From assembly GCF_000004825.1 (NCBI RefSeq), contig NW_008805070.1, positions 558,001 to 622,000 on the forward strand: a DNA stretch of 64,000 bases. Reading direction: 5' to 3'. The stretch comes from Heterostelium album PN500. Taxonomy: Eukaryota > Evosea > Eumycetozoa > Acytosteliales > Acytosteliaceae. The first letter of the stretch is position 1, and each line of letters begins with the position of its first letter. Below are positions 1 through 64,000 of this stretch, one piece after another. The position numbers and the translations under genes are program-made. Below the pieces are notes generated by a model. That model was not told where the DNA came from. It did no database searches and saw only the letters and a list, made by a program, of their open reading frames with translations.

Positions 1-460
1 ATGAACTTTGCCAATACAATGGTACATCATAAATGGTTACTTGTCTCTGTAAGAAAAATAATATTAATAAAAGTCTTTTTTGTATTTTGTTTTTTGTAAA
101 CTTACTTCTGGAGTATACTCCATTGATGTTGGATCCAATTTTCCTTTGGTACCAACTACATCTAAACCTCCAAGATCACCAATAGATCTTTTTCCAGCCT
201 CAATAACTAAAACAGTGTGACCTTTAGCAGATAATCTAAAGTAAAAGAAAAAAATCGCATTAATTAAATTAACTTTTTATAAAAATTAATATTATTATTT
301 TAACCTACCTATCTGCCACTATACTGGCACTGGAACCACTACCAACTATAATGAAATCATAGCAATTTTGTTTTGGTAGATTATATGTAATACTTGAAGT
401 GACTACTATTAGGATGGAAATAACTATAAGAATGGGTTGTAAAGCTTTAACACTAAACAT
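1..460 (-). CDS. GMC-type FAD oxidoreductase, N-terminal part (runs off window)
   Basis: Partial gene; the rest lies before base 1. Exons read 460..309, 235..106 and 46..1 on the minus strand, with GT-AG introns whose phases join cleanly (152 + 130 nt = 94 codons). The protein opens with a hydrophobic leader (about residues 6-25), so it is probably secreted or membrane-tethered. Next comes the dinucleotide-binding start YDFIIVGSGSSAS, then ADRLSAKGHTVLVIEAG, which is the beta-alpha-beta FAD motif with the acidic residue of the second strand typical of glucose-methanol-choline oxidoreductases. The following DVPLYWQSS resembles the segment after the FAD motif in cellobiose-dehydrogenase-like members. 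The catalytic C-terminal half is not visible, so the substrate cannot be named. The family call is firm; the subfamily is a guess. Confidence 0.82.
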
Positions 461-3400
461 TGTTGAATATCAATAAGCAAAAGAAGAAGTTCTTAAACTA
501 TTTCTTTTTTTGTATATTGAAATGTTAGGAAATATTATTAATAATAAATTAAACACAAGTTTAGTTGTTGTTTTTTGTTGTTGTTGTTTTTGCTATTGTT
601 GTTGTTGTTGGATTAAAAAAAATGAATCCAATGATCGTCTTTTATATGTGGTTGGAAACTGGCTTAAAAAGGTGACCTACTTAATTTAAATAAAATTGTC
701 AACATTTAATTTTATACAGAAATATTAATATTTAATTGATATGGTTGGTTAGTGTTATTTAATTAAAGATTTATTAATGGAGCACTACTCGGGTGTGTGG
801 TGTAGATGGTGTTTATTATACAGAAGGAAAGGTATTGGAATTGACAACTCGTTGTTGATGTTGTTTGAAATTGTGGAAAAAGGAGAATACGCTTAAATTA
901 ATAAATATCTATCTTTTGAATATCGCGATTTTGGATGAGGGATTCTTGACAATCGTCTTGAATGGCAACAACAAATCAATAAATTAATTTTAAAATTAAA
1001 AACAAAACAAAACAAAAGACAGAATTTAAGAATAGAATAAAAAATTTAAAATAATATATATATAACCATACATGTATTTGACTTTAAATATATCTATTTA
1101 CATTAAAATTGATATTTTATTTTATTTTTAAATTTTCTTCAAAAAACATCATCATCCATCACAACAAAAACTAGCAACAATCGTCCAACAACTCAAATTT
1201 TGTTTGTTAGATGTATTAGCATGTCTTTTGAGATTGACAGGCCAGAAACAAAACAAACAATTTGAAGTAACTTAGTTTTAAGGAAAAACAATTAAAAATT
1301 GAATATCTATTATCTCTTAGTTTGACCCTATCTCTTTGAAGCAATTAATGGTCTCACACACCAACCACACAATATTTAATAAATATGTGTAAAAAAAAAG
1401 ATATTGAAAAAAATAATAATTTCAGTCAGAATCAAAACTAATTTGCTCGTGGATGTATATTATTCTTTTTACATATATATACAAATATTTAAAAATCACA
1501 CGCACAGAGGAGTGGGATTAATTTTTTGAATGGTAGTGTTAATATGTCTGGAGGTGAGTTAGTGTGTGTTTTTGGGTGTTGGTCAGTGTGATAAAATAAT
1601 TATAATTCAATTTTATTTTTGATGAGCTGATTGTAGGTTGGAGGAGTGTGATTCGATTCTTTTTTTTTTTTTTGAAATTGATAGGAATTAAAAAGAGAGG
1701 ATATAATAGATGACTTTACGTCAGAAATTCTACATACAACCTTCTATTACTTATCAGTCAAGAAGAACACCCCAGTTTTATTTTCTTTTTTTTTGAAGAT
1801 AAATAATCAAATTATATATCATTATTATTTTGTGATATTTATAAGTTGTATTTTGTCGGGATGTTTTATTATTAATACTATTATTCTATTTATTTGGCTT
1901 GGATAAACGAACCAATTTGTGTTTGGTCAAACAAAACACGCGAAACAAATTGAAAATAGAAGTGAGTGGTTGGTTGGACGGATGGTTAAGCTGGTTCCAT
2001 TTTTGTTTTGGAATGATACTTGAGAATGTGAGAAGGTAATAAGGTTGTAGGTGCTGGCGAATTAATTGGTGTTGGTTGGCAAATTAAAACTTGTCATTTA
2101 TCTGTTGGACTTTATAATTATATATAAATTAACACATAATTGTGTGATGTTAATTTCAATCTTTAGAGTTAGAATCAATGAATAATCAAATTTCATTAGT
2201 CATCTACTGATGAGAATTTGAACGTAGTGTGATGCTTATTGTGATGATGACAACAAAAGGGGGCTACGATTAGTAATTTACAGATATCATAGTGAGAATG
2301 ATGATGATTATTATTATTATCGATTGATTGTGATTTCGAATTTTAAGTATAAAAAAAAAACTAACAAACAAACAAACATGACAATTGTGTGTGGGTGAGC
2401 GGATGAATCAGAACACGACGATATATAGAGCAATATTAATATTCTTACGTTTAATACTGTTACACAAATATAATTTTGGTTTGTTATTACCAAAAATAAG
2501 TAAGAGGGTGTATTTATTTGTTTGAGAAGGTATGGAAGAGCAATAATGTACTATTTGAAATTTAAGTGTGTGTTTGGACTGTCTTTCAACATCGATTGAT
2601 GTGTATTTATACCTTATTTTGTTCGCTAGCTTACCTACCAGGTGTGATTCTAACAATTGTTTGTAAAACAAAATTCGATAGAATTGGACTTGCTATGCAG
2701 AAGCACACATTATTCTCGTATGATGATCATGATCAGAATCATGATGCATCATTATCTTTCTATTGTTTTGGATGTATGGTATCACACAATTTTGTCATAT
2801 AATGCCAGTTGTTTTTCAAACACCCACACGTTGAACTGAATTCAGAGATTGAGATTATCTCGAGTTACGATCATCTTTTCTCTTTCTACTATTATTAATA
2901 ATCATTCTTATTTTATTTTTTATTTTTTTTTCGTTGTCGCTGTCGCTGTGTGATACTTGTTGAAAGAGGAAGTGTTTAGCGCTTTAGTTAAGTAGTGTTA
3001 TTGGTTGATAGGTAATCGAAAAACATATTAACTTGAAATGTAATAGATAATCAATCAATCCACTCTACTTTTTTTTTTTTTTTTTTTTTTGTTTAATTTT
3101 TAATCTTGGTGTGGTTGTTTGGTTTTCAATTAATCTCAAAGGATTTTTGGGCAAAGTTGTCTCAAAAAAAGCTAAATAAAATAAAGAGGTTTTACAATAT
3201 TTTTGCAAAAAAAAAACAAAACAAACAAAACAATAGAAATTGGTAGATTGCAAGATTCAAAAGATTGATTGTTTAAAAAAATTGAAGGCTTTTCTGTCAA
3301 CTAAGAAAATTTTAGACTAAAATTAACTTTTTATAGAAGGTAAAGATATACATCTCCCATAGGTATCTATCAAAATAATAAATGTTTGTAAGGTATTCTT

Positions 3401-4561
3401 TGATAGGTCCCGTCAAACGCAAATTAATGGTGATTGAGTTTCTGAAGAGAGCTTTTTAAAAGAACTAAACAAGCATTTTTAATTTGTTTTAACCTTTTTA
3501 ATTAATTTAATTTATTTTATTTCTTCTTAACAAAAATTTTTAGTAGTTTACCAAAAAACAACAAAATAACAATAGTAACATTTGTTGTTGAGGTTGGATT
3601 GGATTTGATTTATTAATAAAAAATAAAAGTAATAAAATATTAAACCAATTTTATTTTATTTTATTTTATTTTATAAAATCCAAGCAACAGTTGGAAAATT
3701 TAAATGGATTCAAAAACAAAAAGGTCTAAAAGTTTACAACTATTTTTTAATTTTAGAATCACTCCGAAATCCGATTCTTTCATTTTCACAGGCAACAACT
3801 TTGCTTATTTTTACCTCTTTGATCATATTTTCGATGAGCATTTTTCGATCAGGTTAGAATTTTTCTTGAAGAGATCAAACTTAACCTGCTCGAAAATTTG
3901 CTAAATGCGAACTGATTTTTTTGTTTTAATTGATTTTAATTTTTTTTTTTTTTTTTTGCAAAAATGCGATTTTTTTTAAGCAATTTTTACGAACCATCAA
4001 GCCAGCATTGTTTTTTCAAATCAATGCACAATTTAGTGTAGACATAAAACAATGATATTTATTTATTTTTATTTTTTTTTTACTGGTTTTGAATCTTTAA
4101 TTCTCTGTGGTTTGAGTGCCAAATGACATTCTTTTTTCTTGATTTCAAAGAGGTCAAATAAAAATCACATATTTGCTATCTATGTGACAACAGAAAAACT
4201 TCATTGACATTTTCTCTTTTCACTTTACATCATCTTACTGTTCCCTTTTCAATTTTTCAGTTTCGTAGCGTTGTTTACTATTTATATATTTATTATATAT
4301 GTTTTAATTAGATATATAACTAGTTTGCCACTTTCCTCCCACTCCCTGAATTAATTATAATATTTGTTTTATGTTTTTACAAAGTGTTTAAATCTAAAAC
4401 TTAAAACCAAACAATTGTTTACCACAATCACAACACATATCAGTACAATTAATTCATTAACAATCAACAGTCATTATAACCTTATAGATAAATAACAAAA
4501 AACAAAAAAAAAAACAACACTCAAACTTTGAAATTTTTTTCGAAAGCAAGAAAATCTGAAA
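461..4561. other. 4.1-kb intergenic region between divergent genes
   Basis: This separates the divergently transcribed oxidoreductase and Ca2+-ATPase genes. It is AT-rich with many T-runs (for example 3068-3090) and a TTTTA repeat near 3650-3673. Open frames around 2408-2839 and 3065-3253 are short, low in complexity and match no family I recognise. I see no tRNA or rRNA. An imperfect inverted repeat at 3838-3901 is listed separately. Confidence 0.7.
3838..3901. repeat. Imperfect inverted repeat, 15-bp core arms
   Basis: The left arm core at 3842-3856 (TTTTCGATCAGGTTA) pairs with 3882-3896 (TAACCTGCTCGAAAA) with a single mismatch. Pairing continues outward weakly to GCA/TGC at the ends. The loop is about 25 nt. 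It lies roughly 660 bp upstream of the Ca2+-ATPase start. It could be a hairpin RNA, a regulatory palindrome or a small mobile-element remnant; nothing seen decides between them. Confidence 0.5.
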
Positions 4562-7500
4562 ATGTCGATAGTTATTTCCTCGTACGAGGAACTTGATTTA
4601 CAAGAGACCTTTGGAATTGATTGTCATTCACTTCAGGATTTGGTATCGATTCCAAAGAACCCACAACGTCTAGAGGAATTAGGAGGTAACCATGGTTTAG
4701 CAGAAAAATTGAGAACTTCCCTTGAAGAAGGTCTATCAAAGCATGCCAACACTGCCAATTCACATAGAATAGAAAGGTAAACAAAATCAAACAGCAATAA
4801 TATATATACATAGATATTTATCTTGAAATTCAAATTTGTTAATATTCTTTCCATCTTTTTATTTTTTTATTATAATTTTTTACCAGATTTTCGAATAATG
4901 TTTTACCAGATCCACCTATTGATCCACTTTGGAAGATGATTGTGGAAGCTCTCAAGGATGAAACATTGATTATTCTTATTATTGCCGCGGTTGTTTCAAT
5001 TATTTTAGGTTCTATCGATTACACTTCAGAAGATCCTTCAACTGGTTGGATTGAAGGTGTCGCCATTTTGGTGGCTGTCGTCGTCGTCACTCTGGTAACT
5101 TCGATCAACAACTACAAGAATCAACAGCGTTTCTTAGAATTGAACAAAAAGTCTGCCGATAGAACTGTCAAGGTTGTTCGTGGAGGTGAACAATGTATCA
5201 TCTCTGTATTCGATGTGTTGGTTGGTGACATCCTCATGATTGACACTGGTGACATTGTATGTGCAGACGGTGTCTTTGTTGAGGGTCACTCCATCATCTG
5301 TGATGAGTCATCTATGACAGGAGAGTCTGATCCAATCAAAAAAGGTCACACCAAAGACAAGCTCGATCCATTCTTCATCTCTGGAACAACCGTGCAAGAG
5401 GGTTTCGGTAAGATGATGGTCACATCGGTCGGTGTCAATTCCATCAACGGAAAGATTATGATGTCGCTCCGTACTGAGGTAGAAGACACTCCACTCCAAG
5501 AGAAGCTCGGACAACTCGCCGATCGTATTGGAAAGTTTGGTTTGATTGCCGCCGGTTTGATGTTGCTCATCACCATCCCAAAGTATTTCATCGAGCTCAA
5601 AGTCAACGATATTAAAATCACAACCGACTGTATCTCTGATGTCACAAAGATCGTTGTCGATGCCATCACCATTGTTGTCGTCGCCGTGCCAGAAGGTCTT
5701 CCCCTGGCAGTCACTGTCGCACTGGCTTTCGGCATGCTCAAGATGTTCAAGGAAAACAACTTGGTGAGACACATGGCGTCTTGCGAGACAATGGGTAGCG
5801 CAACCACAATTTGCTCCGACAAGACCGGTACTCTCACAACCAACCAAATGACAGTGGTAAGCGGACACATCGCCAGCTACATCGAGCACGTCGACTACAA
5901 CGTCAAATATAACATCCCTCAACACATTCACAGTATCATAACCGATGGAATTTGCATCAACTCCAACGCCTACGAGGGAATTTCGCCAAAGGGACGTACT
6001 GAATTTATTGGATCCAAGACAGAGTGTGCATTGCTCAAGTTTGCTCAGGTGTTTGGTGCCGACTACCAAGCTGCCAGAGCCACCGCCAACATCAAGAAAC
6101 TCTACCCTTTCACCTCTGCCAAAAAGAAGATGGGTGTCCTCATCCAACAGGAAAATGGACACTATCGTCTCTACACAAAGGGTGCCTCTGAGATTATTCT
6201 CTCGCAATGCACCACCTACTTTGACAAGGAAGGACAAATCAAGCCAATGACTGAAGAGGTTAAGCAAATGTTTGAACAAACCATCTTCAAATTTGCATCG
6301 GATACTCTCAGAACTATCGGTCTTGCCTACGCCGACTACGATCCAGAACAATACAACTTGGATGGCGACGAACCAACCACTGGACTCTGTTTCATTGGTC
6401 TCGTTGGAATTCGTGATCCAATTCGTGCGGAAGTACCAAAAGCAGTTGCTCAATTCCAACAAGCCGGTGTTGTTGTTCGTATGGTAACTGGTGACAACAT
6501 TGTCACCGCCGAAAACATTGCCAAACGTTGTGGTATTCTCACCAAAGGTGGAATCTGTATGGAGGGAACTGAATTCAGAAGGATGCCAGACAAGGAAGTC
6601 GAGGCAATTCTCCCACGTCTCCAAGTGCTCGCTCGTTCATCGCCACTCGACAAGCGTAGACTTGTCCAACTCCTGAAGGATAGCGGTGAGGTTGTTGCGG
6701 TCACTGGTGACGGTACCAACGACGGTCCCGCTCTCAAGTTGGCACACGTCGGTTTCTCAATGGGTGTCACCGGAACTGAGGTCGCCATTGCTGCATCGGA
6801 CGTCGTGCTTCTCGACGACAATTTCGCATCGATTGTACGTGCCCTGCTCTGGGGTAGGAAACATCAACGACGCCATCTGCAAGTTCCTTCAATTCCAGTT
6901 GACCATCAACATTGTCGCCGTTATCGTCGCTTTTGTTGGAAACATCTACGGTAGCGGAAAGTCGCCACTCACCGGTATCCAGCTTCTCTGGATCAATTTG
7001 ATTATGGACACTCTGGCTGCACTTGCACTGGCAACCGATCCACCCAGCGACAGTCTTCTCAACCGTCCACCACACGGTAAGGACGCTCCACTTATTTCGC
7101 GTACCATGTGGAGAGACATTCTCGGACAAGCCGCCTTCCAACTGGCAATCCAATTCCTCTTGCTCTACCTCGGTTGCGACTTTTACAACATGATACTCGA
7201 TGGTGGCATCAAGAAGGATTCCGTCAGACATTACACTATCATTTTCAACACTTTCGTATTCCTTCAAGTATTCAATGAAATCAATGCAAGAGTTTTGGGT
7301 AATGGTAAGTTATTATAAGTTAAATATGTTTCCAACTATTTTATATATATTTTATTTCTAACATATTTTCCATTTTCCAATTTTCCAATATTAATATTTA
7401 GATTTGAATCCATTTAAACGTATTTTCACAAATCCAATCTATGTTATTATCTGGTTCGCTACAATTGGTATTCAAATTTTGTTTGTAACATTCGGTGGAA

Positions 7501-7697
7501 CTGCAACTTCGACCACTCCATTGACTCTTGGAGAATGGGGATTATGTGTAGCCACTGGTTTCATTTCATTGCCTTTGGGATTCCTTTTACGTCTCATCCC
7601 AATCAAGAATGCTCGTGTCGAAAGAAAGAGAGTCGAAGACATTGAAGAAGCACAAGAAAACACACCAATCTTTAAAAAGACAGAGAGATACGTATAA
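4562..7697 (+). CDS. P2B-type (plasma-membrane-like) Ca2+-transporting ATPase, PAT-like
   Basis: Pumps Ca2+ out of the cytosol with ATP, at the plasma membrane or contractile vacuole. Exons are 4562..4776, 4887..7304 and 7402..7697. Visible motifs: [13 protein letters not shown] before the first membrane pair; the dephosphorylation loop TGES (near 5320); [10 protein letters not shown] in membrane segment 4; the phosphorylation site [13 protein letters not shown] (near 5815); and the hinge [12 protein letters not shown]. Length is about 975 residues with only a short tail after the last membrane segment, so I see no long calmodulin-binding C-terminus; D. discoideum PAT1 likewise lacks the animal-type tail. 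The reading frame breaks once: at 6859-6861 the sequence after LLWGR needs one A fewer to continue as [15 protein letters not shown], exactly where the family sequence resumes. With that base discounted the exon phases sum to a multiple of three. Codon use is relatively GC-rich, as expected of a well-expressed gene. Confidence 0.95.
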
Positions 7698-8263
7698 TCA
7701 AGTCAATCAAAACTGAATCAATATAATCCAGTAAAATCATCTTTATTTTTTTCCTTATAAAACAAATCGATTAATTAATTTTCATTCACACAACAACCAA
7801 ACCAAATAAATCAAAACCAAGATCTTTATAAATCAAAAGAAAAGAAATCAACACATAAATCAATCATATTATATACCAACAGCAATCATAATAATATATA
7901 TATAGCATATAATATTAAAATCTACAATAAATAAAATTATATAAAAAATAAATTATTTTAAAAAAATATATATATTTGCAACTGTTTGGTTTTTGATGAT
8001 GAATTATTTGTTTGATTTGATGATTCCCAATTAATTAATTCACCTAATTTGAGTGAAGTCAATCATGATAAATCACAGTACGATTTTACATTTTGGTTGA
8101 AAAAACAAAAAAACACCAAAAAGAGAATAACACAACAGGTTTAAACCTTTGATCAAAATTGTGATGGTATCTTTAAACAAAAAAAAATAAACAAACATTG
8201 ATTATCTTTTGATCATCTATATTTATCATCAACATTAAGATCTAAAACCAAAACAAAACATTA

Positions 8264-8294
<31 letters not shown>

Positions 8295-8818
8295 CATTGC
8301 AAAAATAACATTAAGAAAACAATATAATATCGAATATTTAATAAAATTCAGTATAATAATAACTTGATAAATTAACAAGTATAATAATAATAATAAACAA
8401 ACACATCAACACAACTTTCATTCAATTTTTAAGATTTTAAAATTTTCATAAACTAATTTGTGTTTAGAGTTGACACTCTCAAATCCCCACAACCCAACCC
8501 TTTACTTTTTACTCATTTATTTTTATATTTTAAATTTTATTTATTTATTTATTTATTTCATACCATTTCCGATACTTATTATTATATTATTATTATTATT
8601 AGTTGTTGTTTGTTTGTTTGTCATATTATATATTATAGTAGTTGTTAGCATTTTGTTTTGTTTATTTTTAATAATAATATATTATATTTATTTCTGAAAT
8701 TTTATCGACAAAAAGTCTTGTAATACAATTCAATTCAACTCAATACAATACAATTCAATTCAATTCAAAATACGATTTATATATAGGTTACTTTTCTATA
8801 ATTATACAATATAAAAAA
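7698..8818 (+). other. Intergenic region, Ca2+-ATPase 3' flank and ARL promoter
   Basis: AT-rich and non-coding. It contains a short AAAAC pentanucleotide repeat near 8268-8295 and several AATAAA-like signals after the ATPase stop. Short frames near 8458-8697 encode only Phe/Ile/Leu-rich low-complexity peptides and are not believable genes. Confidence 0.65.
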
Positions 8819-9609
8819 ATGGGAAAAGCATTCTCAAGACTATTTAAAAAGAGTAAAGACATAAGAGTTTTGATGCTCGGTTTAGATGCAGCCGGTAAAA
8901 CATCGTTACTCTATAGAATAAAACTAAAGGAGACTGTGCCGAGCATTCCAACCGTTGGTTTCTCTGTAGAGACAATCCATTTTCAAAATTTAACTTTTAC
9001 AATATGGGTATGATGTGATGATATTGATGATGATGAACGATAAACAATATTGTTAACTTACCATTCATCAATGTTATAGGATGTTGGAGGACAAGATAAG
9101 ATTCGTAATCTATGGAGACACTACTACGTAGGAACACAGGTTTTAGTTTATGTAATCGATAGTAGCGATAGAGAACGTCTAGAGGAATCTAAACAACAAT
9201 TATATAGAGTTTTAAATGATCCTGAAATGAGAGGTATATATATATATTTCAAAATTGATAATCAACAATAACATTAGTATACTAACTAATTGTCAATTAT
9301 CTTTATTCATAATGAATAGAACCAATATTATTAGTATACGCAAATAAATGTGATCTACCTGGAGCGATGTCAGTGGAAGAGATTGCAAATCATCTAGGTC
9401 TACAACAACTTGTAAATAGAAAATGGAATATCAGTCAGTCGTGTGCAATCACTGGACAGGGTGTCAATGAAGGTTTGTCTTGGCTGGCGAATCAACTGAC
9501 CGCTGCAAAGAAATCGATGAAAAACACTTCCAACAACAACAATACAAAGAAATCAACAACTACAACAACAGCAACTCAACAACCAGTAGCAGAACCAGTT
9601 CGAACTTAA
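8819..9609 (+). CDS. ARF/ARL-family small GTPase with Asn/Thr-rich tail
   Basis: Small GTPase of the ARF-like branch, expected to act on membranes in vesicle traffic. Exons are 8819..9007, 9080..9233 and 9320..9609; 210 residues. The start is the ATG giving MGKAFS, whose Gly2 suits N-myristoylation, a hallmark of the family. Motifs: P-loop [10 protein letters not shown], switch 1 PTVGFSVE, switch 2 [10 protein letters not shown] followed by LWRHYY, and the base-specificity motif ANKCDLP. Two points are unusual: NKCD replaces the NKQD of true ARFs, and about 30 residues of Asn, Thr and Lys (from MKNTSNNNN) follow the GTPase fold, where family members normally end. The intron after TIW falls between switch 1 and switch 2. 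A specific ARL number cannot be assigned by eye. Confidence 0.93.
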
Positions 9610-10226
9610 AAAAAACAATCTTAAATAATAATAATAATAACAAACAAAACAAAACAAAATGTTATAGTTTCGAAAACATAATCATAATAACTACCCACTA
9701 CTTTTTTTTTTTTCCTCATTTGTAATTGTAATAATAATTGATATTATTTGTATTATAATTAATTTAAAGAATCAAAAATAATCCAAGAATCTTTGCTTTT
9801 TTTACTTAATATATAATAGCTTACAACAATTATGTGTATCTATATTTTTTTGTGTCTATTTTTGTTTTTGATGTTGCGAGCACCTAGATTATTGTGGAGG
9901 TGAACACAAAAAAAAAAAACCTCTCGTTCTGAACTGAACCAATTTTTATTTTTTTCAAATTATAGGCGTGGTATGGTACCTATTATGACCCATTCGATAG
10001 TATCACATATCGATCACGAATAAATTGATTTGTCGTGTGACCCTATCAAAGTTTGATTTTCTCAAACAAGAGTTTGATCGAGATTTTTTTAATGATAGTT
10101 TCTATCGATATATACTATGAGAGTTGAAATTGTTTTTTCTTTTATTCTTTTAAAACTTTTGTTTTGTATATATATAATAAATAATCATTTCACATAGATA
10201 TATGATTATCAGTCAGTTAAATAATA
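9610..10226 (+). other. Intergenic region upstream of the giant TIG gene
   Basis: AT-rich. It holds the 3' flank of the GTPase gene and presumably the promoter of the next gene. No open frame or RNA gene is supported. Confidence 0.6.
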
Positions 10227-10795
10227 ATGGTTATAAAAAACAAGTTATTATTTAATTTACAAATATACTTGTTTATAGCATTAGTTTTTATATCTTATTC
10301 ATGTAAGATTTATATTAAGAAAGAAGCTGTGTATTGTGATCCGTCATTTATTTAGTTGGGTCGGTGGTCATGTTTTTTTTTATTAGTTGATTTATTTTTT
10401 AGTTTAAAAAAAACTGCCCCCACACTATTTATTTGATTGATTTTAACAGTTTGATTAGTGATTCATTGTTATTAATTTTATTTATTATTATTTCGATAAT
10501 CAATTTTAATAGATGTATTAGGTGCTACTGTAATCAGTAAATTAAGTGTTACTTCGGTTACGATTAATCAGAATGTGGACATCACTATCACAGGAACAGG
10601 TATAGTGTGCACTGGTGCCTCTATCGTTATCAGGGGTACGGAGCTCGCCGGCATTTTCACGGTGTATGCTACACCATGTTCTGCCACCTCCATGAAAATC
10701 AACTTTGCACCCAAGGTTGTTGCACTCGGTGCTAAAACACTTGCCATTAAAGTTGGTACTGTTTCATCCAACACCTTGGCCATTACATTCATAGG

Positions 10796-10833
<38 letters not shown>

Positions 10834-13800
10834 TTATTTTTAGTTCAAAGAAATATTAAGCTAACCTAACTAACACTCACTCATAAATAAACAAACTATA
10901 CCAGCACCTACACCAATACTTACTTCTTTAATTCCAAATTATGTTTATACTGTTTCGGCTGGTACTATAACTATCAATGGATCTGGATTTATGTCTGGTC
11001 TATCGACTGCCACCTATGGAGGAGTTGCATGTGGTCTTGGAACGATCACTGCAACTGCCATCGTTTGTAATACCGTATCGGATACCAGTAAATCTGGACA
11101 GGTTCCAGTTGTTGTTATAAACTCTGGAATTTCTTCCGGTTCACTTTCAATGTCATTGATTCGTAAGTATTTGTTATATCGGAGCTCCGATGTGTTAGTT
11201 ATTTAATTGTAAATGATATCAGAGTAGTAACTAACAATTTAAAATTACAAATTTCAATTTTCCAGCACCAACACCAACAGTTACGAAAATTACACCTGCT
11301 TCATATATTATTGGTTCTCCAATGACTATCACTGTGACAGGTACCAATTTCGTACCTATCCCAACTCATTTCTACATTGGTTCACCACCTCCCAACACCA
11401 TCTATCAGATTCCAGAGTTGGTATCGTACACTGCGACTCAGGCCATTATTAAACCATATCCATTCACTGTTCCCGGTACCTATAGAATACAGGCTATCAA
11501 TGGAGCTACATCCGGTTCACCTATTGACATGCAATATGTCTTGGAGGTACCTGTCATCAGTAGCATTACACCAAGCAGCTTTGATTATACTCAAACCAAG
11601 ATAACCGTTGCTGGTAGTAAATTCAATGCCGATAGTACATCGATTACAGTTGGAACCTACAATTGTCCGATCATATCGAGAACCACAACCTCTATTGTTG
11701 CAGATATTACCCAACTGCCGCTGGCTGGTGTCCTCCCAGTCAAAGCTCAATATCTCACTGCAGTGTCCAACGTTGTCAATATAAATGTTATCATCCCAAC
11801 ACCTGTAATCACCACAATGGTGCCAGACTATAATAATCTGGAGAACGCACAAAGAAGTACGATCACTGGTACAGGATTTATTAATGGAGTTACCAAGCTC
11901 AAACAGGGAGCCGAATTTATCTATTGGATCTACCAAGTCACCTCTACAATGATTGAATACGCTAATATTGGTATGACAACTTCTGGTAGCTATCCAATCG
12001 TTGCCTACAACAGAAATATTGCATCGAATGCACGGAACTTTGTAGTCGATCTCTACTATCCAACCATCACATCGATCGTTCCCAACAAAGTTCTGAATAA
12101 CCAGACGACATTGGAGTTGACAGTCTTCGGTACAAAGTTTGTTCAATCATCTGGCTTTGCTGTATATGTCAATTCTTCAGTTGCTTTATACAACACCATG
12201 ACTTCGACCAATGTCAAATTCAACTTTAACCCATCCGGAAGGTTGGGAGTCTACATGGTTACCATTAGAAATTCTCAAATGCTTCAAGGCAATGGATATT
12301 TCGAAGTGATTGCACCCACTCCAGTCATTACATCTATCTCACCAAGCTATGTTTATTCGCATCAATCACAACCAATTACCATTCAGGGATATAGTTTTTC
12401 CAATGGTGTTACTCTAACGATCGACGGTGTGTCAGTGCCAACAACATTTGTAAACTCCAATATGTTGACCAGTACATCCGCTGTCTTTCCAAATTTTGGA
12501 GGAACCAAAACGGTCAAAGTACTTGCAAGTGGAAATCTCTTTTCAACGTATCCATTGACCTATCGTCTTCCTTCTCAACTGGTATCGGTCACACCGAAAA
12601 CTGTCATCAACATGAACTCAACATTGATCACTATTAAAGGTATCAGAATCTATCCAGAAATGTCACTCTTTTTCTATGCTACTATGGGTAGCTTTGACAT
12701 GCCAAAAACCATTGTAGATTCGACTACTGTACTCTTCTATACCCCTGAAATCGCAGAGGTTGGACTTAAGTCATTTATGTTGGTGGATGGAACCAATAAT
12801 ATTGTATCCGATACCATAACATTCGAATCTCCACCAATATCCATTCAATCTGTCACACCGAATCATATCATAGTTGGAGCTAGTAGTGCATCACCAAGCA
12901 TCATCACCATTACAGGTAGTGGATTCGACGGTAGAATAACAACATTTGAATACAATCTCAATCAATATGGAAACGTTATGTTTATGAATAAGACTACCAT
13001 CTTCTTCAATCCAACAATGATGCCTGTGGGAACAGTTCAAATCCAATTAAGAAATATCGATATTGTCTCTGAGATTTTCAGTATTACAGGTTTGGACATT
13101 CCAGTTATCACCTCGGTGGAGCCAGCCATTGCCTATGTCTATGACACTAGGGATGGATCGAATATCATCGATATCAGTGGATCTGGATTCACAATGGGAT
13201 GGACTAAAGTAATGGTCGGTCCCTATCAATGCCAAGCCGATTTCTTCCCATATGCCAAAATATTTTGTACGATGCCGGTGGTGACTGCTCCAGGATTACT
13301 ACCAGTCATAGTTTACAATGCAGAGGCAGCATCAAACATTGCCTATATTAATTATATCTATGCGGCCAACATCACCAGCATTACACCAGCGTTTTTATAT
13401 AGCAACAGTTTCACTTCCAACTCGCCGATTACCCTTACTTTGGCAGGTGGTGACTTTGCTCCAACCTCTGAAATCGTCATATCTAATCAACCACTTAATA
13501 TCAATCAGACATGCACCATCATTAGTATTCAAACCAATGAAATTAAATGTTCAATTCCACTGACCAATGTAATTGCTGACTACAGTATCACTGTCTATGT
13601 AAATGGACTACCTTCAAACCTAGTGATATTCAGTGTTATCGATCAACCATTGTCGTGTCTCTCACCATCTGGTGCTGCAGTTTCATGGTGGTTCGCCAGA
13701 AAGCTTCCTCAATCCAGCTCATACCTTTACTTTGACAGTCAATCTAGTGTCGTCCAATATTTTGATTCCATCAATTCCAACAGTAGTTCCCTCGCTTTGA

Positions 13801-16800
13801 CACTGAACCAAATCAAATCAAACAATGTACAAACAACTAATGGATATCTGGCATACAATGATATGCCATGGTTGGATGATCTCTCTGGAAAACTTGCTCA
13901 ATCACTCACCGGTGATGTCAATAAATACAACTCACTTGGAAAGGGTATCCTGGTTTCTCAGTCGAAATTCAACATTAGCTATGCACCCGGTTTCCATATT
14001 AAACATTCACTGGAAGGATTTCCAGTTCCACTTGGTAGTACCGGTGCTATAAAGACACCCTCTAGTTATCCTGACGGAACTTGGTTCCCCAACGACTATC
14101 ATCTCAGACCAACAGAATCGCCGGATCTTTCATTCGGTCATTCATTCCTCTGTCATAGCTTTGTTGATGCAACAGAGATTATCAATGCTATTGTCGCGAT
14201 GAAGCCATTCACCTATGCAAGTAACAGATTCACTGCCAATTCAAACATGTTCACACCAATGTTCCAATCAACAGCTGCGGTGATTCCACCTTTCCGTTCT
14301 AGCAGCTGGCTCACCAACACTGCATTCTTATCATCGGCATTCCAACAAGATATTTTCACACCAGTTGGATTATCGCCACTTCTCATAACAATGCCTGCTA
14401 ATTTCAAACTACCAATTGCAGCCACTGCAATTACAGAGACTAAATTACCATCGGATTTCGTCAGCCAACATAATATCCCAATGCAGATCTCTCAATGGCG
14501 AGCCAGTAGAGATCATAGTCATATTGGATTCAACGACACTCATCTCTGTCTCGGTGACTACTCTGCCAAGACAACAATAGGTGGTGGTATGGCTGTATGC
14601 ATTAAGCAAACTGTTCTAAGTGACTTTTTCATTACATCGATCTTCAAATATCAGCAAACCAATTGCACAACCGTAGATTGCTCCAATCAGATTCAAAATC
14701 AATTCTACATCACTATCAAATCGAAATTGCTTATGGATAGTACCTATGCATCTGCAGGTAGCCCTCTTTCCAGCCATTTAGATTCATTACCAAATCCTCT
14801 ACTTTCCAATACAAAGATAGTTGTTTCCAATATTGGTTGCAGTGGTCCATTGTGTCCACTTCAACAAACCAATGGACAAGTAGTCACCACCGATTCCGTA
14901 GGTCTATTCTCATTCCGTGGTAGCTATACTCCATCTTTCCGAATGCAATTGGAGACCAACGATAGTTCTATCGTAGTAATTCAACAGAATTCAGGTCAAG
15001 TTCTCTCATTCCCAATCGTCGATATCACAGCTGCCTACAAACCACAAACCACCAATATAACTGAAAATAATATTATCTTTATCTTCAAGTTACTGCAACT
15101 GGCCAGACAGGTAGTTGGAGAGTATAGAAATGTTAGTTATGTTGTGAGTGTCAATGGAAATACAGCAATTCTCAATCAACGCTCCAATATCCCAATTGGT
15201 TTGCAATCGCTCAATGTAGACACCGTTTTCCGTGCAATAAGTTACGATCTACTCTTACAGCTAAACAATGGTTACCAAGCCGTTGGTCTTCCAAATATCT
15301 ATCAATTTGACAGCTTCACAGACTCTACATCCTCTGCAACTCTTGGTGGTTTGACCAACTTTTTAGCAATGAAACTCAGACAATTGACTTTGCCACAACT
15401 ACCAACAAGCATTGTACAAACCCTCATCGATGCAAATGGACAACCAATTAACATGGAGTTATTCACAACTTCAAGAATGACTAGAAAGAATGCAGTATAC
15501 AGTCAAGGTTGGATTACAGCTTATCTTTGGGATTTGATTGATGAAGAGAACGATGACTATGTTGATACCAATCTTAGAAAGCCACCTCACTATGATAGTA
15601 ATCGTGGAAGTGAAATTGAATTCTCCACAATCATAAACAATACTATCAATAGTCAAGCAGCAAATAGCGATATTATTTCATTTAGTAAATCGTTGTTTGA
15701 ACAGATCCCCACATATAATCCACTTATTGTTCCACACGCCAATTCAATCATGACATATAACAATATATTCCAGTGTCAATATTGTAGAAATAGTAATCCT
15801 TCGAGCGTCATTGACTCATCCAACTTTGTGCAAACACTTCTTTCCTTTGGAGTTTGCCAATCAACTATTGACTCAATGGAAATTCCGCCAATTGAAGAGG
15901 TAGAGAAGTTTGCATCTTTCTGGATTTCATCGTTGGAGCAACCGACCAATTGGCTAACAAATCGTGGTATTCAATTGGTTTACGGTAGTCAAGCGTTTGC
16001 CTCGGCATATAATAATTCCATTATCTTGGAATCATTGTTACAGGTTGTCGATACAACTCTCTGTGAGTTTGGAATTGAGAAAGGTTATCCTGTCACTCCA
16101 AAGGGATTCGAAATCTTGACAAGAGTTCTCCAGAGTCAAATCAACCTTGCTCAACAAAGAATTCAATACAATCAGGTGGAAACCTACTTTGTTCTATTCT
16201 CACAAGCCACCGGTACCGGCTTGACAATTGTCACCTACAGAAACTATCTTTGTGGATTCGCTATAACTAGCCAAGCCGATTTCGAAAGTGGCCAAGTTCT
16301 TTCACTCTGTCCAAGTGGTCCTATTGTAACTTCGATCAGTGGTGTCACCGGTCCAACTCATGCCAATAACAAGATTACATTGGTCGGTCGAAAACTATCG
16401 GAACCAGGTGTACAAGTTAAAGTTGGAGACAAACTGTGTACTGTTGACACTGCTTCTGACCAACAATTAATATGTGTAGTTGGTCAAGGTGTTGGAGTAT
16501 TACCTATTAGCTATTCAAATACAATTAGCAATTTACCAACTGAAACCCCATTGAAACAATATCAATTCACCTATAATCAACCGGTTTTCAGCTCCATTGT
16601 TAAACCGACTCCAATTGTATCGACTGTTGGTGATACCATCACTTTACTTGGACAAAACTTTGGATTCACTAATCGAGATACCAGGTTATTGGTTGACAGA
16701 ATTCCAATGGATATCCAAAGTTTCATATATGACGCTGCGAATGGCGTTGAAGGTTTAGTTTTCAGGTCGAATGGAACAGGTATCAATAAGCTTATCAATG

Positions 16801-19800
16801 TAGCAGTTGGTAATCAATCCACTGATTTTTCTGAGGATTTTGCCATCTCTTACAAAGCACCGACAGTCACTGGCATCTCTGTCAACAGCTCACCAACACC
16901 TGGTGGAGGAATTATGACTGTCACTGGTACTTCTTTTGGTGACCTCATTTTTGATCCAATGGAGGTTTTCGTTGGTTCTGAGGCATGTACCGATACAACA
17001 AAGATCGACGATAACACTGCCATATGTACGATTCCAGCGCATTGGGGTATCAACCAAGTCGGTGTGATAGTAGATGGACAGGTTTACTATGATGGGCCAA
17101 CATTTACCTATCCACCTCCGGTCATCTTCCAAGTGATCCAACCAAATGTAACTGCCAACACATCGGTTCAAACAGAGTTCTGGGTTGTTGGTTCCGATCT
17201 TGGTCCACTCGGAGGTACCGATTTCAACATGACACTTTTCTCTAGTGTCACAGTGCAATGTGAAGCTGATTACGATTGCAACTACCAACAGACTTACGAA
17301 GACGAAAATGGAAATGCAATCCCAGTTCCAACCGATCCCTATCACAGCGGATATTTCGATCCATTTGTTATGATGAATGAATCCTATCGTTCAACCGTCA
17401 ACTTTGACTGTTTACTATGTACTTTGTATCCAGGTATAGGATTTAATATTCCAGTGAATCTTTCCTATGCTTATTATTCATCAAATATTGTTAGTAATGT
17501 TTCATTCAACAGACCGACCATCTTGAACGTATCGGTGGTTGGTAGTAGTACAGATGGTGGCCAACCAATCAGCATTACAGGTTACGATTTCGTTCCAAAT
17601 GAACTTAATTTCACGCTTGAAACGATTGATTTCTTTACTCCAAATCCGTTGTACTCCACACTTGAAGGACCTCTCAGCTACAGTAATGCAAGCATTGGAA
17701 ACTATCCAATGAGCAACATTATATTTACAAACTCTACGTTGGTAAACGCCATTATTCCACCTGGAATTGGTTGTAATCTATCGGTATCACTATTTATTGG
17801 TGGACAAGATGCACCACAATCATTCTTATTCTCCTATAATGCTCCTACAATCAACAGCTTTACAAAATCCAATACCGATGGTCGCTCCATCACTATTGAA
17901 GGTTCAAACTTTGTGCCTGAAAATGTTGAACCTCTAAATTCGAATATCACGATCAACAACAAACCGTGTACTGAAATCGAATGGGCTAGCTCATTGCAGA
18001 TCGTTTGCAAAGCACCAGCTGGAATTGGTGCTGAAAATCCATTGATATTGTTTGTAGGTAATCAATCAGCTACCATCCAATTCAGCTATAATGAACCACT
18101 ACTTGATAATATCAAGTATGAAGGTGACTCTGAGGGTGGAGAGTTTATCACAATCGTTGGTGAAAACTTTATCCCTGCTGAATTCGTCAATGAAATCAAT
18201 CAGAAACCACAAGATTCCAATAACTCTGTTTCAATCGATGGAGTCAATTGTATGACCGTTGAGTGGATTGACTTTGATAAAGTTAAATGCCAAATTCCAT
18301 CTGGAACTGGCAAGAATTTGGATATCAAGGTTATTGTTGGATCACAAAACTCAGTTATAAATCAATTATTTGATTATACAGATGATGACAGCAGTAGCAG
18401 TAGTAGTAGCAGTGAAAACAGTCATGAGGATACCACTACCACTACCACCACCTCGACCTCTACATCGTCAACCTCAACCACCTCCACATCTTCAACTTCT
18501 ACAACCTCTGACTCAAGTACAACTTCAACTTCTACAACCTCTGACTCAAGTACAACTTCAACTTCATCAACCACATCAACTTCTTCTCAAGCTACTACTG
18601 GTACTACTGGTACTACTTCTGGACTTACCACTGGATCAACAACTGGTGCAACTACTGGTGCGTCAAGTACAACAGGTGCACTCGAGGAAATCATTAGTCA
18701 AGAAATCTATCTCTTGGAGATTGAGGAAATCAATTGGGAAGTCATTCCAAAGATCAGAGTAAAGGTTATCATCAAAACAACTATTGGACCAATAATAAGA
18801 AAACCTGTTTTCACAGGTCCCACGATCTTAACATTGGAGCCACCACCTGGATTCATTTTCCCAGTTACTGACTTCCAATGGATTAAATTCTATCGAGTAA
18901 CAATCATTAGTTGGGAACTATGGCAAACCAAAATCATTTCAAGATTCTCATTCAACTTTGGATTTAAACTTGCTGAGTGGAAAGAGTTGGCTTTGTGACT
19001 TTGAAAGCGAAACCGAAGATGAAAGACCAGGTGAAAACGATCCAGACCCTCAGTTCCCAGCATGGATGAACGTAACACCAGGAAGCACACCACCACCACC
19101 ACCAGCCCTACTCTTTGAAACAAAGATCACTGGTAAACTCTATGATGATAGAAACTACAATGGAGTATTTGACGATGGTGATATTCAACTGAACATTGAT
19201 GGTCTGGAAATCGGATTGATCTCTGATGATAACACCACCTACACCCAAGCAACTATTAATGATGATGGTACCTATGAAATTAAGACAACAAGACAATTAG
19301 GTTACTATGCTATCATGGTTACTTCTTCACCCAACTTTGGTGTCAACTACTTCCTCCCACAAACCAGATTCCACAGTCCATTCACCTTTGAAGGTTGGGA
19401 GCAAGATATTCCTGTATTTAGAAAATGTATGTTGTTTTAAATATAATTTGATTACTTTTTGAAAACATTACTAATAATCTAATTATTTTTAGCACCAAAT
19501 GGATGTATTGGAACAGTATCAACTCCATCTAAAGATGTTAGACTTCAATATGGTCAATTTAATTTGGTCAACTTTGATATCTATCCATATGAAAATGTTA
19601 CTACAAATTTCCCACCCTATTGTCAAGTCACATTAAGTCAATCAGTTTTATCCATTAAATATAGTATGTTATTTATATTTTCCCAAAAAAAAACTACAAC
19701 TTGACTTACTAACCAACCATCTCACATTATATAGAAACAAATCTCAATCTCGCATTATTTAATGATATCAATTTGGATGGAAACAGTTCAAGTACGATTT

Positions 19801-22800
19801 TGTCACAAATCAAATATGATGTTATTTCGACAGTGGAAGGAAATCTCCTTCAGAGAGCATTCACTTATCCAGCAGATAACCAAATTGACTTACCATCCAC
19901 CTCACGTATTGTTTTTGATAAGTTGATATCAATGGTACCAATCATTGACAACTATCTGGTCACAGTTGAAAATCCAAACATTATCTCTACCATTAATGAA
20001 TCGATTGGTTTTATAGTACCCACACCATCAAAGATAATCACATTCGTCAGCTCTGACACCTCGGAAATCCTATCTTTGACCTACGCTAAATTCACTTCCA
20101 GCTTCTTTGCCAATATCGGTTGGAATCATTCGTTACTCTCCTTTAGTGTCGGTGACAATCAAACTGTTATCTACTCAAATGGACAAGATGTTCGTATATT
20201 CGATAGCTCTCCATATGAATATTCTGTTTCATCAATTGTATACGGAAACATTGAAATTGTCAATCCAAGTAAGTTTTATATAAATGATTTTTAAATTTGG
20301 CTACATTAACTAATAACTACTTCAAACATTATAGATTTGTTCCCTCAGTTTGTACCAAACAACGGATTAAACTTGACAATTACCAACGATTATCCATTTG
20401 GAACTCCAACCTATTCAATTGACGGAGTTCAAATCGTATGTGTTGTAGCATCACAAGGAAATCTCCTTGAATGTACTATTCCAGAATGGACTAGCGGTTC
20501 TCTTACAAAACAAATCACATCCACTTGGAACAGTAATAATCTCTTTGATTATTATACCATAACCTACTTGGAGCCAACCACTACCACCGGAACAACAACT
20601 ACTACATCTGAGACAACTTTATCCAGCACAACTGAATCATCAACTACAAGCTCCACAACAGGTGGATCAACAACTACCACTACTGACCCATCCACAACCG
20701 AACAGTCCACTACTGGTACTACTGATCAGATAACTACCACTACTACCACTACTGGAACTACTGGAACTACTGATCAAATAACAACTACTACCACTACAAC
20801 AGCTGAACCGATAACTACCGGACCATCTACAACTGGAACTACTGATCAGATAACTACTACGACCACTACTAGTAGCACTACAACAGCTGAACCAATAACT
20901 ACTGGACAATCCACTACTACCTCTACTGGATCCACCACAGGTGGTAATCCGACAGTTGGTCATTTAAGTGGATATATATTCGATGATGCAAATCTCAACA
21001 ATTTCTTTGATTCTGGTGAATCTGCTCTATCCAATATATCCGTTCAAATTGTTGGTCCATCTGTAAATATCATTGTGAATACAAATACAAGTGGACTCTT
21101 TGATTTGGAGATCTCCAGTACTGGTTTATATAGCATAAAGGTAATTTCAACTTCTTACTTTATGCCTGAACAAGTGATGAAAGTTTCAATTGCCAATATT
21201 GAGGATTACCAAGTAAACGTCACCGTATTTAGTAAATCGGGATATGGATGTCTTGGAACCATTAGAAATTCTTTCAATAAGAAACTTTCAGTACAATATG
21301 GCGCCATAGATTTATCACTCTTCAACTATCAATCTACCTCTTTGTACGACACCTACTCGCTCCCATCCAACTGCTATGCACAAAAGAATGGATCTATACT
21401 CACAGTTCAATATAAATCGAATATAAATCTTCAGTTGTATATCGACGAAAACTTCAATGGAATGTTAGATGCCACCGAAAATTCAACCTATCCGACCAAC
21501 GTCACGCTTATCATGGAATCGACCAATGATGGTATCAACATCAGTCGTACCTATCCAATTGAACAGCTACCATTGAATCTAACTGTTAATGTACCAAATA
21601 ATAGCACAATCAGAATTTTGGCTCAAGACGATGTCGCCAATATCACCACCATTTACAATACCAAATACTATATTATTGCCAAACCAAACACAATCTCCAA
21701 TTTAACTGACAACTTTGGATTCTTAACTGCCAACCCCAACAATACCATCTCGATTTCAAACAATAGCTCATTATCCATATCTCTTCCTTATGGAAAGTTC
21801 AACTGGACATTCTTTGAGAATATTGATTGGAATAATTCTTTAGTTTCCATTGATCCAAGTCCTGATCAATTAGTGATTGTTTCGTCAATCACTGAAAGAT
21901 TAAATATTACACATAACAACCAATCTACAGTACTATCAAATTTCAACATTACGTATATTGAAATTGTTTATTTAGGTATGTTTATAACCAAAATATAAAT
22001 ATGAATAATAATTTTATTATACTAACTAATTACTATTATATTTAGATTTGTTTACAAATATATCAACTGTTCCTATCAATGGAGGAATCATTCAGTTAAA
22101 GAATATATATTGGAGTGGAGTCATTACACCTGTGCTGTCTATAGGAGGAATAACTCTTAACTGCTCGCTTCTAAATGAAACTACTTCATTTGTGAATTGC
22201 AGCGTACCACCTTATACAAGTGGACCATATAGCATACCAATTGATATTGTTTGGAATGGAATGATTCTTTTCTCAAATGGCACTATTAACTATGAAGTAC
22301 CGGTTACAACTAGTTCATCCACAACCTCAAGCGGAATTGCAACAACCTCTACTGCTGATACTACAACAACAACTAGTGCTACAACATCTAGTGGACTAGC
22401 AACAACAGAATCACTTACTACCACAACAACCTCTGATGTTACAACCTCCACCAGTGTTGATACAACTACAGGTGCTACAACCTCCAGTGGAATTGCAACA
22501 ACAAATCCATCTACTACCACAACGACCTCTGATGGTACAACAGCCTCTACAACTGTTGATACAACAACAAGTGCTACAACAGATTCATCTACTACTACCA
22601 CTACCTCAGATTCTACAACAGCCTCCACCACTGTTGATACAACAACTATTGCTACAACATCTACCGGAATTACCTCTGATGCTGCGACAACTTCTGGAGG
22701 AATTACAACCTCCATTGGACAACCAACGACATCAACACCAACCACCGATACTACTTCCGATAGTGCAACAACATCTAGTGGAACTGAATCTGCAACTACA

Positions 22801-22821
22801 GGAAATCCTAACTTTACATAA
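10227..22821 (+). CDS. Giant secreted IPT/TIG-repeat protein with embedded DNase II-like domain and SdrD-B-like modules
   Basis: One gene read as eight exons: 10227..10302, 10513..10794, 10905..11162, 11266..19426, 19493..19663, 19735..20268, 20335..21975, 22046..22821, all introns in phase 1; about 3,965 residues. Order: signal peptide (residues 1-25); about ten IPT/TIG repeats, each opening like TPVITSISPSY; a DNase II-like domain (about residues 1000-1330; WFARKLP, KHSLEGFP, RDHSH, LGDY, GGGMAVC); a region with GWITAYLWDLID that I cannot assign firmly; about seven more TIG repeats; a Ser/Thr-rich linker (18380-18680); then two homologous modules, each with an SdrD-B-like domain (KLYDDRNYNGVFDDGD; YIFDDANLNNFFDSGE), separated by Thr-rich stalks. 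I see no C-terminal membrane segment or GPI tail, so secretion into the matrix or prey space is likely. The frame shifts by one base near 18981-18983 (an A3 run); dropping one A restores all downstream phases. An adhesion or digestion role is inferred. Confidence 0.85.
10801..10830. repeat. (AT)n microsatellite in intron 2 of the giant gene
   Basis: A run of about 15 AT dinucleotides directly after the GTATGT donor of the intron at 10795-10904. It is the sort of tract that varies in length between isolates. Confidence 0.85.
13648..14640 (+). other. DNase II-like domain within the giant protein
   Basis: About 325 residues starting SCLSPSGAAVSWWFARKLP, which parallels the start of animal DNase II (Cys, Gly, then V-x-WF and K-LP). 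Further parallels in the same order: YLYFDSQSS, LAYNDMPW, GKGILV, KHSLEGFPVP (14001-14030, the family HS-x-P-x-FP segment), GHSFLCHSF, RDHSH (14508-14522, the family DHSK), THLCLGDY, and GGGMAVCI (the family GGGTLC). Order and spacing match a whole domain. The second catalytic motif reads H-x-H where animal DNase II has H-x-K, so activity is uncertain. Confidence 0.72.
19117..20580 (+). repeat. Tandem module 1: SdrD-B-like domain, Cys module and TIG-like end
   Basis: Module 1 runs GKLYDDRNYNGVFDDGD, then CIGT, YGQFNLVNF, NLNLALFND, FFANIGWNHSLLSF and IEIVNP, followed by an intron and LFPQFVPNNG and ITSTWNSNN, ending in a Thr-rich stalk. Module 2 (20955-22310) repeats this order with GYIFDDANLNNFFDSGE, CLGT, YGAIDLSLF, NINLQLYID, FFENIDWNNSLVSI and IEIVYL, then the intron. 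The terminal intron falls at the same place and phase in both. Confidence 0.8.
20955..22310 (+). repeat. Tandem module 2, homologous to module 1
   Basis: Second copy of the module described at 19117-20580. It carries the shared phase-1 intron (21976-22045, matching 20269-20334 in module 1). It lacks the introns that module 1 has before CIGT (19427-19492) and before the NLNLALFND strand (19664-19734), so introns were gained or lost after duplication. A Thr/Ser stalk and the stop codon follow. Confidence 0.8.
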
Positions 22822-22896
22822 ACTATTTAAATAAATTATTACAATATTTCTTGCTCAGAGCAACTAACCCAAATAAAAGAAACATGTAATATTATT

Positions 22897-24044
22897 CTAT
22901 GATTTTCTTTTTTTATTTTTTTTATTTTTATTTTCATTTTGTTGATTTTCTTCGGTATTATACATAGTGTTGGTTGTTGTTGTCGTGGTTGTTGTAGTTG
23001 TGCCTGTTGGAGGAGACAACGTCTCACCAGATTCAGTATTCTCATTGGTGTTGATTTCTTGAGTAGATTTTCTTTTTCTTTTAGGTGTAGTATCTGTTTG
23101 AGAATTTGGAGAAGTAGGAATATTCATAGCGGTAGTCTCACCAGGTTTATAATATGAATATTGATGTACATAATCTGAGATGTTTGTAGATGGAGAGTTT
23201 GATCTTGTTGAACGAGTTCTTGATGCCTTTGGTTTTTTTTCTTTTTTGAAGAAATCCATTTCATAATGGGTCATCTTCAGGTCTTGTTGACTCTTTGACT
23301 TGGCGCTGGTTGAGGATTCTTTTTTAAATTTTTTAAAACTATTTCGAATAGCCAGTTGGTAGTGGCGCGGAATTCGAATAGTATCGGTACATTCTGGATC
23401 CGGCAGAAATATTTGGTTATTGGGATTTTCATTGGGCTCGACCTCTGAAACTCCTTGGTAGGGCTCTTTCATCTCACTAAGTTTCTCGACTCTATCTGAA
23501 ACTGTTACTTTCTCTGGGAACAGGTGCGGAGTTGTCAGCTCTCTCATGCTAGCAACATAGTCAAAAACCATATCCTTTTCTCTTTTGTTTACACAATAAG
23601 AGACAGACATACCTCTATCCGTAACCTTTCCATTCCCAGATATTTCCCAGAGTGGTACTGCTGGATTATCACATGTTCTAGTCCATCCTTCACCTATCTT
23701 TTTTTTTTTAATTAAAACGACATGAATAGTTTCAAAATCTAAAAATAAAATTTTGTTAAAATAAAAGTGTAAACTATTAAATAAAAAACTATTAAAAAAA
23801 AAAACTATTGGTGATTACCATTTTCTGTAACCTGGTTTAATTCATTATCAAAACAAACCACTTTTACTTTGAGTCGAGATTTGAAATTGATAGAAACACC
23901 AACTAATGCTGCGGGCAAAAAAGTATCTTGACTTAGAGCATCTAAGATAAAAAAGAAGGATCTTGGGATTGGTGTTGCTGAATTGACCCAAGACATAATT
24001 AAATCGGTCAACCTACGTTGCTCTTCCTCTGTCAACAATCTCAT
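22897..24044 (-). CDS. Conserved-looking dictyostelid protein of unknown function, low-complexity tail
   Basis: Exons 24044..23819 and 23738..22897 (226 + 842 nt = 356 codons, 355 residues). The start is MRLLTEEEQRRLTDLIMSWV at the first ATG. The N-terminal 170 residues look folded: alternating hydrophobic stretches (RSFFFILDALS, INFKSRLKVKVVCFD), a Trp-containing segment after the intron, and SYCVNKREKDMVFDYVASMR. The C-terminal half is disordered, with Lys/Arg/Ser/Thr/Asn-rich stretches (KKEKKPKASRTRSTRSN, PKRKRKS) that could serve as nuclear localisation signals. A Thr run and KNKKNKKRKS end the protein. I do not recognise the family. The gene is convergent with the giant gene, with only 75 bp between the stop codons. 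Confidence 0.8.
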
Positions 24045-25297
24045 TTTTTAAAAAAATAAATATAGAAAAAAAACTAAAAACCTAGGTACATTATTTTTTA
24101 ATGCTTTGATTATAGTTGTGTAGATGATATAATATACAATTTACAGATCAAAAAGAAAAAAAGAAAAAAACTAAATAAATAAGTTGATACCTATTGAATT
24201 GGATGATGTATTTTTTGATTTCGAGCACTACATTATTGATTATGAAATTAAGGTGTTTATATACTGATTATCATTAGTATTAAATTACACCACTTCTAAT
24301 TGTCGTATCAAGAATGGATGGTTGATCAATAAAATTCTTTTCACAATTTATTGATAGTGGTTTGTATCACCCTCCCTTTAAAATCGGAGAAACTCATTGA
24401 TGTTAATAGTAAATGCTTTTACTATTTAATGATATCAATATTCTGTTTGTGAGGCAAACATTTAGCAATTGATGTAAAATCCAACACCACTATTTAAAAG
24501 AGGTAACTTCAAAGATAAAAATCTTGAAAGGGTGTATTAGTGAAAATTAGGGGGACTATCTTCCACTAAAAAAAAAATAGTGATGGGTAAAAAATGAAAA
24601 ATTTGTATGTGAAGATGGTTGAGAATCAAAAAATTAATTCTATTGGTAAATAAAATCATATTTGGAATAAAATAATCTCTAAATTAATGTGGTATCAATT
24701 TACTTATACTCTTTTTTATCTTTCAAATATAAATTTTCTGTGTGATGTGTAATGAGTGTTTGTTTAAATATGTTCTCAATATCAAAATTCAAATCCTTTT
24801 TCGTTTTGGTTATTTATTGTATAAATGATTTGATTCTGATATACCATAGAAAGGAAGAAATCCCAATAATAAATTCTCCTACTACTGTCAATATTTCAGA
24901 AACATTGTTAAATCAATAAAATAAAGAAAATCAAAAGAAATTAGTTTACATTCTGATGCATAGAGAAATTAATCAATCCAATAAAAATAGTTTGAACTTA
25001 TAGTTTGAATTTCTGTTCAAATTGTGTTTGTGTCAATTTTTCCATTAGTTTAATAAGAATTCGTTAAATTAATAGAGAAAATCACTTTTGATAAACTTTA
25101 TCAAATAGTTTTATTTTATTCTATTTTGATTTTAATACTAAATGGTATGAGTTTTGGAATCATTTAAAACAATGATATTTTATTTATTTATTAGCGGTTG
25201 TTAACTCATCTTATAATGGTATAACTTGATTTTAAATGAAAAAAAAAATATTTACACCTAATAATTTCTGTTATGATCGGAAAACAATTGTACATAT
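24045..25297. other. 1.25-kb intergenic region
   Basis: AT-rich non-coding DNA between the start of the unknown gene and the stop of the thioredoxin-like gene, both on the minus strand. It must hold the promoter of the former. No open frame, RNA gene or repeat that I can support. Confidence 0.6.
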
Positions 25298-26147
25298 TTA
25301 GGCAATCTTCATAAACTTTGATTTCTTTGTCAATCTCTTCTTGATCATTAATCCACATGCTGTAACCATACCTCCGAGTACACAATATAATAATTTAGAA
25401 TCCTGAAAAGAAATTAACAAATTAATAATTTTAAAAAAGAAAACTATTTAAAAACATAATAATTACCTTCCAATCAGATGGATCAATCCAACTTTGTCCC
25501 ATACTCTTTGGAATGTTATAGTTGTTATTGCTGCTTGGTGGGTTGTTTTGTGGAGCTTCTGGTGCTTTTGGTGGCTTTGGCTTCTCATCCTCATGGTGAT
25601 CGTGTGGTTCATTTGGTGCGTTCATAATTCTTTGCTCGGGAGTCAAATCTGGAGTAATTAGATTTGGGAAATCAACTGGAGTTACTTGCTGATAACCATA
25701 TTGCAAGAAATGAATCACAGCTGGAATGGTTCTTTCTCCACCATATTCATATAGCTTTCCATCAAATAATCTATAATTGAAATGCAACATTGGTTAATAA
25801 AAAATCTATATGCAATTAATAATTAATAATTACAATTTAATGGTTGGGTATGCGACTACACCGAATCTATGTAGCATAGCTGGGTCGGATATACAATCTA
25901 CTCTAGCGAAATTAATGTGACCTTTGAGAAGAGTAGCTAGTTCGTTGAAAATTGGCTCGAATGCTTTGCTGTGTTTACACCATGGCGCATAGAAACATAA
26001 CATCCAAATACCTTTACTTAAATATTGGTCGATATTATTACTTTGTAAATCATGGATGACTGGAGCTGTTGCAGAGTCATGGGCAGATATATGAATCGAG
26101 AGAATAGTAATAACCAACACCAAAGTTAATATTAATTTATATCCCAT
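25298..26147 (-). CDS. Thioredoxin-related transmembrane (TMX/PDI-like) protein with CxxS site
   Basis: Exons 26147..25834, 25770..25467 and 25402..25298; 240 residues. A signal peptide (MGYKLILTLVLVITILSIHI) leads to one thioredoxin fold: WMLCFYAPWCKHSKAFEP, then INFARVDC, the cis-Pro region VVAYPTIKL and LFDGKLYEYGGERT. A Pro/Asn-rich linker follows (HDHHEDEKPKPPKAP), then one membrane span near the C-terminus (LLYCVLGGMVTACGLMI) and a basic tail (KKRLTKKSK). The layout is that of an ER-membrane TMX protein, with the active site in the lumen. The active site is CKHS: the second cysteine of CxxC is serine, so a full dithiol oxidase cycle is not expected. A chaperone or trapping (mixed disulfide) role is more likely. 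Confidence 0.88.
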
Positions 26148-27426
26148 TTGTTATATATTATATTAATTTGTGAATTTTATAAGTTTAATAATACTTTATA
26201 CAAATATTTTATAAATAAATAATTTTAAAAATTGAAAATAAAATAAAATTTAATAGATATGATAATTAGATAGAAAAAAATAATACTTTGGGTAATTATT
26301 ACTTCCAAAAACAACAAATAGAGAATTAATTAACAAATTGATTAAAGTAACAATTATTTAATTATATATTATTTGAGTACAGGAAATTTATTATTAAATC
26401 GAAAAGATGATTGTGTAAGTGAAAGAGAAAGAAATGAGTCAAACAACTTCCTACTTCAAAAGTACTCACTTTTTTTTCGACACCATACCAATATAAATGA
26501 TACTACCTAGGAGAGTAAATTTAAAAAACACCTTTGGAATTATATAATTCAAAGGATGTAAATTGAAATCATAATATAAAAAGGAATAGACTGTACTCAT
26601 GCAAATAGATGTGGTTAATTTTAATATATTACTGCACTCTTTGACTATGTTATGATAAAATTTTTATTTTAATATAGATGCTCTCATCCTTCTTCTTTTT
26701 ATTTTTATGTGTATAAATTATCTACGATGTATTTATTGTATTACTACTTTTATTATTTCATTTATTACCACATGTTTGATAATGATCATTGTTTGTTGCA
26801 TACGAGCCAAAAAATAAAGAAACAGATATAATAAGAAAAGAAATGTAAATAGGGTGAATTTAGATAGTTGTTGTTATCAGTAACAATAACAGAAGATATA
26901 TGATAATAGTAATAATGTGAAAAACAAAAGCTGATGTTATTATTTAATACACACACATATGTACACCACACATCTTTACAAAACACAGCTGTATTAATAC
27001 AATAAAATAAAAATCATGTGATTATCAAAACAAGTAAATCACACACTCTCACAATCACATCAATCAATTGGTCAACTTGAAAAAATGAATAAAATAGTAT
27101 AGTGATCATCCAAGAATTGCAAGAATGCATATGAAAAATAAAATGTAATACTATGAAATGGTTGAATGAGTCGGGGATATTATACAAGCTGGCCATCTAC
27201 TCTATTTGTTTTGTTGATTGTTACTATGATTACTTTCTAGCTTTTCACTCCGAGTGAATAACAAAACTATTATTACTAAACTAACTAACCAAACTAAAAT
27301 CATTGATATATTGACCTGTATAAAAACTATATTGTGATATGATTGTAGATAAAAAAATAAATCTAGTCTAGAAATAGCGGGTTTTATAATTATATATTTC
27401 TCATCATGTCCTAGAATTGAGATAGT
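26148..27426. other. 1.3-kb intergenic region
   Basis: Lies between the thioredoxin-like gene start and the eL36 stop, both on the minus strand. It is AT-rich. Minus-strand frames at 26786-27196 are short with no recognisable family. No RNA gene seen. Confidence 0.6.
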
Positions 27427-27924
27427 TTATTGCTTGGCCTTTCTGTTGACGGTGGCCATTTCGTCTCTCTTCTTCTTACCAGCTTGGATGGATCCGAGCT
27501 ATATGATACCTTTGTTAGTCTTTCTATTTTTTTTTTCTTCTAAAAATGTAGTTAAATTACATACCTTCTTCTTGGCGACCTTGAGGGCACGCTTATCCAA
27601 ACCAGACTTCAACAACTCTTGAATTCTACGTTCGTATGGGGCGAAACCAGCGACTTCACGGATGATGTCACGGACGACGGAGACACGCTTGGTGACGAGC
27701 TATTGGACAAAGAGTAAGTTACTAAATAAACAAAGATTCCTAATAGATAAAGATTGAGGAAAGTAGCGTGGAACTAGATAGAAGAAGATATAAAGAAAGT
27801 AGATAAGAATACATACACCCTTCTTGAATGAGGAGGATGGTCTACGTGGGGCGACAGCGTGACCCTTGTTGAATCCCTTAATGAGACCAGATCTCTTGAC
27901 TAATGGCTTGGTTTCAGTAGACAT
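27427..27924 (-). CDS. rpl36: 60S ribosomal protein eL36
   Basis: Component of the large ribosomal subunit. Exons 27924..27817, 27699..27565 and 27498..27427, all phase 0; 104 residues, the usual eL36 size. The diagnostic core is [17 protein letters not shown] followed by [20 protein letters not shown] and KVAKKK, then the basic C-terminus. The N-terminus keeps the GFNKGHAV motif of the family (human LNKGHKV). The exon 1 donor GGT/GTATGT and both acceptors are clear. Codon use is GC-richer than flanking DNA (many AAG, GTC, ACC codons), typical of a highly expressed ribosomal gene. It is transcribed divergently from NIP7. Confidence 0.97.
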
Positions 27925-28516
27925 GATGAATAGGATATATTATGCTGAGATAACAGGAAGAAGAACACAAGTATAGATTGATTAATACTTGGAGGTAGTA
28001 GTGGAGAGTGAGCGGTTGGTGTGTGTGAGTGAGAGAGCGTACGATTGAGCGAGAGAATTGGCGCAGAGAACGATTGACTGAGTGAGTGAGAACCAGCAAG
28101 CAGTGAGAGACCCACAAGCACGACACCACACCTCAGTGTGCTTTGTAAAAATTTTTAAAAAATTCAATTTTAATAACTTTTTCGAAATGTAACGTTTTTC
28201 AATTTTCAAATTTGTGTGTAAAAAATTATTATTGAGAGAAATCATAACAACAATTCGGTCGTTTTTCTTTTCGTTTTAATTAATTTAAATTTTTATTTAT
28301 TTTTATTTTTATTTATATTTTTATAACATAAATATTTTATATATATTTTTATTTATATTTTTATAACAAACTAAATAAACTAGTTTAATTTAGTAATTAT
28401 ATCGATTTGTTCATTTATCAAATCAGTCAATCAATCAACCAATTATAATAGATCATTTAATTTAATAGAAAGAGATCTAGATCATTTTTTAAATATATAT
28501 ATAATAAAAGTAGAGA
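27925..28516. promoter_or_regulatory. Divergent promoter region of eL36 (-) and NIP7 (+)
   Basis: 592 bp separate the two start codons. The half next to eL36 (about 28000-28135) is unusually GC-rich for this genome. Read on the minus strand it is pyrimidine-rich, with repeated CTCACTC, CTCTC and CACACACACC blocks, as expected for a ribosomal-protein gene leader. The half next to NIP7 is ordinary AT-rich DNA. Which binding sites act is not visible. Confidence 0.55.
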
Positions 28517-29320
28517 ATGAGAAAGCTAACAGACGAAGAAACTAAAGTATTTTTTGAAAAGATTATTAAATAGTATGTTTGTGGAATGAGTGATCATTTT
28601 TATAATGATAGTAATAGTAATAACAAAGATATTAATTGAGATTAAACTTTGATTGTATATATAGTGTCGGAAAGAATATTACACTGATGGTAGAGAGAAA
28701 AGATGAACCACATTGCTTCAGAGTACAAAAGAATAAAGTATACTATATCAGTGAAGACATCATGAGAAAAGCACAGAACATCCCAAGAGATTCATTAGCT
28801 AGTTTAGGTACTTGTTTTGGAAAGTTTACAAAGAGTGGAAAGTTTAAGTTACAAATTACATGTTTAGAGTATTTAGCTCAATATGCAAAGGTACCTATCA
28901 TATTTATCTCTATTTTATCTACTCTGCTGCTAATTTATGATAACATTGTTTATACTAATCAATTCAATTCATCAAAACAGTATAAAGTTTGGGTGAAGCC
29001 ACAATCAGAGATGTCTTGGATGTATGGAAATAATTTATTAAAGGCTGGTTTAGGTAGAATTACAGAGGATACACCACAGTAAGTAAAAAGCAAACAACAA
29101 AAGTTAAAAGTACAATAACTAACATTGATCAATTTTTATAATTATTCATTAAAATAGAAATCAAGGTGTTGTTTTATATTCAATGAATGATATTCCAATT
29201 GGATTTGGTGTTACAGCAAAATCAACGGGTGAATGTAGAAAGTTAGATCCTACTGCATTGGTTGTTTATCATATTTGTGATGTTGGTGAATATCTTAGAG
29301 ATGAAGATACTCTTTTCTAA
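28517..29320 (+). CDS. nip7: 60S ribosome subunit biogenesis protein NIP7
   Basis: Nucleolar factor for 27S pre-rRNA processing and 60S assembly. Exons 28517..28572, 28665..28890, 28981..29078 and 29158..29320; 180 residues, exactly the family length. The sequence follows the family end to end: [57 protein letters not shown], then the PUA domain [52 protein letters not shown] and [12 protein letters not shown]. All four exons are short and splice in consistent phases. Its pairing with eL36 across a common upstream region joins two ribosome-production genes. Confidence 0.98.
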
Positions 29321-29871
29321 GCCTATATACATAATAAATTAAATATTTAAAAAAAACAAAATCATCAACATTTTTATTGTATTATTAAATTTAAAAGATT
29401 ATTAATACAATTACAGCAAGCAAAGTTTTTATATGCATGATTTAATATTTTTTTAATTGTTATTTTAAAAAGATGTAATTTTATTTAATTATTTAGACTT
29501 AACTAACAAAAAATAAACTATCTAGTCTAAAGAGTATCTTTGTGAGATTGTAGCACCCATTGTCATGATGAATTTGAATGTTGTTGTTGTTGTTGTTGTT
29601 GTTGTTATAGTTATTTTGTTGTTGTTATGTATGTGCATAGATCGATATAATATAAGTTATCAAATTCATGTTGTTTGTTATGTTATCATTATTATTATTG
29701 TTGTTTTTGCTTTTTTTTTTTTTGTGGGAGGAGGGAAGTTGAAAAAGGAAGATAATAGTATAGTATGAATCTTTTGTTGTATATAATTATTAATATTGTA
29801 AGATTGATTTGTAACAGCGTATGTGTATTGTGTTGTGTTGTATATTATGTATTATTGATATCGTCGTTGTT
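29321..29871. other. Intergenic region between convergent NIP7 and CKS1
   Basis: 550 bp holding the two 3' flanks. It contains a GTT trinucleotide tract near 29579-29606. ATTACAGCAAG at 29410-29420 weakly resembles the conserved motif of dictyostelid class I RNAs, but the usual upstream element is missing. No gene supported. Confidence 0.6.
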
Positions 29872-30218
29872 TTAGAGATAATCGACATCGCTTGGGATTG
29901 GACCAGTATGTGGACGTCTAAACAAAAGGATGTGTGGTTCTGGTTTGTGGTTTGCATAGTGTACCCATCCCTCTGATTGTCTAATACCAAGCTTTCTGCA
30001 TTCCTCCTCTGACAACAAAGTTCCTTTTGGTATCAAATTGGAAATCTCCGCTGGTAAGATAACATGTCTTAAAAAATAAATAAATCATATTATTATTAGT
30101 ATAAATGAACCAGAAAAAAAAAAAAACAAACTAAAATTATTATTGCTATTTGTAAAACTTACCTATATTCAAATTGTGAATCGTAGTATTTATTTGAATA
30201 ATGTGGAGTTGGTGGCAT
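29872..30218 (-). CDS. cks1: Cyclin-dependent kinase regulatory subunit CKS1
   Basis: Small adaptor that binds CDK1/CDK2 and phosphorylated partners to drive cell-cycle transitions. Exons 30218..30163 and 30067..29872; 83 residues, the usual size. Motifs: [18 protein letters not shown] at the start, then [14 protein letters not shown] and the CDK- and phosphate-binding signature [13 protein letters not shown], ending PSDVDYL. The intron splits the Arg codon of EYRH. An E2F-like box lies 300 bp upstream of the start (30518-30525), which fits S-phase control. Confidence 0.98.
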
Positions 30219-30517
30219 TTTGTTGTAAATATAACTACTAAACTAAACTAACTAAACTGTCTATAACTAACTAACTAACTAATGGTGAATTGTTGTGATA
30301 TATTGTTATTATTATAAAGAAAGTATACTATGTACAAAATAATAATAATAATAATAGTAATAATAATAAATAAAAAGGTTTTGTTGCTGTTGATGTTGTT
30401 TTAAAAAAATAAAATAAAATAATTTTAATGATTAGTTTGTGTTTTTGACAAAACTAAGTATTACAACTTTGGAACACACAGTTGTTTGTTCATTCAAAAA
30501 AAAAAATTCAAATTTGA

Positions 30518-30525
30518 GCGCCAAA
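30518..30525 (-). promoter_or_regulatory. E2F-like site upstream of CKS1
   Basis: The minus strand reads TTTGGCGC, a perfect fit to the E2F/DP consensus TTTSSCGC, 300 bp before the CKS1 start codon in DNA that is otherwise nearly free of CpG. Dictyostelids have E2F/DP and retinoblastoma homologues (established for D. discoideum). Function here is inferred. Confidence 0.5.
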
Positions 30526-30735
30526 TTCTTCCCTCCATCCTTTTTATAAAAAATTCCTTTGTATTTTGATAGTTCACTATTATTATTTTTAGAATCGATC
30601 ACACCTGTAATGTGGATGTATGAATTAATTTTGATTGGTTTGGTTGATGCAATTCAAATCATTAAAGATTTATAAAAATTTACAATTTTTTTTTATTTTC
30701 ATTTCTTTTGTTGATGATCATTTTGTGATTATTGT

Positions 30736-31811
30736 TTAAAGTTGTGCTTTGATTAGAACACCACCTTCTAGTGGTATGATTGCACCTGTTATATATTTAC
30801 TGGCTTTGGAACTTAAGAAAATGGTAATACCCTCTAGATCTTCGTTGTCTCCCATTCTACCAAGTGCAACACTTGCTGTTACAGCCTATAGTATAGATAA
30901 TAATTTATTAGTATGTCAATGTCGATTGATTGATTGATAATATGTTGTAGATATCATACATCGTGAAACTTTTCAAAGGTTACTTTGGTCATTTTACTCA
31001 TGAATGGACCGGCTGCAATCGCATTGACAGTGATGTTTTCATGTGCCAAACGGTTGGCCAGTGTCTTGGTGAGTTGATGTACCGCCGCTTTGCTTGCAGA
31101 GTACGAGTAAGTGTCGAGCGATGGAATACGAATACCGTCGATCGAACCGATGTTAATAACTCTGCTTGGATCAGCGTTGGTTGCCTTCACTCTCAACAAT
31201 GGTAAACAAGCGACGGTCAAATTGAAAACAGCTTTAACATTCAAATTCATAACCTTATCCCATCCACTGTCTGGAAATTCCTCCAACTCTGCTGCCCAAT
31301 TACAACCACTATTATTAACTAAACCAAACCAAACCACTATTATTAATATATTGTAGTTTTTCAGAAATAAAAACTTGTGAAAGTTTAACTAACTAACTAA
31401 TAAACTTACAAAGTATATCTAAATGTGTTTCATTTTTCGAAATTTCCTCTGCAACTCTTTATTTTTCAAACAAAATATTGGTTAGAATGGTATGGTTTGA
31501 TATTGAATTCGCTAGATACATTACTTTTTACATTGATCTACCTTTGAAATATCAGCAGCGATTGCAATACAAGTACCAGGTCCTATTTTTGTAAGTTCTT
31601 GAGCTGTTGCTTCACATTTCTTGAAATCACGAGAACAAATATATACTTTTGCTCCGTGTTTTATCAATGCAGCAGAAATACCTAAACCAATACCACTTCC
31701 ACCACCTGATACCAAAGCTACTTTTCCTTTAATATCAAACAAACTGAATTGATTTGAACCACCACTTACTGTATTTGGAGTAACACCATTTATATAATTA
31801 CAAGTTAACAT
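30736..31811 (-). CDS. Short-chain dehydrogenase/reductase, RhlG/FabG-like
   Basis: NAD(P)H-dependent oxidoreductase of the classical SDR family. Exons 31811..31525, 31456..31410, 31318..30960 and 30885..30736; 280 residues. Motifs: cofactor site GKVALVSGGGSGIGLG, ICSRD at the end of strand 2 (suggesting NADP), NNSGCNW, the catalytic Ser in IGSIDG, the YSASK Tyr-Lys pair, and the closing YITGAIIPLEGG. The sequence tracks bacterial RhlG-type 3-oxoacyl reductases closely (GWDKVMNLNVKAVF, PSRVINIGS), more than typical peroxisomal SDRs, so a fatty-acyl reduction role is plausible but unproven. The second junction gives LDILF-NNSG, where the family usually has V; I kept the GT-AG boundaries anyway. 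The leading 25 residues before FDIKGK are an extension without a clear targeting signal. Confidence 0.92.
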
Positions 31812-32454
31812 TTTATTACTATTACTATCTATTCAATTTCAAATAAAAGGAAAATCACATCACATTAATTATCTTTTTAATTAACAAAAAAAAAGAAAAA
31901 TGAAAAATAAAAAATGAAAAATAAAAAATCGCTTTCCATTTCCAAATTTGGAGTGGTCAGTTTAGTTGTTTGCATAATCAATTATGATCTAATACTTGAA
32001 GTAGTATATATAAAAAAAAAAAAAGTTTATTTACAATATTTATTATTGGTAAAAATAATTAACCAATTGTGAGATAAAGTGATTGCTTGTGTATGGTTTT
32101 GGTTGGTTTTGTTTGGTCGATAATTAATCGATCCTGGGACAGAGGAATGGAAACAGAACAATGATAACATAATAGTACTTAAATATACATATATAAAGTA
32201 TATATATGTATATATATATATATATATATTGTTATTTTGCAGTTGATTGTTCTAAATACTTTGTGTACAAAGAAAGAAAGGAAGGAAGAAAGAAAGAAAG
32301 ATCTAAAAATATTTACATATATAAATGTAAAACTAGATATTAAAATTATGACTGATTTGACCGACTCGACTTTGGTTTTGAGCTATACTGATACTAATTA
32401 ACTAACTACTATGATATACAATTGGTTGTTGTTTTTCGACTACTACTACTACTA
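31812..32454. other. Intergenic region with simple repeats
   Basis: Separates the SDR start from the Rab stop, both on the minus strand. It contains a TATA dinucleotide tract at about 32197-32229 and an imperfect GAAA/GGAA tract at 32273-32300. No gene supported. Confidence 0.65.
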
Positions 32455-33459
32455 CTAATTGGCACAACATTTTCTTCCTTTAGTATTATTGTTGTTACTA
32501 TTGTCATTGTTATTATTGGTGTTGACATTTGAGCTGCTGACGTTTGATGATATTTGAAAAGATCCATTGCTAGCTGTCGACATTGTATTTGATTGCGCTG
32601 ATGTGGTGTCCAAGATGACTCTTGCTATATATTCCATTGCATGCTCAATACCGAAGCCCTCTTTGGCCGAAGTAAAGAACCATTGTTTTATTCCGTTCTC
32701 TGCAATGAATTCATCTAATTGTTTTTTGATCTCAACGTCATTCATATCGAATAAATCGCTCTACCAAAGTATCATATTAGTAAACGATTCAATCGAATAA
32801 ATATTAATATCTTACCTTATTTGCTAATAGTATACAAGGTATTGGATTGTCATCCGGGAAGCATATGTCCAACTGTAGCTTCCACTTTGATGCAGAGTTT
32901 AGTGTGTGATAGATACGTGTAAGATCGAATACAATAATTGCACCATTGGCATTCTTAAAATATGACTAAAGTAGAAATAGTGTGAGTATAAATATATATA
33001 TTATTATCAAATGTTGAAATTGGTAGAGTAGATATAGATTTACATACTCTAATCATATGATGGAATCTTTCTTGTCCAGCAACATCCCACAATGCTAAAT
33101 TTATAGGTTGATCATCAACTGTTATCTTTTTAGGGAAGAAATCTAGTCCCATCTATATATATATAAACAATATCAATCAGTTATTAAACATGTTGTTGAT
33201 CGATCTAAATCGAAAAGAAGAATCAACATACGGTAACTTTATATTTTGGTTCGAATTTATTTAAACAATATTTGTGAATGATACTTGTCTTTCCACACGC
33301 AGCTTCACCTATTACCAATATCTTTAATGATAAATCATCTTGTGCTTGTTCAATATTATCATTGTTATTATTATTATTATTCTTATTGTTGTTTTCTGTC
33401 TGTTGTTGTTGTTGTTGTTGTTGTTCTTGCTGATTTGAATCTAATTTAAGCATTGCCAT
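32455..33459 (-). CDS. Rab32-like small GTPase
   Basis: Rab GTPase for lysosome-related or contractile-vacuole membrane traffic. Exons 33459..33232, 33152..33048, 32965..32816 and 32760..32455, all phase 0; 262 residues. About 45 residues of Gln/Asn-rich, acidic leader precede the fold. Motifs: P-loop VIGEAACGKTS; effector region YKVTMGLDFFPKK; switch 2 LALWDVAGQERFHHMIR, whose AGQER preceded by I or V (not T) is a Rab32/38 trait; LLANKSD; and TSAKEGFG. The tail is Asn-rich and ends GRKCCAN, a Cys-Cys geranylgeranylation signal. It is a divergent member: M-G-L-D-F replaces I-G-V-D-F and HHMIR replaces the usual NMTR. Paralogue assignment within the Rab32 group is not possible by eye. Confidence 0.92.
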
Positions 33460-35902
33460 GATTTGTTAACAAAGTCGTTCATTTAGTATTATGTATTAAG
33501 GTTGTGTAGGTAATTGTTATTCTCTCATAAAAATAATATAATATCAATGAATGAAATGAAATGAAATGCTTATAATATAAATAAATATTTATTGAGCTAT
33601 AGTCAATTAGTAATAAAAATGATCTATTGGGTTGGTGGTTGATGCTATTTTAACTTTAAGTATTTGCAAATTTAATGATTTAATTGTGTGTTTTTTTATA
33701 CACTGACGACAAAATTTTTAAAACATTAAATTGATTTTTTAATTTTTTAAACCAGGATTTTTTCCATCATCTTAATTATTAGATATTTAATCAATTACAC
33801 AATTGTATTAAATTACTATTTACAACTATTTTTTGACAATCGAGTAATTCCAAAATATATATAATTATAAAAAAAGGTTTTAAAAATTGTTTTTTTCCAA
33901 GTTAATTAAATAATAATTTTTTTTCTATGATTTTATTATAGATCTAATATCTATAAATAAAATATTTGAAGAATGGAATGATCGGAAGTTCGAATACCCG
34001 AAGACTTTAAAAAGAGATCAAAGATAGAAAAAAAAATCAAAAGAAAAATAAAATAAAGTAAAATTTCGGGGCAAAGTTCACAAATTTTTCATAATTAATT
34101 TTAAATAATTTTTTTTTCATTCCTTTCGGAAAAAAGAGGTTTTTGGAGAGGTGTGTTTATTTTTGTGCACAATAAATGATCAAAAAAAAATAAAAATGCT
34201 TCCATCAACATCAGAGACACGATTTCTATTCATTTGATATGAATATAGTCCATTTAATTTGGTTCAAAATGAAAACTACTACTTTGAGAATATTCGAAAA
34301 AATCAAAAAAGAGTGTGGAACTGTAGTTTATGGACCACAATTATTATCAATGTTGGTAACAAACAAACAACGATAAACAATCAATCATCAACACGCACAC
34401 ACACATATTATTTTATTGTAGTTTAGTTTAGTGTTTTCATTCTACACCGCAATATTTATGCGTGTATGACTGCTGTTGTTTTTTTTTTATTTTATTTTTC
34501 AAAGTTAAAATCAAACTCTATTAGTTATTGGTGGTGCTTTCAGGTTTGGTTATCAATGGTGGGCATAAAAAAATTGGAATAAGGTTTTTTTTTTTTTGTT
34601 TTATGTTTGATTATTGTTAGATAATAAACACCGTATAGCCTCTTGTGGCCTACTCAAAACATCACCGATTTGATATTTTTTTTTTCATTTTAATTTTTGC
34701 TCTGTAATAATGCCCTTTTATTCCTATGAATCAGTAATGGTTTTCATTCATTCAAATTCACTCTAGTTGGAGTGATATCATCAACCAAATTTAATTTTAT
34801 ATCAATTATAGATAGTTATACTTTAAATTTCAATAGCAACAACATAGAGATATAATAATAATAGTAGTAGAAATCAACCAGAGGAACAAATTCTAGTAAA
34901 AGTACTGTATAAGTTTAGATATTTTAAAAGCTTTCATAGGAGTTTGTTTGGGGATTAGTAAATTTCGCTCGATTTTTATCATGACTTTTCATCCACCAAC
35001 AATAATTTTTAAATATTTTGGAATTTAGTTTAACTTCATATTGTTGTTAGTTCAAATAAAAATAAAATAATGTCATCATCATCAGTTTATTTATTTCTTA
35101 TTATGATCAATATTGCTATTTCATTAATATATTGCTAATTGTTTTTGTTATTTTTAATTAGAAATTTAATATTGTCAATATTTAAAATTCACACTTAATG
35201 ACCAACTCACCAAAATAAAATTCAATTGAAACAAATTTCTTTTAAATCTAAATTTACTAATAATAATTTATTTTTCCTTTAGTTAATTTTTAAAACAGTT
35301 TAGTTTAATATCACTTGCAGAGTAGTAGTTGACAGGTGGTTGTTTGTGTTTTTCATTTAGTTTGTTGTTGTTTGTAATATTATGATTTACACAAAAGATA
35401 TAAATATTTTACTTTAGTCATATCAGTTTATTGTTTAGTGTGTTTTTGCTGCAAAGAAAGTAGTAATATAGCCCAAATTTAATTACCATTATTTTTTTTT
35501 AAAATTCCGTTTCCGGCTATATATACTTCTTCTGCCCCTTTTCCAAAAAACAAAAAAAAACAAAAAAAAAACCAAAACAACAAACACAATCAAAAAATTC
35601 AACAAATTGAGCGCAAATATCGGAGCTCGCCGCTGACACCTGCAGGAATCACTCACTTGCATTTTTTTGATTTTTTTTATCTATTTAATTTTTTTTAATT
35701 TAATTTTTTAATTATTGCATCAACAAACAAACAACCAAACAAGCATTTTAAACTATTACCCTACTTTTCAATACCCAAGTTGTTTTTGTTTTTTTTTTGT
35801 TTTGATTTTGATATTATATATTTTTTTTTGTAGTCAAAAAAAAATATCAAAATCAAATACTATTTCCAATTACCACCATCCACTTCGCTCTAACATCGAA
35901 TA
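33460..35902. other. 2.4-kb divergent intergenic region
   Basis: Lies between the divergent Rab32-like and RING/Kelch genes. Mostly AT-rich with T-runs. A small GC-richer island at about 35608-35655 (GAGCGCAAAT, then CGGAGCTCGCCGCTGAC) stands out and may be part of the RING/Kelch leader. A TTCGAA near 33991 is not part of a tRNA. No gene supported. Confidence 0.6.
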
Positions 35903-38900
35903 ATGATGGACGAAAAGATTTCTTCCAACTCATTGTCCAGTTCCGGTGGTATTGGAAGTAACAATAACAGTAGTAGCAGTAACCACAGTTCTCCATCTTC
36001 CAGTTTTCTAAATTTAAATGGACGTGGTGGTGCCAACAACTCGTCATCGTCACAACAACAGCAATCATCACCAAGTTCCAGTCTAAATAATAATAGTTCA
36101 CATTTGTTTATTTGTTATGTTTGTAAAGGAATACTGTCCAATCCGAGAACTCTGAAGTGCTACCATTCATTTTGTTCCGACTGCATAGATCTCAGTTTGA
36201 CTCGCTTTGATCTTCCAGACACAACACACTACCAGTGTATGATTTGCAAGGTTAAAACTCAATCCAATGAAGCATTCCTCGATGAGAAGTTACATCATCT
36301 GGTTGCTGACTATCGACAACGTCTTAGAAATGGAGGTTCCAGCTCACCTTCACCCTCACCATCGTTGTCAAGCTCGTCCAACACAAATTCAGCTTCACCA
36401 ACTCCACCCACTCCACTCTCTCCACATCCCTCACCTCCTCTTCCAGTTCGACCAACTGTCCTTCCCCAGCAACAACAGCAACAACACAATGCCATAAACA
36501 ACAATATTTCACAAAACAACAATCACCTCTATCAAAATAGATCATCATCCCCTGCTTCCGATGTCCTTTCACATAGTTTACCCTCCTATGGAAAACTTCC
36601 ATCCAAGCCAATCATAATCAACGCCAATAGTACCAAACACAACGAAAGCAAATCACCACTAATAAATTCAATGGGAAGTCCTGGAAGTAGTGCCAGTCAT
36701 AGCAGAAAATCATCTGGAGGCTTGCAAAACTCTCTTGAAAATTCTTTCTCTCAACCAACCCAATACTTTCCGAATTCCGTTATTCAACAACATTTGCTTC
36801 AGCAACAACTCCAACAGTTACATCAGGAACAACTTCTTCAACAATATCATCCAAATCACTCCAACAATAATAGTCAGAATACTAACAATTCTGGAAACTA
36901 CTGGAAATATAATCAACATTTTCCAAATCCAAATCAACAACAACAACAACAACAACAACATCAAAATCAACATCATTCACAACAACAGCAACAAAGACAG
37001 CAACAACAAGTGTACCAAAATCAACAATTACAACAAATCCAACAGCAACAACAACAACATCAACAAACTCAACATGTCCAAAATCAACATTATCAGATTC
37101 AAATGCAACAACAACAACAACAATTACAACAAGTTCAACAACAACAACATCAACAAACTCAACATATCCAAAATCAACAACATCACCAGCAACAAACACA
37201 ACATTCACAACAATTTTCCAATTCAAATATTTCTAATTATATACCAGCTCACACTTCAACATTGTAAATTTAAAGAATGGAGAGATTAAGTGTCCACTTC
37301 ACAACCAGGAATATAGATACTACTGTTTCAGTAATGAATGCCAGAAATCTATTTGTGATATTTGCCTCAACAAGCTGGACACTCATCAATTGCACCCGGT
37401 TCAATCTTTCAGCGACATTCTAAAGAGAAACAACGACGAGAACACTGCCCTACACAACTCACTAATACACCTGAAGAGTTATCTTGAGGTTGAGAATGAG
37501 ATTGTCGATAGCCTCCAATATCAGACGAGTATGATCGAGGAAACCAAGCTCCGTCTGAAAAAAGAGTTGGTGATGCTACTCGATGAAATCTATCAACAAA
37601 TCGACTTGGACTATCGCGACTATCTATCGATTATCAACATCAAGAAGGACAAGATAACCAGACTGCTGGCGGAGATAGACAGCGAGCGAAGAAGAGCAGT
37701 TTCCAAAATTCTACATCCAAGCGGTCACAACATTACGGAATCCAACAACCAGAAAATACACTATATAGAGTTATTTAAATTGGTCAACGAAGTAGCCATG
37801 ATTCCCAACGAATATATCACCTGGAATTTCAATTTTCCAAATATAAACAACAATAATAATTTTAATAATAATAACGTCAACACCAACAATATCAACAATA
37901 ACAACAATATCAATAATAATAATAATTCCAAAATTAAAGGAAGCGGAAGTAACACTAATTCACCAAATATAAATAGTAGTAGTAGTAGTAGTAGTAGTAA
38001 TAATAATAATAATAATAGTAATAATAGTAATAATAGTAGCAACAATAGTAGTAACTCCAATTCACCAAAGTTATATAATTCACATATATATAATTATAAT
38101 TTATTAAAAACATCGAATATACCTTATAAATGTACATTAAAATATATCTATGCAATTGGTGGACCGAACAAGCCATCAGTTGAACGTTACTCAATTGCAC
38201 AAAACAAATGGACGTACGTCTCCAACATGAACAGCTTCCGAAACCGAATATCCGCTGTGTTTGATGGTGGCAAGTACATCTACGTGTTTGGTGGCGAGTT
38301 GAAGAACAGCAACGCGCCAGAAAAGACTGCCGAACGCTACAATATTCTCACCGATACCTGGGAGGTGATTCGTGACATGCCGAAACCGCGCAGTCGCTAT
38401 GCCATTGTCTACGACGGCCGTCGCTATATCTATATCGTCGGTGGCAAAGACAGCTGGTTTTCCGGCCAGTTGGATCGGTTCGACACCGTCACCATGGAAT
38501 ACCACAGTCTGGCGCCAATGAGAAACATCCGTAGCGACTTGTCAGCCGTTTATGACGCGCGCGGCACCGGATACATCTACGCGATTGGCGGTTTCAATGG
38601 AAAGGCGCTCGATCTCATCGAGGTATACGACGTTGCAGCCGACCGCTGGGGAAAGTACCCAAAGATGGGCAAGCAGCGTGACGGCCCGGGCGCTGTCCAC
38701 GATGGAAAGGGCAACATCTACGTGCTGGGCGGGTCGTACGGCACCCGCAAGATCTCCAACTCGCTCGACCGTCTCAATGTGGACAGCGGCCAATGGGAGC
38801 CACTCGCCGACATGCTCAAACCGGTCGACCTCCGAAACTCGGTGGTCTACGACGGTGGCAACTCGATCTACGTGGTCGGCGGTTACTATTCGGAAGTTCT

Positions 38901-39012
38901 CAACGACGTCCACAAATATAATATATCACAAAACACATGGGAATACCAACAACCAATGAACGAGTCAAGAGAAGGCAATGCATTAGTATTTGTCTCCATA
39001 GACATCAATTAA
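35903..39012 (+). CDS. RING / B-box / Kelch-repeat protein (probable E3 ubiquitin ligase)
   Basis: Two open segments, 35903..37267 and about 37237..39012, belong to one protein of about 1,036 residues. Order: Ser/Asn-rich leader; RING finger CYVCKGILSNPRTLKCYHSF followed by CSDC and CMICK; a long Ser/Pro- then Gln/His-rich stretch; a B-box (KCPLHNQEYRYYC, then CDIC, HQLHP; 37288-37400); a coiled-coil-like stretch (VENEIVDSLQYQTS to EIDSERRRAV); an Asn/Ser run; and six Kelch repeats (YIYAIGG, YIYVFGG, YIYIVGG, YIYAIGG, IYVLGG, IYVVGG). This is a TRIM-like layout with a beta-propeller for substrate binding. The frames do not join: one base too few, or an unseen intron, lies between 37237 and 37267. 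No good splice pair was found there. The Kelch part is strikingly GC-rich compared with the rest. Confidence 0.85.
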
Positions 39013-39460
39013 AAACAAACCAACAAAACAAATCATAATCAAAACAAAACAAAACAAAACAAAACGTATAAAATACAATACAATACAATTCAATCAAAGT
39101 TAATAATAGTAATAATCATAATAAAAAATATATATTATTTATAAATATTCAAAGGTAATTACCTAATATATTTGCATATCGGACATAACAATAATTGTTA
39201 TTACATAGTTCAAAAAAAAAAAAATGAAGATCAAAAATGACTTGAAAATTTAGCAGTTAAAATTTTTTGAAATTTGATTATTTTTGAATTATTATTATTT
39301 TTTGTATTTTGTTGTTGTTAGTTTGAAACAATTTGAAGTGAACAATTTTTTTTTTTTTTTTTAATTGTTGTTATTTTTTATTTTTCAGTTTTTATACTAT
39401 CTATTCTTAGAAGTTTTTTGACATTTTTTTTAATTTTACATTAATCAATCTCCGATTGTA
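39013..39460 (+). other. Intergenic region
   Basis: 3' flank of the Kelch gene and promoter of SPT20. It contains an AAAAC tract (39041-39064) and long T-runs (39344-39362). No gene supported. Confidence 0.6.
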
Positions 39461-41500
39461 ATGAATGACAACGATCATCAACACACACTCGATCAACATC
39501 AACAACCTATCAAAAATGATACGACCAATTTAAATAGCATAAATGATTCAATCACAATGACATCATCATCAACTTCAACAACGGCAACATCAACATCAGA
39601 AACAGATGATATTGATAAACATATAGATATAGAAGATAAACATAAAGAAAATAATAACGATATAGAAACAGATGAACATAATACTATTATACCAGATGAA
39701 CAACAACCACCTCAACAACAACAGCAACAACAAGATAAAGATAAAGATAAAAAAGAACAACAAGATTCATTAGATATAGAGTTGGATGATATTATTGATA
39801 CTACTTTACACGATATTGAGAATGGTATAAATAGTAATAGTAATAGTAATAGTAATAGAAGTAGTAGTAGTAGTAATGATAATGAAAATGATAATAGTAG
39901 TCATGATAATAATCAAGATAAAGATAAAGATGGTCATTCGAATCAAATGAAAGATGATAATGATGATGATGATAGTAGTGGGAAGAATAGTCTTGACCAA
40001 GGAAGTACAACTACAACAGGTGCAGATCATTTCAATGCAATAGATTATAGTCATGTCAATGGTGTTAGCAATGAAACAACGATATTCGATTTGATGGAAG
40101 ACATCAACACAACAAATAATAGTAGTAGAGATACTGTTGATCAAACTAGTAGTATCTTACCATCTGCACTACCAGATGTCGAGATAACATCATCATCATC
40201 AACAACAACAACAACCACCAACGATATAGATATACTTACAAATACAGATATAATAGATAAAAATAATATAAATACAAATACAGATATAAATAATCATAAT
40301 CATGAGAGTAGCAGTAGTAATGGCTATAGTAATAATAGTTGTGAAAAAGAACGTAGTAGTAGTTTCAAATCAAAGTATAGTGATAGATTCTCTCCTATCG
40401 ATGATATTGCACAGGTGTTACTTGGTTATGATACATCCACTTTAAAGTCATCGATATTCATCAATCTCTATTCGAATGGATATAGTTTTGATAATATAAA
40501 TAGAGTAAGTTTGAATTCATCATCGTTGTGTATAATAATACAATAGAATAGACATTAATTATATATATATATATATATAACTATGTATGTAGGATAAGAT
40601 ATACCCTTATGATAGAACATCTAAAGAGTTTCTAAGGTCTATAGGTCAAGGAAAGTTGGTACCCGATCTCATTGATATTCTAGACGACGTAACTTGTCAC
40701 TACTATGAAGGTTGTATCATCGCTGAGATACGCGACTACCGAGGCACAACCACATCAACTCTTATACCAAGCAAACATCAAAATAATAATAATAATAACA
40801 ACAGTAACAGTAATAATAATAATAGTAATATGAATATAGATGTTAAAGTAAATAAGATTGTATTAAAACCAGATAGTGAATCATTGTTATTCGATATTAA
40901 AAAGAATGTAATTTCATTGTTAAATAGTAATAGTAGCAATAGTAGTAATAGTAAGATAAATAATAATAATATTGTAAATGACGAAGAGTATTTGTTGATG
41001 TTTGAACAAAAGTTGTTGGAGATTACCACTTCGAGACTGACGTTGACTCCGCAGCACAGTTTGGAGACAGACGACCGCTACTACAATCAACATAAATACA
41101 ATTGTATAAAGAGACCGAGACAGAATCGTCATAGTACAATGTCACTGAATCTATCGAAATCACTAGAGGTTCAATCGTTTCCCTCCAGCTTGCAATCACC
41201 ATTTCACAAGAAAATACATCCGACAAACAACGAGGGAAAGTAAGTCTTCAGCAACGACAACACCTACACATAATATGAGCTCTAATCTAACCAATCCTAT
41301 CATTTATAGTTTCAATTTATTTAGATATTTAGTTACAAATCATAAATGGGATAGAGATAGAAGAGATACTCTTGAATATTGTTATCCTGTTAAAGACGCT
41401 AAAACATACCCATTTTCATATCAATATAATACTTCAACAACAACATCTACACCAATTTTAACATTAACTTCAAATTCAACACCTATAAAATCACAAGAAG

Positions 41501-41534
<34 letters not shown>

Positions 41535-42551
41535 TAATGTACAGGATAGTCAATCTACATCATCATCTTCTTCTTCGCCGTCATCATCATCTGTAGTTAG
41601 CAAACTGAAACCACCTACTATTAGAATTGTTACGAAATTGTCGAACGATGTAGAGTTTATAAAAGATCGATTACTACAGTTTATTTCACTTAATAGTCTA
41701 TTGGTTTTCACCTATGAATGTAGGTATAGGTATCCTGTCATAGAGTTACAACTACAGGTCACCGACACACTCATCGGTACGAAAGTTTATCAATACCAAC
41801 AACTACATCTACAACAAAAGCTATTACAACAACAGCAGCAGATACAACAACAGCAGCAGCAACAACAATTACAACAACAACAACAAGCACAAAATCAATC
41901 GCAACCACAACCATCATCTGTACAACAACAACAACAACAAGTATTTTCTCACCCACAACAACAGCAACAAGCAAATCCAATACAAACACCGACGCCAAGT
42001 ACAAACACAAATCCAACGACGACAACAACAACAACAACAACAACACCTACTCCAACACCAGCTTCGACTTTAACACCAGCAACAGCTGTAACACCAAGCC
42101 AAACTACAACGACAACGACAGCAGGTCAAACAACACAACCAACGAATACTACACAACCACCACAACAACCGAATCAAACAGCTCAAACACAACCCCAACC
42201 GCCAAGCACTACAGCTACACCAAAGCCAACGGCACCAGCACAAAAGCAAGCAGTTGCAAACTATCCACCATCTATAGACAAGATTTATATTTATGAAAAT
42301 GGAGGTAGTTTTGTACCACTTTACTTGACTTTTCCACTTGGTAGTCCGGCAGAGGCTAGATTCATGTTACAACATATCAAGAACTCATATCACAGCAAAG
42401 ATAGTTTATTGACATTCGATTCTTTGCTGCCGCTTGCCCAACAGCAACAGCTGACCTCACACGCACATGAATGTAGGCGAAGAGTCGAACAACAATACCT
42501 ACAACAACACAGTGGTCAACAACAAACACAGCAACAACAACAACAACAACA

Positions 42552-42595
<44 letters not shown>

Positions 42596-43524
42596 AGCAA
42601 CAAAGTCAAGCACAGGCTCAACAACATATTCATCAAAATCCGATTGTACAGGCACAACAGCAACAAGCAATGACACAAATATTACAACAACAACAACAAC
42701 AACAGCAGCAGCAACAACAGCAGAATCAATCACAACAACAACCACAACAGCCAATGACACAAACAACACAAGTCCCGATTCAACAACAACAACAACCAAT
42801 GCAAGTTCAACAAGCCCAACCACAACCTATACAACAGCAACAACACGCAATGACACAAATGCAACCGCAGCAACAAATGGTACCGCAACAAACAATGCAA
42901 CAACCAATTCCGCAGCAATCGATACAGCAACAGCCACTACAACAACAACAACAACAACAAAATCAACAGCAACAAAACCAACAACAACAACAGTTATATA
43001 TACAACAACAGATACAACAACAACAACAACAACAACAACAATTACAACAGGCACAGCAACAGCAACAACAACAACAATTACAATCTCAACCATTGCAGCA
43101 ACAGCAACAACAACAACAATTACAACAACAACAAAACCAACAAACACTTTTACATCAACAACTGCAACAGCAACAGCTACAACAACAAATGCATCAAGTA
43201 CAAATGCAGGCACAACAGGCGCAGCAAGCCCAACAAGCACAACTTCAGGCACAGCAACTTCAGCAGCTCCAAGCACAACAAGTATCACAACAACAGCAAC
43301 AACAACTACAGCTTCATCAAACACAAATGATACAACAACTCACACCACAACAGCAGCAACAACTCCTACTACAGCAACAACAATTCCTGCAGCTCCAACA
43401 ACAACAACAGTTCCTTCAACAACAACAACAACTTCAATACCAACAGCAACAACAACAGCAACAAATTCAACAACAACAACAAATTCAACAACAAATGGCT
43501 CAGTTTGCTCAAACTCCACGGTGA
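39461..43524 (+). CDS. spt20: SAGA complex subunit SPT20 homologue, polyglutamine-rich
   Basis: Structural subunit of the SAGA histone-acetyltransferase co-activator. Exons 39461..40504, 40593..41239 and 41310..43524; 1,301 residues. The Spt20 domain starts in exon 2: RTSKEFLRSIGQGKLVPDLI, then CHYYEGCIIAEIRDYRG, which is the family's conserved KxPxxLxDxL and YxGCxIVEVRDYR signature. It continues in exon 3 with NLFRYLVTNHKWDRDRRD and RIVTKLSNDVEFIKDRLLQF. The N-terminal 300 residues are acidic and Asn/Ser/Asp-rich. The C-terminal 500 residues are dominated by Gln, with a long Gln run encoded by mixed CAA/CAG near 42526-42601, like the Gln-rich activator surfaces of SAGA and Mediator subunits. 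An in-frame ATG at 41275 lies inside intron 2 and is not the start. Confidence 0.88.
42526..42605. repeat. CAA/CAG polyglutamine tract
   Basis: Roughly 25 consecutive glutamine codons mixing CAA and CAG within SPT20. Further Gln-rich tracts lie around 42680-42720, 42940-43140 and 43430-43490. Mixed codons make the tract less slippage-prone than a pure CAG run. Confidence 0.85.
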
Positions 43525-45398
43525 TCATTGACTTTAAAGTACGTCAGATATTAAAAATATTAATATTTAGTAAAAAAAAAAAAAATCTAAAAAAAAATAA
43601 AAAGGAAATTAAAACTTTGAAATATTTATGTAATAAATAAAACATATTCAAAAATATTTTATAGCTCCAATATGGTATGCCAAATAATAATAATTTAATG
43701 TTTATCTTTAATGTACAATTTGTAGGGGAAAATAAATACAGAATCGATGTATTTATTACCAAAAAAAATCTAATTTAAATTCTAGAATAAAAAAAAAAAA
43801 AAAACAAATGAAATTGAATCAGTTTGGAAAAAAACCACCCACATCAAATTAAAGGTAAATTTTGTTTTCCCTTTAGTGGTACGCCCCACACCTCTATCGA
43901 CAATTTTGATTATTAAATTTTTAATATAACATTATTTAGAATTGTGTGGAAGATTTTTCCAATTCTAAAAGGATTGGAATGTTATAAATAACCATTCAAT
44001 TTCATGTGATTGAATTTTTTTTTTTGATAGAATAGTAAGCACACAACTAAAAAATAAAGTATAAACAAATATTCTATTCACAATTAAATAAATAAATATT
44101 TATATATATAAATAAATAATAATAAATTATAAAGTATTTTTATAAAAAGTATAAAAATTCAAATTTTTTATCTAAACCAATTGTAAGTTTTTAAATAATA
44201 CTACCAATGAATCAAATGTCAAATGGTAAACATTTTTTTATCTTTACAAATCAAATACCAAATTTATTTATTATATCTAAATGTATTGTAATTTGATTAT
44301 TATTATTATTTAATCTGGAAGTTTTATTATTATTGTTAATATATATTTGTTAATTGGTTTCTTTCTATTTAATTTTAAAGATAACACTATTTTAGACTCT
44401 TCTTGTTTTATTTTTTTATTACACACAATTAAATAAAACGAATTGGGTGAATACATAAAAAAAAAAAATAGTTTATAACCACTCACCACCACCACCACTC
44501 ACAGATAAATAAACAATTAGCCAAACAAACATAAACACACACACACAAAAACACACTTTTTTATCTCTCCTTCTCTTCTCAAAGTTATTCTTTAATTCGG
44601 ATCACACACATCCATCTACTCCCGTTCACTTTCTGTAGCTCTCTCGAGTAGTCAAACTATAATACATTCAAGAATAGGAAGTAAATAGAATGGAATTGAA
44701 ATAGAATTTATTTAAATTGAATAAAATATCAAATTATTAAATTTCTTCAATTTTTTTTTGACATACTCTGTCATACCTCCCAGTATAAATAATTACACTC
44801 AAATAAGCATTTTCACATCAAACAAACTATAATCAGAACAAAAAGGTAATATATATTGTTTTGTAAATAATTATTGTTATTCAATTTGCAATTGTATTGT
44901 TATCTCTAAACAAAAAAAAAAAAAAAAAAGATGTATCAATCTTAAATTTACTATTGTATACCACATCAATGGTAGAGTAGTTAGAGTTTTGATAGATTAT
45001 CGAAATCAAAATCAATATTCAATTTCGGTATAATAAATCTGACTTGTGTAATATATATAAATATTGTTCTCTTTTACCTAATGTATTCATCTCCATCTTT
45101 ATATATATATTGTACCTCTTTACTAATATTATTTTGATTTAAATTATTTTTTGTGATTTGTTGATAACCAACTTCCACTCTTCTCCACCATTTAAATATC
45201 GATTATTTAATCAATTAAACTCCAATTCAAATCAACATTATATTTTTTAAATATTATCATAATCATAATTATTTGTTCATTGGTATAAAAAACAATTATA
45301 ATTTGAATATATTTATAAAGAAAAAGTTTCTAACCATTTATTTTTTATTATATTTAGTTTTGTAAATTAAATACCAATAAATAATATAATAGATCAAA
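43525..45398 (+). other. 1.9-kb region with a possible 5'-UTR intron for the small gene
   Basis: AT-rich. A GT-AG pair (donor after AAAAG at 44845, acceptor ending 45357) would give a 512-nt intron in the leader of the 40-residue gene, joining about 44800-44845 to 45358. The donor context GTAATA and the TTATATTTAG acceptor are good dictyostelid sites, but no transcript evidence is available. No other gene supported. Confidence 0.4.
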
Positions 45399-45521
45399 AT
45401 GTCGAAAGTTGAAGCCCCAAATAACAATACTACAAATATTAGTCAGCCATCCCCTTTTGTCACCAAAAAGAGTCCAGCAGATTTGTTAAAGGAATATTTG
45501 AGCACTACCAACTCTAAATAA
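45399..45521 (+). CDS. Small 40-residue protein, unknown
   Basis: ATG at 45399 to TAA at 45521. It reads MSKVEAPNNNTTNISQPSPF then VTKKSPADLLKEYLSTTNSK. The start context AAA-ATG fits dictyostelid starts, the composition is ordinary coding (GCC, CCC, ACC, AAG codons in AT-rich surroundings), and A-rich 3' flank follows the stop. The C-terminal half can form a short amphipathic helix (PADLLKEYLS). There is no signal peptide, cysteine or membrane segment. A possible leader intron lies upstream. I do not recognise the family. It could be chance, but the codon choice and isolation between AT-rich flanks favour a real small gene. Confidence 0.6.
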   Translation: MSKVEAPNNNTTNISQPSPFVTKKSPADLLKEYLSTTNSK

Positions 45522-45844
45522 CAAAAAAAAAAAGACAATCAAAATGTATATATATTTCAGCAACATATAATTGGGATCCAATTAATCCAATTATATTTTT
45601 TTTATTATAACCAAATCGATCATCAGTTATATGACTATCCAACCCTTTATAAATAATTTTTAAAATAAAAATTAAAATTTTTTGTTAAAATCAATTGATT
45701 TTTTTTAAAAATTTTTTAAATTTTTTTAAAAGAAATGTGACGGTTGATGATTTAATTAAATCATCACGAGATATATATATCACATTATTGAGTGTTTGGT
45801 GAATAACACTTGATTTTTATGTAGTATTTAATTAATATATAGTA
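45522..45844 (+). other. Short intergenic region
   Basis: AT-rich flank between the small gene and the anion permease; no feature supported. Confidence 0.55.
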
Positions 45845-47569
45845 ATGAAAGTTATAGAATTAGGCGATTCAGTTAAACCTTTTGTTTCTGGTCCAATCTT
45901 TCTTATTTGCCTCCTTTTAATATGTTTTAAGAAAATTAATGTAATGCCTATAGGACGAGCTGGTGTAGCTCTAGTTGGTTCCGTAAGTAGATATATTTTT
46001 TTATTTATAACTATCGATGGATATTAATCTATAGATCTTGCTGAAATGATATAATTAATTTAGACTTTAATGATAATGTTGGGAATTGTACCACCAGAAC
46101 AGTTGGGATCTGTTGTCAATTGGGATACGATCGTTCTTCTAATGGGAATGATGTTGTTGAGCCATCAAATGGAATCTGCCGATATCTGGTCGAGTATATC
46201 GAGATGGCTGATGTTTCGTTGTTCGTCGGCATCGATGCTGATGGTAAGAGTGTGTGTGGTGTGTGCAGTTACCAGTGCCATTCTGACGAATGATACCGTT
46301 TGTCTCACGATGACACCCATCGTAATATATGCATGTAAAGCATCGAATCTACCGTATCTCCCTTATCTGCTGGCAGTGGCTACCAGTGCGAATATTGGAA
46401 GTGCTGCACTTCCCGTTGGAAATCCCCAGAATATGATTATTGCCACTGCTTCCGGTGTTGAATTCCTAACGTTCTTTAAGGTCTCTGTGGTATCTAGCAT
46501 ACTTGGAGTGATTGCAAACACATCACTACTGCTATTGTACTTTCATAAACAACTGAGGCAGTATCCACTTAACAATAATAGCACAACCATTCTAACAAAG
46601 GAAGATGGTCTATTGGAATCAGATAGAATCCAAGGACAAGAAGCTTCCGATCCAAACTCAATTGAAATGGAATCAACGATAAATATCGCTCCTGGTGATG
46701 CCAAAGAAGACATTGTGGATGATGGTAGATCAGAGGAAGTATCAAATGGAATAATAATTAATGGTAATCAAGCAGCCGATTTGCATGAATTTAAAGATGA
46801 TGTAAATATGGATGAAGTTTTATTGGTGGAGGAATCAAATCAGCAGCACGGAATAGCTAGTCAGCGAACAAACGAACAACAGTTTTTACTAAACAGAGAG
46901 AAACTGATAGGTATATTAAAGATGATCCATTATTATAGATCAGGTGTTGTATTATTACTGGTATTGATTGGATTCTGTGTTGGCCTACACATGGGATTCA
47001 CTGTAATGTTAGGAGTCTCAATTCTCATGTTGATCGATCGTAAAGATGTTTCGGAACAGATTAAAATGGTAGATTGGGAATTGTTAGTGTTTTTCGGTGG
47101 TCTATTTATCTTGGTCGATGGTTTCGATAGAGAGTTTTCAAAGTGGGCATGGCGTGGTATTAGTCCTTGGATTCCACTGGACGGAAACCCCCTAAAGATT
47201 TTTGTATTTACCATCCTGGTTTTAATTAGTTGTAATGTATTCAGTAATGTACCATTGGTTCTTGCACTTTCACCGCATCTCATCGAAGCAAATGCACCAC
47301 CATTCACTTGGTTACTACTTGCCTTCATATCAACAGTAGCTGGTAATCTTAGTAAGTATTATATTAGTGAAATAGATCCAAAATTTTGATGATATTAATT
47401 AACATTATTCTCTGTAGCTTTGGTAGGAAGTGTTGCTAATCTTATTGTAGCAGAAAGAGCGAAACAACATTATAATATTGGATTTATCAATTATCTTAAA
47501 TTTGGAGCACCTTCCACTCTGATTGTTATAGCTATTGGAGTTCCCATTATTGTTTTGATAGCTAGATAA
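45845..47569 (+). CDS. ArsB/P-protein family anion permease (ion transporter superfamily)
   Basis: Multi-pass membrane transporter of the ArsB/NhaD/P-protein superfamily. Exons 45845..45982, 46064..47351 and 47418..47569; 525 residues. It has two homologous halves with about ten hydrophobic segments. The first half carries the signature ILTNDTVCLTMTPIVI and the hairpin GSAALPVGNPQNMIIA, whose NPQN is diagnostic of the superfamily. The second half has VDWELLVFFGGLFILVDGF and SCNVFSNVPLVLALSPHL, then VAGNLTLVGSVANLIVAE. A long hydrophilic acidic loop (about residues 185-300) separates the halves, as in ArsB and mammalian OCA2. Arsenite, silicate or organic anions are possible substrates; the sequence does not decide. 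No ArsA-like ATPase gene lies nearby, so it probably works as a secondary carrier. Confidence 0.88.
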
Positions 47570-47720
47570 AAGAATTAAAAATTGGTGCCCTTTAATCGAA
47601 AAAAGATTAAATTCAAATAAATTATTTATTCATATATTTTATATTTAATAACAAGATTGATTGTTGAACTAAATCAATATCATATCTTTACTTTTGAACA
47701 ATAAAATGATTGGTGTTACC

Positions 47721-49867
47721 TCAAGAGGTGGTAGTAGTGTTTGGAGTTGCTGATCCTTCAGTGTTGGTAGTAGTTGTCGTGGTGTTTGTTTTGATGGGAG
47801 ATTGAACTTTTGAAAAATAACTAAGCAATGAGTTTGTCTGTACAGGAGTTTGTGGTTTCTTTTTAGGTGAGAAGCATTTCTTTTTCGACAATGAAGATGA
47901 TTCAGAATTGTTGGTATTTGGTGTATGTTCATTGTTTGATGACGATGTAGATGTTGTTGAATTATTATTATTATTATTGCTGTTTTTGTTTGGCGTTGAT
48001 GTAGTGTTGTTGTTGTTGTTCGGATTGACTTTAACTGGAATCACTGGTAAAATGTAATTGTCATCTAAATCCAATTTCAATTGATCTTCAAACTCTGGTT
48101 TAACCGACCAAACACCATTGGTTTGTAAACAAGTCTCTTGAATCTTCTCTATAATTATCTTTTTCATCACATTGGTATTGGCTGCATATAAATATTTACC
48201 AAGTGTTTTAACTGATTTCTTTTTGTTGTCCATAACAAACTAATAACATTTGAATAAATAAATTTGTTAACTATTGCTCAATTTATTGCGTTAAACACAA
48301 ATCAATCTTACCTTTAAAACAGTTGGTAAAAATGAAAGTGGGAAAACATATCTTGGATCGATTTCTTTCTTTTCTTTCTTTTCTTTTAACTTTAATGCCT
48401 CCTGTTCTTCCTTTACCAATTTTGATATACTTATTGGGAATCCTGCAAGCAACAACAACAATTTCATTGATTAGAAATAAATTAATGAGATTATAATTTT
48501 ACAAAATAACACTTACCTCCAACTAAAGATTCAACTGGAAATCTATTAAATAAGTTTAGATTTTCTGTTTGCATGGTTGCTTCGTTAGAAGGATCTATAA
48601 TGATAATTCTCTTCTTCTTTATCTTTTCTACTCTTTTTTTCTTTTTTCTGGTGGTTGTTGTTTGATTTGATGTAATGTCAGGTTGTTGTTGTTGCTGTTG
48701 TTGTTCTCCGACTACTACTGCTACATCTGGATGTGACTCATGATCAGAGTTTATTTCATTGTCTGACTCAATCCAATTCTTATCTTCTTCTTCATCTTCC
48801 TCTTCCTCCTCTGATTCCTCATCCGATGAAATATTGTCGGCGGGACCTGCTTCCTCCTCTTCCCATTCATCGCCACTGTCGTACGAGTAGTCAAAGAGCT
48901 TGTTGTCTTTGGCAAACGGTTTGCGACCGTTGATAACCTTGGTCGGCTTTGAGTAGGTACCATAGTAGCTCGGTCTGCGACTGTCGTGGAACTTGAGCAG
49001 CTTGAGCCGCGAGAGTGAAGCGAGAAGTTCATCATTGATAATAGCGCCAGGCAACGACGTTATTTTGTATTTATTAGACTTTAACTTGGTCGATCTAAAG
49101 TAGGTCTTGCCATTGAACTTGCTTTCCAACGGTGTCGATTGTTTCTCAATGAGTTGCTCGAATTCAGCACGGTCAAAGTCTGGCCTGACTTGAAACTGGT
49201 GAATCTCAGTGAATGGCGCCAGTTCGACGGGTTGGATGAACGCGTCTGTGCGCACCGGCTTGGCGTCGGGTGTCACCACATTGAAGAACTGAGTGAGACG
49301 CGACTGCTTCTTACTGAGCTCTTCCTCCATCTTGCGCTTCTCCTCTTCCTTTTGTTTCTTTACGAGCTCTCTCTCCTCTTCCTTTTTCTTTCGCTCCTCT
49401 TCCTTCTGTTTCTTCTCGTCGTCCTTTTGTCTCTTCATTTGCTCACGTTCCTCTTCCTTCTGTTTCTTCTCTTCGTCACGTCTCTTCTTCTCCAATTCAC
49501 GCTCCTCATCCTTTTTTTTCTTTTCCTCATCCTTCAATTTCTTTTCCTCATCACGTTTCTTCTTCTCCAATTCCTTCTCCTCGTCACGTTTCTTCTTTTC
49601 CTCCTCTTTCTTTTTCTTCTCTTCGTCTCTCTTTTTCTTTTCCTCTTCTTTCTCTTGTTGTTTTCTACGTTTCTCATCCTCACGTTCCTTTATCTCTGAC
49701 TCGCTGAGTTTCTTTCTTTTCTTTGTTGCTGATGCTGTTGTTGTTGTTTTCGATGATGTCGAATGATCATCATTGGTGTTAACATCAGTCATTGTTGTAT
49801 CATCTTTATCTTTTAAGATAGTTGCAGTACCGTTACTACCATTACTATCAGATGTATCAACATCCAT
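47721..49867 (-). CDS. Chromatin assembly factor 1, large subunit (p150/CHAF1A-like)
   Basis: Deposits H3-H4 on newly replicated DNA together with PCNA. Exons 49867..48517, 48442..48312 and 48239..47721; 666 residues. Order: Ser/Thr-rich leader with KKRKK; a long Lys/Glu/Arg-rich helix (KER region, about residues 60-185); a canonical PCNA-interacting PIP box QSRLTQFF (about residue 190); the conserved block LKLLKFHDSRRPSYYGTYSK; the acidic ED motif after LFDYSYDSGDEWEEEEAG; a basic stretch (TTTRKKKKRVEKIKKKR); and a C-terminal winged-helix-like region (IDPRYVFPLSFLPTVLK, MKKIIIEKIQETC, VWSVKPEFE) ahead of a Ser/Thr/Asn-rich tail. The order matches yeast Cac1 and human p150. An E2F-like box lies 111 bp upstream of the start. 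Confidence 0.93.
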
Positions 49868-49977
49868 TTATTTAATACTACTACTATATATATTTTATAT
49901 TTTATATTTATTTTTCTAAATTTTACTATTGGTATAGATATTAAAATGAAGACATTGAGATGAAAGAAAAATTTAAA

Positions 49978-49987
49978 TTTTGGCGGG
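49978..49987 (+). promoter_or_regulatory. E2F-like site upstream of CAF-1
   Basis: TTTTGGCGGG, matching the classic TTTGGCGGG form of the E2F element, 111 bp before the CAF-1 start codon and flanked by AT-rich DNA. CAF-1 is an S-phase gene in other eukaryotes. The function is inferred. Confidence 0.5.
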
Positions 49988-50342
49988 CTCACTCAATTTA
50001 TTTTGTATTATTAATTTTTTTTCCTTTTTTTTTTTTATATCATGTAAACCAACAAACAAACATTCAAGATCTTTGATAGATTTGTTTATAAATCAGAAAA
50101 ATTAATAATAATCGATTATTATTAATTTGTTTATATTACACTTTTATAAAATTAGTCATAACAATATAACTTTATTAAAATAGCATAATAAATTACTTTT
50201 TAAATTAAAAAAAACAATTCTCGAATAGTTATTTTCATTTCTATTTTAAGCTGTCCAAGTTTAAAGTTAAATATGAGGTTCTAATCTTGTACCAAAAAAA
50301 AAAAAACCGCGAACCTTAAATAAAATCTTTAAACATGATCAT

Positions 50343-50450
50343 CAAAGTTTGATTTCCTAGAAATTGCAGTTGCTTCATCATTTTCTTTTACTAAAAATAA
50401 ACAAGTTATAAATATATAATCTTGATATTCTATTTCTATAAAAAAAAAAA
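50343..50450 (+). repeat. Dispersed repeat copy A, also found downstream of enolase
   Basis: About 105 bp beginning AAAGTTTGATTTCCTA, with TTCATCATTTTC and AAGTTATA further on and ending TCTATTTCTATAAAAA. The same words occur in the same order at 54704-54790, just after the enolase stop, with small gaps. It sits directly ahead of the AHSA1-like start codon. Confidence 0.7.
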
Positions 50451-50468
50451 AAACAAATACAACATAAA

Positions 50469-50939
50469 ATGATTTCACAAACAATCAATATTAACCATCG
50501 TATCGGTATTAAATCAGATATTTCCAATGTATATGAAGCTTTATCTACAATAAAAGGACTCTCTGGATGGTGGACTGAAGAGGTCAGTGGAGATTCCAAT
50601 GTTGGAGGCAAGATCAATTTCTTTTTTAGATCCCTCACCGGTGAGTTACAAGGTCAGATGGTAATGGAAGTGACTAAATCGATCGCTAATCAAGCAGTTC
50701 ACTGGCGTTGCCTCGAAGGACCACAAGAGTGGATCGGTACAGATTTCCAGTTTAATCTCACTCAACAAGGTGAACACACCATAGTATTATTCGCAAATTT
50801 GAACTGGCGAGAGTACGTAGAATTCACTTCTCATTGCAGCATGAAATGGGCAACTTTTCTCTTAAGTCTTCGTTCTCTAGTGGAAGAAGGTAAAGGTAGA
50901 CCAGCTCCCAATGACATCAAAATCGACAATTGGAATTAA
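50469..50939 (+). CDS. AHSA1/SRPBCC-domain protein, intronless
   Basis: 156 residues, one START/SRPBCC-fold domain of the AHSA1 (activator of Hsp90 ATPase-like) type common in bacteria. The ATG at 50469 begins MISQTININHRIGIKSDISN. Diagnostic pieces: VYEALSTIKGLSGWWTEEVSG (the family's VWxAlTxxxgLxxWWt), then GGKINFFF, HWRCLEG, WIGTDFQFNL and TIVLFANLNW. The C-terminal helix CSMKWATFLLSLRSLVEEGK closes the domain. It occupies nearly the full length, and there is no co-chaperone N-domain of eukaryotic Aha1. The absence of introns among intron-bearing neighbours and the bacterial flavour make acquisition from bacteria plausible. Ligand and role are unknown. It is divergent from CAF-1. Confidence 0.88.
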   Translation: MISQTININHRIGIKSDISNVYEALSTIKGLSGWWTEEVSGDSNVGGKINFFFRSLTGELQGQMVMEVTKSIANQAVHWRCLEGPQEWIGTDFQFNLTQQGEHTIVLFANLNWREYVEFTSHCSMKWATFLLSLRSLVEEGKGRPAPNDIKIDNWN

Positions 50940-51664
50940 TATAATATAATATTATATTAATTTAAATTCTAAATAAACTAAATATCTAATAGCTAATAAA
51001 CTTGACAACTAGCATCATGCAGTGAAAAGAAGGAGGATTATGATAATAAACAAAAACTAATGATGTTGTAGAAGTATACTAATATAAATAATATCTGATT
51101 GATTAATTATTATAATTGTTATCTTCTTGTCATCACAACATATTTGGGTTTATTAAATAAATATCCAACAGAATAGATCTGATTGATTGTTTGTATTTTA
51201 TTCTATTCTATCCTTTTTGTAACTTTTTTTGTAAATATAGATCATCGTGGTTAACTAAAAGTAAAGTAAGATTTAATTAATTATATCATAAAAATGTGAA
51301 TGCATCGCGTCAACCAACAATCAATAAATCAATAAAGACTTGATATTTTTTTTATGTTTAACAGAAAGGCAACAATCAATCACACCATGCCAAAATTACG
51401 ATTTTTTCTTAAAAAATAAAATCCAAATCCCAAGAAGTTTGTTGTTGTCAACATAATCTTAAAAATCGGTCGATTGCCCAACCTAATGTTGTTGTAAAAA
51501 AACCCAATCCTATTTAAATGTCATGACAGAATAATAATAAATAAATAATAATAAAATTTTATTATCAATATATATTTTTTTTACTATATTTAGATTCAAT
51601 ATTCATTATTCTCAATATTAATATTATATATAGATAGGTTAAATCTATTAGTTTTCATAACAAC
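50940..51664 (+). other. Intergenic region
   Basis: AT-rich DNA between the AHSA1-like and lyase-like genes; no gene or RNA supported. Confidence 0.6.
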
Positions 51665-52669
51665 ATGTTGAAAACTCATTTAAATAATAATAATATTATT
51701 AATTTTTATTGTATATTAATTTGTACTTTGGTATTAGCGACTGGTTTTGCTGATGTTGTCAGTTCGGAGCAAGTACTTTTATTCGCAGACTACGAATCTG
51801 GAACTTTAGATTCTGGAATTAAAGGTCTTTTAGCAACAAATGCTAATGCTTCGGATGCTGCAACCATTGTCACTACTAGTAGATCTGGAAAGTATGCAAT
51901 CTCACACAAAGTCACTCTAGATGATCCCGGTTACTATTCTGCTGGCAATTGGCGTAGTGAGAGTGCTACTGCAGGTGTTGCAGCTGGTTGCTATTTAAAC
52001 AATACAGAGAGACGTCACGAATTCAGTGTTTACCTAAAGGATTGGACCATTTACAAGGTCGGTGATCCCTCAACAATCGATATCATCTATCAATGTAAAT
52101 CGACTAGCAGTGGACCGGCATGGTTTCTCGGTGTCAAACGAAATCAAATTGTTCTGAGAATTCCAGATAGCGGTGTACAGTCTGAGATCATTGCGGATGT
52201 CAGTAAAGTTGTAAATCAATGGATCGATTTAAAAGTAGAGGTGTACAATGTTGACGTTCTTAAAGGATATATCAGAGTTTACTCAAAGATGAGTAATGAA
52301 ACTAATTTTACGTTGAAATACAAGATTGATAATATAAAGACATTCGTCCCCGATAGTGAAACATCGCAATTCGCATATTGTAAATGGGGTCTTTATCGTC
52401 CAGATTCCGAGATTTCAAAAGGAAGTGTTCCAACTAGAATAATCTATCATGATAATATTAAAATTACAAATACAACTGCTGATAGTGGAGCAACAACAAC
52501 AACAACAACTTCAACACCAACAACTTCAACACCAACAACTTCAACACCAACAACTTCAACAACAACTCCAACCACAGGAACAACAACCGATCAAATTAAC
52601 AATGCAATTAATACCTATCATTATAATTTATTACTAACGATTGTAATGATTACTATTATTTTATTTTAA
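51665..52669 (+). CDS. Secreted, probably GPI-anchored polysaccharide-lyase-like protein
   Basis: 334 residues, intronless. A hydrophobic signal (FYCILICTLVLATGFADVVS) precedes a jelly-roll-like domain. FADYESGTLDSGIKGL, TTSRSGKYAISHKVTLDD, NWRSES, ERRHEFSVYLKDW, WFLGVKRNQIVLRI and QWIDLKVEVY are the strand pattern of the heparin-lyase I/glucuronan-lyase-like secreted family (phage- and bacteria-like polysaccharide lyases). A Thr/Pro stalk with STPTT repeats (52490-52580) leads to a hydrophobic C-terminus (YNLLLTIVMITIILF) with no charged tail after it, which fits a GPI anchor. N-glycosylation sequons are present (NAS, NNT, NET, NTT). Likely roles are cell-surface remodelling of polysaccharide or carbohydrate binding. 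The lyase call rests on pattern only and catalytic residues were not verified. Confidence 0.68.
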   Translation: MLKTHLNNNNIINFYCILICTLVLATGFADVVSSEQVLLFADYESGTLDSGIKGLLATNANASDAATIVTTSRSGKYAISHKVTLDDPGYYSAGNWRSESATAGVAAGCYLNNTERRHEFSVYLKDWTIYKVGDPSTIDIIYQCKSTSSGPAWFLGVKRNQIVLRIPDSGVQSEIIADVSKVVNQWIDLKVEVYNVDVLKGYIRVYSKMSNETNFTLKYKIDNIKTFVPDSETSQFAYCKWGLYRPDSEISKGSVPTRIIYHDNIKITNTTADSGATTTTTTSTPTTSTPTTSTPTTSTTTPTTGTTTDQINNAINTYHYNLLLTIVMITIILF

Positions 52670-53317
52670 ATAAAATAAAAAATAAATAACTGTATCTAAT
52701 ATATATATTTTATTAATAAAAAAATATAACAAACTAAATATTTTAAATCAAACAATACTAAATTAGCTAGATATATTAATTAAAAAATATAAAATAAATC
52801 AAAGTAGTTTAATCATGCTCATTTAAAATTACTCTTTAACTTGGTTAAAATTATAAATATCAGTTGGGTAAGTTAATTTAATTATATAAATCTATTACCT
52901 GATTTTAATTTCGATTTTCATACAATTGTAATTATATTTTTAACACTTGTAAAAAGCATATTCCAACAGAGGGGTGTTTATTTTGGTTGACATTTATCTG
53001 ATTAGTTATTTGTCAAATTTATATATATCTTACAAAATTAGATGTGGTTTCTGATGTTCGATAAATTTTCATTGTTGTTTGTCTAAAGAAAATCATTAAA
53101 TTTCTATATGAAGCTACCTGTGATCACTCCATAGATTTAATTTTATTTATTTTGAAATTAATTATATATATGTATAAATAGTATAAAATGAATAATAATT
53201 TTTATCCAGTTAAGCGAACTATTTATTCAATCACAAAATAATTTATAAATTAAAATCAAATTTTGAAAGATTAAATCAAAGGAGATAACAAATAATCTAT
53301 CATTGCAAAAAGAAACA
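52670..53317 (+). other. Intergenic region upstream of enolase
   Basis: AT-rich, about 650 bp, with TATATATA near 53163-53170 about 150 bp before the enolase start. No gene supported. Confidence 0.6.
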
Positions 53318-54687
53318 ATGAGTGTTATAAAATCAATTGTTGCTAGAGAGATTTTAGATAGTCGTGGAAATCCAACTGTAGAAGTGGACTTGTTCACAGA
53401 GTTGGGTAGATTTAGAAGTGCTGTGCCATCCGGTGTTTCAACTAGCGATTATGAAGCGGTGGAGTTGAGAGATGGCGATAAATCAAGATATGGAGGTAAA
53501 GGTGTTTTGAAAGCATTGGACAACATAAAGAGTATTATTGCACCGAAAATCATTGGAATGGATGTAACCGATCAGAGTGGTTTGGATCAGTTAATGATCA
53601 AGTTGGATGGAACTGAGAACAAAGCAAAACTCGGCGCCAATGCTATCCTAGCTGTAAGTATGGCCATTTGTCGTGCAGGTGCAGCCGCCAAGAAAATACC
53701 GCTATACAAGCATATCGCCCAACTTTCCAATCGAAATGATACTGATTTCATTCTTCCAGTTCCAGCATTCAATGTAAGTATTCTTTAGTAGAATGTTTAA
53801 GATAATTTAAATAACATATATTATATTTATAGGTAATTAATGGTGGTGTTCACGGTGGAAATAGATTGGCGATTCAAGAGTTTTGGGTAATTCCAATTGG
53901 TGCCACCACTTTTAAAGAGGCATTACGATTGGGATCGGAGACCTATCACACTTTGAAAACGGTGATTGCAGAGAGATACGGTCGCGATGCTGTGAATGTC
54001 GGAGATGAAGGTGGATTCGCTCCTCCCATTCAGAGTAACGATGAAGCTTTGGATCTTTTGGTGTCGGCAATTGACAAGGCAGGACATACTGGAAAAGTAA
54101 AGATTGGAATCGATAGTGCTGCATCGGAGTTCCACACCAAGAATGGAATGTATGACCTCGATTTCAAGAATAAGAATAACAATGGATCTCAAGTGGTCTC
54201 TGGTGAGAAGCTTGCCGATATGTATCGCGAGATGGTTTCCAAATACCCTGCATTAGTTTCCTTCGAAGATCCGTTCGACGAAGACGATTGGGATTCCTAC
54301 GCCAAACTGACAGCTTCGGTATCGTTGCAAGTGGTAGGCGATGATCTCTTGTGTACCAATCCAAAGAGAATCCAAGAAGGTATCAAGAAGAAAGCGTGCA
54401 ATGCATTGCTTTTGAAATTGAATCAAATTGGAACGGTTTCGGAATCTATCAAGGCTTTCCAACTTGCGCGATCTGCGCACTGGGGTGTCATGGTTAGTCA
54501 TCGTAGCGGTGAGACTGAAGATACCTTTATCGCTGATCTTGTTGTTGGTCTTGGAGCTGGAGAGATTAAAACCGGTGCTACCTGTAGAAGCGAGAGACTA
54601 GCCAAATACAATCAACTCATGAGAATCGAAGAGGAACTTGGTAGTCACGCTACATTCGCAGGTGAAAGCTTTAGATTTCCAAAATAA
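53318..54687 (+). CDS. Enolase, divergent paralogue
   Basis: Converts 2-phosphoglycerate to phosphoenolpyruvate. Exons 53318..53773 and 53833..54687; 436 residues, the usual enolase length. I chose the ATG at 53318 ([20 protein letters not shown]), which matches the family start. Catalytic and metal ligands are present: DEGGFAP, the Asp in [29 protein letters not shown], the lysine in [24 protein letters not shown] and IKTGA. Two active-site loops differ from nearly all enolases: [13 protein letters not shown] for PSGASTG-YEA, and [15 protein letters not shown] for NGGSHAGNKLAMQEF. It is therefore probably the second enolase gene, like enoB of D. discoideum, rather than the housekeeping copy. 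No second copy lies in this window. Confidence 0.94.
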
Positions 54688-55264
54688 ATAAAAACAATCA
54701 CAAGAAGTTTGATTTCCTATAGAGATTGAAATTTCTGTTCATCATTTTCTAACAACAAAGTTATAATATTGATTTTCTATTTATAAAAAATAAATTAAAT
54801 TTTGTTTTAATTAAATGTCATTTTACAAATTTGGGTGGTGATTAATAATTTAATACATATAATTATAAATTGAATTCATATTGTTTTCACTAATGTTAAC
54901 ATGTTTCATGTTTTTTAAATTGATTAATCAACATTTACTTTTAAAAAATAATAATTTATTTACTTTAGTATTTAGAAATTGATATTTAAAAAATGAATAC
55001 CAAAATAGTAAAATTCTTTGGAAATATAACAAAGTAAGAAACCATTTATATATTAAAAAAAACTTATTTGTTTTTAGATAAATCATTTGATTAATTAAAA
55101 TCCAAAACCGAAAATAAATCATTTTATTAATGTTCCGAATCATTTAAAAAAAATAAAAAGATATTTTATTTAAAAAAATGATCATAATAGTTCCAAATTT
55201 GTGTGTGTTTTGTTTTTGTTTTAGATTTTTTTTTTCATAATATAATATTACTATATATAAAATT
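54688..55264 (+). other. Intergenic region
   Basis: 3' flank of enolase including repeat copy B, then AT-rich DNA up to the peptidase gene. Confidence 0.6.
54704..54790 (+). repeat. Dispersed repeat copy B (see 50343-50450)
   Basis: Starts GAAGTTTGATTTCCTA 17 bases after the enolase stop, followed by TTCATCATTTTC, AAGTTATA and TTTTCTATTTATAAAAAA. Same order and strand as copy A, with a few deletions. Confidence 0.7.
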
Positions 55265-57132
55265 ATGGATCAATACAAGTATACACCGATTGCAGATAAT
55301 GAGAATGACAGGCATGGTGGTGACATCTTGCTGCCAAGCAGTGTCAGCAACAGTAACAATAAAAGTAGTTCATTCACTATCTTTAGAGATTGGTAAGCAA
55401 ACAATCTTTTATAATATATATTATCGACTACTTTTAGTTACTAGAGAGCACACACACACACACAGCACAAGTAACAGACTTTTAACATTCATCTTTGCTA
55501 ATCTTTATCATATTTTTATATATAGTGGTTCGAAATTAAAAAAGAACAGAAACATTTTGATTGTCATCGGACTGATATTATTTGTTATATTGGCTGCTAT
55601 AGTGATACCTGTTGTAATATTACATTGTAGGTGTTCGTTCTACAAACATACTCATTTATCTAAGCATAATGTTATAGCTATCGTTTATTAATGTTTGTTT
55701 GCATCAATCATATGATATGATCAATCAATAGATAAGAAACCTGATGTTTTATCGGATAATTGCTCAGCCGATAGTTCACAGTTGATCAGTGCAACTACAA
55801 AAGGAACATTGGCATTTGCAAAGCTGACAGAGATGTGTACACGTTTCGGTAACAGACTGTCGGGATCGGATGCATTGGAGAACGCAATCGATTGGGTCAA
55901 ACAAAAGATGATTGACGACGGTCTAGACAATGTACAGACCGAAGACGTAATGGTAACACACTGGGTAAGAGGCAACGAACATGCTTCCATACAATCTCCA
56001 TACTATAAGAAAATGAATATTCTTGGTTTGGGTGGATCTATTAATACTACTTCTTCAGTAAGTTGTTCAGAACTTTTTAACAAATATATAATGTTACATT
56101 TTTACTTATTATGTTTATATTAAACATATTGATTATCAAAAGGATGGAATTACAGCACCGGTTATGGTAGTATCAAGTTTCGATGATTTGAAAGCGCGTT
56201 GTGCAGCTGCCGCTGGAAATATTGTTTTATTCAATGTACCATTCACTAATTACTCGTCGACTGTGAGATACAGATCGGGTGGCGCTGTTGCCGCTGCGCA
56301 ATGTAATGCAGTTGCTGCACTCGTTCGATCGATTACACCTTATTCATTGGGTACTCCTCACACCGGTATGATGTCATACCAAAGCGGTGTCACCCAGATT
56401 CCAACTGCTGCCATCACTCTTGAAGATGCCGATCTCATTCAAGGATTGGTTAATTTCAACCAGACCGTAACTATCAATCTCTACATGGAGGCACAAACCA
56501 TGCCCGACAAGGCCAAGTCGAGAAACGTCTTTGGTGAGGTGACAGGTTCCGAGAATCCCGAGCAGGTCGTTGTTATCGGAGGACATATCGATTCTTGGGA
56601 TGTAGGTCAGGGTGCTATTGACGATGGTTGCGGTGTCATGATTGCCTGGGAAGCGGTTCGTTTGATTAAAGTACTCGGTCTGCAGCCAAAGAGAACCATT
56701 CGTGTGGTTGCCTGGACAAACGAGGAGAATGGTGCCGCTGGTGGTGCTGCCTATGCACAGGCACATCTTAACGAGACTTTCTTCTCGATCGAGACAGACA
56801 ACGGTCCAACTACACCACTTGGATTCACAGTTGACGGTGCCTCGCCAGAGACAATCAAAGCGTTGCAACAACTTGCCGATGACTCACTGATGACGCTCGG
56901 TGCCAACTCTGTAAGTGCCGGTGAATCCGGAACCGATAATTCATTCTTGGTGGTTGACGGTAAAATCCCAGGTGCAAATTTGGTAGTAAACACGACTCAA
57001 TATTTCTGGTTCCACCACAGTGAAGGTGATGCTCTCGACAAGGTAAACCCCACTGAAATGGATCAATGTGTCGCGGCGATAGCATCTATGGCACTGTGTG
57101 TTGCAAATTTCAATGGTGATTTACCACAATAA
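55265..57132 (+). CDS. M28-family metallopeptidase, carboxypeptidase Q-like, membrane anchored
   Basis: Zinc exopeptidase. Exons 55265..55392, 55526..55626, 55732..56057 and 56143..57132; 514 residues. A 50-residue cytosolic part (MDQYKYTPIADNE) precedes one membrane span (ILIVIGLILFVILAAIVIPV), so it is a type II protein with the peptidase domain in the lumen or outside. Domain motifs: RFGNRLSGSDALENAIDW at the start; a PA-domain-like insert (PVMVVSSFDDLKARC to ITLEDADLI); then the zinc and catalytic residues VVIGGHIDSWDVGQGAIDDG, WTNEENGAAGG, IETDNGP and FHHSEGD. These follow the plasma glutamate carboxypeptidase (CPQ) pattern. Secreted CPQ proteins have a cleaved signal, so the anchored form with a cytosolic head is a departure from that layout. 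Confidence 0.92.
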
Positions 57133-57557
57133 AATCTGTATTTATTTTAGATCTAAAAAAGAAAAGTATATCACACATTCAATTATTATTAATGGTTTTA
57201 AAAATAGAGTTAAAAGTACATCAATTTTTTTTGAAACAGTGGGTGGTACATCAAAAAAAAGGAACAAACACTGTGTTTGTGTTGATAAAATTAAAAAAAA
57301 AATCCACCCTTCTGGATGTAGGTGGCAAGGGCTAACCCAAAATGGTATTGTTTTATAATTTTAAGTTGGATTTGACATCTATTAAATAAACAAGTAAAAA
57401 TATATTGAGGTGACCCAATTTTCAAGGAAGATTTTAGAAGATTTAGATTAGAATTATTTTATAAACAAAAAAAAATCCTTCAATTCCAGTATTAATAAAT
57501 ACCTGAAGGTCATTTAATCAAATTAGTTTAGTTTATTTTTTTTTAGCTTTTCTCAAG
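57133..57557 (+). other. Intergenic region with nested palindromes
   Basis: Within it, 57241-57308 can fold: GGGTGG (57241-57246) with CCACCC (57304-57309), and inside it ACAAACAC (57264-57271) with GTGTTTGT (57273-57280). CCACC and GGTGG also pair at 57304-57326. It lies just after the peptidase gene, so it may be a 3'-end structure. No gene is supported, although a frame happens to be open across it. Confidence 0.5.
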
Positions 57558-60500
57558 ATGAAGTTTATATATTTAATTTTATTTTGTTTTATCTCAATTT
57601 TTACAAGTTCATCATTGGCTTACCAATGGATTATTACTCATCAATTAAATCCAGATGGAAGTTTAGAGAGCATTAGAATGAATTCATTTCTTATTGATGT
57701 TTGCTATACTACAGGAAACAACAATACATCTTTCAAGATGACTTTAGATAATAATAGCAATAGTACATACATTTTTTCTTTTTTATATCCAAATGCTAAT
57801 TGTAAGGATGGAAATTTACTAATAAGGGAGATTCCACTATCATTGGAAAATGCAGATGAATTTGGATTATATGGAGAAATATCAACATCACCACATATTC
57901 CACAATTCAAACATAATGTATATTTTGAAGTTTTACCAGTATTATCAAATTGTACATTTAACTCAAATTATACAATTGGTAGGGTATCAATGGAATTGTT
58001 GAATTCATGTAATTGGGAAATTTCAATGAATAGAGAAAACCATTTAATAATTGTTCCCCTATTGGATATGTATTCATATGACACAAATCCAAATAGTTGT
58101 TCAGACTACCAATTGACTGTAAACTATTACTTTAACACATGTCAATTTATAGAATCGGAATTGGGAATTATCAATTTTAGACCAATTCATTTCAATGTTT
58201 TATACGAAATATTGGATTGGAAAACAATAAACATTTACTCAATAACCAATTCATTCGATCAAAGTTCCATCTATGATATTGGATATTTAAACAATACCCT
58301 TTGTAGAAATACTCAAAATTGTATTTTAAATATTCAATATGAAAGTTCAATTTCGAAAAATGTATCAATTTGGGTTCAATTGGTCAATACTGTAAATTCT
58401 TCTTACAGGTGGAATATCGAATTAAATATTGAAGTACCAATTCTTAAAAACATTCAAATACAGCCAAGAACTTCTTCTTACGACTTTTCGATTGAGATAA
58501 GTGGTCCTCTCAATTCATATGATCTCATCGTTAATACTACTCACAAGTATTATATTTCTTCAACTACATTTTCTATTCAAAATTTCTATTCTGGTAATAT
58601 CATTGGTCTTAGTGCTTCAACACTTGCTATCTATGTGAAAATCAATGAAACTATTATTCAATTGTATAACTCAGAGCCTCTTTTCCTCTTAGATCCTATA
58701 TTTTCAATCTATAATAACTTCTCAAGTTATGTGGAAAACATAAAGTATTATGTTGTTTTTCATGTGTTTGGAAGAGAATATTCACCTCTACCTAATGACT
58801 CCAAAGTTTACATTTCAATCAATAATTCAAATCTAGTGGAGTTATACGACTCCAATACTCAGATGATAATTCCTCTTCACAATAATACACTCTATTACAT
58901 TTCATTTTGGGCAAGTTATGATGGTTTTAATAGTACAAAATTATATTTTCAACCTATTTCCTTTAGTTCAGATTTTGAACCTCCAGCATTATTGGTTTTT
59001 TCAGGTCCAAATTTTGCTAGAGTTTCTTTTGATTCAATACCAAGTTATCTTGGAGATAGACATTATTCAATTATTCTAAATGGATATCCTTATGTTGTTC
59101 CTAGAGATGGTGACACTTTTCCAAATGTCGCTCTTCAAAATTTAAATGATTCAGTTGTTCATAACATTACTGTTCTCGCAAGATACAATGAAGAAACAAA
59201 AAAATCAACAAGTTTGTTTCGAATATATTCATTACTTAAAAAACCTATTATCAAGAAAATCTATGATCAAGATCTTGTTTATATTTATCTCTCTGGAGAA
59301 GGTGGTGACTCACAATCATATAGATTTTCTGTTGGTGAAGAAGATTATTTTTTAAGATACAGAACTACAATATTTTATAATAAAGGAAAAACAAATGAAC
59401 CTATCATTTTTACTATATCAGATAAGTTTGGAACTAGAAGGTCAATCTTGGAAATGATTGATTATTATCCTTGTAAGATAAAATTTTTAAATATGTTTGT
59501 TATTTTTACTAATATTCTTAAAGCAATTGAAAATATACCATTTAGATATAATATATCTAAAGATTCGATTTCAATTCGATGGGATGAATCAATAGGTGGA
59601 AAACCAAATTCTTCTTTTTATGATCATCGATTTCTATGAATGGTTTTGAATGGTCGATTATTTGTTCAAATATTTCAAGCAATAATCTATCTAATCCCGA
59701 AAATCTACAATGTAATTTCAAACATCTTATTCCTAACTACTCTTATTATATTAGAGTAACTTGTATGAATTATCTTTTCGTACCAGTTCATCAAGTTTCT
59801 ACTTTTCAAACTCTTGAAAATGGTAAATGTTTCTAAATATTAATTCTCTATCAATTCAATATACTAATAATTTTTAATAGAAATCAAAGGTTGTAGTTCA
59901 AATTGCTCTAATAATGGTGAATGTATAAAAGGAGAATGTCATTGTAAACGTGGCTTTAGTGGTCTGACTTGTCAATCTTTGAATAATGAGCCTATTATTT
60001 ATACAAATCCTAATCAACCATCAATGAATATGTCTACTACTGGAATTTCACATTTCTCTCTTAATTTTGATGAAATCAGAGAAGTCAGTCAAGAGAATTC
60101 TATAGTTTCATCATTTTTTATTTCAAATTTGGATTGGATAAGAGAAACAAAATCATATGAAATTATTAATCCCATTGATAACAGTATTGTTCAATATAAT
60201 GAATGGAACTATAAATTGAAATCAAAAATTCTACAATTGGATTCTTTTGAAATCAAATTCTCTCAATATGTTCGATCAAATTCATCAACATCAACCATTG
60301 ATTATATAATTGTGGATTTCATTAAACCGATTCAAATCAAATATGGAAACATCAAGTATCAATTGAAAATTGAAAATTGGAATTTCAAAAGTAGATTGAA
60401 TACTTTGGAGATTGTTTCAATTCCCCAATTTGAATTGAACGAATGTTTAGAATCGAATTATAACATTTTGGATACTGGTGACTTTGTTACTATCTTAATT

Positions 60501-60881
60501 GAAAATTCCCAATCTGAAATCTACGGAAAATTAAACAAATTTGGATATCTGGACTCAATACCAAGAACTATCAATCACTTCTTTTATACCAATTCAAACA
60601 ATTCTTCGGTTAAATTGATCACATCAATTCCATATTTTGAAAAGAATATGATCTTAGATCCTGATTTCTCTCTGTTGTTGCATCCAAATCCTGACAAGAA
60701 CAATTGTAATTCTGAACGAAAGAATATTATTAAATGGAAAATCATTGTTGGAACTGTTTTTGGATCAGTTTTCTTTGCATCAGCTGTATATGCAACAACA
60801 TTTATGATAAAAAGAAATCAAAGAATTGTTTCAGAGAGAGTTAGGCTTGAATCAAAGCTTAAAAATTTTAACAAAAATTAA
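57558..60881 (+). CDS. Single-pass surface receptor with FN3, EGF-like and ComC-type domains
   Basis: Type I membrane protein of about 1,088 residues. Exons 57558..59822 and 59881..60881. Order: signal peptide (MKFIYLILFCFISIFTSSSL); a long Asn-rich beta-type ectodomain with many N-glycosylation sequons; a fibronectin-III-like domain (SISIRWDESIGG to SYYIRVTCMN); one EGF module (CSNNGECIKGECHCKRGFSG); a ComC-type domain (SHFSLNFDEIREVSQEN, SNLDWIRE, YNEWNYKL, IEIVSIPQ-like strands); a membrane span (WKIIVGTVFGSVFFASAVYA); and a short basic tail. D. discoideum relatives such as comC act in cell-cell signalling during development. The frame breaks at 59631-59633: the T3 run needs one more T for the FN3 domain to continue as RFSMNGFEW, and the exon phases then sum correctly. 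A 3'-end fragment of this gene is duplicated at 63326-63480. Confidence 0.85.
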
Positions 60882-61045
60882 TCTATTAATAGTGTTTTAG
60901 TATTCATATATTGTTGATAGAGGATGTATTTTAGAAAAGTAATCAAAGAAAAAAGTCGAGAACTATAGATATAATTTTTAAAAAAATTAAATAAAAACCC
61001 TTGTATTAAAAAATATTCTTGTGTTAATAAATTTGTTGAAAGCTT
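60832..61045 (+). repeat. Duplicated segment copy 1 (ComC-like gene tail plus PLD-tail remnant)
   Basis: Last codons and 3' flank of the ComC-like gene. It aligns with 63326-63540: GAATCAAAGCTTAAAAATTT, GATAGAGGATGT, AAAGTAATCAAAGAA and GTGTTAATAAATTTGTTGA occur in both in the same order and strand. In this copy the receptor gene is intact and the PLD side is a remnant. Confidence 0.85.
60988..61045 (-). pseudogene. Remnant of a phospholipase D C-terminus
   Basis: Read on the minus strand, this stretch encodes LSTNLLTQEYF. The intact PLD gene near the window's right end has LSTNLLTPEHYV at its C-terminus. Only about 15-20 codons are recognisable; the rest of the PLD gene is missing here because DNA of the EF-hand gene follows. 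It marks the edge of a segmental duplication. Confidence 0.65.
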
Positions 61046-61106
61046 GTTTATTTTAATATTGAATATTTTTATAAAAATAAATATTTTTTTGATCAACACA
61101 ATTAAA

Positions 61107-62373
61107 TTACCAACCAACTTTAACCCATTGGCCTCCACCAAAATTGTCTCTTAACCAATTGATTTGTTTGTATGCACCATTAACCATTGCATAATATTCT
61201 TCTAATTGACCTTTCTTAAAGATTGGGAAACCTTGAAATTGCATTCCATTGTATGGTTGTAGTTGACCTTGGAGATTTTGCTGTTGGGATTGCTGTGGTT
61301 GTTGAGCTGGTTGTGGTGTTGCTCCACCTCTATAGTCAGCAGGGTATCCATTTGCTCTGTTGTAAGCCTCCCATGATACTGTACCAGGTTGTTGTGGTTG
61401 TTGTGGTTGTTGTGAGGTATTATTATAAATAATAATATCTTGGAAGTTTATAACACCATTATTATCAACATCCAATGTTTGGAATATCTTGTTTACTGAA
61501 TTAAGAGCTTGATCATATGGAGTATTGGAACGAACCAAAATTTGAATCAATTCATTCTTATCAATATTGTTATCTCTATTTAAATCACAATTGGCAAGAC
61601 AAGCTTGATACTGAGTGGCGAATGATTGTACCATCATTTGCTCATTGGCATTCAAAACTGGTTTTATGGATGCCATCTTGTTATTATTCTGACCATTGTA
61701 TTCAGGGTAGTTATAACCGTTGTAACCGTAAATTCTTGATCCAGGATCATAAAATAACCCATCCTTGGTAACATTTGGCGCAACATGAATTAAGATTGGC
61801 ACCTCTCTGTAAACAGTTTGCTCTGTGACAGGACCGGCCCAACCATCAATATTTCCAAAAACGCAATTGGTAGTATTATCATGAATTATTCCACCAAACT
61901 CTATTCTAAAAATCGCAGGACTTTTGTTTAGATTATTTCCATTCCTGAAATACTTTGAATCTGCTACAAACGGGTGTCCATCATAAAATGGTTGAGATGT
62001 AACTTGGGTAAAACTAGTTGGAGTTCTATATATTTTAAAAGAGGTATAAATTTTTTTTTTAAAATTAATATCAAATTTTATTAAAAAAAAAAAAAACAAT
62101 TATTTTTTTATAAATTAAAGCATACCCATTACGAACATTTTGAGTTCCACTCTTTGCACATTCAAAAAAGAAAGTACCATATGTCATTCCTTCATTCCTA
62201 ATGACTGGTGCTTTTGAAAAATCATAGTAACCCTCAGACAAAGGTATCTCAGGTACAAACTTTAAGTAATCACCTTCTTCGATAAGCCAATAGTCTGTTT
62301 GTCCTATTTTAAATTTTAAAAAATGTGCCCAACCAAAATGAATAAGGTCAAATAATTTTGTATCTGTTGACAT
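61107..62373 (-). CDS. EF-hand pair protein with unassigned N-terminal domain
   Basis: Exons 62373..62126 and 62025..61107; 388 residues. The N-terminal 200 residues (IHFGWAHFLKFKIGQTDYWL, GMTYGTFFFECAKSGTQNV, CVFGNIDGWAGPVTEQTVY) form a Trp/Phe-rich domain that I do not recognise. Next come two EF-hand loops, DLNRDNNIDKNE and DVDNNGVINFQD. The first has the full set of ligands including the terminal Glu; the second ends in Asp, which usually lowers Ca2+ affinity. A Pro/Gln-rich linker (QQPQQPQQPG, PAQQPQQSQQQN) leads to a compact C-terminal segment (FKKGQLEEYYAMVNGAYKQI, ending GGGQWVKVGW). No signal peptide or membrane span, so it is probably a cytosolic Ca2+ sensor. It is convergent with the ComC-like gene. 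Confidence 0.82.
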
Positions 62374-63325
62374 TTTTCTATTATAGTTATATTTTGATGA
62401 AAAATAGTTTTAATAAATATTTAAATATTAGTTATAGGTAATATTATTGTTTATAATAAATGATGTGAATGAAATAATAGAAGAAAATATTTCCTTTTTA
62501 TAGAGAATTTTAGTAAATAAAAAATGTAAAATCTAGTTCTAGGATAACAATTCTGATTTGGTGGAGTTAAATGATATCTTTTGCTGAATATTATGGTGAT
62601 CAATTGTGCCAATCTGATCGAATCACACCTTTTTATTTTTCTTTTTTGATTTTGATTAATCAAAAGATATTAAATTTGATAAAGATCACTATTTTCTCAC
62701 TACCAAAACACAATTTTGGACTTTTTTTTTCAAAAACTTTTGTTTGTAGTTGCCCATTTTAAGACCACAAAAACTAAAAAATCGAAATTCAAGGTATTTG
62801 AAAAAACCCGAAGTTGTGGTATCGTAAATTCGGACTATGAAAGTAAGTAGTTGTGTTGATTCTTACTCTCCTCCATACCCCAATACTATTTGAATTAGAT
62901 TATTTAAGTAACCAGAACAAGACAAATGAAGAAAATTACAACTACCTCAACAAGTTGATGTTTTTTATACAACAACTGTTTGTAAAAGATTGAATTGGAT
63001 CTGATTCTTTGAATTGAAATTTGTTAATAGGCTATAAGAGTTTTGATTCTCTTTAAACTTTTGTCTCTAAATTTATCAATGGAATTAATATGGAGACAGT
63101 TTAAGTTTCTTATATTACTTAATGGGCAATGAAAATGATCACCAATTTGACATTTTTTTACACACAAAATCAAAATTAATTAATTTTGTTTAAACGAGTA
63201 TCTGTTGTTTTATAGAGATAATAAATTATCGGTTAATAGAAAAATTAATGCTTAGTCAATTTGAAACAATAATTTTCCTTCTAATCGATTAGAAAACAAT
63301 CACTCTTACATTTATTCATGTAGAG
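62374..63325. other. Intergenic region
   Basis: About 950 bp upstream of the EF-hand gene; AT-rich; no supported gene or RNA. Confidence 0.55.
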
Positions 63326-63540
63326 AGTGTTAGGTTTGAATCAAAGCTTAAAAATTTTAACAAATTATATATATTTTTAAGTGTTTTGTAATAATTTATA
63401 GATAGAGGATGTTTATTAAAAAAAGTAATCAAAGAAGTAAAGTCAAGAACTCTCGATATAATTTTAAAAATTTAAATAAAAACTGATGTATTTACATAAT
63501 GTTCTGGTGTTAATAAATTTGTTGAGAGCAGGTTGCTTTC
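63326..63540 (+). repeat. Duplicated segment copy 2 (ComC-tail remnant plus PLD tail)
   Basis: Counterpart of 60832-61045. The left part (63326-63365) keeps the last codons of the ComC-like gene (GAATCAAAGCTTAAAAATTT then TAACAAA) with no gene upstream. The right part is the intact C-terminal coding end of the PLD gene on the minus strand. Homology appears to end at the left near 63325 and fades at the right beyond 63540. Confidence 0.85.
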
Positions 63541-64000
63541 ACTGTACATATTCAATGGATATTCAACTACAAATCCTTTAGTTCTACTGAGAGTATTGAG
63601 TAGCTCGTCTCTCTTTGCAACGTATCTAAGACATGGATCATCTGGGAGTGGGAGTCTGACTTGATTCTCTGGAATAAAATCTCCAAATGCATCTTTGTAG
63701 ACTAAAGTATTGTTCTTTGCGGTTGGTACCCATACCTTTTCATAGGAAGCGACAGGATCTATGATTGAAGTGACCTCAGAGTCACTCAAACCTAAATGAA
63801 GTTTCCAGAGAGACATTCTCAATGATCGAGAGAACTCACCGGCCATGAAATCTCTTCCATCCATTCTTGTCTCGACCATACTGGAATCTGTAACGACGGC
63901 AGCCAACTCTGAATCTCTGACACCCATCATTGAACGATCATTAATATTGCAGCTTCCAATGATTGCTACCTTGTCATCGGCGATCAACACTTTAGAATGG
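63472..64000 (-). CDS. Phospholipase D, C-terminal part (runs off window)
   Basis: Hydrolyses phosphatidylcholine to phosphatidic acid and choline. Only the last 176 codons are present; the gene continues past base 64000. The visible part begins in the second catalytic HKD motif: HSKVLIADDK (H-x-K-x4-D), followed by AIIGSCNINDRSMMGVRDSE, which is the eukaryotic PLD1/2 and plant PLD signature. The C-terminal region (MSLWKLHLGLSD, then DPVASYEKVWVPTAKNN) matches the conserved C-terminus needed for activity in eukaryotic PLDs. The protein ends NTSVFI rather than with the usual hydrophobic motif seen in mammalian PLD. The last coding bases lie in a duplicated segment (63326-63540). D. discoideum has several PLD genes; which one this matches is not determinable. 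Confidence 0.93.
   Translation of the reverse strand, partial: HSKVLIADDKVAIIGSCNINDRSMMGVRDSELAAVVTDSSMVETRMDGRDFMAGEFSRSLRMSLWKLHLGLSDSEVTSIIDPVASYEKVWVPTAKNNTLVYKDAFGDFIPENQVRLPLPDDPCLRYVAKRDELLNTLSRTKGFVVEYPLNMYSESNLLSTNLLTPEHYVNTSVFI

Follow-up and report, generated by a model that had tools for sequence, protein, structure and literature searches.

A DNase II-like domain between TIG arrays in a giant, probably secreted protein of Heterostelium album

A giant protein encoded in Heterostelium album PN500 carries, judging from its sequence, a domain that is descended from DNase II and lies between two arrays of IPT/TIG repeats. It was found in a stretch of 64,000 nucleotides (contig NW_008805070.1, positions 558,001 to 622,000), here called the window; positions are counted from its first letter and all features lie on the forward strand. 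The combination of the DNase II-like domain with TIG arrays was not found in searches of the open-access literature, where each part has been published separately. With moderate confidence we favour the reading that the domain no longer cuts DNA and, together with a neighbouring segment named module X, would form a binding head held by the TIG repeats of a giant secreted protein.

The gene probably starts with the ATG at 10227, followed by three predicted introns. Probable exon 1 (10227..10302), read from the sequence, encodes a hydrophobic, signal-peptide-like stretch, suggesting that the protein is probably secreted; it is bordered by a GT donor at 10303 and an AG acceptor ending at 10512, with the frame kept. 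Probable exons 2 (10513..10794) and 3 (10905..11162), placed by splice sites and frame, look TIG-like by eye; exon 2 scored alone against Pfam gave no TIG match and only Cep192_D4 (E 0.11). The long exon (11266..18998; open frame 11235-18998, acceptor ending at 11265) belongs to one frame of 2,558 codons. It contains, in this order, an upstream TIG array (11322..13652; PF01833, E 4.5e-37, 8 matched stretches), the DNase II-like domain (13653..14657; PF03265, E 4.3e-44), module X (14658..16280; about 540 residues of no known family, from an own-genome search and alignment A2), a downstream TIG array (16281..18380; PF01833, E 1.6e-49, 6 matched stretches) and a Ser/Thr-rich tail, that is a linker plus the segment up to a frame break at 18998 (18381..18998, from the translation). 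The preliminary description of this DNA, which placed a DNase II-like domain amid TIG repeats, is thus borne out, with TIG repeats on both sides in one frame and the DNase II motifs in the order and frame it listed. Its start for the domain, 13648, is out of frame and has to be moved, the frame running from 13650. Its ten TIG repeats upstream and about seven downstream are right as a picture and approximate as counts: with stretches counted at E up to 1, the two sides scored apart gave 8 and 6 and the whole ORF 13 (PF01833, E 1.9e-73). The gene itself is larger than the continuous frame first described, reaching from the probable start at 10227 to protein-like sequence at about 22821.

Past the break at 18998 this protein-like sequence goes on in another frame. 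The probable continuation in other frames or exons (18901..22821) comprises open frames at 18901-19440, 19713-20294, 20310-21998 and 22030-22821, with Ser/Thr-rich linkers and, behind the TIG part, a weak SdrD_B match (E 1.2e-4; 22.7 bits, below the curated cut-off of 29.7). Owing to the break, the gene model is unsure in its C-terminal part. No hydrophobic C-terminal tail was seen by eye in the Thr/Ser-rich end of the frame ending at 22821, an observation that is model-dependent past 18998. The break, with protein-like sequence resuming in another frame, and the motif losses described below could also be signs of a pseudogene, either a decaying gene or a product of the assembly, and frame breaks are present in two paralog loci too (L003 and L008). 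We regard this as very improbable: 2,587 codons are open and stop-free, the DNase II-like domain is untouched by the break in the window, which a sequencing error could explain, and dN/dS is well below 1 (0.11-0.36) in all 28 pairs among eight paralogs, the window copy included.

The assignment to the DNase II family was evaluated with profiles and with structure. The profile check proposed at the outset gave 151.5 bits against a cut-off of 23 bits, covering profile positions 1-325 of 326 and ORF residues 778-1112, which correspond to the window coordinates given above. When alignment A4, with the window row removed, was made into a profile of 30 bacterial rows, this found the domain at E 4.4e-11; among 1,000 shuffled sequences the best reached E 1.7, and among 237 other frames of the window E 4.6. 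Profile A1, made of eight sequences of the Heterostelium album genome, one of which is its stand-alone DNase II, matched the structures 5i3e/5unb at E 5.9e-14. When a predicted model of the domain was compared by Foldseek, the top match was again 5i3e, a Burkholderia DNase II (E 2.1e-9, probability 1.00; TM 0.51, rmsd 9.7 A), although the model is moderate (mean pLDDT 58, pTM 0.63) and its likeness to 5i3e is not independent, because bacterial DNase II rows went into its alignment.

We then compared the active-site residues of the window domain with the 30 bacterial rows of A4. Both catalytic His positions (A4 127 and 297) are kept, the first-lobe His at 127 being H in 29/30 bacterial rows. 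The second-lobe motif, DHSK or DHAK elsewhere, reads DHSH, so that the Lys of HxK, present in 30/30 bacterial rows, is replaced by His. The Asn of GDxN, which we take from phospholipase-D-type motifs to be catalytic, is Ser here and Asn in all 30 bacterial rows; also replaced are the Pro and the Lys/Arg after the first His (Pro in 30/30 and Lys/Arg in 28/30 bacterial rows). In all seven closest paralogs the second His is gone as well. Searching with a DNA pattern of the second motif told us little (2 matches against 1.39 expected). These altered residues make it likelier that the domain holds something, perhaps DNA, than that it cuts; the reaction of DNase II is probably absent.

Whether this loss is peculiar to the window gene can be judged from its family in the same genome, where 65 exon-level DNase_II matches merge into 48 loci. 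A scored TIG match lies nearby on the same strand for 35 of these 48 loci; of all 150 scored TIG matches, 130 have a DNase_II locus close by. An unrooted tree was made from the N-terminal lobe only, with 41 rows including 15 of 38 bacterial loci. Its TIG-type family takes up 25 rows on one side of a branch (support 96/91) and forms two groups; one member, L013, has no scored TIG match nearby and is classed as TIG-type by its place in the tree. The window's group has 12 rows (support 100/97), all without HxK, and its sister group has 13, with HxK kept in the 12 whose motif could be read (L035 is labelled motif-intact in the tree, its second motif being unread). Two further loci, L079 and L080, had their motif read and lie outside the tree. 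Altogether the second motif is readable in 26 TIG-type loci: [DE]H[SA]K is kept in 14, which are 14/14 of the readable sister-group loci, and absent in 12, the same 12 that make up the window's branch in the tree.

The preliminary description had proposed a working nuclease on an adhesion scaffold, which would digest prey or extracellular DNA. For this to hold in the window gene the altered site would still have to be active, with both His catalytic and the phosphate held by the His at the Lys position or by other residues. Some hydrolysis is conceivable, since the window copy, in contrast to the seven paralogs closest to it, keeps both His, and the intact motif throughout the readable sister group speaks for the same idea. 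However, the Lys and Asn found in every bacterial row are replaced, HxK is absent in the 11 other branch members read, and the closest paralogs have lost the second His; we therefore consider an active nuclease quite unlikely here. The replaced residues and the branch-wide loss of HxK fit better with the fallback offered at the same time, an inactive binding domain. The original proposal of a TIG-scaffolded nuclease may be right for the sister group.

Under the binding-head reading, the long TIG arrays would hold out a core made of the DNase II-descended domain and module X. Since the window gene and its branch have lost residues that the phospholipase-D-type active site has in its second lobe, DNA cutting of the DNase II type is probably gone, and selection would keep the domain sequence and the first-lobe His. 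The dN/dS values below 1 would, however, be expected of an active enzyme too, and many of the dS values are near saturation. The ligand would most likely be DNA or another polyanion. With their TIG arms and Ser/Thr-rich linkers, several of these proteins may extend into a coat or matrix outside the cell, which could hold DNA of prey bacteria or of the amoeba's own matrix.

An old fold could also have been reused for cell-cell or bacterial recognition unrelated to DNA, as a ligand-binding or adhesion domain, much as the TIG-bearing Tiger (Tgr) proteins of Dictyostelium act in cell recognition. These share IPT/TIG repeats with the window protein and, according to the available part of PMC3188802, mediate cell-cell interaction; the replaced active-site residues and the large, partly clustered DNase II/TIG family would fit as well. 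Tgr proteins are described as transmembrane in the available parts of PMC3188802 and PMC12821622, which mention no DNase II-like core for them. Against this alternative, no such tail was seen here by eye, in a gene model that is unsure past 18998, and the nuclease motif kept in the sister group points to a DNA-related role of the ancestor. This alternative is unlikely in our judgement. Equally tentative is an extension of the binding-head reading, in which one ancestral DNase II-TIG fusion would have given both scaffolded cutters and non-cutting DNA holders that jointly build or remodel a DNA-containing coat. Such a coat might lie around cells or around trapped bacteria.

Module X adjoins the DNase II-like domain on its 3' side in the window's branch. 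In an own-genome search it matches only its own branch and near kin, while the region behind the domain in L009 matches the other branch, with zero loci in common; one module common to both branches is not supported, profile comparison of the two alignments giving a probability of 0.1%. Module X shows no resemblance to the DNase II-like domain, has no Pfam family and only a chance-level NCBIfam match (E 0.041), and among PDB sequences hits only CTF19, weakly (E 0.0032 and 0.0083). Its single-sequence model has a mean pLDDT of 31. Inspection by eye alone raised the idea of a degenerate metallopeptidase. No relatives were confirmed in viral contigs, and none were found among 296 genomes from a single bacterial phylum, a search run without a positive control.

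Most bacterial DNase II relatives found have frames of 309-472 codons. That DNase II enzymes stand alone, as first described, is too strong as a rule: in 3/38 bacterial loci an open frame of up to 434-478 codons runs ahead of the match, and a second Pfam family was not found in these three at E up to 0.01. A bacterial origin of the fusion was considered and found no support within 395 genomes of one bacterial phylum: DNase_II matched in four, one of them the search-centre genome, with frames of 349-366 codons, one having an internal stop, and no TIG fusion was seen in these matches. No window-type DNase II was confirmed in viral contigs.

Among known systems, the closest is DNase II itself (PF03265; 5i3e/5unb of Burkholderia thailandensis), which the window domain resembles in domain, motif order, both His and, as far as the moderate model shows, nearest fold, and from which it differs by the replaced Lys of HxK and Asn of GDxN and by being embedded in a TIG giant protein. 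The available part of PMC4148230 describes in Trichinella spiralis 125 predicted DNase II-like genes, one with an HKD motif, likewise a lineage-specific expansion whose members mostly lack the motif; a TIG scaffold goes unmentioned in that part, whereas here the losses mark one branch and the sister group keeps the motif. A dictyostelid IPT/TIG family, OG5_153020, is large outside D. discoideum: three other species have 43, 35 and 50 members against 9 in D. discoideum, and the family is described with EGF-like and C-type lectin domains (PMC4334915, in part). The words DNase and deoxyribonuclease are absent from the main text of that paper; OG5_153020 and the TIG/DNase II family putatively overlap, which we consider likely. 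Colossin-type proteins with SdrD_B or Cna_B resemble the window protein in the SdrD_B match below the Pfam cut-off, while its main frame is TIG and DNase II-like.

According to the available part of PMC4773522, Dictyostelium discoideum uses nets of DNA against bacteria, and proteins able to retain or trim DNA outside the cell would therefore be expected in such amoebae; the TIG/DNase II family is a concrete candidate set for this. PMC8535579, as far as available, reports an expansion of genes GO-labelled 'deoxyribonuclease II activity' in five dictyostelids. This expansion may partly consist of members without HxK; the TIG expansion, reported elsewhere, may for the most part comprise these very genes. 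The genome analysed here holds relatives both with and without the cutting motif.

The open frame at 11235-18998 (2,558 codons counted from the first ATG) contains a DNase II domain that Pfam recognizes as PF03265 (DNase_II) with an E value of 4.3e-44, covering positions 1-325 of the 326 of the profile, at ORF residues 778-1112, which correspond to window positions 13653-14657. TIG domains were found in the same ORF in 13 stretches (E 1.9e-73) and, when the parts of the ORF were scored separately, eight stretches were found upstream of the domain and six downstream (E up to 1). The preliminary description, which reported DNase II-like motifs within a giant TIG protein, is thus borne out by the profile match and by the TIG repeats on both sides; it had placed the domain at 13648-14640, which is correct as to its location, but a start at 13648 is two bases out of frame.

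The gene probably starts at 10227, with a first probable exon at 10227-10302 that opens with a hydrophobic signal-like sequence, followed by probable exons at 10513-10794 and 10905-11162 and a long probable exon from 11266. At 18998 the frame ends and protein-like sequence goes on in another frame; the break could be either a sequencing error or real. Frame breaks occur in two paralog loci, L003 and L008, as well. Past 18998 we found Ser/Thr-rich linkers and a weak SdrD_B match, under the cut-off (E 1.2e-4), and by eye no hydrophobic tail was seen in the last frame, which ends at 22821. Elsewhere in the window, 57507-60881 looks by eye like the coding region of a large membrane-type protein, with one EGF-like segment and a hydrophobic stretch at its C terminus; this may be a further surface protein.

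The domain also matched, with E 4.4e-11, a profile built from 30 bacterial DNase II rows, for which the best of 1,000 shuffles gave E 1.7 and the best of 237 other window frames E 4.6. A search of the PDB with the single domain sequence returned no match at E up to 1, while a profile of eight sequences from the same genome matched Burkholderia DNase II (5i3e/5unb) at E 5.9e-14, a match helped by the stand-alone DNase II row contained in that profile. An AlphaFold2 model of the domain, based on the alignment with the 30 bacterial rows, had a mean pLDDT of 58 and a pTM of 0.63, with a good first lobe and residues 214-287 poor. The top three Foldseek matches were all chains of the Burkholderia DNase II structures (E 2.1e-9 to 7.6e-9, probability 1.00, TM 0.50-0.52, rmsd 9.6-10.6), the fourth having E 0.61. 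The modelled fold does not refute the DNase II reading, the resemblance being partly circular because bacterial DNase II rows fed the model.

We then compared the active-site positions. In the 30 aligned bacterial rows, taken from 38 bacterial loci, the first motif has the first His in 29, Ser in 30, Pro at +3 in 30 and Lys/Arg at +4 in 28, the second motif has Asp-His and Lys in 30 each, and the GDxN motif has the Asp of GD and Asn in 30 each, with Arg after Asn in 26; the corresponding residues of the window domain are, in order, H, S, E, G, D-H, H, D, S and A. A motif scan found DHAK in 35 of the 38 bacterial loci (in one of these, L063, Gln replaces the first His); of the other three, one has stop codons inside the match, one is a fragment at a contig end and one matches only partially. 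Three bacterial loci, L067 (labelled Planctomycetaceae), L070 (Akkermansia MAG) and L072 (Verrucomicrobiales), have 434-478 open codons before the match, with no second Pfam family found. Among the seven closest paralogs of the window domain (54.6-59.8% identity, tblastn) the second motif reads DKSY in four, DRSY in one and DRSF in two, and further members of the branch have DFSF (L033), EAPG (L075), EMAG (L076) and DASH (L077), so that HxK, the catalytic motif of the second lobe, is absent in all 12 rows of the branch, the window's own included. The motif-intact sister group has [DE]H[SA]K in 14 of 14 readable loci (L009-L014, L016, L021, L034, L036, L078-L081), counts that omit L015, L017, L018, L019, L020, L023 and L035, where the motif was not located in the sequence, as well as loci whose sequence did not cover that part, among them C15:953409, C15:996629, C15:948139, C23:10111 and C23:5805.

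A tree of the N-terminal lobe was built from 41 rows: the window and 11 others without HxK, 13 labelled motif-intact, 15 bacterial and one stand-alone. The 25 rows of the first two groups lie on one side of a branch with support 96/91, the window's 12 grouping at 100/97 and the 13 motif-intact rows at 100/99; the window adjoins its seven close paralogs, which group at 99/97 by themselves and at 99/98 with the window included. Since the second catalytic motif lies outside the lobe used, the split is not built from the motif. A scored TIG match lies near 24 of the 25 rows, the exception being L013. Over the 28 pairs of the eight paralogs dN/dS was 0.11-0.36 (Nei-Gojobori), figures that are rough because many of the dS estimates approach saturation and two pairs are almost identical.

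The simplest interpretation is that of a secreted, multi-armed scaffold carrying a nuclease-derived head that would bind and not cut, because its second-lobe residues are lost while the head is preserved. The sequence therefore speaks less for the nuclease on an adhesion scaffold proposed in the preliminary description than for its fallback, an inactive binding domain. DNA may be the ligand, as descent and the motif-intact sister group suggest. Dictyostelium discoideum is described as trapping bacteria with DNA nets (PMC4773522); such nets offer a possible setting and are no evidence on the protein studied here.

Directly behind the domain, window 14658-16280 (module X) matches no recognised family in Pfam or NCBIfam, and an X match was found behind the domain in all 12 members of that gene's branch whose motif was read. 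The sister group has a different-looking region in its place; that of L009 was matched behind 10 of 14 read loci (not behind L010, L012, L013 and L014), and neither L009 5754-6731 nor the alignment of this region contains a Pfam or NCBIfam family, except that the region opens with the end of the DNase II domain. A single module common to both branches is not supported, as neither search finds the other and profile comparison gave a probability of 0.1%. X is thus a feature of the window's branch, its kinship with the sister group's region being unproven; the interpretation of the domain as a binding head is independent of this point. Adding both types together, 32 of 48 loci have a region match behind the domain.

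These 48 loci were obtained by merging by distance 65 exon-level PF03265 matches in the 32.9 Mb genome. At least 35 have a scored TIG match on the same strand within 4 kb upstream or 7 kb downstream (15 are flanked on both sides, 1 only upstream and 19 only downstream), and 13 have none, TIG counts being lower bounds since 150 of 729 candidates were scored; 130 of those 150 lie near a DNase II locus. The locus count is also conservative because the window was scored "behind only" though Pfam finds TIG on both sides. The frame of L033 opens with a signal-like sequence and enters the DNase II match at residue 42, with no TIG in front and X behind; the front TIG arm is therefore not common to every member. 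Stand-alone DNase II with intact motifs is found at one locus.

The observation is real and has good support, and it had been anticipated in part. The IPT/TIG orthogroup OG5_153020 is reported to be larger outside D. discoideum (9 versus 43, 35 and 50) in a paper whose main text does not contain the word DNase (PMC4334915), and "Deoxyribonuclease II activity" is listed among the GO terms common to lineage-specific expansions in five dictyostelids (PMC8535579), so the expansion as such had already been noticed. For Trichinella, the HKD motif is reported in 1 of 125 predicted DNase II-like genes (PMC4148230). In the open-access literature searched, no description of the TIG and DNase II combination or of the motif split was found. 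What is new is that the two expansions coincide in the same genes of the Heterostelium album genome, and that the family is divided into motif-intact and degenerate branches.

A distinct set of DNase II-like loci near which no TIG match was scored (L022, L024, L025, L027, L028 and L030, with five places on C27) has a second motif that reads RHEK or NHEK, followed by GDSNRND; the 13 loci lacking scored TIG include such an HEK group on C27, C9 and C3. Near an end of C3 and of C23, DNase II matches come in pairs whose scores almost agree (G000 C3:16928 / C23:10111 and C3:21454 / C23:5805); a contig end that is duplicated, or that was assembled twice, may account for them.
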